Part shown: one piece after another, positions 1 through 44,469 of the stretch | How positions within the stretch are numbered: position 1 is the stretch's first letter | Layout: every line of letters starts with the position of its first letter | IMG/VR virus record: IMGVR_UViG_3300025086_000059 | Span: 1 to 44,469 of that record | Length of the DNA: 44,469 bases | Reading direction: 5' to 3' (one strand) | Source of the DNA: a virus | The notes under the pieces: model-generated | What the model was told of the DNA's origin: nothing | Database searches by the model: none | The model's input: only the letters and a program-made list of their open reading frames with translations | Program-made: the position numbers and the translations under genes

Positions 1-1
1 A

Positions 2-460
2 ACTACACACCCCTTGGATAGTGTGGTAGTGCCTACACAATTAGGTAATTCTAAAAACTATGGTAATGCTATCAAACAAGAAGGGGATGATGCTTTTACT
101 ATTCGTTCTTCTGAGCCAAATGGAATCATATTAAATGATAATCAACAAGATAAAATGGACAACTTAAAGGTAGATGAATCAGTAAGTGGCACACTTACTG
201 GGGCAATAGGAAGAGGAGGATCTTCTTCAGAGTATTTGTCTATGTTAAAAAAATTAGAGAAAACTACTGGTAAAATAAGAAGATTAACACCTATTGAATG
301 TGAAAGACTACAGGGTTTTCCTGATGATTGGACAAAAATGGGGGATTATAATGGAGAAATAAAAACAGTTAGTAATACTCAAAGATATAAGACATGTGGT
401 AATGCAGTGACAGTAGATGTGGTATATGCAGTTGTTCAACAATTAAAAGATATACTTTGA
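2..460 (+). CDS. C5-cytosine DNA methyltransferase, C-terminal part (5' end outside window)
   Basis: The reading frame is open to the left window edge, so this is the end of a longer gene and no start is visible; the TTG at 14 need not be the start. Two conserved blocks of C5-cytosine methyltransferases are visible. RRLTPIECERLQGFPDDWT (about nt 280-336) is the motif IX region, and the TCGNAVTV block near nt 391-414 is motif X, followed by a C-terminal helix. The catalytic PCQ and SAM-binding motifs would lie upstream. Family knowledge says the enzyme methylates cytosine at C5 in a specific DNA site. In a phage this usually protects its own DNA from host restriction or marks it. Its TGA stop overlaps the TTG start of the helicase gene (TTGA), so the two are probably translationally coupled. 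Identity is very secure; target site and activity are unknown. Confidence 0.9.
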   Translation, partial: TTHPLDSVVVPTQLGNSKNYGNAIKQEGDDAFTIRSSEPNGIILNDNQQDKMDNLKVDESVSGTLTGAIGRGGSSSEYLSMLKKLEKTTGKIRRLTPIECERLQGFPDDWTKMGDYNGEIKTVSNTQRYKTCGNAVTVDVVYAVVQQLKDIL

Positions 461-1689
461 AGCTAAGAGATTACCAACAACAGATAGTAAATAAAGGTTT
501 ACCTATATTAGAAGATCATAAATTTTTGTATCTTGCTATGGAGGTTCGTACTGGTAAGACAGCTACGAGTTTGAGTATGGTGAGCCTTCTGCCAGTCACG
601 AACTGTCTATTTGTTACTAAGAAAAAAGCTATCTCAAGTATTGAGAATGACTATCAACAATTAAACCACACTTATAATTTATTAGTAATTAACTACGAGA
701 GTCTTCATAAAGTTCCAAGTGATGTCTCATGGGACGCATTAATTTGTGATGAAGCACACACTTTAGGTGCTTTTCCTAAAAAAAGTAAGAGGGCGAGACA
801 GATTATGGATATATTACTGTCTCATGAGCCATATACCATACTGCTTTCAGGCACTCCTACTCCTGAATCATACAGTCAGATGTATCATCAAGTGTGTGGA
901 ATACGAAACAATCCTTTTAGAAAGTTTAATAACTTCTATGCATTTGCTAAAACATATGTGGATGTACGACAAAGAAAAATTAATGGTAATTATATTAATG
1001 ATTACAGTAAAGGACTTCAATCTATTATAGATATGATGAAGCCATATACTATATCTTATACACAGAAAGAAGCTGGATTCAAAGTTCAAACAAATGAGGA
1101 AATATTATATGTTGATGTGCCCAGTGATTTAAGAAATATAATTAAAAGACTTAGCACTGATAGAGTTATAGAAGGTAAGGATCAGGTGGTGTTAGCCGAC
1201 ACAGCAGTGAAGCTGATGTCTAAAACACATCAACTATATTCAGGTACTGTAAAGTTTGAGAGTGGTAAGTCTATGGTATTAGATTTAACCAAAGCTAAGT
1301 TTATACAAAGTATGTTTAAAAATAAAAAGATTGCTATCTTCTATAAGTTTACTGCAGAGTATGAAGCTATCAAAGATGTGTTTGGTGAATCAATATGTAA
1401 CACACTGGAAGAGTTTTGTAACACTGACAAAAGCATTGCTTTACAGATAGTAAGTGGAAGAGAAGGTATAAGTTTAAAACAAGCAGTAGCATTAGTATAT
1501 TATAACATTGACTTTAGTGCTACGAGTTACTGGCAGTCACGAGATAGGATGACTACAAAGGATAGGTTATATAATAAAGTATATTGGATTTTTTCCAAGG
1601 GAGGCATTGAGGATCAGATATACAAAGCAGTAGTTAAGAAGAAGGATTACACGCTAACTCACTTCAAAAAGGATTTATTAACTTTGTAG
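457..1689 (+). CDS. SNF2-like superfamily 2 DEAH helicase/ATPase
   Basis: This 410-residue protein has the SF2/SNF2 helicase motifs in order. There is an N-terminal Q-type region (LRDYQQQ), a Walker A variant EVRTGKT (GKT at residues 33-35), DEAH at 98-101, motif III LLSGTPTP near 129-136, and a C-terminal RecA-like lobe with SGREGISL and SYWQSRDRM (about 355-366) in place of motifs V and VI. It should be a cytoplasmic ATP-dependent DNA translocase or helicase in phage replication or recombination. Compact SNF2-like helicases of this kind are common in phages, including crAss-like ones. No in-frame ATG precedes the Walker A motif; the first ATG (residue 28) would delete part of it. The TTG at 457, overlapping the methyltransferase stop, is therefore the best start. 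The last coding bases also form TAACTTTGT, a possible promoter for the next gene. Confidence 0.88.
   Translation: MKLRDYQQQIVNKGLPILEDHKFLYLAMEVRTGKTATSLSMVSLLPVTNCLFVTKKKAISSIENDYQQLNHTYNLLVINYESLHKVPSDVSWDALICDEAHTLGAFPKKSKRARQIMDILLSHEPYTILLSGTPTPESYSQMYHQVCGIRNNPFRKFNNFYAFAKTYVDVRQRKINGNYINDYSKGLQSIIDMMKPYTISYTQKEAGFKVQTNEEILYVDVPSDLRNIIKRLSTDRVIEGKDQVVLADTAVKLMSKTHQLYSGTVKFESGKSMVLDLTKAKFIQSMFKNKKIAIFYKFTAEYEAIKDVFGESICNTLEEFCNTDKSIALQIVSGREGISLKQAVALVYYNIDFSATSYWQSRDRMTTKDRLYNKVYWIFSKGGIEDQIYKAVVKKKDYTLTHFKKDLLTL
1679..1687 (+). promoter_or_regulatory. Possible -7 element TAACTTTGT before the lipoprotein gene
   Basis: TAACTTTGT fits the Bacteroidota -7 consensus TAnnTTTG plus the T that follows it in all five minus-strand candidates of this window. 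It lies inside the last codons of the helicase gene, and transcription starting a few bases downstream would begin at about the ATG at 1691. No clear -33 TTG is seen. Because it also encodes Leu-Thr-Leu-stop, chance is a real alternative. Confidence 0.3.
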
Positions 1690-1690
1690 T

Positions 1691-2053
1691 ATGAGAAAGT
1701 ATATAATTTTTATGTTGTTGTTTATAGGTTGTTCACCTATATATTACCAAAAGGATATAAAGGTAAGTCATGTCTTAGCTGTAACAGAAGAAGGTGATAC
1801 TTTAAAAATTCCTATTGAAGCCATCAAGCCAACAAACATATATCGTATTTATGATAATGTTCATTCCTATCCAAGATATTGGAATTATTATCATTGGAAT
1901 GGTGCTCCAACTTATTCCCCAAGTTGGAATAAACCCAACCCAATACCTAATAATAGTAATTCAAACAATAATTCTCAGCCAGTTATTAAGCCTGCTCCAA
2001 GTGGAGTAAACCCTCCCCCAACCCCAGTTAATCCTGGTAAAAGAGGTAATTAA
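1691..2053 (+). CDS. Small phage lipoprotein, proline/asparagine-rich
   Basis: This 120-residue protein opens with a basic N-terminus, a hydrophobic stretch and a lipobox (MRKYIIFMLLFIGC). That predicts signal peptidase II cleavage before Cys14 and lipid anchoring in the cell envelope. The rest is short and low in complexity: a Tyr/His-rich middle (about residues 50-70) and a tail rich in Pro and Asn (about 75-120), probably unstructured. It sits in the replication/modification arm one base after the helicase stop, and VRR-NUC follows 3 bases downstream. Phage lipoproteins made early can act in superinfection exclusion or, as a spanin part, in lysis; the early position favours the former. The lipobox is clear, but the function is inference and I do not recognise a family. 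Confidence 0.75.
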   Translation: MRKYIIFMLLFIGCSPIYYQKDIKVSHVLAVTEEGDTLKIPIEAIKPTNIYRIYDNVHSYPRYWNYYHWNGAPTYSPSWNKPNPIPNNSNSNNNSQPVIKPAPSGVNPPPTPVNPGKRGN

Positions 2054-2056
2054 AAT

Positions 2057-2296
2057 ATGACAGAGCAGAAGATACAAGCTAAAAGAATTAAAGAGTTAGA
2101 GGATGAAGGGTACTATGTTATTAAATTATTAAAGACCAACAAGAATGGCATACCAGATTTAATAGCTATACCACCAAACTGTGATGTTTTGTTTTCTGAA
2201 ATAAAAAAACCAGAAGGTAAAGTGTCTAAGTTGCAAGAGTATAGATTAAAAGAATTAGACAACCATGGTGTTAGAACAGAAATATATAAAGGATAG
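2057..2296 (+). CDS. VRR-NUC domain nuclease
   Basis: This 79-residue single-domain protein has the PD-(D/E)xK arrangement of the VRR-NUC family. GIPDLIAI carries Asp34, SEIKK carries Glu48 and Lys50, and a short glycine turn is followed by Gln60 in a helix (SKLQEYRLKEL). The length is normal for phage stand-alone VRR-NUC proteins. In this family, members such as FAN1 and phage homologues cut branched or structured DNA, so a role in replication or recombination intermediates is likely. It lies directly downstream of the helicase and lipoprotein genes on the same strand. The family call rests on motif order and is strong; the substrate is not shown. Confidence 0.87.
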   Translation: MTEQKIQAKRIKELEDEGYYVIKLLKTNKNGIPDLIAIPPNCDVLFSEIKKPEGKVSKLQEYRLKELDNHGVRTEIYKG

Positions 2297-2306
2297 TGGA
2301 TATGAA

Positions 2307-2636
2307 ATGGAAGATGATTTTATGGATGCACTTCATATATTACATCCATTGGTTGCTTTTAAAATAGGAAAGTTTATAGAAGATCATGTAACCGATCTTC
2401 CACCAAATGAATTAAGATCCTATGTATTAGGTGGTGTAGTTCATATAGATAATGTGGCACAACCCTTTGCTCTTGAGATAGTAAAAGAACCTGGGATGGT
2501 TACAACACTAAGTAATTTAATAATGATTACATTAGATGATTACTTAGACTTAATTAATTTAAATAGTTATATCAAATCAAATGAAAAAAATAGACTCATT
2601 AATCAACATCACATCACAACATCTATTGTTGCCTGA
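2307..2636 (+). CDS. Unknown small helical protein
   Basis: About 109 residues, not recognised. It is mostly helical, with an acidic N-terminus (MEDDFMDA) and no membrane segment, signal peptide or enzyme motif. I chose the ATG at 2307, just past the VRR-NUC stop and within an A-rich context. The frame also has an ATG at 2265, inside the nuclease gene, which would add 14 residues. The 3' end overlaps the next gene by 56 bases in another frame, so translation of the two is probably coupled. Its neighbours suggest a replication-arm accessory protein. Confidence 0.6.
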   Translation: MEDDFMDALHILHPLVAFKIGKFIEDHVTDLPPNELRSYVLGGVVHIDNVAQPFALEIVKEPGMVTTLSNLIMITLDDYLDLINLNSYIKSNEKNRLINQHHITTSIVA

Positions 2637-3231
2637 TATATTTTCTAAAAGCAGACAAATAAGATACATAGAAGCTCGTGCTATTATATACACAATACTG
2701 AGAAGGTATGGTAGTTATAAACTAAAAGACATAGCTAATGTCTTTTCTAAAAACCATGCAACAATCATTCATGCACTGAAAGAGTTTCCATATATGATAA
2801 AAGCTAATCCTCATTTAGAAGTCAAATACCTCTCTATTTTAGAGGAATGGAGTGGAATTGTACAAGAAAATCCTAATAATGTTCTAAATAAATTACAAAA
2901 AAGACTCAAATCTTTGGAAAAACAAAATGAAATCCTTAATTTAAATGATAACTTTTTGAAAACTAAAATAGATAATATGGAAGTATGGGCAAAAAAAGAT
3001 TGTAAATACACTGTTGATGATGCGGAAAAAATCTATGAATATAAAACTTGGTCTAAAAAAAGAAAAATTGATACACTTTTACAAGTAGATTGCAATTTAT
3101 ATTGTAACTTAGGGTGTGATTCAACAATGAGTGAACGCAAAGAAGTAAAACAAAAATCAAAAATAATATACAGAACCATCAAAAAGATTGATGCAGCAAT
3201 TGGGACATTGTTACTAACATCAATGGATTAA
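2581..3231 (+). CDS. DnaA domain-IV-like helix-turn-helix DNA-binding protein
   Basis: This 216-residue protein has no ATPase motif. Residues about 25-70 follow the pattern of the DnaA C-terminal DNA-binding domain: an Arg-rich helix (EARAIIYTILRR), a helix-turn-helix (YKLKDIANVF) and a signature-like KNHATIIHALK. The last resembles the GRDHTTVLHA signature of DnaA, in which the His/Thr residues contact the DnaA box. From about 90 to 135 there is a predicted coiled coil (KLQKRLKSLEKQNEIL), then a basic tail with three Cys in a short stretch (CNLYCNLGC). I infer a phage protein that binds DnaA-box-like sites, perhaps at the replication origin, as an initiator, a competitor or a transcription regulator. 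The domain call is good; the role is inference. It overlaps the upstream gene by 56 bases. Confidence 0.72.
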   Translation: MKKIDSLINITSQHLLLPDIFSKSRQIRYIEARAIIYTILRRYGSYKLKDIANVFSKNHATIIHALKEFPYMIKANPHLEVKYLSILEEWSGIVQENPNNVLNKLQKRLKSLEKQNEILNLNDNFLKTKIDNMEVWAKKDCKYTVDDAEKIYEYKTWSKKRKIDTLLQVDCNLYCNLGCDSTMSERKEVKQKSKIIYRTIKKIDAAIGTLLLTSMD

Positions 3232-3234
3232 TAG

Positions 3235-3426
3235 ATGGCCAAAATATCGGCAGATGATTTAAATGCAATAGCACATGTTAACCATGTGTCTAATAGTCTA
3301 CACGACTCTGTCGATGAACTATATGAGGATTTAATGGATAGAGACCATGAAGCTGCAAAGCTACATGCTCAACACATCTGTAAGGTTTGTGCTGAATTAA
3401 TTCAGTCCTTAACCGATGAAATATGA
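3235..3426 (+). CDS. Unknown small helical acidic protein
   Basis: This 63-residue protein is not recognised. It is His/Asp/Glu-rich (for example DLMDRDHEAAKLHAQH) and predicted to be two or three helices without a membrane segment. It starts 3 bases after the DnaA-like gene and its last bases overlap the next start by 4 (ATGA). This places it firmly in the same co-translated operon. Confidence 0.6.
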   Translation: MAKISADDLNAIAHVNHVSNSLHDSVDELYEDLMDRDHEAAKLHAQHICKVCAELIQSLTDEI

Positions 3427-3746
3427 GAAAAGAACGAGTGGTAGAGCTCAGTCAATTTGCTACGACAGTAGCAGAAAGATTTTCTAACTTTAACAGATCA
3501 GGTAATGTCAACAACGAAACCTTCTTAGTTGATGAAGTCATCCCTATCTCTGATGATTCTGCAGTAATTAATTTTAAGAAATCAACTGGTAAATTAGCAG
3601 TAGCTTTTTGTTATTATATTAATAAAGGAAGATCGAAAGGTTGGAAGTATTTCTTTCCAACTGATTCTCATGTACATGGTTTCTTTGCATTCCAACATTA
3701 TAAGTTAGAAGCAGAACGAAAAAATTATAAGCATAATTTTAAATAA
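3423..3746 (+). CDS. Conserved-looking phage protein of unknown function
   Basis: This 107-residue soluble protein belongs to no family I can name. Its even pattern of aromatic and charged residues (VAFCYYINKG, WKYFFPTDSHVHGFFAFQHY) suggests a compact alpha/beta fold of the type often seen conserved among Bacteroidota phages. The start overlaps the preceding gene by ATGA. The gene is the last one on the + strand, and its stop overlaps the convergent minus-strand gene by 8 bases. No catalytic motif can be assigned. Confidence 0.65.
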   Translation: MRKERVVELSQFATTVAERFSNFNRSGNVNNETFLVDEVIPISDDSAVINFKKSTGKLAVAFCYYINKGRSKGWKYFFPTDSHVHGFFAFQHYKLEAERKNYKHNFK

Positions 3747-4014
3747 GAGATATTACAGATGCTAAAGATTTAGCTTTGGATAGTTCTCCACACATTTCAT
3801 ACTCTTCTATTTCGCTAAAGTATTCCATAAGTATATCATAGGCATCATCATCTAAGGGAACATAATGTTTGGTAGGGTTAAAAATAAAAGCCGCCCCATC
3901 ATCTTTTTCTAATATCTCTTCATAAGTAGCTTTACCAGTTAGAACCAAATAACTGTTATACATACAAGAGTATTCATCAAAGTCTTCTATACTAAATTGT
4001 TTTAGTTTTTTCAT
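3739..4014 (-). CDS. Unknown small acidic protein, last gene of the virion block
   Basis: This 91-residue protein is acidic and helical (for example EYFSEIEEYEMCGEL) with no recognised domain. It begins within the last bases of the giant polyvalent gene (ATGA overlap, 4011-4014), which indicates translational coupling to it. It is the final gene of the minus-strand block and runs into the oppositely oriented early block with an 8-base overlap. A partner, inhibitor or chaperone of the upstream polyvalent protein is conceivable from position alone, but nothing in the sequence proves it. Confidence 0.6.
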   Translation of the reverse strand: MKKLKQFSIEDFDEYSCMYNSYLVLTGKATYEEILEKDDGAAFIFNPTKHYVPLDDDAYDILMEYFSEIEEYEMCGELSKAKSLASVISLI

Positions 4015-7000
4015 GATGATTTTTCTAATGCTTCTTCTCTTAACCTTTTCTGTTCTCTTTTAATTTTATCTATCTGATCTTGTACATCATCAGGCATCTT
4101 TCTTTTTTCTTCTATCTGTTTGTAGAGTTCAGGGAAATATTTTTTCAAATCACTCTTGCTCATTTTCTTTGGCTTCTTTCTCTTTCTTTCTTCATCGCTT
4201 TTTATTTGGAACTCACTAAAGTTAAACAATCTTAATAAAACTTCTTTAGGATCTGAAGAATCCTTCATAATTTGTTCTATATTCTTCTTGTATCTTTTAA
4301 GAGATTTTAAGTTTAAACCAAAGAAACCTGGTAAGTCTTCCATAAAGAACTTCTGATAAAGTTCTTTTCTTTTTTCTTCATCTTCTGTGGTTTCAATTCT
4401 TTTAACTAAATTAGCTAACAGTTCCATTTGTTCAATAAATGGTATGTCGGTTACATCTGCCTCCCAAGGTTTGCCAGTAATAGCATCAGCAAACATTGCT
4501 AATATATCACCCATAACAAACAATGCATTTAAGTTACCAATAAGAGCTGCTCTTGTAAGATCAGTTTTATCTTCATCATCCCATGGTGCTAATACACCAG
4601 GTAGTCCAGCCGACAAGTATTGGAAGAATACTGGAAGCACCACATGATAAGTAAATAATCCTCTCAAGTTTTGTCCGAATGTACCTCTTCCTTCTTTACC
4701 AAACGATCTTATTATCTTATACATATTTCTTCCATATATAATTTCTTTTCTTAAATAAGATCTGATAGAGGTTTTAAACATATTCATTGTCCTTTGGAAG
4801 ATACCTCTTGTTTGTGTATAGTCTCTGTTTTGTAAATCAGTAGACTGCTGTGTTTGTCTTGTTGCTATTTCAAATTCTCTTATAGCTCTATCAATCACTT
4901 GTTGCTCAGTAAGACCTGGGTTTTCTTTTCTTATTTTATTTTTATGATATTTATACAATGGTACTCCACCAATAAGTATTGCTCCCTTATCTCCTTGTTT
5001 TACCAACCACATAGTTCCATCAAGTATTTTTTGGAATGTACCAGTAGTCAGTTTCGATTCGAAGTCAGAGCTCGGTACAAAGTTTTCTAAGTTTTTAATT
5101 ATAGCTTTACCATATCTGTCTTGTATATACACAGAGTTATTCATTATTTCTTTAATTAAAGTCCTTATCTCTCCTATACTCAGAGCTGCATTTTTACTCC
5201 AGTTTCTATAACCTATATCATTCGCATATGTAGGGAAGGACACTAACTGTTTCAAGAAGATAGTTGGGTTCACACCAAGCCTACCTACTACAAAGTAAGT
5301 AGTTGCTATGTTCAACCACTGTTCTGATCGAGTGCTACTGATACCTTTAGTGTTTAAAGTTTCTATTTGATTTAGTATCATGTTATAAAAACCATCAGGG
5401 TATTGTGATTCAATAGCTTCGCTTATGTTAGGGTTTCTAAACAATTTATTTATTCTATTTAAAGATGGTGCATATGCAGCAAACCAGTTCATTTGTTCTT
5501 GATAAGCTATAAAGCTTCTCATCAAATCCATATCTCTAATAGGTATCTTGTTTTTACTTCTAACTTTTGATGAGGATGGTGCAGCCATTCCAGCAAATGC
5601 TCCTCCTCCATCAGCTAATAAATTAATTTCACCTGGTTCTACTCCCTCTCTAAATATTTGCCCACCATAGTTTTTACTCCAAGGTAAGTCCATACCATAT
5701 ACTGCTCTATAGGTTTTATTATATCTCTCATACAATCTTGGATATGCTTGTTCTACCATATAGTCAGCTAACACCAAAGCCTCTGAATTATTAGCCTCCA
5801 TATATTCTCTCATCTCTTTCATTACTCTTTTATAATCTTTGCCATACTTAGCTTCATATGAAGCATGGTTTGCAGGATCTCTATATTGATTTAGGTGATA
5901 AGCCATTTGGTATGGAGATAAATGAAGTTGTAAAGCCTCCATTTTTATTTTGTTTTCAGGTGTTTTGTTTCTATTGTATTCAGCTTTAGCTTTGTTATAT
6001 TTATCTAAGTCTGTAGCTATACCAGTATCTCTAAGTAAAGAATCATTTTCCATTTTACCTATCCACCCTTTACCATATATCTCTTGTAAATTAGTTTCAA
6101 TCTCTGCTCTATCTTCCATTTGAAAACCTTTATGAACTATAGATGCATCATCAACAAGTCGAGCAGTAATATCTTGGAAAGGACCTCCAAATATTCTACC
6201 AGGAGTTTTAGTGATATACTCAACAAGAGTAGTTAAGTCCATTATGTTAGCTATTTGATTTCTTTTAATCCATCCAGTTATACTATTTACCATTCGAGCT
6301 GGTAATGACTTAGCTTGTCTTTTCTTTGCATCAGTAAGATTCTGAAACTCTTTCATGATGTTTTTAGCATCAGGGTTTACCACCATCTTCAAATTACTTT
6401 TAGTCTCAGGTAACTGGGGATCGTAGTTAGTATTAGGAACTAACATTTCTATTTTGTTGCCAGTGATACTTTCCCAAGCAATTTCAATGTCTCGTAGATA
6501 TCTGTGATATCTTCTTCTTTTCTGTGTTTCTAATGTGTTTCTTCCTTCATTTACTGTTTCATTTAACTGTTCGAAAACTCTATTTAAACCTGCTACTTTC
6601 TCAAAGCTGGAGTCTTCCTCCAACTGTGTATTAGCATAATCATTAATCATTTCCAATGCAGCAATCTCTGCAAATGTATTTTCGTTTTGAAGCGACTGAG
6701 ACTGTAACTTACCTATTCTATCTAAATTTTTCTGAATTAATGCTTCAATCTTTTTTGGATTATCTTTTATATTTCGAACATTACTAAAAATACTTTTAAC
6801 TTGCTCTAATAGTTTTATAGTTTGTGAGTCTACCAACTTAGCTTTTAATCTACCACCCTCTACCTTAGCAAAGTCTTTATTTAATAATTTCTCAATCTTT
6901 GATTCTAAGCCTTTGACAATTTTTGTTGTTGCCATATCCATTAACTTAGATTTTACTTCTTTTATATTTTCTAAAGTTGCATTTTGAACCTCTTGTACTA

Positions 7001-10000
7001 ACTTTAATGTTTCGGGTTTAGTATACATATCTGCAGGGAATACCACTCTTATAAAGTTTCTTAAAGCTGATTTTACCCTCTCCAAACTCTTAACATTTTT
7101 AGTTTGCATGTTTACTACAGCTCTTGCCAATCTAATTTGATTAGCCATATCTTTAGTAGGAGCTTGATAGAAAGATTTTTCTAACTGCATCTCCATCTGA
7201 GCTTGTAGCACAGATAATCCTTTCTTATCCTTAACAGCTATATACTCAGGTTGTTTTCTCATAAACTCAATAGTCTTAGTCATTATCTCAGTGTTGGTGA
7301 GTTTATATATTTTAGCTCCTGGGTTTTTTGCTTTTAAATTATCTATCTCTTTTTGTTTAGCTGCAATAGCTCTCTTTTTATTTTTCTGAGATTGTAAAAC
7401 TTCTAACTCTTGTTGTAATTCTACTATTGATTTGCCATAAGAAGTTAAGTTAGTGTTGGTTAGTCTGTCTTTGTACTTAGATATTTTTTCAAACAGTCTT
7501 ACACCAGTAAGGAATCCACCTTTTAGTTTTTGGAATGACTCAGGCATTCTACTCAATACAAATGTACTGGCATCAGTTAGTTTGTTAACTACATTAGTAG
7601 CTATCTTTTTCTTTTCTAACAAATATTTCTTGATAGCTTCAGGGTTAAAGTTAGTTTCTCTCAACTTTACTATAAGTTCTGCAATGTTGGAAATACCACT
7701 TCCCGCTTTATCAATATCTTTTTGTTGTCTACCATATGGATTATAAAAATATGGCTTACCTCTCTTTGAAACCTTTTGGAAATAGTAACCAGTTATCTCA
7801 CCAGTAAACTCATTCCTTGCAGTTCCTAATCTCATTCCAATGTTTTCTAATTCTCTTCTGAGTTTTGAAGTATCAAACAATGCTCTTGGGTTTATAAATC
7901 CACGAGCACTCATCATATACCTATCGGCTATGGGTTTAGATTCTTTCTGTTCTCTGCCTTCGAAGATATCTAACTGATCTCCTTTTTCTTTTTTCTTTTG
8001 TTGTTCTTGCTTTACTTCTTTCTTAATGTTTTCTGCTTGTTCTACATTTTCTTCTATTGTCACTACAGACCTGCCAGTTTTTACTGCAGCTTTTGCGGTC
8101 GAACCACTACCAGCAAATGGATCAAGTATCAACTCACCAGCTTTAGTAGATGCTTTTATAATAGCTTCTAACAAAGCAACAGGCTTGGCAGTTTGATAAT
8201 TAGAGTCTTGCCCAAAAGCATACTCTCTATCAAAACTGAAGTCCATATCAGTTCTTTGATTACCACTTTGACTAAATGCAAATATCCATTCTTTCAATGG
8301 TATACCGAACATCTGTTTAGGTTTACCTTGTTTGTCCAGTTTACCAAACTGTGCAGCAACTGAAGAAGGTTTCAATCCATTTTTAGTAAATGCATCATAA
8401 TATTTAGCTAATTGTTTTTTGTTAGACTTAGATGCACTAAACATAAAGAATACTGGTGTGTCGGGATTCTGTAGTAATTTAACAACATCACCAACAAACT
8501 CATTGAATTGTTCTGGTGATATAAGTTTGTATTTAGTTAAGTTTCTGTTACCACCACGAGCACCTGGTATTATGTATGGAGGGTCTAAGAATATCATATC
8601 AAACTTAGCTCCTTCTTTGACTAATTTTTTTATTTCAGCCAAAGCATTTGCTCCTTGAACAACTGCCGCAGTCTTACCATCTTTAGTTTTTAATGTGTAT
8701 ACACCTGCCGCAACTCTTGAAAGCTCACCACTTTTTGCTCCTTGTCCTAATATTCTTCTTACAGTAGGCTCAGGTAAACCAGTTATCTCTGTGATTTGTT
8801 TTATAGTAGCAACTTCAACTTTACCCAATACATCTTTGACTTTTTGCTTTTGCGTTTTCTTTTTAGGCTTGAGAGCCTTAACATCTTTTTGAGTAATAGT
8901 TTCTCCAGTTCTAATCTTCTGAGCTACAGTATTCATTAAATCAACTATGTCTTGATCTGATTGTGTAAAGGATGATATGTCAAGACCTAATTTAGCCGCA
9001 ATCTTTTCTACCCATTGTCTAATTCTACTTTTAGTAGGAGCATCTAATTTAGTATAACCATCGGCTAAAACCCCTAATATTTCTGCTAACTTCTCTTCAT
9101 TCTGTATATCAGTATCATAGTTTTTAATGAAGTTATCAATCTTTTGTTTCTGTTCTTTAGTTAAACCTTTTGCTTTAGCAACTGCTTTTACCATTCTTTT
9201 AGTTAACTCTCTTGCCTGTGCATTAGTTTTAACAGAGTTTAATAACAATGCATGAAACATTTCATGAGCAACTGTTCGGTTGCTTCCTTTTGTTAAATCA
9301 ACATGTATGGTTTGATCTGTAGGATTATAGAAACCTCTACCAGTTTTACCAGTGGCTTTCTGAAAGTTTTCAGATGACTCATGTAAAACTATATTTACTT
9401 TAGGTAATATTCTTTTGACTGCTTTTGCAGCTCGAGTTGCAAATTTAACTATACCATCAAATTTACCTTCTACTTCAGTCTCTATTGGTGTAGTAGATTT
9501 ACTTCTTTTTACTTTACCATCTTTAGTAACATTCTCTGTTTCAATATCTACTTCTTCTTGTACTCCTAACTCAGTTGTTGGTGTAACTACATCTCCTTCG
9601 GTTTCAGTTTCGGTTTCTCCAACAAACTCTTGTATATCACCAACCTCTTCTTCTATTTCCGCCTCTTTCTTCGGGGTAACTTTACCTTTGCCTTTTTGGT
9701 TACTCGTTCCGGTAGACTCTGATACTGGGTCGGGTACTCCTTCAGCCACTTCTTCAGTAGATTGGGATTCGACTTCGCCAGTTTCCTGAACTGGGCTTTG
9801 CTCTTTACTGGCATCTCTTTGTTTTTTTAATTCAACTTTAGCTTCTTCAATAGACTTAGGGCTCATCTTTATAGGGGGTAAACCTAACTTAACCCTTGTT
9901 TTATTTTCTTTTTCTATGTACTGTTTTGCTTGAGTATCGGTAATCTCTTCTTCTTGTTCGATGTTAGCTTCAGTACCTTTAACTGCACTCGCCCCTTCAA

Positions 10001-12515
10001 TTAAATTTTTTAACTGAGTATCAATTTTCCCTATCTCTTTATCTATCTTTCCTCTTAACTCAGGAGCAATGGCTTCTCTTTGTCTTTGTAAGATGGCTTT
10101 ATTATATAACAAACCTACAGCTTTTTTTCGACTTTCTGTGTCGAGGTCTTGAGGTACTTTAGGTACTATACCTCTTATGTCTTGTACTGCATCTAACAAA
10201 GACTGCCCTTCTGCTTTATTAATATCACCCTTGTTAATATCATTTTTAATTTTTTGAACATATGCTTTATAGAAAGTACCATCATTACTTATATCTTCAA
10301 AAGTTTCAAACATAGGATCGGATATGGCTGTATAATCTTTACCAACATAACCCGCAGCAACTGCAGGAACTGTACTCATTACCCAACCACCAACAGCTTC
10401 TTGTGCTCCAGCATACATAATTTGTCCAATAGCATCTCTAACTGATTCAGGTGTTTGAAACATGTCTTTCTCTTTGATTTCATTGTAAATCACTTTACCA
10501 CTGATATCAGCTATCTCTTGAGCAACACCAGTTTCAAATTCTGCTAATCCACCTGCCCCAATAATAAGAACTCCTTTTGCTATATCACTTTCTATTTCAT
10601 TTAATACCACTTGTCTAAATGTCAATCCTTGAGTTTGATGTGCACCTTTATATTTTTGTAATCCTTTTAAGACATATTTATTTAGTAAACCTTTTTGATT
10701 CATTACATTCCTCAAACCAAAATACTCTAAAGCTCCTACTGTAACTGCAATTGGAAGGCTTACTGCTTTTCTTTCTGCTTCACTAATATCTGCAAAGTCA
10801 GGATCTCTCATCATTTCATCTCGTAAATGACTATCTACTTGTGCAAACATTTTTGCTGTTCTTCCTACCCAACCACCTGGTCCAATAAAAGCTGGAAGAG
10901 ATTCGGCAAGTCCTAACCATGCTCCACCCCAAAATCCTTCTCTCATCATATCACTATATTCAGCAGTAGTGGATTCATTACCAATAGCCATCATATATCC
11001 CTCTCTAACTAAATTCATCATACCATCTTCAGTAAGCTTACCAATATTATCTTTTAGGTATGAATCAGAGTATCTTGTTCCAGCATCGAGTTGTTTAGTA
11101 GTTATTGAACCATCATCATTAAATTCTATGTTATCATACTTACTGCTTTTTAATACTCTGTCTTCGATATAAGCATTTATTTCACTTATTTGTTCGGGAG
11201 AAAAAGATTGTTTAAATGCTTCAAAACTTTCAAAAGGTTCTTTTATATCATCAGGATTAAAGAAACCTAACTCTTCAGCTCTCTTAGCAAATGACTTTTC
11301 ATATTGAGGTTGACCAAGCATCATGCTAAATGGCATAGCATTTACCATAGCAGTAATACCATAGTCTATATAACTCTCAGACATTCTTGATATACCATAA
11401 GTAATACCATTCCATGTAGCTCCTAAGAAACTACCCTTTTTAGCTTTCATCTCAGAGTATTTACCCACCAACATATCTATCTCATACCCTCTATTTGTTA
11501 GTGACGCATCCTGTGCATACAAATCTGCTTTTTCACCATCTAACATTACTCTTGCTTGTTCTAAGTCTTTTAAGAATCTTTGACCAATATCTGTATTGAT
11601 TTGTTCTTGAGTTAGACTGTCTGCTTGTGCCTTTTTTTGTAGATATACTCTTCTCTTTTTTATATAAGCTTGTACTCTGTTATTAAATGCTTCTGCTTCA
11701 ATGTTTAGTATTTTAAACTGGTTTTCAACTTCGGCATCACTTTGAAGTAATCTGTCTTTTACTGCTAAATTTTTTTCGGTTTTTTCAAACCTGGTATCTA
11801 CCTTTTGATACTTTCTAATAAAGTCTTGGATATCTTTTGCAGCTTGAAGGTTTTTTGCTTCATCTTTGTTATCTACCTTAACTTTGATTTCGTAAGGCTT
11901 ACCAGTGGTAGGATCGATTTGGTCTGAAGAAATTTTAACGAAGTCCCTAAATATTTCTGCTTGGTCAAACTTAAAGCCATATCTTTCAAATCTGTAGGCT
12001 AAGTCAGGAACTAACTCTTCCTCATCTTGTGCTAATAATTCGGGTGTAATATTGTTAAGTGCATTCTCAAAAGGATCTGCACTTATCTTTTGTTCCTCTT
12101 GTTGTAGCTCATCATATTCTTGGAATGTTTCTTTGTCTACTTCTCCTTCATTTATACTAAATGATTCCTCATCAAATTCAATACTTTCTCCTTCTGAAGG
12201 TTGGGAAACAGAAGGTATAGAGGGTGACACTGTACCCTGTTCTTCCGAATCTTCCCCAAGTCCAGCATCGTCCATGCTTTCTGATATAGGATCGTCGGGA
12301 GATAAATCTTTTTTTTTTACCTTCTCAATGAAAAGGTCTAAGGTGTATCTTTTTTGAAATGTGGGGTCTTTCTTTGCTATCCACTCATACATCTTTACTG
12401 CATACTCTTCATTATCCATATTGGTAACGAAGTCTTCCAGCTTGTATCTTCCACTAAAAGAACTATCCTTTGAGTCTATCCATCCATAAAGTTGTTCTAA
12501 ATATTTATTATTCAT
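4011..12515 (-). CDS. Giant polyvalent virion (ejection) protein with zincin, winged helix and embedded beta-class DNA methyltransferase
   Basis: This protein has 2,834 residues. The N-terminus holds two copies of a short motif (residues 5-33 and 37-66: YGWIDSKDSSFSGRY, YEWIAKKDPTFQKRY), then an acidic linker. Hydrophobic, Gly/Ala-rich segments lie at about 520-550 and 640-660, and an acidic low-complexity linker at about 940-1030. A zincin-like site has HEMFH at 1084-1088, with a downstream Glu in EKLAEILG as possible third ligand. A winged helix (about 1235-1285) precedes a complete methyltransferase: DPPY at 1311-1314, then DPFAGSGS at 1465-1472, the beta-class (N4-C or N6-A) order. Long helical regions follow, with hydrophobic segments near 2620-2645 and 2655-2680 and a Lys-rich C-terminus. 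Known polyvalent proteins combine such effector domains and travel with injected DNA. It follows two ejection-like genes, so I infer a capsid cargo protein. Virion location is inference. Confidence 0.85.
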   Translation of the reverse strand: MNNKYLEQLYGWIDSKDSSFSGRYKLEDFVTNMDNEEYAVKMYEWIAKKDPTFQKRYTLDLFIEKVKKKDLSPDDPISESMDDAGLGEDSEEQGTVSPSIPSVSQPSEGESIEFDEESFSINEGEVDKETFQEYDELQQEEQKISADPFENALNNITPELLAQDEEELVPDLAYRFERYGFKFDQAEIFRDFVKISSDQIDPTTGKPYEIKVKVDNKDEAKNLQAAKDIQDFIRKYQKVDTRFEKTEKNLAVKDRLLQSDAEVENQFKILNIEAEAFNNRVQAYIKKRRVYLQKKAQADSLTQEQINTDIGQRFLKDLEQARVMLDGEKADLYAQDASLTNRGYEIDMLVGKYSEMKAKKGSFLGATWNGITYGISRMSESYIDYGITAMVNAMPFSMMLGQPQYEKSFAKRAEELGFFNPDDIKEPFESFEAFKQSFSPEQISEINAYIEDRVLKSSKYDNIEFNDDGSITTKQLDAGTRYSDSYLKDNIGKLTEDGMMNLVREGYMMAIGNESTTAEYSDMMREGFWGGAWLGLAESLPAFIGPGGWVGRTAKMFAQVDSHLRDEMMRDPDFADISEAERKAVSLPIAVTVGALEYFGLRNVMNQKGLLNKYVLKGLQKYKGAHQTQGLTFRQVVLNEIESDIAKGVLIIGAGGLAEFETGVAQEIADISGKVIYNEIKEKDMFQTPESVRDAIGQIMYAGAQEAVGGWVMSTVPAVAAGYVGKDYTAISDPMFETFEDISNDGTFYKAYVQKIKNDINKGDINKAEGQSLLDAVQDIRGIVPKVPQDLDTESRKKAVGLLYNKAILQRQREAIAPELRGKIDKEIGKIDTQLKNLIEGASAVKGTEANIEQEEEITDTQAKQYIEKENKTRVKLGLPPIKMSPKSIEEAKVELKKQRDASKEQSPVQETGEVESQSTEEVAEGVPDPVSESTGTSNQKGKGKVTPKKEAEIEEEVGDIQEFVGETETETEGDVVTPTTELGVQEEVDIETENVTKDGKVKRSKSTTPIETEVEGKFDGIVKFATRAAKAVKRILPKVNIVLHESSENFQKATGKTGRGFYNPTDQTIHVDLTKGSNRTVAHEMFHALLLNSVKTNAQARELTKRMVKAVAKAKGLTKEQKQKIDNFIKNYDTDIQNEEKLAEILGVLADGYTKLDAPTKSRIRQWVEKIAAKLGLDISSFTQSDQDIVDLMNTVAQKIRTGETITQKDVKALKPKKKTQKQKVKDVLGKVEVATIKQITEITGLPEPTVRRILGQGAKSGELSRVAAGVYTLKTKDGKTAAVVQGANALAEIKKLVKEGAKFDMIFLDPPYIIPGARGGNRNLTKYKLISPEQFNEFVGDVVKLLQNPDTPVFFMFSASKSNKKQLAKYYDAFTKNGLKPSSVAAQFGKLDKQGKPKQMFGIPLKEWIFAFSQSGNQRTDMDFSFDREYAFGQDSNYQTAKPVALLEAIIKASTKAGELILDPFAGSGSTAKAAVKTGRSVVTIEENVEQAENIKKEVKQEQQKKKEKGDQLDIFEGREQKESKPIADRYMMSARGFINPRALFDTSKLRRELENIGMRLGTARNEFTGEITGYYFQKVSKRGKPYFYNPYGRQQKDIDKAGSGISNIAELIVKLRETNFNPEAIKKYLLEKKKIATNVVNKLTDASTFVLSRMPESFQKLKGGFLTGVRLFEKISKYKDRLTNTNLTSYGKSIVELQQELEVLQSQKNKKRAIAAKQKEIDNLKAKNPGAKIYKLTNTEIMTKTIEFMRKQPEYIAVKDKKGLSVLQAQMEMQLEKSFYQAPTKDMANQIRLARAVVNMQTKNVKSLERVKSALRNFIRVVFPADMYTKPETLKLVQEVQNATLENIKEVKSKLMDMATTKIVKGLESKIEKLLNKDFAKVEGGRLKAKLVDSQTIKLLEQVKSIFSNVRNIKDNPKKIEALIQKNLDRIGKLQSQSLQNENTFAEIAALEMINDYANTQLEEDSSFEKVAGLNRVFEQLNETVNEGRNTLETQKRRRYHRYLRDIEIAWESITGNKIEMLVPNTNYDPQLPETKSNLKMVVNPDAKNIMKEFQNLTDAKKRQAKSLPARMVNSITGWIKRNQIANIMDLTTLVEYITKTPGRIFGGPFQDITARLVDDASIVHKGFQMEDRAEIETNLQEIYGKGWIGKMENDSLLRDTGIATDLDKYNKAKAEYNRNKTPENKIKMEALQLHLSPYQMAYHLNQYRDPANHASYEAKYGKDYKRVMKEMREYMEANNSEALVLADYMVEQAYPRLYERYNKTYRAVYGMDLPWSKNYGGQIFREGVEPGEINLLADGGGAFAGMAAPSSSKVRSKNKIPIRDMDLMRSFIAYQEQMNWFAAYAPSLNRINKLFRNPNISEAIESQYPDGFYNMILNQIETLNTKGISSTRSEQWLNIATTYFVVGRLGVNPTIFLKQLVSFPTYANDIGYRNWSKNAALSIGEIRTLIKEIMNNSVYIQDRYGKAIIKNLENFVPSSDFESKLTTGTFQKILDGTMWLVKQGDKGAILIGGVPLYKYHKNKIRKENPGLTEQQVIDRAIREFEIATRQTQQSTDLQNRDYTQTRGIFQRTMNMFKTSIRSYLRKEIIYGRNMYKIIRSFGKEGRGTFGQNLRGLFTYHVVLPVFFQYLSAGLPGVLAPWDDEDKTDLTRAALIGNLNALFVMGDILAMFADAITGKPWEADVTDIPFIEQMELLANLVKRIETTEDEEKRKELYQKFFMEDLPGFFGLNLKSLKRYKKNIEQIMKDSSDPKEVLLRLFNFSEFQIKSDEERKRKKPKKMSKSDLKKYFPELYKQIEEKRKMPDDVQDQIDKIKREQKRLREEALEKSS

Positions 12516-12517
12516 AT

Positions 12518-14554
12518 CTATGGTGCTTGATCATCATCTTTTTTCTTTTTCCCTTTATTCTGATTAGCCTGTGTAAATATATCTTGCATTACTTCATCCA
12601 TCGCTGCCATGATGTTATTAGTTCCATTAGGGGATGTCTTACTGTTAAATATAAATGACCTTGTATTTGTAGCACCATTATATGGATTCGTATATGTTAT
12701 AGTAAATTCATTATTACCACCTGATAAATCTGTACCAGTTATCGTGAAGTCACTTGCTACCATATCTATACCAGATTTTTCTAAAGCACTCTGCAGTTCA
12801 CTTGGTATTACGGTTTTCAATTCAGCCAACTGTCCACTATAACTTGAAGAAATTAACTTCTCGTTTATCTTATCTTCATAGGTCATTGCTACTGGATCGC
12901 CTCCACCCTTAGGTATACTTGCTGTTGATTGCTCATTAAATGGTTTGTGGTTCTTCTCAGTATATGCAGGAACATTAGTTCGGGTTTCATCACCAAAGTA
13001 TGTCCCTTCTTCGAAATCAAAACTAAACCCTGATTCGTTAGCTCTTCTTTCTAAATCATCATAAGATAAATCAGTGTAGTCATTCGGTCTCAACTCAGTA
13101 TTAAGTTTTTGATAAATTACTGAATCACTTATCTTTTCATCTGTGTATTGATCATTCTCATCTTTTTTGTATCTATCTATAGTTTTTGTAGTTTCATTAC
13201 CATCCTCATCTACAAAAGTTACTGTAATAAAGTTTTTCTCTCTTGTTATATCAGTAATCTGTACTCCTTCTCCATCCTTACCTAATCTTTTGTTAGCTCT
13301 ATCTTTCAAGTCTTCAACTGATGCACTGAAATCACCTTCACCACCTCCAACAATATTCTTTAAGTCTTGGAAGTAACCTCCAATGTTTTCATTTGTTGAT
13401 GCTTCACTTTTATCTATAGATGATTCATCTGGTTCATAACTTACATTTGTCTTCTCCACCTTCTTACCTAACATTATTTCTAAATTGTCAGATACATTAT
13501 CTTCAATTTTAGTTATAGCCTCATCTCTTGCAGCAGCACTACTAAACTCATATGTCATACCATCCGCCGCATCAGGATTTATTTTAATAAAATATTTTAA
13601 GTCAGTACCACCTTTAGCTTTGAACTCATCTTCACTCATTGCCATAATGTAATTACCATCTAATGTAGCGATGGTATTAGCAATACCTTTTTCACCTTCT
13701 GCAGTTAGTTTTTCAAAAACAATACTTTTTATATCATCAAAATCTGCCTTTATATCTGGATCACTTTCCATCAATCTCACTCCTTCTTCACTCAATACAT
13801 ATGTTCCATCTCTATTTGTTCCTATATATTTTATTAATTTTTCATTGATAAAAGTACCAACTTGATCGGCAAAACCTTTAGCAACATCTGAAACCACATA
13901 TTGATTTCTGTCATTAGTATAATTCATTATAGACCTGGCATTGTTTATAGCCATAAACTTTTCAGGATTTTTAGTAAAATCAGGTATACTTCCATCCTCA
14001 TTTATCTTATACATAAATGCATTCATAGTAACTGGATCAATATATAGCTTGGTGTTTTTTAGTTTACCATATCCACTTGCAGAGTTAAATACCGCTATCT
14101 CATCGGGAGCTGCTAATATCTCTCCATTTTCTCCTACTGCCAACCTCTCAGTGTGAGCATTGTAAGAAGTCCCTAATTCTTTAGTAATAATATTTAACTC
14201 AGACATTTGTCCTTTGACTCTTTCCATCTGAGTTTTATATTCTGTAACAGAGATTGATCCTTTTTTTAATAAACTATTATATGTAGATAATGCTTTACGA
14301 ATTTGATTTGCAGAGGATATAACTTCATCACTCCACTTTCCATCCTGGTTGACTTCAACTTCTGCTAACTGATCGTATAAAGATTGAGTTCTCTCATCAA
14401 TATCAGCTTTTATGTTTTCTCTACGAGTAGCCTCATCTGTAAACAGTTTGGTTACTTTAGTAGACATCTCTTCCCAATTCACATAGGAATCAGGACCTCT
14501 TTCTACATACTTCTGATAATCTGCAGGTTGAAAATTTTTTTCTGATATTGCCAT
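12518..14554 (-). CDS. Putative internal virion / ejection protein
   Basis: This 678-residue protein is soluble, acidic and Asp/Lys/Asn-rich, without enzyme motifs I recognise. The N-terminal ~130 residues look helical and coiled (IDERTQSLYDQLAEVEV). The middle alternates short strands and helices, and the C-terminus ends in a Lys/Asp tail (GKKKKDDDQAP). It lies between the gp14-like gene (11 bases upstream) and the giant polyvalent gene (2 bases downstream). That is the place of the middle internal protein in podoviruses that eject a trio of proteins, as T7 does with gp14, gp15 and gp16. The function is inferred from position and size. Confidence 0.65.
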   Translation of the reverse strand: MAISEKNFQPADYQKYVERGPDSYVNWEEMSTKVTKLFTDEATRRENIKADIDERTQSLYDQLAEVEVNQDGKWSDEVISSANQIRKALSTYNSLLKKGSISVTEYKTQMERVKGQMSELNIITKELGTSYNAHTERLAVGENGEILAAPDEIAVFNSASGYGKLKNTKLYIDPVTMNAFMYKINEDGSIPDFTKNPEKFMAINNARSIMNYTNDRNQYVVSDVAKGFADQVGTFINEKLIKYIGTNRDGTYVLSEEGVRLMESDPDIKADFDDIKSIVFEKLTAEGEKGIANTIATLDGNYIMAMSEDEFKAKGGTDLKYFIKINPDAADGMTYEFSSAAARDEAITKIEDNVSDNLEIMLGKKVEKTNVSYEPDESSIDKSEASTNENIGGYFQDLKNIVGGGEGDFSASVEDLKDRANKRLGKDGEGVQITDITREKNFITVTFVDEDGNETTKTIDRYKKDENDQYTDEKISDSVIYQKLNTELRPNDYTDLSYDDLERRANESGFSFDFEEGTYFGDETRTNVPAYTEKNHKPFNEQSTASIPKGGGDPVAMTYEDKINEKLISSSYSGQLAELKTVIPSELQSALEKSGIDMVASDFTITGTDLSGGNNEFTITYTNPYNGATNTRSFIFNSKTSPNGTNNIMAAMDEVMQDIFTQANQNKGKKKKDDDQAP

Positions 14555-14565
14555 AAAATCTTTTT

Positions 14566-15183
14566 TTAACTACCCATGTATTTCAAAAGTGCATCTAACT
14601 CTTCAGGTGTCAATTCTTTTTTGTCACCATATAGTTTACTTGTTGCACCAGCCACACCGACTAATCCTTTACCCGCTTGTGAAATACCTTGTTGTAAACT
14701 TTGGGCTGCTATTTCTTCTTTATCTGCAGCTTTCATTTCAGCATCTTTAGCTGCACCTACATCCATTGCTATAAGTTGTTGCTTTATGTTTTCTTTTGAA
14801 GTAGCTTTCGTTTGATCTAAACCAAATAAAGCTTCTGCTTTATCTATTCTTGTTTTCTCTGTAGCCTCATTAACTTGGCCAGTTATATTTCCAATACCAG
14901 CAGCAAGGGTTCTTGCATCTCCTTCTTGTAAAGCTTGTATACCAGCAGTAGCCGCTTGATTGGTTTGTCTATATTGTTCATTAAATGCATCTAATGGAAC
15001 TTGAAGTTTTTCGTACACATCTTTCTGTGCATCTCTTCGAGCTTGAGCCATTAATCTATCTGCTTTTTTTTGTGCATCTGCAGCTTGTTTAGATGCTTTT
15101 GCGGACTGACCAAAAGACATAAGCCCACCACCCAAAGATGTGGCTGCTCCGATACCCGCTGCTATTGTAGTAAATCCTGCCAT
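14566..15183 (-). CDS. Internal virion protein, T7 gp14-like (Ala-rich, N-terminal hydrophobic segment)
   Basis: This 205-residue protein begins with a Gly/Ala-rich hydrophobic segment (FTTIAAGIGAATSLGGGL). A long Ala/Gln/Lys coiled-coil region follows (residues about 28-90, ASKQAADAQKKADRLMAQA). The remainder is Ala-rich and helical, with a second Gly-rich patch near 165-185. This composition is typical of small podovirus internal proteins (T7 gp14-like) that insert into the outer membrane during DNA ejection. It opens the set of three ejection-type genes and starts one base after the GNAT stop. The family assignment rests on composition and context, not on a catalytic motif. Confidence 0.65.
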   Translation of the reverse strand: MAGFTTIAAGIGAATSLGGGLMSFGQSAKASKQAADAQKKADRLMAQARRDAQKDVYEKLQVPLDAFNEQYRQTNQAATAGIQALQEGDARTLAAGIGNITGQVNEATEKTRIDKAEALFGLDQTKATSKENIKQQLIAMDVGAAKDAEMKAADKEEIAAQSLQQGISQAGKGLVGVAGATSKLYGDKKELTPEELDALLKYMGS

Positions 15184-15184
15184 T

Positions 15185-15595
15185 CTATATTCTTTTTATT
15201 AATTCGGTACTGTATGCATCACCTTGAGTATAACCTAATTCTTTATATATAGAAACTAAGCTTTTATTTTTAATGAGTGCATAACAAATATATTTACCTA
15301 ATTGTTTTGTTCTTTCTTCTAATGCTAAAATTAATAATTTGATTGCAAGTTTTCTATTTTTCTTATCTTTATATTGAAAATTAGATACTATAAAATCTAT
15401 CCATACAACATTTGAGTTGGTATTATATAAATAACCAGCTACAACTGGTGTGTCTTCATCATAAACCATCAGTCCCCCAGTACCATTCTCTGGTAAAAAA
15501 TCTTGAGGTGGAGGTGTCCATCTCCAATCTTTCCACCACTTACATAATATTTCCTCATAGTCAGTGGTTTTGAGTGGATGTATATTTAATTGCAT
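15185..15595 (-). CDS. GNAT-family N-acetyltransferase-like protein
   Basis: This 136-residue protein has the GNAT strand-helix order. A central beta region (VVAGYLYNTNSNVVWIDFIV, residues 51-70) precedes a helix with Arg81 and Ala84 in the place of the acetyl-CoA pyrophosphate loop. KYICYALIKNKSLVSIYKELGY (101-122) corresponds to the typical late strand, helix and GY motif. Such proteins are frequent in Bacteroidota and other marine phages beside virion genes. Expected chemistry is acetyl transfer from acetyl-CoA to an amine; the substrate is unknown, and the weak RxxGxG/A loop leaves activity in doubt. A TATCTTTGT box ends 6 bases before its ATG, so its mRNA would be nearly leaderless. The ejection genes follow in the same operon. 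Confidence 0.78.
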   Translation of the reverse strand: MQLNIHPLKTTDYEEILCKWWKDWRWTPPPQDFLPENGTGGLMVYDEDTPVVAGYLYNTNSNVVWIDFIVSNFQYKDKKNRKLAIKLLILALEERTKQLGKYICYALIKNKSLVSIYKELGYTQGDAYSTELIKRI

Positions 15596-15601
15596 TATAA
15601 G

Positions 15602-15610
15602 ACAAAGATA
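15602..15610 (-). promoter_or_regulatory. Promoter -7 element TATCTTTGT upstream of GNAT and ejection genes
   Basis: On the minus strand TATCTTTGT matches the Bacteroidota -7 consensus TAnnTTTG and is identical to the boxes at 24279, 24706 and 34750. It lies in the short gap between the genes ending at 15619 and starting at 15595. Transcription would begin about 4-6 bases downstream, essentially at the ATG. A T-rich run lies just upstream; no clear -33 TTG is seen. Confidence 0.6.
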
Positions 15611-15618
15611 ATAAAAAA

Positions 15619-16395
15619 CTATGGATAACTTTTCATCACACTACTTCCGACAGAATATAACTCAACTGGGACAGTTAGTGCATTAGATAAGGTAAACTCC
15701 ATATAATATCCTCTTGCTCCATGTGATTCGGCTACACTATTTTTAATATATGCTATAAATGTATTAGGTGCTGGAACTACTGCACCTGCTATTGTGGTAT
15801 CTAAAGTTATACTAAAATCAGGAGCAGTATTATCTATTTCTATAATCTCCCCTGCTAAGGCTGGTGTACCAGTACCCGCATATGCTAAATCACCTATACT
15901 TATAATACTACCTACTGCAGATGCAAAACTCACTACAGTTGCTGCGGCAGGTCCTACCACTGTTGTACACTGCCCAATACCATTTGCAGATCTTTCTCTC
16001 CAATTTACAACACCATCATTGTTTCTAATAAATGTAAACCACTCTCCTTCTTTCTGTTCAAAGTATGTTCCTAACATAGAACCAGCACTTAAATCTGTAG
16101 CTAATTGAGTACAAGACCACGCTTGATTACTTTCGTAAGACATAGTTTTAAACAACTTAATATCTTTTATAGGTCTTGGGTTGAATACACTTGTTATAGT
16201 AGAAGCATAATCTTGCCCATAATATTCGTTTCTTGTATTATTGGTGTTGTGTCGATATAAATTACCTTCATTAAAAGAATAAAAGTAACTATTCATTCCT
16301 ATCATAAACTCAGGGTAAAACGAATAGAAGGATGGCCATCCACCTCTTCCATCGACTCCTGAATTATTTGTATATGTTAATGTATAAGTTGCCAT
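15619..16395 (-). CDS. Virion protein with muzzle-type GWPSFYSF domain
   Basis: This 258-residue protein carries the pattern GWPSFYSFYPEFMIGMN (residues about 18-34), then YSFNEGNLYRHN and, near 70-85, VFNPRPIKDIKLFKTM. I know this block from the C-terminal region of muzzle/stabilisation-type tail proteins of crAss-like and other Bacteroidota phages. Here it is a separate gene, two genes downstream of the muzzle. The second half is Ala/Gly/Thr-rich beta structure (TTVVGPAAATVVSFASAVG). It most likely forms part of the distal tail. It starts after a TTAAAATT leader, 4 bases from the upstream gene, and precedes the promoter at 15.60 kb. Confidence 0.68.
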   Translation of the reverse strand: MATYTLTYTNNSGVDGRGGWPSFYSFYPEFMIGMNSYFYSFNEGNLYRHNTNNTRNEYYGQDYASTITSVFNPRPIKDIKLFKTMSYESNQAWSCTQLATDLSAGSMLGTYFEQKEGEWFTFIRNNDGVVNWRERSANGIGQCTTVVGPAAATVVSFASAVGSIISIGDLAYAGTGTPALAGEIIEIDNTAPDFSITLDTTIAGAVVPAPNTFIAYIKNSVAESHGARGYYMEFTLSNALTVPVELYSVGSSVMKSYP

Positions 16396-16399
16396 AATT

Positions 16400-17605
16400 T
16401 TAACAAGTTGATTGTGTTGTTACTTCTCCTGCACCTCCAGTTATTCTAATATAATATCTGTTTGGTGAAGTGCCACCTAAATAATAATAACCATCAGATA
16501 GTGCGGCAGTACCTTGTGGGTTTGAATATGCAAAGTCTCCAGTCGTTGGAAGTGCACCATTACCTGTATGATAGTAAGTTTGAGTTGGTACTCCAGGTGT
16601 TGGTCCTCCACACACATCATTAAAGACTCCTGATGAGCTTGATAAATAACTCGTAACACAAGGTGATATACCTCTACATACTCCATCTGTAACATGCATA
16701 TATCTATTTCCACTTATTTTATAATAATTATCTGCCGCGGTGTTTACACCATTAGCATCAGTAAATATCCAGTCAGTTGTCACCGGAGTACCTGGGCTAC
16801 TACCACTCCCTACTGGCATATTGTAATAAGTATTAGTAGTTGCGTCTTGAGCACAAGCTAAATTACTTGATGCAGCTCCCGCACTTCCTTGAAAACTTGT
16901 TAGGGCTGCAGGACATTCTACTGCTATGCTCCAAGCTGTACCACTACAAGGTCCTTCAATAACAAAATCTACAGTCTCAGGTGTTGCATTAGGTTTTGGT
17001 ACAACCATAATACAGTTACCAGGAGGATTATTTGTAAAGGTTACCCCTCCACCTGCTTGATTAGCATAAGGTCCTAAAGTTGCTGGTGTTCCTTGATTTA
17101 CAAAAGTGTTACTACCTGCATCATATAAATAAGTTGTTCCAGTTGTTGTTTGATTATTACTACCATTTGCATTATCCATAGTTAATGTACATGAAGCAGC
17201 AGAGCTTATTTTTCCTACAACACCTTGTAAATATCCTTCGCTTGATGTAGAATACTCGCTTTTTGTTGTTCCATCATATGTCCAAGAACATTTGTCGGGC
17301 ACTGATTGTGGATTAAATGTTACTTTTACTGCTCCTATTGAATTACCTAAATTCATAGATAATAAATATTTTCCAGTACCACCATTACCATTTACACCAC
17401 TACCACAGGGTACACTACAGGAAACACATGCTTGTGGTTGTAATAACACAGGATTACCAGGTCCACCGACTAATTGTCTTATAATGTCGTTTTGTTGATA
17501 ATATCCATTAGGTGCTACTGTAGATAATGTAGCATCAGTGTAAAGCATAGTTGCATTAGCAAAGCTTGTTCCATCAAAATAATATGTTCCTATAGTTCCA
17601 GCCAT
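16400..17605 (-). CDS. Cys-rich modular tail protein (repeated YY...GYY module)
   Basis: This 401-residue protein is built from repeated beta modules of about 50-60 residues. Each has a YY start, a short loop with Asp before a hydrophobic pair, a GYY or NYY turn, and a Thr/Gly strand ending in Cys. Copies begin near the N-terminus (GTYYFDGTSFANATMLYTD), near residue 255 (NTYYNMPVGSG) and near residue 340 (YYHTGNGALPTTGDFAYS). A related module ends the neighbouring muzzle protein. Cys pairs (ACVSCSVPCGSG) are unusual for a cytoplasmic phage protein and may form disulfides in the mature particle. It is probably an exposed tail-tip or adhesin part. The start has TTAAAATT before ATG. Confidence 0.62.
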   Translation of the reverse strand: MAGTIGTYYFDGTSFANATMLYTDATLSTVAPNGYYQQNDIIRQLVGGPGNPVLLQPQACVSCSVPCGSGVNGNGGTGKYLLSMNLGNSIGAVKVTFNPQSVPDKCSWTYDGTTKSEYSTSSEGYLQGVVGKISSAASCTLTMDNANGSNNQTTTGTTYLYDAGSNTFVNQGTPATLGPYANQAGGGVTFTNNPPGNCIMVVPKPNATPETVDFVIEGPCSGTAWSIAVECPAALTSFQGSAGAASSNLACAQDATTNTYYNMPVGSGSSPGTPVTTDWIFTDANGVNTAADNYYKISGNRYMHVTDGVCRGISPCVTSYLSSSSGVFNDVCGGPTPGVPTQTYYHTGNGALPTTGDFAYSNPQGTAALSDGYYYLGGTSPNRYYIRITGGAGEVTTQSTC

Positions 17606-17609
17606 AATT

Positions 17610-20600
17610 TTAACATGTTCCTTGTTGTATTACTATTCCATTATTGTCAACTTTAAAATAACCTAATGTATATTTATAAAACCCTGCTGGTAATACAGTT
17701 GTTGCATCACAGGCTGAGCTTGTATATACTAAACTTCCTACAGTTGGATAGGTTAGTGGAGTAGCTTGATTTAAAAAATAATATGTTTTATTTAATGGTT
17801 GTTGACATGCTACTGCCACACTATCTTGTCTTGATCCAGCACTCCAAGAAGTACATGTAAATGTACAATCACAACAAGCATCTGTAGTAGAAGCTGAGTC
17901 ATAACATAGTGGTTGTGCACTTACTGTTCTAAAATCATATATCAAATATAAGTATTGATTTCCACTTGGTATATTAAATGCTGGATTTGTTGCAGGTGTT
18001 AAGTCTGCTTTGTAAATATCTGGTGTAGGGGTTGTAATTAAACCACTACCAATTAAATTTGCACTTGATGTAAGAGTTGCTATATCCGCAACAGTATTAT
18101 TATACTGAGTGTTACTGGATAAGAAACTAAATTTATAAGAACCATCTCCAACATTATAATTATCTGCCTCTAATTTATTTGTTCTCAACATAAAATTAGC
18201 ACCATTATATGGAAATATACCTAATGATCTAACCCCTGACTGAGAGAAAAATGTAGATGCTACTGTACTAACCGAACCAAAAGTAGATTGGGTACTTGCT
18301 ATTGGGCTTATTGTTTGAGTATCACTCCATCCATATTCTACATGTATTTGGTCTCCAGAATCTTGACTTGAGTTTAATACCACTTGAACAATAGTTAAAG
18401 TAGTCTCATCTGGACAATTTGGAGTAAATGTAAATGAACAACTGCCAGTTGGTGTTATAGTTACTTCAGCAGTAGTTGGTGTATTTAAGTTTTTATTAAA
18501 TGTTAATGTACCAGTTGCATTAGTTAAATTTAAAGGGTTAGGAGTTGCATTATTTCCATTCCATACTCCAGTTATAGATGCAGTTCCAGTCACTGTAAAA
18601 CTAACTGTAGTTGTACTATCGATTACCTCACCGAAATCTATAGTAAATGTTTTAGCTGCAGTACAATTATTTATTGTTACTGTAGTACCACATTTGATTG
18701 GTGTGGTAGGAAAAGGTACTTGTATATCATTAGTTGTTAATACATACTCATCCATATATGGATCGTATGCACCTAACTTTTGTGTTGTAAGGTGTTCAAC
18801 AAATTGATCTCTAAACCAAGACCTCATACCGATATCAGACACAATGTTTATTGGACTACCAACTTGCCCTTGTGCTCCTAATTGTATTACTGCAGACCTT
18901 TTAGTGTCTGTAAAATACATAGTCTCACCCCATTGAATAAAACTTTCAGGATTAAAACTTATACCATATTCCTCTATTCTTGCTATTTGTTTACCTAAAA
19001 CTTCAGGGGTAGAAACAACTGCTCCTCCACCAACTGCATCACTTAACAAGTCTTTACCTTGTTGTACATAACTAATTTTATCTTCTTGTAGTACGAGTAT
19101 ATCTGTTTCTCTACCATGTAATTTCATTACTGGTCCGAAGTTTTGCTCTAAGTCCATAAAGTTTACTAAACCTAAATTAAATTCATTTAAGTTGTTAGTG
19201 TTTGTAGAATAACTAAACACTCCACTATATGTTAACCCTGCAAATCTATCAGCTTCTTTATAATCTGCATTAGAAACCGCAAGTGCTCTTTGCCCCATTA
19301 CTAAGCTTTTGGTAGCTATCTTGTCTAAGATTTTAAAACTTTCAACTCCATTACCAAAAGTATAACAATTAATAAATGGTATATCTACTACTGCATCTTG
19401 AGTTGCAGTTTGGTTTTGATCTCCATCAGCAGTACCACTTATATGAAAACCTCCTGTAATAGGAAAGTCTTTAGATGCATCAAAGAATATTTCATCATTT
19501 GCTTCAATAGGTTCTGTCTCCCAAACTATTAATTCATTTGCTCTTGTTACTACAATTTCTAACTCTATGTAAGAATATGAATCGCCAAAGACATTATCAC
19601 ATCCTTTTATACCACTTCTTACTGATAAGTATAATGGTTGAGCAGGATCAATTGTTCCAGCATATCCAGCCTGCCAAAACTGCCACACTGGTTCTGCAGG
19701 ATTAGGACTTGTACATTGTATATTTGCTGCTGAATCTGCAATAGTAGAAACAAAGACACTTGTTAGTTCACTTCCTGACTCCCAAATACCAGTATTTGGA
19801 TTAAAATCATCTCCTACTGCCCACTCATATAAGTTAATAAAGTTTTGAGATGCTACATATTGTTTATCAAAAACATATCTCCTACCAGGACAGTTTTGTC
19901 CACTTCTATCATTTCTACCATACTCACATCTTATATCAATAATACTACCCGCAGGTACATCATATACTTCATATGTAGGTCCACTGGTTTCTGTTATAAA
20001 TGCTGGATAGTTTACTTGAGCATTACATCTATTTTCATTTTTACTTCTATAATTTTCAACTCCATTTTCAATAACTGGATTAGCTAAATCACCTTGAACT
20101 GCAAAGTTCTGTGCTTTTATTTGCATGTATAAGCCAGCTATCTGATGACTTGAAGTTCCTAATTCATTTTGTGTAGCTAAAAAGTCTTCACCTTCTGCAG
20201 ATATATCTAATACTTCACACTCAGTTAATGATTGTCTTGGACCATTAACATCTCTTTTTACAATAAGTGTATCTCCTTTTTTACATTTGTTTTGATTATC
20301 ACCTTCTAATTTGAAGTAAACCACATTGTTACTTGGTCTCACATAAAAGAAATTACTATATATAATTTCATAATTACCTTTACTTGGCTTTACTACAAAC
20401 TTATATCTTGAAGCCCACGAAGGTGGTAAACTACTAATACGAGCTTGTATAGAATTTTTTTTATCTGCATTTTCTGCAGGTACAAATATTGTGTTGTATT
20501 CAGAAACCATTACAGTAGAAGCTCTACCATAGTTGTCCATATATACAATACCAGTTTCATAGTCTCTGTTACTATGTAAACTACCCATATCAGATATAGC

Positions 20601-22331
20601 ACTGAAAGTAACCGATGCAGATTCAAACCTAAAGTATTCAAATAAGTTTGTTACTGGAGCATTGGTTTCTCTAAAGTTCATTGCAATAGGTTGAAATGAA
20701 ACATTGTTTGAACCAGGTGATGTTGTTAGAGCCCATCCTTGTTGAGAACTTGCGTCAGTAATACTACTATTATGTTTAGTCCATCCAGGACAGTTAGTAG
20801 GTACAGAAAGAGCACAGTTAAAATTATCAGTTACTGATGTGCCATTTGCACAAGTTGAAATAGGTTGAAAATTAGAGTTTAATACAGTTCCTAATCTTGC
20901 TTGAAACTCACTACTATTAACCATATCATATACACTATTATAATCAGATGGTAAAGTAAAGTTTAATGTAAGTTGTACATCACCATTACTAAAAGTTGGT
21001 AAGTAACAAGGGTTAGCTGTATCTCCATTTAACTGATCGGTTGTAACTCTAAATACAAATCTTATGATACCATCTTTTTTTAACTTATCAGCAATGTCAG
21101 TTAAATTAAATGTAGCTAATGAATTGTTGTACTGTATACTTGAACCTGACAAAGTATATGCAATACCTTGGGATAATGTTGCATCAGGTAATATTTCAAA
21201 ATCTATATCTTCAGACTTTAATGATGTACTATAATCTACCGATATTCTTCCACCATTTGCATTAGTCATATTATACCCATCCACATAGTTACCATAGATA
21301 AGTCTGTTACCCATAATGGTTTGGGCTTTTGAAGTCCTGGGTACATTATCATAAAGTCTTAATAACTCATCTGATCCTAATGTTGTATAAATTTTACTGT
21401 TAGTAAACAAAAATGTTTGTGTGGTATTATTTGCCCATCCATAATCATCTTTATCAAATCTCTCTATTACATATATACTATTAGTGTTTGAGTCTTTGTA
21501 TAACAAGTCTACTTGTTTTACTCTTGAAGAACCAGTATTAAATGATACATTAACTGCATTAAACCTATTTAACATTCCTTCATTTACATAATTAGAAGGA
21601 CTAAATAAAAAATTATTAGGTTGAAATGCAGGTAAACTAAATAAAGATGTAGCACTATATTCATCATCTTGATATCTATATCTATATGCAAATGAAATAA
21701 ATCTATTTTCTAAATAATTTTCTTGTCCATTTACAGTTACTAATTCTAAGGAAGGAGCAGATAAAGTATCTGCAGCTCCATAGCCTGGTATCTTTTGTAT
21801 TACATTAAAATCTTCTTCAACTAAAACATCTGCATATCCTGGGCTTGGTGGATATGGATAACTTCTATTTATATTTATTTTTCTTGGGGGATTTATATCA
21901 TCTGTAAAAAATAATAAATCATCAATAAGATTTACTCCAGTAATTAAATAAGTAGGTTGAAAGTTTAAAATACTTGAAGAAACAACATGATAAGTTATAC
22001 TTTGATTTTGTGTGTTATAAGAAACAATAGCATCTAATCTACCACCACTTGTTGGGTTATTAGGATCGTGCACAAACCAATATATAGTTTCAGTTATACC
22101 ATCTTCATATGCACCAATACATGTAGCATTAACTGAAAAATTTTGTCCTCCAAAAGCTAATGTAGTTAATTGTGTATTGCCTCGTGAGTTTTCTACTGCA
22201 CCAACCTCTGTGGTTTCAGTTGAACCCAAACGAACATTCTGAGCATCTATATACTCTCCTTGAGGTAGAAGCCTTTCATCGATAGACTTATTCATTCTAC
22301 CTTGTACAAATACTACATTTTCTAATGCCAT
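17610..22331 (-). CDS. Tail muzzle / stabilisation-type protein, crAss-like
   Basis: This 1,573-residue protein opens with a signature familiar from muzzle/stabilisation proteins of Bacteroidota podoviruses: GRMNKSIDERLLPQGEYIDA (residues 11-30), followed by NVR and a VGAVEN...GN block. Near residues 1110-1175 a second conserved stretch (EEYGISFNPESF, MYFTDTKRSAV, IGMRSWFRDQF) matches the beta-propeller-like part of these proteins. Residues about 1210-1310 form an Ig-like insert rich in Thr and Asn. The C-terminus is Cys-rich (ACCDCTFTC) and ends in a YY...GYY module shared with the next gene. It should form the distal tube of the short tail. Its start overlaps the stop of the ring protein by one base (TAATG). 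Confidence 0.82.
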   Translation of the reverse strand: MALENVVFVQGRMNKSIDERLLPQGEYIDAQNVRLGSTETTEVGAVENSRGNTQLTTLAFGGQNFSVNATCIGAYEDGITETIYWFVHDPNNPTSGGRLDAIVSYNTQNQSITYHVVSSSILNFQPTYLITGVNLIDDLLFFTDDINPPRKININRSYPYPPSPGYADVLVEEDFNVIQKIPGYGAADTLSAPSLELVTVNGQENYLENRFISFAYRYRYQDDEYSATSLFSLPAFQPNNFLFSPSNYVNEGMLNRFNAVNVSFNTGSSRVKQVDLLYKDSNTNSIYVIERFDKDDYGWANNTTQTFLFTNSKIYTTLGSDELLRLYDNVPRTSKAQTIMGNRLIYGNYVDGYNMTNANGGRISVDYSTSLKSEDIDFEILPDATLSQGIAYTLSGSSIQYNNSLATFNLTDIADKLKKDGIIRFVFRVTTDQLNGDTANPCYLPTFSNGDVQLTLNFTLPSDYNSVYDMVNSSEFQARLGTVLNSNFQPISTCANGTSVTDNFNCALSVPTNCPGWTKHNSSITDASSQQGWALTTSPGSNNVSFQPIAMNFRETNAPVTNLFEYFRFESASVTFSAISDMGSLHSNRDYETGIVYMDNYGRASTVMVSEYNTIFVPAENADKKNSIQARISSLPPSWASRYKFVVKPSKGNYEIIYSNFFYVRPSNNVVYFKLEGDNQNKCKKGDTLIVKRDVNGPRQSLTECEVLDISAEGEDFLATQNELGTSSHQIAGLYMQIKAQNFAVQGDLANPVIENGVENYRSKNENRCNAQVNYPAFITETSGPTYEVYDVPAGSIIDIRCEYGRNDRSGQNCPGRRYVFDKQYVASQNFINLYEWAVGDDFNPNTGIWESGSELTSVFVSTIADSAANIQCTSPNPAEPVWQFWQAGYAGTIDPAQPLYLSVRSGIKGCDNVFGDSYSYIELEIVVTRANELIVWETEPIEANDEIFFDASKDFPITGGFHISGTADGDQNQTATQDAVVDIPFINCYTFGNGVESFKILDKIATKSLVMGQRALAVSNADYKEADRFAGLTYSGVFSYSTNTNNLNEFNLGLVNFMDLEQNFGPVMKLHGRETDILVLQEDKISYVQQGKDLLSDAVGGGAVVSTPEVLGKQIARIEEYGISFNPESFIQWGETMYFTDTKRSAVIQLGAQGQVGSPINIVSDIGMRSWFRDQFVEHLTTQKLGAYDPYMDEYVLTTNDIQVPFPTTPIKCGTTVTINNCTAAKTFTIDFGEVIDSTTTVSFTVTGTASITGVWNGNNATPNPLNLTNATGTLTFNKNLNTPTTAEVTITPTGSCSFTFTPNCPDETTLTIVQVVLNSSQDSGDQIHVEYGWSDTQTISPIASTQSTFGSVSTVASTFFSQSGVRSLGIFPYNGANFMLRTNKLEADNYNVGDGSYKFSFLSSNTQYNNTVADIATLTSSANLIGSGLITTPTPDIYKADLTPATNPAFNIPSGNQYLYLIYDFRTVSAQPLCYDSASTTDACCDCTFTCTSWSAGSRQDSVAVACQQPLNKTYYFLNQATPLTYPTVGSLVYTSSACDATTVLPAGFYKYTLGYFKVDNNGIVIQQGTC

Positions 22332-23245
22332 TATTTAATCCATTTATTCTGGCCTCTTAAATTCATTAAGAGTCTACCAGGATGTATATTACTTAATCTT
22401 AGTTTTGCATTTCTTAATAAAGAAGACTTATCTTTTCTTGCTCTATTAACAATGTACTCTTGAACTCCAAATCGACCATTTAAAATGGCATACTTTATAT
22501 AAGCATACAAATATTCTTCGAACAACTTATTGACACTGACTTGTGAGTCATCACCATTTTCCATACCATCGGACACATATTCTAATACTATTGAATCTGT
22601 TCCTGCCGCAGAGCTAAAATAAATTTTACCTGCTTGTTTATCAACTTTAAATGTAGGGTTTATATTAGCAGTTTCAGTATTAAGTCCAAATCTTGCTCCT
22701 ACTCTATAATCAAAATACCAACACCCATCTATGCAATACCCCTCACACCCATCAAAATCACTGTCATTGTTAAGATAAATTGATCTTGTTGCTCTACTTA
22801 AATCTACTTGAGAATCTTGTGGTCTTAAAACATTACCATTCTGATCAAACAACAACTCAGAGTTGTTGTCTTGTAGATAAGCTGAACTAAAATTAGTTTG
22901 TATATTTTCAGTCAAAGGGTAAAGTACCCCATCCTTATACTGAGATATTCTCACCCAGTTAACATAATCAGATGGTAAAGGATAGCTAAAGTTATGGTCT
23001 AAAGTTAACTGAAGAACTTTAATTTCTTTCATCGCATCATAGTTCAATTCTTGTATACCTCTTTTAGCATGAAATAAAACTTGATATCTTTCTAAGTTAT
23101 TTACCAGTTCGTGATTACCTTGATATATTAACATAAAGTTATTGACTATATCTTGCAAAGAAACATACTGATAAGAACCAAGATTAGCATCTGTGGGAGT
23201 GTTACCATTATTTTCGTAATATGTATATTGTGTTATATATGCCAT
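22331..23245 (-). CDS. Tail ring/tubular protein (crAss-like, P22 gp4-type)
   Basis: This 304-residue protein has a block typical of the tail tubular/ring protein of crAss-like phages: SLQDIVNNFMLIYQG, then FHAKRGIQELNYDAMKEIK and, after a short stretch, YPLPSDYVNWVRIS (residues about 30-105). The family forms a ring below the portal that connects head and tail. The C-terminus is basic (RARKDKSSLLRNAKLRLS). It lies between a second ring-like protein (3-base gap upstream) and the muzzle gene (1-base overlap), the same order as in crAss-like genomes. The assignment rests on remembered family patterns and gene order. Confidence 0.8.
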   Translation of the reverse strand: MAYITQYTYYENNGNTPTDANLGSYQYVSLQDIVNNFMLIYQGNHELVNNLERYQVLFHAKRGIQELNYDAMKEIKVLQLTLDHNFSYPLPSDYVNWVRISQYKDGVLYPLTENIQTNFSSAYLQDNNSELLFDQNGNVLRPQDSQVDLSRATRSIYLNNDSDFDGCEGYCIDGCWYFDYRVGARFGLNTETANINPTFKVDKQAGKIYFSSAAGTDSIVLEYVSDGMENGDDSQVSVNKLFEEYLYAYIKYAILNGRFGVQEYIVNRARKDKSSLLRNAKLRLSNIHPGRLLMNLRGQNKWIK

Positions 23246-23248
23246 CTT

Positions 23249-24262
23249 TTATGTTTGTATTTGGTTGTCTTGGACTATTTCTTGTTTTCCAAACTCATAG
23301 ACATCTGCTTCTCTAATCTCTACACCAATGTATTGACATATTTTTGCAATCAAACCTGGTTGATCAGACAATGGTAATTCAAAGTCTTGATAGTCTGCTG
23401 CAGTATCATTAAATAAAGGCTCACCACCAGTTAATGTTACATATGTCCAATTTGGTGTAACTGGATATCTTATATACTGTACTTGTACTGCTCCCTTTTG
23501 TCTAATTGTACTTGGATAAACTGTAATAGTATTTCCTATTGCAGAGTTAGGTCCAGCTTGTACATTAGATGTAGCTCCGCCTAAAACATACGCGGGAAAC
23601 TGAGTTGTAGGGGAAGTCAAGTTAGAGCTTGTCAACATATATATTTTCTGTTGATTAACCCTTTCTACTTCAGTTATATTGGTATTAGTGTATACCACAT
23701 AATTCTGTGCTACAGCATTAGTTATATCTGCACTTAAACTTAAAGTTGTGGTACTATCCACTGCAGTAACATATGCTTGTGAGATGGGGTTAGAAGAGGT
23801 GTTAACTATAATGCTCCCTATGGGTGGATTTTGCTCAAATAAAGGATTTGCCGGTGAAGGCACAAAACCACCAGTTGCATCTATTAACTTGTAACCCTGA
23901 GCTCCAGTCGTAGTACCACTAAATCTTGCAGAGGGATAATAAAAAACTTTATTTATTAAATAGTAATCTTGAGGTAGATTATAAAGGTTGGCATTATTTA
24001 AATTAGCCACAGTCTGATCTAAAAATACCTCAGCTGAAAAACTATCTGCTACTTCTTCTAAACCTTTAACTATGTTTGCATATCCTGTTCCTGATATTCT
24101 CGCGTTCTCTTTATTAATCCAATTGTTATATTGATAAAAATAATCTTCAAATATATCCAACTGTGCTTGTTCACAATATAGATTAAAATCTTGTGGAGAT
24201 ATGTAGCCATAGTTGTTCTTATTAGCAATAGCTAATACTGTGTTTCTTACTTCGTTTATCAT
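23249..24262 (-). CDS. Second connector/ring-type structural protein
   Basis: This 337-residue protein starts with a helical domain (NEVRNTVLAIANKNNYGYIS, then FNLYCEQAQLDIFEDYFYQYN). It continues with beta strands around NLPQDYYLINKVFYY (about residues 97-111) and VQVQYIRYPVTPNWTYV (about 260-276). The layout resembles the adjacent ring protein: an N-terminal helical part followed by a DYY/DYV-containing beta part. A head-tail connector role is likely. It is the first gene after a terminator-promoter pair, so it probably heads the tail operon. The mRNA leader from the TATCTTTGT box at 24279 would be about 10-15 bases. Confidence 0.68.
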   Translation of the reverse strand: MINEVRNTVLAIANKNNYGYISPQDFNLYCEQAQLDIFEDYFYQYNNWINKENARISGTGYANIVKGLEEVADSFSAEVFLDQTVANLNNANLYNLPQDYYLINKVFYYPSARFSGTTTGAQGYKLIDATGGFVPSPANPLFEQNPPIGSIIVNTSSNPISQAYVTAVDSTTTLSLSADITNAVAQNYVVYTNTNITEVERVNQQKIYMLTSSNLTSPTTQFPAYVLGGATSNVQAGPNSAIGNTITVYPSTIRQKGAVQVQYIRYPVTPNWTYVTLTGGEPLFNDTAADYQDFELPLSDQPGLIAKICQYIGVEIREADVYEFGKQEIVQDNQIQT

Positions 24263-24278
24263 TGTAAGTTGAGTTTGT

Positions 24279-24287
24279 ACAAAGATA
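24279..24287 (-). promoter_or_regulatory. Promoter -7 element TATCTTTGT for the ring/muzzle operon
   Basis: The minus-strand TATCTTTGT is identical to the boxes at 15602, 24706 and 34750. It sits 17 bases before the ATG at 24262 and directly after the U-tract of a minus-strand terminator. The upstream promoter region therefore overlaps the terminator hairpin. No -33 TTG is obvious; the run of ten T residues lies there instead. Confidence 0.62.
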
Positions 24288-24289
24288 AT

Positions 24290-24321
24290 AAAAAAAAAAG
24301 AGGCCTAAATATTTAAGCCCC
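24290..24321 (-). terminator. Rho-independent terminator after the small 109-residue gene
   Basis: Read on the minus strand, GGGGCTTAAA and TTTAGGCCTC pair as an imperfect stem with G-U wobbles, followed at once by ten T residues. It lies 24 bases past the stop of the gene ending at 24345 and should end transcripts coming from the capsid region. Confidence 0.75.
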
Positions 24322-24344
24322 TTTCTACCTTTAGTTAAGTTGTC

Positions 24345-24674
24345 TTATGCAGACCACTCTTCTTCTATTTGAGCAATAGCTGTAATAGCATACTTAGGCT
24401 CAAGTAAATAGTAAGGGTTTGTCCAGCTTGTCTGTAGTGCATCTTCGATAGCATCCACAATACTGTTAAGTTGCTCTTTAGTCTTAGCTGCATCTGCTGC
24501 TGTAGTAGCAGTGATTTTGTAGCCTAAAACTTCAGATACACCTGTAGCAGTATGTCCCACATTGTGAGTAAGGATTTTTACTTCCGTATTTGCTCCTACT
24601 TCAATTCCTAAAATACTTTGAATAGGAATTAAATGATAAGCGTCGCTTAAACTGACTTTTAGATATTTTACCAT
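24345..24674 (-). CDS. Small probable virion protein in its own transcription unit
   Basis: This protein has about 109 residues. The frame contains an ATG at 24707, but that ATG overlaps the TATCTTTGT promoter box and cannot be transcribed from it. The ATG at 24674 (MVKYLKVSLSD) has an A-rich leader (ATTAAAATTTTTAACT) and is preferred. The protein looks like a compact alpha/beta fold: VKILTHNVGHTATG, then an Ala-rich helix with KTKEQLNSIVDAIEDAL and an aromatic end. No enzyme motif is seen. Having both its own promoter and a strong terminator, it is likely made in high amounts. I infer an abundant structural or capsid auxiliary protein, but it is not recognised. Confidence 0.65.
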   Translation of the reverse strand: MVKYLKVSLSDAYHLIPIQSILGIEVGANTEVKILTHNVGHTATGVSEVLGYKITATTAADAAKTKEQLNSIVDAIEDALQTSWTNPYYLLEPKYAITAIAQIEEEWSA

Positions 24675-24705
24675 AGTTAAAAATTTTAATGGGTTAAACA
24701 ATACC

Positions 24706-24714
24706 ACAAAGATA
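24706..24714 (-). promoter_or_regulatory. Promoter -7 element TATCTTTGT for the 109-residue gene
   Basis: This is the third exact minus-strand TATCTTTGT. It lies in the 47-base gap between the gene ending at 24722 and the ATG at 24674, giving a leader of about 25-28 bases. Its position across the apparent upstream start at 24707 argues for the downstream start. Confidence 0.65.
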
Positions 24715-24721
24715 TGAAACC

Positions 24722-25483
24722 TTATTTATCTTTTTTAAGCCTTCTTTGTAAGAGTTTATATATCTCAACACCATCATCACTTTGAAAGTGTGATGCAACT
24801 ATAAAGTATGGGTCTTCACCAAAAGGAACTGTTAATAGTTTCTTTTTATTTTTTGGTAAATCAAAGTATACATCTTTAGATTGGTTTCTAAATGTTAAGA
24901 ACCCATTATCAAAAAACTTATATACATCATCTTGTAAATCTAACATCGGATCGTTAAGTGTGTCTAAGAAATCAATAGGATTGTTTTTAGCATATAATAA
25001 TATATCTCTTTTCAATTCAGTTGAAGTTTTCTTATCTACACCACTGCCAAGAAGAACTCTACATACAGAAACAAGTTTTTCAAACTCTAAGTTTTTCGCC
25101 ATAACTTGAGCATCTAAACCTAACTCTACTATTTCTAATTCTTCCGCAGCATCTTGCTCCTTGTTTATTTCTTCATACACATAGTTTCTTTGTGGATGAT
25201 AATATAAAAATTGTTGTAATACTTGATTGGTTTTAGCAACATGTAAAATACCATCTTCAAACAGAATTGGTTCTAAGATTGCATTTCCATCTTGTTCATC
25301 TTCAAAAGGTGACTTTTGATTTTTAGCATACCTAAGTGGTCTATTGACGTTTTGTTCTTCATCAAACCACATTAAAGGATATCTTGCTGAGTTTCTCGAT
25401 GCCAACATATAGGTAAGTGGTGCGGCATCTCTTTTTAATTTGTAGAATTTATCTACCAAAGGTTGTTTTTTTGTCTTTTTCAT
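24722..25483 (-). CDS. Unknown protein downstream of the major capsid gene
   Basis: This 253-residue protein is basic at both ends (MKKTKKQPLVDK and LQRRLKKDK) and charged throughout. A recognisable early block reads PLTYMLASRNSARYPLMWFD, followed by RPLRYAKNQKSPFEDEQDG (residues about 22-68). I have seen similar proteins in marine phages near head genes, but without a firm function. It follows the capsid gene after a strong terminator and has no -7 box of its own, so it is probably expressed by read-through. Its leader contains AAATTAAAATTT. It could be an assembly factor or minor virion protein; this is inference. Confidence 0.6.
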   Translation of the reverse strand: MKKTKKQPLVDKFYKLKRDAAPLTYMLASRNSARYPLMWFDEEQNVNRPLRYAKNQKSPFEDEQDGNAILEPILFEDGILHVAKTNQVLQQFLYYHPQRNYVYEEINKEQDAAEELEIVELGLDAQVMAKNLEFEKLVSVCRVLLGSGVDKKTSTELKRDILLYAKNNPIDFLDTLNDPMLDLQDDVYKFFDNGFLTFRNQSKDVYFDLPKNKKKLLTVPFGEDPYFIVASHFQSDDGVEIYKLLQRRLKKDK

Positions 25484-25514
25484 TATATTAAATTTTAATT
25501 TGATTAAATAAAAT

Positions 25515-25540
25515 AAAAAGGGGAGGAGACATCCTCCCCT
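25515..25540 (-). terminator. Strong rho-independent terminator after the major capsid gene
   Basis: The arms GGGGAGGA and TCCTCCCC pair perfectly (9 bp counting the flanking A-T pair) around a 4-base loop. On the minus strand the hairpin is followed by TTTTTATTTT. It lies 17 bases past the capsid stop. It is the only G+C-rich stem of its kind I noticed in this A+T-rich window. Confidence 0.9.
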
Positions 25541-25556
25541 AATTATTGATTAAATA

Positions 25557-27023
25557 TTAAGCATCTTGGAATAAGAAGAAGTTGTTTGCACCTAAAGTAC
25601 ATACAGCTCTCTCACTCAAGAAGTTTACTTCCATCGCATCTAAGTCAGAAGTTCTTGCTCCACCAGCAGAACCAGTGATCCAAGTTTTATATCTTCTGTC
25701 TTCAGTTTCGGAAGCTCTATATCTTACATGTAAGAATGGTCTCTTAGCATTTTTACCTAAGATTTGATCGTATACTGTAGTAGAACCAGCAGGGACTAAT
25801 AGTCCATTAACTTTTCCACCTACGATACCACCTCTCATTGTAGGATCGTTTAGATATTTCCAGTCTGACTTGTAGAAGTCATAGCCTCTTCTGAATCCAG
25901 TGAATCCAAGATTAAGTGCCATTTCTTCATCATTGTCAAATAATCCATAAGATGTACCACCAGCTCCATAAGAATTTTGCTGTGCTAACATATCATCGAT
26001 ATCAAACGAGAAGTTTCTGTTTAAGAAAATTACATTTTCCTCAATAGAACCTTGCTTGTCTAATCTTGAAATAACTGAGTCGAAGTCTGCAAGAGAAGAA
26101 GGATTTCCTCCACCCCAAACATTACCTCTTGCTCCTACTACGAAGAAGATACCATCAGAACCATTAAGGTTTGCTACAGACGCACCAGCACCAACTCCTT
26201 GTAAGAAGTCACCAGCACCAGAAGCTGCTTCTGCAGGAACTGCTTCAATCATTGCAGTTTCTAAGTAATCTTCGAATCTTAGTCTTGTTTCATGCTCAGA
26301 CTTTAGATACCATAAATATCCAGATGCTCCATTTTCTGTAGTAACTTCAATCCATCCGATTTGAGCCATATCAGAACCAGATACATTGTATTTGTCCTTG
26401 ATAATAATTGGCTTGTTGTCAAAGATGAAGTCATCAGCTTCAAGAGATCCTTGCATTCCATTAGTTCCTTTGTTAAATTCAGAACCATATACGAAAATAT
26501 CACAAGCAACTGCTGCTGCTACTGCTTGGCCTCCAGCCTCATAGTAAGCAATTGTTACTTGATTAACTGCATTACCACCAGAACCAGGTCCAACAGTTAC
26601 GATTCCTTTGTTACTGAGGTTTGAACCTGCAGTCTTGTCAGAAATCATTACAGTTTGACCAACTCTAAGAGCTGCAGAATTTGGAGAACCAGCTAATGCA
26701 GGGTTAAAGTTAGTAATGTTATTAGGAATTGTCCACACACCATTTGCTGCGGCTGCTCCTGCACCTGAAGTACAATTCTGATATTTAACGTGTAGTCTTC
26801 CTTGCTCTGCCCATTTAATAAGGTCAGAGTTAGAAGGCATTTCAGCTCCTACCATTCTTAGGAAGGAAGCTATTGATCGATTGCCATATCTTTCAAACTC
26901 TTTTTCAAATGTATCAGGTAAATACTGATTCAAGAAATTAAAGTCTGTAATATAATTTGTAGAAAGCGGTACTTGCTGACTACTTGGTTGCAAATCAAAA
27001 CCAGGGGCTACATTTACTGCCAT
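25557..27023 (-). CDS. Major capsid protein (crAss-like type)
   Basis: This 488-residue protein has the size and motifs of major capsid proteins in crAss-like and related Bacteroidota podoviruses (HK97 fold expected). FEDYLETAMIEAVPA lies at about residues 250-264, NLGFTGFRRGYDFYKSDWKY near 370-390, and RPFLHVRYRASETEDRR near 427-443. SDLDAMEVNFLSERAVC is close to the end. A Gly/Ala-rich stretch at about 85-180 could be the extended loop or an inserted domain. It follows the scaffold gene by 21 bases and is closed by a strong terminator, as expected for the most abundant head protein. The start context is ideal for a flavobacterial message: A at -3, -6, -12 and -13 with TTAAAATT next to the ATG. 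Confidence 0.9.
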   Translation of the reverse strand: MAVNVAPGFDLQPSSQQVPLSTNYITDFNFLNQYLPDTFEKEFERYGNRSIASFLRMVGAEMPSNSDLIKWAEQGRLHVKYQNCTSGAGAAAANGVWTIPNNITNFNPALAGSPNSAALRVGQTVMISDKTAGSNLSNKGIVTVGPGSGGNAVNQVTIAYYEAGGQAVAAAVACDIFVYGSEFNKGTNGMQGSLEADDFIFDNKPIIIKDKYNVSGSDMAQIGWIEVTTENGASGYLWYLKSEHETRLRFEDYLETAMIEAVPAEAASGAGDFLQGVGAGASVANLNGSDGIFFVVGARGNVWGGGNPSSLADFDSVISRLDKQGSIEENVIFLNRNFSFDIDDMLAQQNSYGAGGTSYGLFDNDEEMALNLGFTGFRRGYDFYKSDWKYLNDPTMRGGIVGGKVNGLLVPAGSTTVYDQILGKNAKRPFLHVRYRASETEDRRYKTWITGSAGGARTSDLDAMEVNFLSERAVCTLGANNFFLFQDA

Positions 27024-27044
27024 AATTTTAATTTTTAAATTGTT

Positions 27045-28160
27045 TTACATTTTTTTAATACTTCTAATTTTGAGTCCTCTTCCACTATCATTATTGCTAC
27101 TTTGAACAGCTCTAATTTTTAAACCATCCTTAGTAACATAACTTGGGGCTTTTCTCACATCCATATTAATGTTTTTAGATTTTTTAGAAACATTTTCTAC
27201 AGCCTGTGACATCCCTAAGTCATAAAAGTATTTGGCAAATTTGTCAGGATTACTTGCAACAGATAAAGCTTTGTGGTATGCATTTGCATCTTTTATCAAA
27301 CCTTTATCATCTACAAACTTTTGCACAAAATTGTTAAAGTCCAATTGAACATTATATAATTCTTGTGCAGTACCTGGCTTATACGTATAATTATCATCTC
27401 CTACAGTAACATCAAAACCTTTGAAGTCATCGGAAAAAACCTTTTGAGTTTCTTCTTGGAAATAATCTCTTATTTTTTTATTTGCCTCAACTTGCGTTTG
27501 AGATTTCTCAAGAGCCTCTTTATAAGCATTAAGTTGTTTTTCTTGATCTTCTGATAATCCACCCCCACTTGACTCAAGAGGAATTTTATACTTATCTTTT
27601 TGTTCATTAAAAAACTTCTTCGCTTTTGCGAGTTCTCGTTTTTTAGCCAACTTCTTCTTCTTAATGTCTTTTGGATCATCAAGTTCCTCATCGAAACTAA
27701 ATTTATCCTCCATGACATCTTGAATGTCAATTGCATCTAACCCATCTTCTTGGGTTGCAATATAGTCGGCAAGTACAGCATCATCTTCCATAGCATCGTA
27801 ATCTCTTTGTAAATTATAGAAATCACTGATGCCACGACCAGTTTCTTGCTTATACTTTAAATACGCAGAAACATCTTCAGGTAATGGTTCATTTACTTCT
27901 TTTTCTGTAAAAAGTTCATCAACTGAATTTATTTCTTTGTCATATCTATTCTTCAAAAAAGAAAGAACGTCTTCATCACTTAACTCTGATGAGGGAGTTT
28001 TCTCTTCAACCTCACTCTTAGGTTGTTCCTCTACCACTTCTTCTACTTGTTGTGGCTGTTCTTGTTTTGTTTCATCTTCATGCTTTTGTAGAAGTTGTTC
28101 TTCTATTTCAGCTTTCGATTTGTTTTCGTTGCCATCTATGGCTCTTACTTTTAATTCCAT
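27045..28160 (-). CDS. Putative capsid scaffolding protein
   Basis: This 371-residue protein lies directly before the major capsid gene and is highly charged. Its N-terminal ~70 residues are Glu/Gln/Lys-rich (EEQLLQKHEDETKQEQPQQ) and the middle is acidic. A coiled coil spans about 175-245 (KKKLAKKRELAKAKKF, NAYKEALEKSQTQVEANKKI) and the C-terminus is short and basic, with a repeated GLKIR motif near residues 346-367. Acidic N-terminus, coiled middle and basic tail are typical of scaffolds, whose basic end binds capsid protein. Position and composition support this; no domain is formally recognised. It has its own -7 box at 28182. Confidence 0.75.
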   Translation of the reverse strand: MELKVRAIDGNENKSKAEIEEQLLQKHEDETKQEQPQQVEEVVEEQPKSEVEEKTPSSELSDEDVLSFLKNRYDKEINSVDELFTEKEVNEPLPEDVSAYLKYKQETGRGISDFYNLQRDYDAMEDDAVLADYIATQEDGLDAIDIQDVMEDKFSFDEELDDPKDIKKKKLAKKRELAKAKKFFNEQKDKYKIPLESSGGGLSEDQEKQLNAYKEALEKSQTQVEANKKIRDYFQEETQKVFSDDFKGFDVTVGDDNYTYKPGTAQELYNVQLDFNNFVQKFVDDKGLIKDANAYHKALSVASNPDKFAKYFYDLGMSQAVENVSKKSKNINMDVRKAPSYVTKDGLKIRAVQSSNNDSGRGLKIRSIKKM

Positions 28161-28181
28161 ATTATATTAAATTTAATTTTT

Positions 28182-28190
28182 ACAAAGTTA
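28182..28190 (-). promoter_or_regulatory. Promoter -7 element TAACTTTGT for scaffold and capsid
   Basis: The minus-strand TAACTTTGT fits TAnnTTTG and keeps the following T seen at the other sites. It lies in the 56-base gap between portal and scaffold, 22 bases before the scaffold ATG. The leader is A+T-rich (AAAAATTAAATTTAATATA). The capsid gene would be transcribed from here. Confidence 0.5.
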
Positions 28191-28216
28191 TACATTTATT
28201 TTTCTAAATTTTGGGC

Positions 28217-30652
28217 TTATCTTGGATCGAACTCCGCCATATCAAACCCATCTAAACTATCTTCATTTGATTCAAAATTAATAGAAGGTAAATCTCTTTT
28301 CTTCTGTTCAATCATTTTAGATGTTTCTGTAGATTGTTGACTGATTCTCTCTGACTTACCTTGCTCTTTAGCTTCTTCTCTTGTATCAATTGCTTGTTGT
28401 TCCAAGCCTTTTAGTTGCATATTGTAAGAAAACTCCTCCGCCATTAGAGCTAATTTAAGTTCTTTCTCTGCAGTCAGCTTTTGTATTTCATACTGTATCT
28501 TAGCTTGTTCTACTGCAATTTTACCTTCAGTCTCCATTTTTTGTTTCTGCATTGCAATCTCTGCTGCAGCTTGTTGTTGTTGCATAGCTTGTTGGGCCTG
28601 CATTTGTTGTTGCATCATTTGTTGTTGTTGCTCAGCTTCTTGTTTTTTCTTTCTCTTAACTTTCAACAATTGATTAGCCATTTTAATATTATGTATTTCT
28701 CTAATATCAATAGCATCTTCTAAACTAATATTTTCTTTTGATAATGCCATTTGAATGTTTTGTTCTAACATTGCTTTTTGCTCTTCATCAGGAGCAAGTT
28801 CTATAAACACACCAAAATCATAGATATATAAATCTTTTATGTCTTCTAATATTGCAAGATTATATTTTCCTATTTGCATCGCAAACTCATCTTTGAAATC
28901 TGCATACTTTAAAATATCAGCAGTTCTTATTGTTAAACACTCTGCCATTCTTCTTGCAATAAATAAACTTCCATCTAATATATGTCTTGTTGCTACATTA
29001 GAATTAAGTGCAGCTAACTTTTGTACACCAACCAAAGAATTTGGATCTGGTACTGAAGCGTCTCGAGCTTCATTTAAACCAGTAACAGTACGAATCATAT
29101 CTAAGTAATGATTGTAGTTGCCAATTAACATTTGAAGTTTTCCACCTCCACTGTTAGCAGTTAACTGTTGAATAGGAACTCTTGCATTATTAAATTCGCC
29201 ATCACCAGTGTAACTTCTACCTACAACACTACCAGTTTGAAAATATAATCGTAACGCATCTTCAGGATTATAGGCTTGTCCAGTTCCTAAGTCTACTTCG
29301 TTTAAACCATCGGCATCAATAAATACACCATCAGGTACAACTCTGGAAACTACTTGTTGGATTTTCAAATGAGTAATTTGAATTAAGTCAGCGAAAGGTA
29401 TCATTCTTTTACACAATGACTCCATCATACCTTTGTAACTTCTTGGTGCACAAGCCACATAATTTGGCATAGCAAATTGATTTGCAGATTTTGGTCTTAC
29501 CATATTCTCCATCATTTGCCACTGCAAAATAATATTTGTACCCATTACCATTACACCTTCATACCATACATCAATCTTTTTTTCTACCTTTTCAAACTTT
29601 CCTTCTTCCATCATTTCTGCTGGAGGATTAAACTGATCATCTTTTTCTACAGTTTTATATGTACCATCTTCCATTCTTTTTCTTTTATAAACAAAAGAAT
29701 TAGTGCTTTTATAATTAAAATACATCAAAGTTGCAGTGTCTCTATAAAACATACTGTTTTCATACATCTGTGCAGTTTGATAATAGTTATACCACGATTG
29801 ACTATATTTAGATATTTCTTCTAAATCTTCATTAGTTAACTCTGGATCAATTTTAAGTAATTCTCCTATAGGAACTGTTTTAATTTCCCCCCAATAAAAA
29901 CAATCTTTAAAGTATGGGTCTTCTGTGTAACTATAAACCACATTAACAGGATCAACATAACTTATTTTTACACCTTGTCCTTGCAAAAACTCGTGTTTAG
30001 TAATACCGATACCTAAAGTAGCCATATCATAATCAACTCTTTTACGAGTATCATCATAATGATTTTCAGCTAATAATGTATTAACTGCTTCTTCACAAGC
30101 TATTTCTATTGCAGGTTTATATTTTAAATTCATAAACAACTCAAGTTCTTCTCCAGTTTCAGGTAATTCTTCTTCAGGAACATTGAATACATCAATGCCA
30201 AAATCTTGAGTCATTTGTGTTAAGATAGGTTTTGCTAACATATCTCCTTCTACCATTTCTTGAAACTGACTTCTTTTTTCTGCAGACAACGCGTCTTGAG
30301 CATATGTTTTTACTTTGAACATACGATCTTGCATTCCATTAACTACAATATCAATAAACTTAGGAATAATAGGAACTGGTGTCCAGTCTAAATTAAGATA
30401 AGATAAATCACCATCTATTGCTAATTCATTTTTATATTTAGCAATAGACTGCTCTCCACGAGCATAGAGTCTTAATTTATTAAACTCTGCCCATTGGCTA
30501 TAAAATCTACAAGAGTTACTATCTCTACGAAACCATTCGTACTGTATAGCTTGACCTACTTGTAACCCATATTCTACTGTAGCTTTTTCGGAATCAGAAA
30601 CAAATTGATCTGGAAATGCAGCAGCCTTAATATCTATATTTACCTTCTTCAT
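28217..30652 (-). CDS. Portal protein (crAss-like type)
   Basis: This 811-residue protein lies just after TerL with a 4-base overlap. Its N-terminal third contains LNLDWTPVPIIPKF (about residues 84-97), followed by a DIVVNGMQDRM block that I recognise from portals of crAss-like phages. The length (~800) also fits. The C-terminal ~160 residues are a Gln/Ala-rich coiled region (EQQQQMMQQQMQAQQAMQ, near 675-695), then a charged helix. The portal dodecamer is the DNA entry and exit channel at one capsid vertex and the docking point for TerL and the ring proteins. The Gln-rich barrel-like tail is longer than in many portals. Confidence 0.85.
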   Translation of the reverse strand: MKKVNIDIKAAAFPDQFVSDSEKATVEYGLQVGQAIQYEWFRRDSNSCRFYSQWAEFNKLRLYARGEQSIAKYKNELAIDGDLSYLNLDWTPVPIIPKFIDIVVNGMQDRMFKVKTYAQDALSAEKRSQFQEMVEGDMLAKPILTQMTQDFGIDVFNVPEEELPETGEELELFMNLKYKPAIEIACEEAVNTLLAENHYDDTRKRVDYDMATLGIGITKHEFLQGQGVKISYVDPVNVVYSYTEDPYFKDCFYWGEIKTVPIGELLKIDPELTNEDLEEISKYSQSWYNYYQTAQMYENSMFYRDTATLMYFNYKSTNSFVYKRKRMEDGTYKTVEKDDQFNPPAEMMEEGKFEKVEKKIDVWYEGVMVMGTNIILQWQMMENMVRPKSANQFAMPNYVACAPRSYKGMMESLCKRMIPFADLIQITHLKIQQVVSRVVPDGVFIDADGLNEVDLGTGQAYNPEDALRLYFQTGSVVGRSYTGDGEFNNARVPIQQLTANSGGGKLQMLIGNYNHYLDMIRTVTGLNEARDASVPDPNSLVGVQKLAALNSNVATRHILDGSLFIARRMAECLTIRTADILKYADFKDEFAMQIGKYNLAILEDIKDLYIYDFGVFIELAPDEEQKAMLEQNIQMALSKENISLEDAIDIREIHNIKMANQLLKVKRKKKQEAEQQQQMMQQQMQAQQAMQQQQAAAEIAMQKQKMETEGKIAVEQAKIQYEIQKLTAEKELKLALMAEEFSYNMQLKGLEQQAIDTREEAKEQGKSERISQQSTETSKMIEQKKRDLPSINFESNEDSLDGFDMAEFDPR

Positions 30653-32925
30653 CTATTAAGTAATTGACTTACTGAACTTTTGTTGTTATACCTTGCAAAG
30701 TTAATGCTAATTTTTGACTTTTCTTTTGTCGGAGTGTATAAGTGTTTTTGATTTGCCATGATGGCCAACCCACTACTTATAGCAGCATCAAACCTTGTTC
30801 TGTTATTAATATCAAACTTAGCCCAGTCTTCTAATGTTCTTTGAAAATACATCATACCCATATCATCTTTTTCTCGGAAAGTACCCTCCATATCTAAACC
30901 TATATGTTTTTCTATATAAGACTCAATTGCAGATGCATGAGCTTGTTTAACATCCTCTGATGTATTTGGTATACCTCCTAATTCTTTTTCAGTTTTAGAT
31001 AGTTTATTAAATGTTTTATCTGGTCTGTTTAAACTAAATCCTCTATACCCTCTATTTTTAAAATGATAAAGTAATCGAGGTTTGTTATTTTCAACCAATA
31101 TTGGCATACCATAAAAAACACATGCCATTAAGACTTCTTCAAAAAATATCTCAGCAGTTTGTGGTCGAGCTATGTATTCTAAAAAAAAGTGATTACTTGG
31201 CCACTCATCCATATTAAACTTAGTCATACCATGTAATGATCCATTAGAACCGCTACCCACTGTTACTCCTGAAATATCATAAGAGTCACACCCAAACGAA
31301 CCTAAGTGTTCATTACCTGGAAGTTTCCTTCCATTCTTAGCAATAACTCTGTTTTGTTGTTCAGGTTTAGGTAGATAAGATACAAAAAATCTGCCTCTTG
31401 TATTTGGAGTCCAAATTACTTTAGTATCTTGTATGCCATCTTTCCAATGAAAACTACCTTGAACCATATGGTGTTTCATTATTAATGAGTCATTATAATC
31501 AATTTGTTGATAAATTTTTGTAAGATTAAATAAAGACTGTTTACTCTCATCTCTAAATGCATGTGACTCAGAACGAGGAAATTGTCTATAATATTCATTA
31601 AGTGCATCAGGATCAATAGTTAATGACTCTACTTCATTTTCCCAATAATCAATAGCGCCTTGATAAATGTTTTCTCCATCTATTCCAACCACATATGTTT
31701 CGGGATTTTTTAATACTGGCATACCATATCTATCGATAAAACCTTCCATATTCCATTCCATTGGAATAAATAAATTATATAGCCCTGATTTTGTTTGTCC
31801 ATTTTGATTTCTTTTTGATGGATCAGAATCATAAAATAATGCCTTAAAATTTCCCCCTCCTTTATCTAATGCATTAGAGGTAGAACCCATCATACATTTA
31901 CCAATAATTTTACTTCCTAATCTTAAACAAGTTTTAGTTACCCTCCAGTTATTTAAAATATTTTCAGGTCTTTCCCATTTACCACTCTCATCATGTAATA
32001 ATAATTGTAGCTTTTCTCCATCATAACTGTTGTCAGACGTATTCTTCCAGTCAATAGTGGTATCTAAACCCTCTAATTCTTCTTCACCTTGATCAAACAT
32101 ATTTTTCTTAGTAATCTTAGAAGCTGGAACTCTATAAGCTAATTCGGTTTTAGGTTTGTCCATACCATCTTGAATAGGTTTAAAAAAGAAAGGATAATTA
32201 TTAGAGATAGGAACAACCTTGTCAGTAAACATTTTTTTAGCATCTGAACCAGTTTTAGATAAAATACCTATTCGTGAATCTTTAGAAATAGTTGCAGTAT
32301 TGACACCTTCACAAGAACTCATAAAAGAAAACCCTGATCTTCTTATTTTTAAATAACACATTCCAAAACTTCTTTTATCTAATTTAGAAGCTTCCCAGTA
32401 TATATAAAATATTCTATTAGCTTCTCTAAAATCAGGATGTCCTACATCGATTTTAGTCCATTGTAAATACATATAGTGTGTGCCAGTTATATATGTAGGG
32501 ATGCCATTATTTAAAAACCAATATCCTTGTTCTCTTCTATTAAACTCTGTTTCAATATAATCCACCCATTTATTTTTAAACTGAGGTGGTGCTTCATGCC
32601 ATTGAAATATAGTTTGTACTCTTTTAAGTTCTTTAGGATATTCTTGTGGTTTCCAATACTGTTTAGTTTTTTCTAACTTAGAAGTAAGTTTTGGAGTAGA
32701 AGGCAAAGCTATCTTTACATTGTTGATATCATATACATCACCAATAGTGCCATCAGTAGATATAACTACTATATCATATTTTTCATTATACCCAGGCTGC
32801 CATGCTCGAGCTTTATTTTTTCGAGACATAACATTTTTTGGAACAACGTCTTTTATGATAGTATATAAACTATCTTGACCGTGATTCTGCAAATCCTTGA
32901 GGCGTTTTTGTTTTTGTAACTTCAT
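30649..32925 (-). CDS. terL: Terminase large subunit (TerL)
   Basis: This 758-residue packaging motor has a degenerate Walker A region KIRRSGFSFMSS (about 193-204), hydrophobic Walker B LLLHDE (308-313) and a coupling-type MGSTSN (346-351). The conserved block YRQFPRSESHAFRDES follows (446-461). The RNase H-like nuclease domain has Asp547 (GCDSYD) and Glu612 (LVENNK) as likely metal ligands. ATP hydrolysis drives DNA into the capsid and the nuclease cuts the concatemer. The ATG at 32925 lies 56 bases inside the upstream gene; an in-frame ATG at 32829 (MSRKNKARAW) is an alternative that would remove 32 residues. The upstream small gene and the downstream portal are the normal neighbours. Confidence 0.9.
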   Translation of the reverse strand: MKLQKQKRLKDLQNHGQDSLYTIIKDVVPKNVMSRKNKARAWQPGYNEKYDIVVISTDGTIGDVYDINNVKIALPSTPKLTSKLEKTKQYWKPQEYPKELKRVQTIFQWHEAPPQFKNKWVDYIETEFNRREQGYWFLNNGIPTYITGTHYMYLQWTKIDVGHPDFREANRIFYIYWEASKLDKRSFGMCYLKIRRSGFSFMSSCEGVNTATISKDSRIGILSKTGSDAKKMFTDKVVPISNNYPFFFKPIQDGMDKPKTELAYRVPASKITKKNMFDQGEEELEGLDTTIDWKNTSDNSYDGEKLQLLLHDESGKWERPENILNNWRVTKTCLRLGSKIIGKCMMGSTSNALDKGGGNFKALFYDSDPSKRNQNGQTKSGLYNLFIPMEWNMEGFIDRYGMPVLKNPETYVVGIDGENIYQGAIDYWENEVESLTIDPDALNEYYRQFPRSESHAFRDESKQSLFNLTKIYQQIDYNDSLIMKHHMVQGSFHWKDGIQDTKVIWTPNTRGRFFVSYLPKPEQQNRVIAKNGRKLPGNEHLGSFGCDSYDISGVTVGSGSNGSLHGMTKFNMDEWPSNHFFLEYIARPQTAEIFFEEVLMACVFYGMPILVENNKPRLLYHFKNRGYRGFSLNRPDKTFNKLSKTEKELGGIPNTSEDVKQAHASAIESYIEKHIGLDMEGTFREKDDMGMMYFQRTLEDWAKFDINNRTRFDAAISSGLAIMANQKHLYTPTKEKSKISINFARYNNKSSVSQLLNR

Positions 32926-33145
32926 TACCTTCTAATAATAATTTTTCATCTTCTATTCTTTTGAGTATTTCAAAAGCATCAAAGATGGCTAATTTTTTTG
33001 TAGCTGCGGCATTTTTTAATCTATCTGCGGCTAACTCATCCTCGGGATCTGGTTTGATTATTTCTTCTTTTGCAACTTTAATTAGTTGTCTTACAGCTCT
33101 TTCACCTGCTTTTATAATTTCTAACTTAATATCTCTTGTTTCCAT
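32870..33145 (-). CDS. Small helical protein in the place of a small terminase subunit
   Basis: This 91-residue, mostly helical protein (DIKLEIIKAGERAVRQLIKV, then DRLKNAAATKKLAIFDAF) ends in a basic tail. It sits directly before TerL, where small terminase subunits are usually found, and overlaps it by 56 bases. There is no clear helix-turn-helix, so the TerS role is inference from position. Its start overlaps the stop of the upstream gene by one base (TAATG). Confidence 0.55.
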   Translation of the reverse strand: METRDIKLEIIKAGERAVRQLIKVAKEEIIKPDPEDELAADRLKNAAATKKLAIFDAFEILKRIEDEKLLLEGNEVTKTKTPQGFAESRSR

Positions 33146-33708
33146 TATAGTTTTACAGTTATATGTGAAGTAAACATTCTGTACAATACTTCATCATCAA
33201 TTATAAATTCATATTCACTATCAGGTTGGTAGGCTATTTCATCACCCACTTGTAAACCTAAGTCTTCAAGTTCTTTGTTAATATATTTAATTACACCAAC
33301 TAAAGGTTCGATACTGCCACCTTTTTCTATAAAGCTTTCTTTTTTTTGAGATGGCTTTATAAAACAATATTTATCATGTCCTTTCCATACACCATCTTTT
33401 TTATATAGAAAAAACTGATCGTTGTCAACAATAAACAAATCATCTCTTAAAAAACTCCTTCCACTTTGTCTTCTTCCATACATATCATTATAAAATTTAA
33501 ATACATTGTGATGAACAACTAAAGTGTCACCAACTTCTATTTCTCCTTTATAATTTATGGGGGTTGCTTTTACTGTAGCAAACCTATTAGATGATTTATG
33601 GTCTTCTTCAGATGCGCTTGTTATAAAATCAACATCTCCAATTTTTTTAATATTGTTATATCTTCTATTATTAATAGGAGATACTAAAAAAGAAAAGGGG
33701 GACTTCAT
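33145..33708 (-). CDS. GroES-like (Hsp10-fold) phage protein
   Basis: About 187 residues from the ATG at 33708 (MKSPFSFLVS). A longer frame to 33795 would overlap the upstream gene by 88 bases and adds a segment unlike the rest, so I reject it. The protein has an early VGDTLVVHHNVF strand pair, a long loop, and a C-terminal pattern LQVGDEIAYQPDSEYEF followed by IDDEVLYRMFTSHITVKL. This end closely follows the GroES pattern (GD-V, acidic hairpin, DGE-Y, xDI-V). Phage co-chaperonins such as T4 gp31 help fold the capsid protein with host GroEL. Here the position, three genes before portal, would fit a capsid-folding or other virion assembly role. The fold is an inference from pattern. Confidence 0.55.
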   Translation of the reverse strand: MKSPFSFLVSPINNRRYNNIKKIGDVDFITSASEEDHKSSNRFATVKATPINYKGEIEVGDTLVVHHNVFKFYNDMYGRRQSGRSFLRDDLFIVDNDQFFLYKKDGVWKGHDKYCFIKPSQKKESFIEKGGSIEPLVGVIKYINKELEDLGLQVGDEIAYQPDSEYEFIIDDEVLYRMFTSHITVKL

Positions 33709-33926
33709 TAAAAGTGTATATTGTATTCCAACGATACAGGCATAGTATATTTGAACTCTTTCCAAAGCAAAACTTCTTCGCCTTTTATGATCCAAATTTT
33801 ATATGCTTCTGTTTCTTGTTGTATTAAATGGATTACATACTTGCCACCCAAGACTTCTTGTCCGACTATATAATGCATTGCACCAGACTTATAGTCTGCT
33901 CCTATAGATATTTTTCGTATGTCCAT
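33708..33926 (-). CDS. Unknown small beta-rich protein
   Basis: This 72-residue protein is predicted to be mostly beta strands (GGKYVIHLIQQETEAYKIWI, then LWKEFKYTMPVSLEYNI). It has no signal, membrane segment or enzyme motif. It is packed between a structural-type gene (4-base gap) and the GroES-like gene (1-base TAATG overlap), so it belongs to the head-assembly operon. Proteins with a similar end are common in Bacteroidota phages in my recollection, without a known function. Confidence 0.6.
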   Translation of the reverse strand: MDIRKISIGADYKSGAMHYIVGQEVLGGKYVIHLIQQETEAYKIWIIKGEEVLLWKEFKYTMPVSLEYNIHF

Positions 33927-33930
33927 TTAA

Positions 33931-34455
33931 TTAAAATGAAGTTCCAATATTGAGAACTCGGTAATATAAGTTTAAGTATAGCACACCATTACCTTGGGTT
34001 GGGTTTGCGGCTGTGTTCAAAGTGACTGCTGTGTTTTGTGGTAATACCCCTGTAGCAATTTGAAACTTTTTTACAATATCTGTAGCAAAGTTTGCGGTCT
34101 GAGCAGTGATAGAAAACAAATCATAAGCATTACCATTCTTTACAACTAAGTTATTTCCATAGTTATATGCACTTGAACCAGCATCTACATAGATAGCCAC
34201 ATCCATTACATCAATAACTTTGTTAGCTCCTGGAGCTGCAATTAACTCTTTAGGTGTTGTTGATAATAGTAATTGTTCAGCAGAATTAACTTGAACATGA
34301 GCAACCAAAGTATCTACCCCATATAAATCTTGTAAATCTCCTAATGTACAACTTTTAGTTACTAAGTTATCTGATTGATCAGTTAACACTAAATAGTCAG
34401 TAATAGTTGGAGCTACAACATTTGGATATGCAGATGTGTTACTTATTCTCGCCAT
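33931..34455 (-). CDS. Putative virion protein, possible head fibre
   Basis: This 174-residue protein begins with MARISNTSAYPNVVAPTITD, then LVLTDQSDNLVTKSCTLGDL. This attachment-type N-terminus is also seen in the gene at 42891 (MARIATYVNDT, WIGSDSQNNWQTKNFT). The rest is a beta domain with Ala/Thr/Asn-rich strands (VIDVMDVAIYVDAGSSAYNY). The shared N-terminus suggests a common docking site on the particle, and the location beside head-assembly genes suggests a head fibre or decoration. It starts directly at the stop of the upstream 86-residue gene. No enzyme motif is seen. Confidence 0.58.
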   Translation of the reverse strand: MARISNTSAYPNVVAPTITDYLVLTDQSDNLVTKSCTLGDLQDLYGVDTLVAHVQVNSAEQLLLSTTPKELIAAPGANKVIDVMDVAIYVDAGSSAYNYGNNLVVKNGNAYDLFSITAQTANFATDIVKKFQIATGVLPQNTAVTLNTAANPTQGNGVLYLNLYYRVLNIGTSF

Positions 34456-34716
34456 TTACTTTTTCTTTTCTTCTTTCTCTACAACTGGTTCAGGGTCTTT
34501 TACCTCTCCAGTTCTTAAATCGATAGTCGCATTCTCTCCATACTTTTTAGTGAGTCCTTTTTCTAAATCTCTAAACTCTTCTTGTATAGTGTCTAAAGCT
34601 TCTATCATTTGTTTTTGACTTACAACTGCGTCTGCAATTGCTACCTTAGTATTCATAAATCTTTGATTTATATCTTGAATACTTTTTAATTCTTCTTCTG
34701 TCAAATTTTTTGCCAT
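34456..34716 (-). CDS. Small coiled-coil protein
   Basis: This 86-residue protein is a long helix (EEELKSIQDINQRFMNTKV, QKQMIEALDTIQEEFRDLEK) with a charged Lys/Glu end. It is the first gene after the TATCTTTGT promoter at 34750. It has a flavobacterial-type A+T-rich leader (TTTAAATTAAATAC) and no Shine-Dalgarno site. It may be an assembly chaperone or linker; the family is not recognised. Confidence 0.6.
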   Translation of the reverse strand: MAKNLTEEELKSIQDINQRFMNTKVAIADAVVSQKQMIEALDTIQEEFRDLEKGLTKKYGENATIDLRTGEVKDPEPVVEKEEKKK

Positions 34717-34749
34717 TGTATTTAATTTAAATTGTTAAACATTTATTGG

Positions 34750-34758
34750 ACAAAGATA
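34750..34758 (-). promoter_or_regulatory. Promoter -7 element TATCTTTGT for the head-assembly/TerL/portal operon
   Basis: This is the fourth exact minus-strand TATCTTTGT. It is the only one with a TTG upstream (TTG-N15-TATCTTTG), slightly short of the usual Bacteroidota -33/-7 spacing. It lies in the 54-base gap between the methyltransferase stop and the ATG at 34716, giving a leader of about 30 bases. Confidence 0.65.
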
Positions 34759-34770
34759 GTAAAAATTAAT

Positions 34771-35283
34771 TTACAATGAGTTAAGTGTAACAGGCAATAT
34801 AATTTTTCCACCTTCATTTAAATAGTTTTCATAGTTAGATAACAACATGTCTTTTTCCTCATCACTTATATCATCAGCATCCCACCATAAATCAACTAAA
34901 ATAACATCATATTTTTGTGAAGGAGTGTAAGTGTATGCATCTGCATAAAACAACCCTACACCAACTGGTATTATTTCTCTGTTAATTGCATAATCTATTA
35001 ACTCTTGGTCATTGTCAATAACATCTACTTTTTTATACAAAGTGTTAGCTAATAATGGAACTAATCCCATTCCTAAACCACAGATAAGTATACTATTAGT
35101 TTCTACTCCATCAAACAGTTGTGAAATGCCTGGGCATTCACACTGCCCTAACATATAATCAGCATAATAATCTTCATTCTCAATATAATTATCTCCAAAA
35201 TGCATTGTAGCTTTTCCTTGACTTTTAGTAACACTAAAGTTTTCTCCTTCGTATTGCTGTAGTTTTAATACTTCTATTTTCAT
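34771..35283 (-). CDS. Small SAM-dependent methyltransferase (spermidine-synthase-like fold)
   Basis: This 170-residue protein has a Rossmann methyltransferase core. Motif I ILICGLGMGLVPLLA (65-79) has the Gly-rich GxGxG loop. VDVIDND (86-92) carries the acidic residue at the end of beta 2, ADAYTY (114-119) gives motif III, and KYDVILVDLWW (124-134) gives motif IV. The order and spacing resemble spermidine synthases and related class I methyltransferases. The first 50 residues form a small N-terminal beta part. It lies between a fibre-tip gene (4-base ATGA overlap) and the promoter at 34.75 kb. Its substrate is unknown; modification of a virion protein or small molecule is possible. Confidence 0.72.
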   Translation of the reverse strand: MKIEVLKLQQYEGENFSVTKSQGKATMHFGDNYIENEDYYADYMLGQCECPGISQLFDGVETNSILICGLGMGLVPLLANTLYKKVDVIDNDQELIDYAINREIIPVGVGLFYADAYTYTPSQKYDVILVDLWWDADDISDEEKDMLLSNYENYLNEGGKIILPVTLNSL

Positions 35284-35996
35284 ATTGATTTACAAATTAC
35301 ATCTACTTTTGAATAATCTACATACAAATATCCATTTTCAGCTTCAGTAGCCGCCCAAGGAACTTCATGTCCAAGAACACCTTGAAATTTACCACCAAAA
35401 TCTATTTCGGGGTATTTATATTCAAATTCATAGATGTTTACACCTTTTCGTGAAACACCTATTTTTTTTATATTCTTTTTTAATCTTTCATCAGATGGAC
35501 CACTACATAATAATATGGCAGATAAATACCCAGTTCCAAATACAATAGTAAAAACATAAGTAGATGATGCTCCAGAAGATGTTCCAGCCCCTCCCCAGTT
35601 ACCATTACCTATGGGAGTGGTTAGGGCTGAGTTGGTGTATACATTAACTCCTACTGCAACTGCACCAGAGGTATACATTGAAGTAGAACAAGTTTGAAAA
35701 CAACCAAATACTTTTTTAGGATAAGTTCCACTGGTTCTAAATCGTTGAATAGATGATGTAGCATCTTTATCATATCCATAAAATTCAGAAAACTCGTAAG
35801 GAACAGTGGTATTGGGATGTGATGGAGAAGCGGTGTTTATAGTTGGGTATGTCATTGTTCCAGGTGCACACTGTCCACCATTAACAAGACAGTCTATATG
35901 TATACCACCTGTTATAGTCCCTGAGCCATATGTAGCATACATACACTCTTGAGCTATTCCTAACATTTCTAATGTTCCACTTGAAGGTACTGCCAT
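35280..35996 (-). CDS. Fibre tip protein with short S74-type intramolecular chaperone domain
   Basis: This 238-residue protein has two parts. The N-terminal ~75 residues (MAVPSSGTLEMLGIA ... YEFSEFYGYD) match a small tail-tip domain common in Bacteroidota phages. The C-terminus carries SDERLKKNIKKIG (Ser168, Lys173) and a short GVLGHEVPWAATEAENGYLY block with DYSK. This is the S74 endosialidase-type chaperone, in which Ser and Lys form the self-cleavage dyad. It follows the larger S74 fibre two bases downstream, so the two genes carry related maturation domains side by side. The short S74 domain (about 70 residues) may be a reduced or non-cleaving form. Confidence 0.72.
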   Translation of the reverse strand: MAVPSSGTLEMLGIAQECMYATYGSGTITGGIHIDCLVNGGQCAPGTMTYPTINTASPSHPNTTVPYEFSEFYGYDKDATSSIQRFRTSGTYPKKVFGCFQTCSTSMYTSGAVAVGVNVYTNSALTTPIGNGNWGGAGTSSGASSTYVFTIVFGTGYLSAILLCSGPSDERLKKNIKKIGVSRKGVNIYEFEYKYPEIDFGGKFQGVLGHEVPWAATEAENGYLYVDYSKVDVICKSI

Positions 35997-35998
35997 TG

Positions 35999-38900
35999 TT
36001 AGTTATGTTTAAGTTGTTTCTTTACTTCATCTAATTCTTTCGATAAGTCTTTTATCGCTTCAACAAGTAAAGGCACAACCTTAGCATAATCAACAGTTTT
36101 ATAACCATCACCGATCGGTGCTTCTTTTATAATTTCGGGTAATACCGACTCTACTTCTTGTGCAGATAATCCAACTTTTTTGTCTGCTTCGTAACCATAC
36201 TCTTGAGCTTTTTCATTAGCTGTATAATAGAAACCATTAAGTTGTTTTACTTTATTTAAAGCATCTGGTATGTTACCTTGTATATCTTTTAGTCTTTCAT
36301 CTGAATAGTAAGCTACAATGTCTCCAGCAACTCTAATTGAATCTCCAGTATTGCTTCCATCAAAATAATAACTGGTATTAGCTGAGTCATAAAAGATTGG
36401 AGCTCTTAAATCTGCATTTGAATTAATTGTACTTGATGCTAATATATCACCACTAAATTGCATTTGAGAACCAACACAAGTCATTCTAACATCAAAGTCT
36501 GAAGTATCGCCATCTGCATCATGCCAGTCCATATATTTACCTGCCTCCATAACACCATCAGATGCTACATACATTGCTTTATCCCACCAGTCTCCCGATG
36601 AACCTACATCTAAATTTACTGTAGCACTACCTGAAGATGCACCACCACTTAATCCAGTTCCTGCAACTACTGCTGTAATATCTCCATCACCACTACCAGT
36701 TCCTCCAGTTGTTATATTAGTTACTCTTCCATAGGCATCTACAGTTATATTATCTATTTTAGTAGAATTTGATGTACTACCATAAGTACCTGCACCAACA
36801 CCACCAAGTCCCATATTTATTGTAACTGATCCACTTGTACCACCACCAGTCAAGTTTGTTCCAGCAACTACTGCTGTAATATCTCCATTGTTTGTTGTCC
36901 ATCCACTGTCATTATTAAATGTGGACAAATCAATATCTCCAGGTGCTATTCTATATTGATTTCCTGAAGTATTTATAATTGGAAACCAATCTGCATTACC
37001 TGAGTTTGAAGTGACTGATAAACCTTCTAAATCTAAAGATATAGTACCACTTCCAGTAATAGTTCCTCCAGTTAATCCTGTTCCTGTTGCAACCGATGTT
37101 ACACCTTGATTATCAGTACCACTTGATGCAGAAGTAATGTGTCCAGATGCATTTACTGTAACAGTTGCATTGGTATATGTATTAGCAGTAACTCCAGAGT
37201 TAGCGTGTGATATTGTTACTGATCCACTTGAGCCTCCTCCACTAATTGGAGAAGTTGTAGATACATTAGTTATATCTCCAGTGCTACTTGTAAAGCCAGC
37301 ATCATTATTAAATATACTAAGTCCTATATCAGAAGCTTCAATTTTTCTTTCTGCATCCGCATCCAATACTATAAACTCATCTGAGGCTACCATTGTTGTG
37401 GTTGCAGTTAATTCAGATAAATCTAAAGTAATTGTACCACTTCCAGTAATAACTCCACCATCTAATCCAGTTCCTGTTCCTATCGAAGTTACTCCTGAAC
37501 TTGTTACATATCCAGCTCCATTAGTTAGCTGGTTGTTATTTGTAATAGAACAATTTAATGTTACTGTTCCACTTGTTCCTCCACCACTCATTCCTGTACC
37601 CGCAGTAACTCCAGTTATATCCCCTACATTAGTAGTATAACCTGCACCATTAGTTAACTGATTGTTGTTAGTAATTTCGTTATTAATAGTAAAAGTATCA
37701 CCTGAACGAGCAGTATTAATATTTGTACCTCCTGTTATTGTTAAAGTATCGTTGTTACTGTTTGCTGTTGCAGTACCACCATTGTCGGCACTAAAGTTTT
37801 TGTATATGTTTTGTGAAGAACCTAAATCTGTATTGGTTAAGGTAACTGATCCTGAAGTTCCTCCTCCACTCATACCAGTGCCAGCAGTAACTGCTGTTAT
37901 ATCTCCTTGTGGTACAGCAAATGAAGTTGTTAGTGTACCTCCATCTTGTTGAGTTAATGTTAAAGTAACTGTTGATGAGCCTGAATCGGAAAATCCAGTT
38001 ATCATATTGTCATATGCAGAATTAGACTCTGTTGATCCACCACCCGACCAAGTAATACCACCTGAGACTACTAAATTATTACTTGCTGTATTATAAGTAA
38101 GTCCAGCATCTCCAACTAAACTTGCAGAGCCTGACCATACCGCTACTTGTGCAGATGATCCACTACCCGATAATATTGAAGTATTATCCACTTTTTGCCA
38201 TGCATCTGTACCTGCTCCATTATCTACATAGATAGCCCAGTCACCAACTTTCCAATCTGTAATACCATCTAAGTTTGTAGAACCAGCTACTGATACTATC
38301 CAAAATTGACCATTATCAGGAGAGAGTCCAGATAAGTCCGGATTGTCGGTACTGGCATTCCAATTTCCTTCAAAGGCTAATCCTGAAGGTACATTTGCAA
38401 TAGCCGAATTAATAGCAGTTTGTATTTGTGCGCCTGTTGCTAATTTTGATGAAGCACCACTTACCGCTGCAGTATCAACACCAATCGTTGGGGTTGTTCC
38501 TCCTGTAGAGGTTACTGGTGCAGTTGCGCCTACGCTTGTAACACCTGAACTTGAACTGGTTCCAGCTCCGATTAAACTTCTTACTTCAGCTCCTGTAATA
38601 CCTGAGTTTAATGAAGGTGTACTACCATTACTTAATATGGCAGGGACCCCAGTATCACCAACTACAGTACAATTTAATGTTACACTTCCACTTGAACCTC
38701 CACCACTCATTCCTGTTCCTGCATTTACTGCAGTAATATCTCCTACATTAGTAGTATATCCACTATCATTAGTCCATTGAGAAATGTTACCCGATTTATT
38801 AGTAAATGTGGTTGATGAAGAAGCGGTAACATCCGCAGTTAATGTAATTGTTCCTGAAGTAGTTACTGTTCCACCACCACCAAGTCCAGAACCAGCACTT

Positions 38901-40483
38901 ACAGTTACTGAAGTAACAGTTCCTGTATTTGTTGTAAATCCTGAATCATTACTAAATTTAGATAAACCTATATCACTTAATAAAGCTCTATACGCATTAT
39001 TACTTTGGTTATATATTATGGAAGAAGTATTTCCTATAGTAGCTTCAGTGGCTGCTAATACTAAATTGTCACTTCCTGCATAATCTATTGCTACAGTTCC
39101 GCTTCCAGTAATAGTTCCTCCAGTTAAACCAGCACCTGTAGCTACTGAAGTTACCGAACCTGTTCCTGTTCCTGCACCTATTAAAGATCTTATTTCTGCC
39201 CCAGTTACACCAGATGCTAAAGTTGGTGTACCACCACCACTAAATATTCCTGGTTCTGCAAATGTGGTATAGCCAGCTCCATTAGTAAGTTGATTATTAT
39301 TTGTAATAGAACAATTTAAAGTAACAGAACCGCTTGTGCCTCCACCACTCATTCCTGTTCCCGCCACTACTGCTGTAATATCACCTTGAGGTGCTGCCGC
39401 CATTAGATTTTGTACAGTAATTTTTTTGTTTTTAGGAGCACCTTCATCATAAATTATTAATTCATCTTCATCTGCTGGTGTGGCACTCAATGCTGTTAAA
39501 CCTGATATATTTATACCCACTTGTGGGACAGGACCTGTTGAATTAGCTACAGTAATACCTAAATAATTATCGTTTGTTGAAGCTGATACTCCTGTAATAT
39601 CTCCTTGAGGTATTGATGGGAATGTGGTTAAATTACCTGCACCATCTATATATTGTGAGGAAGTTCCTGCCATTGTTATAGCAAGAGTACCAGAACTTGT
39701 TACTGGTTGACCTCCTACAGTAAAAGCATCTCCTTGGTGAGTAAACCCTACACTTGTAACTGTTCCTGTATTTGTTGTATATCCAGGACCATTTGTTAAT
39801 TGGTTTAAGTTGGTAATATCATTAGTAATAGTAACTGCGTTTCCAGTACGAGATGTTGTAATATTAGTTCCACCACCAATATTTACAGTTTCTCCATCTG
39901 TTACAGTAGCAGTCCCTGCATTGTCGGCTGAAAGAATCCAACTACTCATTGTGCCTGAGCCTGTACCAGCTCCGATAGCTGTTCTGAATGCAGAAGCACT
40001 TAAAAAACTTACACTATTATCTGCATTTGCTCTTAGGAAAGTAACCGCACTTGGATCAGTGGCTTCAAATATATTTATACCTACATTAGATCCACCTAAA
40101 TTTATAAGGGCATTAGCTGCGGTTGAAGCTCCTGTACCACCATTGGCAATAGATAAATCATTTCCACTCCAGTCACTATTATTTATAGCTAAAGTTCCTC
40201 CTAATACAACTGATCCTGTAGAAACAATTCCAGTTGCAGGAGATGTAGTTAATGTAAGTCCATTTTTAGTTCCAGAAGCATCTACTTCGGTTACCCCCAC
40301 AGACAAACTATCTACATAGTTTTTAGTTGCAGCATCTTGAGCTTGGGTAGGATCACCGACACCAGTAATCTTATTTGTACTCATCGCTAATCCTGAAGTA
40401 AATGTTGCTCCAGCAATTGTGGATGAGCTGCCAGTTGTTATACCTCCATCTATATTAAGACTGGATAAATATTGTATTGCCAT
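35999..40483 (-). CDS. Large repeat-rich tail fibre with C-terminal S74 chaperone
   Basis: This 1,494-residue protein starts MAIQYLSSLNIDGGI, followed by a collar-like TNKITGVGDPTQAQDAATKN (about 36-55). The body consists of many copies of a beta module of the form GDITAVVAGTGMSGGGTSGS with spacer NNNQLTNGAGYTT. An inserted domain near 690-770 (FEGNWNASTDNPDLSG) resembles one in the neighbouring fibre. The last 101 residues are an S74 self-cleaving chaperone: SDERLK (Ser1394, Lys1399), YGYEADKKVGLSAQEVESVL, and a coiled-coil end. This domain trimerises the fibre and is then removed. The protein is most likely the receptor-binding fibre or its shaft. The coding repeats are also repeated at the DNA level. 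Confidence 0.85.
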   Translation of the reverse strand: MAIQYLSSLNIDGGITTGSSSTIAGATFTSGLAMSTNKITGVGDPTQAQDAATKNYVDSLSVGVTEVDASGTKNGLTLTTSPATGIVSTGSVVLGGTLAINNSDWSGNDLSIANGGTGASTAANALINLGGSNVGINIFEATDPSAVTFLRANADNSVSFLSASAFRTAIGAGTGSGTMSSWILSADNAGTATVTDGETVNIGGGTNITTSRTGNAVTITNDITNLNQLTNGPGYTTNTGTVTSVGFTHQGDAFTVGGQPVTSSGTLAITMAGTSSQYIDGAGNLTTFPSIPQGDITGVSASTNDNYLGITVANSTGPVPQVGINISGLTALSATPADEDELIIYDEGAPKNKKITVQNLMAAAPQGDITAVVAGTGMSGGGTSGSVTLNCSITNNNQLTNGAGYTTFAEPGIFSGGGTPTLASGVTGAEIRSLIGAGTGTGSVTSVATGAGLTGGTITGSGTVAIDYAGSDNLVLAATEATIGNTSSIIYNQSNNAYRALLSDIGLSKFSNDSGFTTNTGTVTSVTVSAGSGLGGGGTVTTSGTITLTADVTASSSTTFTNKSGNISQWTNDSGYTTNVGDITAVNAGTGMSGGGSSGSVTLNCTVVGDTGVPAILSNGSTPSLNSGITGAEVRSLIGAGTSSSSGVTSVGATAPVTSTGGTTPTIGVDTAAVSGASSKLATGAQIQTAINSAIANVPSGLAFEGNWNASTDNPDLSGLSPDNGQFWIVSVAGSTNLDGITDWKVGDWAIYVDNGAGTDAWQKVDNTSILSGSGSSAQVAVWSGSASLVGDAGLTYNTASNNLVVSGGITWSGGGSTESNSAYDNMITGFSDSGSSTVTLTLTQQDGGTLTTSFAVPQGDITAVTAGTGMSGGGTSGSVTLTNTDLGSSQNIYKNFSADNGGTATANSNNDTLTITGGTNINTARSGDTFTINNEITNNNQLTNGAGYTTNVGDITGVTAGTGMSGGGTSGTVTLNCSITNNNQLTNGAGYVTSSGVTSIGTGTGLDGGVITGSGTITLDLSELTATTTMVASDEFIVLDADAERKIEASDIGLSIFNNDAGFTSSTGDITNVSTTSPISGGGSSGSVTISHANSGVTANTYTNATVTVNASGHITSASSGTDNQGVTSVATGTGLTGGTITGSGTISLDLEGLSVTSNSGNADWFPIINTSGNQYRIAPGDIDLSTFNNDSGWTTNNGDITAVVAGTNLTGGGTSGSVTINMGLGGVGAGTYGSTSNSTKIDNITVDAYGRVTNITTGGTGSGDGDITAVVAGTGLSGGASSGSATVNLDVGSSGDWWDKAMYVASDGVMEAGKYMDWHDADGDTSDFDVRMTCVGSQMQFSGDILASSTINSNADLRAPIFYDSANTSYYFDGSNTGDSIRVAGDIVAYYSDERLKDIQGNIPDALNKVKQLNGFYYTANEKAQEYGYEADKKVGLSAQEVESVLPEIIKEAPIGDGYKTVDYAKVVPLLVEAIKDLSKELDEVKKQLKHN
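36600..39960 (-). repeat. Coding repeats of the GDITAV...SGGG...GSVTL fibre module
   Basis: About ten degenerate copies of a module (GDITAV or GTVTSV, an AGTGMSGG-type turn, then SGSVTLN) occur within the large fibre gene. At DNA level CCTCCACCACTCATTCCTGT recurs with few changes near 37580, 38700 and 39340. Such repeats favour recombination and length variation. Confidence 0.72.
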
Positions 40484-40498
40484 ATTTTATTAAAGTGT

Positions 40499-42883
40499 TT
40501 ATGTACACTTACTCACTAACACTCTAATGTCATTTGTTGCAGGTGCACTGTTAAATGATATTGTTACTTGTGATGTGCTATTTCTAACAACGCCAGCATA
40601 TACTGTATCATATGTACTATTATCGTAAAGTTGTACTATAACATCTCTTGTGCCCAAGCCATGGCTAACTGCAAATGAAACATCATTTCCATTACCAATG
40701 CTTACTGCATATTGTTCGTTGGCAGCAACACATGTGCTAACCGCTGTACAAAAATCAGTTACTTGAGATGCTGTAATTGCAATCGCTTGTTCACTTAACG
40801 AAGATAATAAACCTTTTGCAGTTACTGTAGCAGAAAGTGATTTAGCTGCACCACCAACACTACCAGCACTTACTCCAGTATTATCTAAAGTTACCCAACC
40901 ATTAGCAGTAACACCAAAGTTTCCACTATCAAATCCAGCTACACCTTTTGTTGTACCACCATCTGTCGATCCATCTCCTGCAATGTTTTGGTCTGCGATT
41001 ACAACTGTATAGTCAGATAAAGACGGTGTTGAACTTGCTGCAATATCCGCATTAGCAAAAATTAAATCACCAACTTCTAATGTTTCAGTAAAGAAAGAAC
41101 CTCCTGTAGTTACTACATAGAAGTCACCTTGATCTAAAGCTACATTACTTCCTCCTGTTAATGCAGGAGAGTTTGTACTTGCATTATAGCCGCCTTGGAA
41201 TACACCAACTCCAGCTACAAGAGATTGTACTTGACCTAAGTTTACACCATCAGAAGCTGCAGTACCAGTTTTTACTTGTAATAATTTGTTTGTTCCAAAA
41301 TCAATATCCGCTTCGGCAGCACCTAAAATATTTAAGTGAATATCTTGTAGTGCAGATTTCTTATTTGCTCCTCCATTTACATCATAAACAGGAACAAAAT
41401 CTGCTGGTACTACTGTATGACCAGTTAATCCATTAATATCAAGATTAACTGTAACTGTATCAGTGCTACTTGCGGCAGTTGTAATACCACTACCACCAGC
41501 TATATCTACTGTGTTACCATCACTTATTGTTTGATTTGATCCACTGTCCGCACTTAGTGTCCAAGAAGTCATAGTTCCAGATGAACCATTACTTGCGGCA
41601 GTAATTCTACCTTGTGCATCCACAGTAATACTCGCTAATGTATATGAGCCAGCAGTTACTGCTGTGTCATCTAAGCTTATCGTTACAGTATCGGTTGCTC
41701 CAGCCACAGAAGTTAATGCAGTACCACCTGCAATAGTTGCGGTGTTACCACTTGCTATTGCTTGTGAAGAACCACTATCTCCAGCTAAAGTCCATGAATA
41801 ATTTTCTGCACTTGGAAAAGTAACAGTTTCTACATTAATTGCAGTAACGTGTCCAGTAGCATTAGTTGTTACACTATCTACTACATCAACTGTTCCACCA
41901 TATCCTGGTGAAGCAGAACTTGTAGTATCACTTCTTGATGTCGCACTGTGAGTTACAGTTAGTGTATCGGTTGCACCTGCAGCAGTTTGTATATAAGCTC
42001 CTCCAGCAATATCAACTGTATTGCCATTACTTATTGTTTGGTTACTACCACTATCTCCACTTAATGTCCATGAAGACATCGTTCCAGGAGTTGCCCCTGA
42101 AGATGCTGCAGTTAGTCTACCTTGTTGGTCTACTGTTAAACTTGCATAAGTGTATGAGCCTGGTGTTACCGCAGTATCATCTAAGTTAATTGTTAATTTA
42201 TCTGTTGCTCCAGCTACAGTAGAAATGGCTGTTCCTCCTTCAATATCTACAGTATTTCCATCGCTAATAGTTTGAGATGATCCACTGTCTCCAGATAATG
42301 TCCATGAAGTCATCGTTCCTCCACCACCACTTGCAGCAGTAGTTATTCTACCATATGCATCAACTGTAATATCAGCCGATGTATAACTTCCTGCAGTCAC
42401 ACCACTTGTTGCTAAATCAATAGTAACTGTATCGGTGTTTCCAACTACAGTTGTTACTCTTCCACCAGTACCTGCAATATCTAAAGTATTGCCATCGGTT
42501 ATTGTTTGATTACTTCCACTGTCTGCAGTCAAAGTAAAGCTTGACATTGTACCAGTAGAATATGTTCCTAATGAACCATCTCCTAAAATTACTTGTGAAG
42601 AAGTTCCAGCTCCAGTAACTGTGAATGTACCATTTGTTGTTATTGGTGAACCAGCTACAGAAAATGCTGCAGGCATAGATAATGCTACTGAAGTTACCGA
42701 ACCACCACTTGTTCCTACGGTCTGCCATGCACTACCATTATAATACTTTAGTACATTGGTGTCAGACCTATAAATTAATTGTCCTTCACCAGAAACTGAA
42801 GGATCAGAAGTAACATTGTCAACTTTAAAGTTTTTTAATTGACCATTGGTTAAGTCTATATTAGATAAATATTTTATTGCCAT
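40499..42883 (-). CDS. Second repeat-rich tail fibre
   Basis: This 794-residue protein begins MAIKYLSNIDLTNGQLKNFK, close to the N-terminus of the neighbouring fibre and probably a shared attachment domain. Residues about 111-487 consist of five copies of a 65-80-residue beta module (TMTSWTLSGDSGSSQTISDG, then a DIAGG turn, a TDTVTINL strand and a VDAQGRITAA strand). A later GVFQGGYNASTNSPALTG domain is shared with the large fibre. The C-terminal ~80 residues (VSHGLGTRDVIVQLYD) match a tip domain often found at the ends of phage fibres. No S74 domain is present. It has a TAAAAAAATT leader next to its ATG. Confidence 0.78.
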   Translation of the reverse strand: MAIKYLSNIDLTNGQLKNFKVDNVTSDPSVSGEGQLIYRSDTNVLKYYNGSAWQTVGTSGGSVTSVALSMPAAFSVAGSPITTNGTFTVTGAGTSSQVILGDGSLGTYSTGTMSSFTLTADSGSNQTITDGNTLDIAGTGGRVTTVVGNTDTVTIDLATSGVTAGSYTSADITVDAYGRITTAASGGGGTMTSWTLSGDSGSSQTISDGNTVDIEGGTAISTVAGATDKLTINLDDTAVTPGSYTYASLTVDQQGRLTAASSGATPGTMSSWTLSGDSGSNQTISNGNTVDIAGGAYIQTAAGATDTLTVTHSATSRSDTTSSASPGYGGTVDVVDSVTTNATGHVTAINVETVTFPSAENYSWTLAGDSGSSQAIASGNTATIAGGTALTSVAGATDTVTISLDDTAVTAGSYTLASITVDAQGRITAASNGSSGTMTSWTLSADSGSNQTISDGNTVDIAGGSGITTAASSTDTVTVNLDINGLTGHTVVPADFVPVYDVNGGANKKSALQDIHLNILGAAEADIDFGTNKLLQVKTGTAASDGVNLGQVQSLVAGVGVFQGGYNASTNSPALTGGSNVALDQGDFYVVTTGGSFFTETLEVGDLIFANADIAASSTPSLSDYTVVIADQNIAGDGSTDGGTTKGVAGFDSGNFGVTANGWVTLDNTGVSAGSVGGAAKSLSATVTAKGLLSSLSEQAIAITASQVTDFCTAVSTCVAANEQYAVSIGNGNDVSFAVSHGLGTRDVIVQLYDNSTYDTVYAGVVRNSTSQVTISFNSAPATNDIRVLVSKCT
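41423..42553 (-). repeat. Five coding repeats of the SWTLSGDSGSSQ module
   Basis: Residues 111-487 of the fibre hold five copies of a module that starts SWTL(S/A)(G/A)DSGS(N/S)Q and contains GNT(V/A)DI(A/E)GG and TD(T/K)(V/L)T. The third copy has an insert of about 20 residues. The module is also present once, as SSWILSADNAGTATV, near the start of the large fibre, so repeats have been exchanged between the genes. Confidence 0.72.
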
Positions 42884-42890
42884 AATTTTT

Positions 42891-43643
42891 TTAGTTTAAA
42901 ACTGCCACCCCTGTAAAGCCTTGATCGAAATCTAACCTAACTCGTGAGGTGTTCACATAAGTTATTTTACAATTTATAATTTGTGTTGGACTCGCTTGAG
43001 AACCTTCACTTATTTGCACTGATGGAAATTTATTAAGAGTATGGTCAACATTTACAAAGCCTCCTCCAGGGGGCACTGTAAACTGGGCACTCACCTCATT
43101 TTTATCACCTCCAGCTCCAGCCGCATTATATGTAAGCAAAGATATAAAATAATCTTTACCCGCTGTTAAGCTCCCATTGCTGTTGGTGTGAGTCAATACA
43201 ATGTCATAAAACAAAGGATCAGCCTTCTGTGTTGCAGATACCCATCGGTATATTCCCCACTGTGTTATATCATCACATTGTGATAATAATATATCAGAAC
43301 CAACTAATGGTGAGTTGTACCATGTAGATACATTTAATGTTTGTCCACCTTGGTTTTCTGTAGATACACTTAACACACAACCTGTGACTGTATTTAAAGC
43401 TACAGTTTGAGCTCCACCTGCATTGAAAGTTAAACTTCCCGCAGGTCGGACTGTTCCAGGTGCACCCGCTTGTTCATATTTGTACTTGAATATTTGGCTT
43501 TCATTACCAGCTCCATGAATAAAATTAGCTACATCTTGTGCAGTAAAGTTTTTGGTTTGCCAATTGTTTTGGGAATCCGAGCCAATCCATTTATCAGCAC
43601 CGACTACATTAGTGTCATTTACATATGTTGCTATTCTGGCCAT
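42891..43643 (-). CDS. Tail or fibre-associated structural protein
   Basis: This 250-residue protein starts MARIATYVNDTNVVGADKWI and continues GSDSQNNWQTKNFTAQDVAN, an attachment-like N-terminus also seen at 33931. The rest is beta-rich with no catalytic motif: a Gly/Ala-rich strand set around residues 65-110 (TFNAGGAQTVALNTVTG) and an end block (INCKITYVNTSRVRLDFDQ) resembling a fibre tip. It lies between the holin gene (downstream partner in order on the right) and the repeat-rich fibre. A baseplate, adaptor or adhesin role is probable; the exact role is unknown. Confidence 0.62.
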   Translation of the reverse strand: MARIATYVNDTNVVGADKWIGSDSQNNWQTKNFTAQDVANFIHGAGNESQIFKYKYEQAGAPGTVRPAGSLTFNAGGAQTVALNTVTGCVLSVSTENQGGQTLNVSTWYNSPLVGSDILLSQCDDITQWGIYRWVSATQKADPLFYDIVLTHTNSNGSLTAGKDYFISLLTYNAAGAGGDKNEVSAQFTVPPGGGFVNVDHTLNKFPSVQISEGSQASPTQIINCKITYVNTSRVRLDFDQGFTGVAVLN

Positions 43644-44054
43644 CTATTTATTTTTTTTTATTGAAGCTCCCTTTTCGTAACTACGCCCTCCGAAGTAGGC
43701 AGCAGTTATTGTTATAAGCAACATTTTTAAAAGTTCCTTCCATTCATCATCAACTGCAAAGTTAATAAATCCTGAGTCAATAAAGATAAGCAAAACTGTA
43801 GATACAAATAAGAAGATTAAAACTAAAGGTCTAACTGATTTTGATAATTTATTATCAGATGCCATATCTGACTTCCATCTCTCAGTAACATTTTTTTGTT
43901 GTTCAGATTCTGCTTGAATAAAAATTTGAGTCATTTCTTTTTCAAACTCAGCTTTTTCATCTTTAGTTCTAACAAATTTGTCTACTACATTAGTTAGTTT
44001 ATCTGCTACACCTCCTGCAGCACCTCCAAATATTTTTAATAATATTTCTTTCAT
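43644..44054 (-). CDS. Holin (3TM-type)
   Basis: This 136-residue protein has a charged N-terminal half (EKEMTQIFIQAESEQQKN) and the pattern of 3TM holins found in many phages. KSVRPLVLIFLFVSTVLLIF gives a membrane segment at about residues 75-92, and LLKMLLITITAAYFGGRSYE a second at about 110-127, with the GGRSYEK end that is typical of the family. A Gly/Ala-rich helix at the N-terminus (10-25) may be a third membrane-interacting part. Holins form pores in the inner membrane to time lysis. No endolysin is visible next to it; it may lie outside the window. Confidence 0.82.
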   Translation of the reverse strand: MKEILLKIFGGAAGGVADKLTNVVDKFVRTKDEKAEFEKEMTQIFIQAESEQQKNVTERWKSDMASDNKLSKSVRPLVLIFLFVSTVLLIFIDSGFINFAVDDEWKELLKMLLITITAAYFGGRSYEKGASIKKNK

Positions 44055-44055
44055 A

Positions 44056-44340
44056 TTAATTACATTTCCATCTTCTTCGAGCTTGTCTTATTCTCGAGTT
44101 AGGATTATTTCTTGTTGCAGCACTACTTCTTTTTAGTTGTCCTAAACTACGAGCACAATAAGACTTTCTCCTTTTAGCTCTTTTACTTCCAGCTTTAGCT
44201 TTGCCAGTAACTGCAGTTTTTAATTTAGAACCAGGATTAGCTCTTCTATATGCAGCTACTCCTTTTTGAGTCATACCTGCTCCTGATTTTGTGGATCTAT
44301 AGTTAGCCCCTTTGCCTTTAGTAGTTCTGCGTATTGCCAT
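44056..44340 (-). CDS. Small very basic protein (DUF6321-like)
   Basis: This 94-residue protein is Lys/Arg/Ser/Gly-rich. The pattern TKGKGANYRSTKSGAGMTQK, then GVAAYRRANPGSKLKTAV and KRAKRRKSYCARS, matches a family of small basic phage proteins I know as DUF6321, typical of marine phages. High charge suggests nucleic acid binding, perhaps in packaging or in the capsid, but its function is not established. It overlaps the upstream gene by one base (TAATG) and precedes the holin. Confidence 0.72.
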   Translation of the reverse strand: MAIRRTTKGKGANYRSTKSGAGMTQKGVAAYRRANPGSKLKTAVTGKAKAGSKRAKRRKSYCARSLGQLKRSSAATRNNPNSRIRQARRRWKCN

Positions 44341-44469
44341 TATTTTTTCTTTTTCTTTTTCTTTCTATTGCTCATTTTATTTATAACTTTTTTCGCTACA
44401 AGTTTTTTTAGAGCTTTTGCACCTCTTACAAGGAGCTTACCACCTCCAGACATTACCATACCTATATGC
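44340..44469 (-). CDS. C-terminal end of a Lys-rich basic protein (5' part outside window)
   Basis: The frame is open to the right edge, so at least 42 codons are seen and the start is unknown. The visible part reads GGGKLLVRGAKALKKLVAKK and ends in a run of lysines. It overlaps the next start by one base (TAATG). A possible ATG at 44459 could make it a complete short gene of about 39 residues, but the open frame beyond is compatible with a longer protein. Basic proteins at this place often go with the neighbouring small basic gene. Confidence 0.5.
   Translation of the reverse strand, partial: HIGMVMSGGGKLLVRGAKALKKLVAKKVINKMSNRKKKKKKK

Follow-up and report, generated by a model that had tools for sequence, protein, structure and literature searches.

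A putative allele-exchange slot bordered by a terminator-promoter seam in the late region of phages related to flavobacterial podoviruses

T4-like phages reportedly carry composite promoter-terminator motifs, the PeSLs, which work attributed to Arbiol in 2010 and Comeau in 2014 is said to have connected with modular shuffling. In T4, PeSLs contain early promoters and reach a high density in regions of intense shuffling (PMC4503421, in excerpt). The locus described here resembles PeSLs in two respects. A stem-loop terminator is joined to a promoter in one element, which we call the seam (found in 166 of 174 distinct slots), and this element borders exchanged gene units, in our case at their right-hand border. 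There are also two differences. The promoter part of the seam is a Bacteroidota -7 element, TATCTTTG, within the late capsid/virion block, whereas that of T4 is an early promoter; and T4 has many copies, whereas the window has one seam among its listed minus-strand gaps, for one gene family in one slot, although some relatives hold several cassettes in the slot. Since neither the early promoter nor the high density is found, the seam is not filed here as a PeSL, though it would work like one. If our proposal is true, terminator-promoter shuffling would be extended from T4-like to Bacteroidota phages. As a whole, we propose that the late region contains a slot for the exchange of alleles of a single gene, with the seam as its right border, and we regard this as reasonably probable. 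No description of the slot, the seam or the slot family was found in the literature searched, which covered few subscription papers.

The window, that is, the whole stretch of DNA analysed, is a virus record of 44.5 kb that is classed as linear in IMG/VR and is therefore likely a fragment. Its terminase, portal and virion proteins match PHROGs. Among the 85 named phage records that match its capsid protein, 68 are from Flavobacterium phages, 15 from Cellulophaga phages and 1 from a Maribacter phage, and one is unnamed. By record name, the relatives include Pervagoviridae (phi38:1 and Calle_1), Pachyviridae (phi13:2), Elemovirus and Maribacter phage Panino. Because both the capsid matches and the named relatives are flavobacterial, the host of the virus is most likely a flavobacterium.

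Transcription signals of the slot locus

All features of the locus lie on the minus strand. The major capsid gene (25557..27023, 488 aa, phrog_13704) was identified through its positional counterpart in Cellulophaga phage Calle_1, which is annotated as major capsid protein. Directly 3' of it lies gene A (24722..25483, 253 aa, phrog_34748 of unknown function), the left flank of the slot, homologs of which are present in cultured flavobacterial phages. The slot gene (24674-24345, ATG start, 109 aa) is preceded by a -7 promoter element TATCTTTG at 24714-24707, with a predicted start near 24702, and by a 5' leader at 24675..24706. Downstream of the gene follow a hairpin of 14 pairs with a loop of 4 (24326-24295), a run of ten T (24299-24290), only two bases (AT), and a second TATCTTTG at 24287-24280 with a predicted start near 24275, which serves gene B (23249..24262, 337 aa, phrog_14543, a virion structural protein), the right flank of the slot. 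The predicted starts follow the published spacing of 4-5 nt, the G of the -7 box being set at -5 in the Flavobacterium numbering. The original prediction had listed a promoter box, a 109-residue gene, a hairpin with ten T residues and a second box two bases on, and all of them are present at the claimed positions.

The hairpin has the make-up of an intrinsic terminator, namely a stable GC-bearing hairpin followed by a U run. Its folding energy is -15.9 kcal/mol (z -3.5), and none of 200 shuffled sequences folds as well. Terminator-like sites are also in excess in the window as a whole (13 found vs 3.7 expected). A generic sigma-70 scan of the window found 41 promoters vs 41.2 expected, and in view of this lack of excess the generic sigma-70 model was rejected as the wrong model for this phage group. 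Flavobacterium promoters recognized by the primary sigma factor (sigma-ABfr) have instead, in the portion of PMC6847099 that describes them, TAHHTTTG at -7, a weak -33 element, AT-rich DNA at -18 and -28, and transcription that begins 4-5 nt downstream. The TATCTTTG boxes match the TAHHTTTG element; the window has six occurrences of TATCTTTG, none of them on the plus strand. Of the nine TATHTTTG sites on the late coding strand, four lie at most 45 nt upstream of a gene start, a distance at which 3.2% of positions fall by chance (p about 1e-4). The boxes of the slot locus thus resemble sigma-ABfr promoters, as excerpted from the same source, in TAHHTTTG, the weak -33 and the AT-rich -18, with the difference that at the seam the AT-rich part is the T run of the terminator. 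Host-type promoters at the slot also fit the probable dependence of crAss001 middle and late genes on the host polymerase, as stated in part of PMC8375218.

It was originally proposed that the hairpin occupies the -33 area of the following promoter. Relative to the predicted start of gene B near 24275, the hairpin reaches from about -20 to -51 and so includes -33, although no -33 TTTG element is recognizable there or in the sequence upstream of the box at 24714. The shared DNA that matters is likely the T run, at -15 to -24. The slot gene had further been taken for a strictly insulated unit, its insulation being unusual in a block of otherwise overlapping genes. That it forms a separate unit is well supported by the fused hairpin, T run and -7 box, which recur in most relatives (see below), but the insulation is one-sided. 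No terminator was found between gene A (last stop base 24722) and the slot gene, so transcription of gene A can run in. Among the 101 filled slots of the first survey, 68 have a promoter without a preceding terminator, as in the window, 25 have a promoter with one, and in 8 the first 130 nt contain no -7 box. Nor do the surrounding genes overlap throughout, given minus-strand gaps of 47, 54, 56, 73 and 82 nt, and the terminator scan also gives the capsid gene a terminator of its own, at 25540-25519. Rather than an insulated high-output gene, the locus is better read as an allele-exchange slot with the terminator-promoter seam as its right border. A separate observation concerns gene A. The gap between it and the capsid gene (25484-25556) contains the strong terminator that ends the capsid gene and no TAHHTTTG box for gene A, the expression of which may depend on read-through past the capsid terminator.

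The slot and its protein family across relatives

The loci compared comprise 73 that encode the slot protein, the best 80 of at least 596 that encode the capsid protein, and the named phages; two other slot alleles contributed further loci, 15 for one and the best 80 of 107 for the other. A first survey yielded 113 distinct slots between genes A and B. Twelve of them are empty or nearly so (0-131 nt, the value of 0 being a coordinate overlap in L125), and the remaining slots range from 370 to 1987 nt. Elemovirus, phi38:1, Calle_1 and a Manatee Spring phage have no slot gene between A and B, the slot of Cellulophaga phage phi13:2 (L162, 6887-9589) holds 11 small antisense genes, and that of Maribacter phage Panino holds several other small ORFs. 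It seems that the A/B boundary is a general insertion site in this phage group. The carriers of the slot are mostly uncultured phages akin to those of marine flavobacteria and related to cultured flavobacterial podoviruses. Two side observations were made among these loci. The slots of L115 and L124 (about 1985 nt) each contain four family members in tandem, three of them short and one long, which suggests duplication within the slot. L005 and L009 are two different capsid regions on the same 105-kb contig (IMGVR_UViG_3300030101_004148), which is probably a chimera of two phages.

Single-linkage clustering of BLAST matches placed 120 of the 132 slot ORFs of at least 40 aa in one cluster of 80-411 aa, to which a few members are only weakly linked; the remaining 12 ORFs are short, five of them in Panino and seven elsewhere. 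With 120 of 132 ORFs in one family, the possibility that the slot collects random cargo or moron genes was rejected. An alignment of 75 members shows M1, K3 and W84 to be invariant. The slot thus brings to light a protein family that is large, highly variable and unnamed, present in about 100 of the 113 slots of the first survey, with attachment or evasion as its candidate role.

Searches for known relatives of the family returned little. The 109-aa protein has no PHROGs or Pfam match at E up to 0.001. When 10 members were scanned at E up to 1, L116 alone matched structural PHROGs, through a repeat domain, and the others gave chance-level matches only. None of 10 large members has a family match at E up to 0.01, a profile search of the PDB with the slot family gave nothing below E 1, and tblastn with three members against named phages gave no match (E up to 1e-5 or up to 0.1). 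The AlphaFold2 model of the 109-aa protein, built with 75 family sequences, has a pLDDT of 88 and consists of a beta sheet and one 20-residue helix. With this base domain, Foldseek found no PDB entry at E up to 0.001, and VIA found PH-like and FERM domains at Z 5-6, possibly just a common arrangement; proteins of crAss001 are absent from the matches that the two tools listed, an absence that carries no weight. Nine fold matches were found in BFVD at E up to 0.001, all without function (2 labelled uncultured virus, 7 unnamed); for a weaker BFVD match, in Vibrio phage Kuja (E 0.038), the gene was not located in the first 50 kb of the record.

The large members are more informative. In members longer than 145 aa (n = 12), the base domain is mostly split after its first strand by long inserts. 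In the model of one of them, L079 (pLDDT 84.5), the insert folds into a small beta barrel, for which VIA ranks a phage capsid protein (Z 8.8) and a phage tailspike (Z 8.1) highest. These values are little above those of F1-ATPase barrels (about 7), and the modelled barrel favours a role at the virion surface, short of proving it. We propose that the family would have a constant base, made of the N-terminal strand and the C-terminal helix with its Trp, and a variable part made of loops or inserted beta domains. The slot protein would then be a late, virion-surface protein, either a capsid decoration or a head-fibre protein, diversified for attachment or evasion; we give its placement on the virion surface even chances.

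Small, diverse, swapped genes with their own promoter are also typical of superinfection exclusion and counter-defence functions. The slot protein might accordingly have a late intracellular role of this kind outside the virion, its turnover being driven by host defences, and the slot genes do agree with such a role in being small, very diverse, swapped, sometimes absent or duplicated, and equipped with their own promoter. We nevertheless consider it unlikely: the position of the genes, with capsid-side genes on one side and a structural gene on the other, is fixed, the beta barrel inserted in a large member has its best matches among phage structural proteins, and PADLOC matched none of eight family members.

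The seam and the exchange of slot alleles

The seam was surveyed in 174 distinct slots from 252 loci. TAHHTTTG lies at most 60 nt from gene B in 172 of them, and a run of 5-11 T lies at most 8 nt upstream of this -7 element in 170 (with a spacing of 1-4 nt in 168). The full arrangement, with hairpin, T run and -7 box directly adjoining before gene B, is seen in 166 of the 174 slots, which are related to each other, so that these are not independent events. Hairpins were found in 3% of shuffled controls, and in 0.4% when the score was held equal. Of the 716 TAHHTTTG sites elsewhere in these loci, 15 are accompanied by such a T run. It is also evident that the hairpin sequences vary widely among relatives while their pairing is kept. 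The seam is very likely a real transcription boundary. Of the 12 slots no longer than 131 nt, 11 have it, the twelfth being the coordinate overlap in L125, and phages with an empty slot and a seam include phi38:1, Calle_1, Elemovirus and the Manatee Spring phage, among them cultured phages of Cellulophaga and Flavobacterium. The seam therefore predates the slot gene or is independent of it, and it marks a boundary in front of gene B that was not made for the slot gene. Panino has kept the -7 element without a clear T run.

For the comparison of slot alleles, 168 loci were usable, each slot being represented only by its first ORF of at least 70 aa. Both flanks are at least 85% identical in DNA in 157 pairs, in one of which the slot is empty on both sides. 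Among the other 156 pairs, the slot proteins are at least 60% identical in 140 and less than 50% identical in 16 (less than 40% in 13), and none falls at 50-60%. An earlier count based on 98 loci had 7 swapped pairs among 70. Slot proteins can be as little as 25-31% identical between genomes whose flanks are 94-99% identical. The 16 swapped pairs belong to five backbone clusters, some of them interrelated, and by our own grouping represent three to five independent cases, perhaps three lineages. All contigs compared are metagenome assemblies, so single swapped pairs could be chimeras. The replaced segments are short. In L103 and L008, 321 replaced nucleotides lie between BLAST blocks of 5026 nt (97% identical) and 4769 nt (95%), and in L099 and L109 the blocks measure 8347 nt (96%) and 2108 nt (95%). 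In 200-nt windows along three pairs, and leaving aside the ends of the overlap, identity falls below 80% outside the slot just once, to 72% in L099/L109.

The backbone of the window itself is found with a swapped slot. L172, L180 and L181 are 94% identical on both sides to L001, the twin of the window, and their slot proteins are 26-30% identical to its own. Two backbones were each found with both of two alleles, so that all four combinations exist. The DNA identities of gene A, slot and gene B are 94/49/94 for L001 and L172 and 98/47/96 for L036 and L098, each pair having a common backbone; they are 68/89/73 for L172 and L098 and 70/68/73 for L001 and L036, each pair having a common allele. 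Such a set of combinations is a classical sign of recombination, and so the alleles recombine between backbones. In the reverse comparison, 157 pairs have a common slot allele (at least 80% identical in DNA) on backbones less than 78% identical. Taken together, exchange of slot alleles between backbones appears nearly certain from these alignments.

We then located the borders of the swaps. In 13 swapped pairs, the hairpins are 65-71% identical and the stretch after the T run, comprising the promoter and leader of gene B, is 85-100% identical, whereas in same-allele pairs (130 of 140 measured) both have a median identity of 100%. As the hairpin has diverged and the stretch behind the T run is conserved, the right crossover lies in or beside the T run, and the alignments place the apparent right-hand breakpoint between hairpin and -7 box, in the T run. 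One allele of 93 aa brings its own leader and hairpin on both backbones, and the promoter and leader of gene B stay with the backbone. The left crossover falls somewhere from the first -7 element to the first few codons of the slot gene, a region that includes the leader, and is not sharp in some pairs. When one allele is common to different backbones (126 of 157 pairs measured), the median identity of the hairpin is only 76%, and thus the hairpin does not always travel with the slot gene. These breakpoints make the seam the likely usual site of crossover.

The presence of the seam in empty slots would also be expected if the seam reflected only genome compaction at an old head/tail transcription boundary, with a fast-diverging slot gene beside it and no part of the seam in exchange. 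This is improbable, since fast divergence alone is insufficient for a slot identity that is bimodal on matched backbones, with the gap at 50-60%, for alleles 80-92% identical in DNA on backbones below 78%, and for right-hand breakpoints located at the seam. Under the exchange-slot proposal, swaps would take place by homologous recombination between co-infecting phages at short stretches of similarity, in the promoter and leader on the left and in the T run and promoter on the right. The T run would serve twice, as the U tract that ends the slot transcript (or that of gene A) and as AT-rich upstream DNA of the promoter of gene B. Any gene arriving with a hairpin and T run at its end would be functional at once, and gene B would stay under its own promoter. 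We offer, as a tentative extension that we rate somewhat below even, a serotype-like exchange in which a capsid-surface gene may be swapped as a unit (leader, ORF and often hairpin) between co-circulating phages, the T run acting both as promoter DNA and as recombination seam so that the expression of both genes survives every swap. The sharp right border and the four backbone-by-allele combinations provide a case, at the level of sequence, for changing one putative surface protein while its neighbours and the transcription signals are left intact.

Comparison with described virion proteins

Capsid decoration proteins are accessory, and some have Ig-like domains thought to serve host adhesion (PMC7602432, in part). 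The slot family, known here from genes and models, may resemble Hoc, pb10 and gp17 of N4 in consisting of accessory proteins. In crAss001, the head-fibre proteins gp21 and gp29 and the auxiliary protein gp36 are likewise small or insert-bearing proteins of the virion block, and in other groups the part of the fibres might fall to uncharacterised proteins (PMC10172136, section 6). However, gp21 and gp29 are encoded before the capsid gene and the slot lies after it, and profile comparison revealed no sequence relation of the slot family to gp21, gp29 or gp36. A reading of the slot protein as a reduced and distant version of gp36, the auxiliary capsid protein of the crassvirus crAss001, whose PH-like domain holds an inserted domain, is very unlikely: although the base domain has weak PH-like matches, among them one at Z 3.6 to 4dx9, which the PH domain of gp36 also matches (PMC10172136), and carries inserts in large members, there is no sequence signal to gp36 (hhalign E 0.12), the Z values are within the range of common arrangements, and the slot is empty in related cultured phages, which is unexpected for a general auxiliary capsid protein.

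When the profiles of five flank families and the slot family were compared with 16 crAss001 proteins, the best matches were those of gene A with gp33 (E 0.003) and of gene B with gp34 (E 0.006); these genes are in the same order in crAss001, the matches being too weak to claim a relation. Two further proteins of the window may be mentioned here. A protein of 794 aa encoded at 40499-42883 matches phrog_2647 ("head decoration") and phrog_38058 ("tail fiber") and may be another surface protein. The virion gene block also encodes a protein of 2834 aa (4011-12515) with a DNA methylase domain (PF01555, E 4.5e-17).
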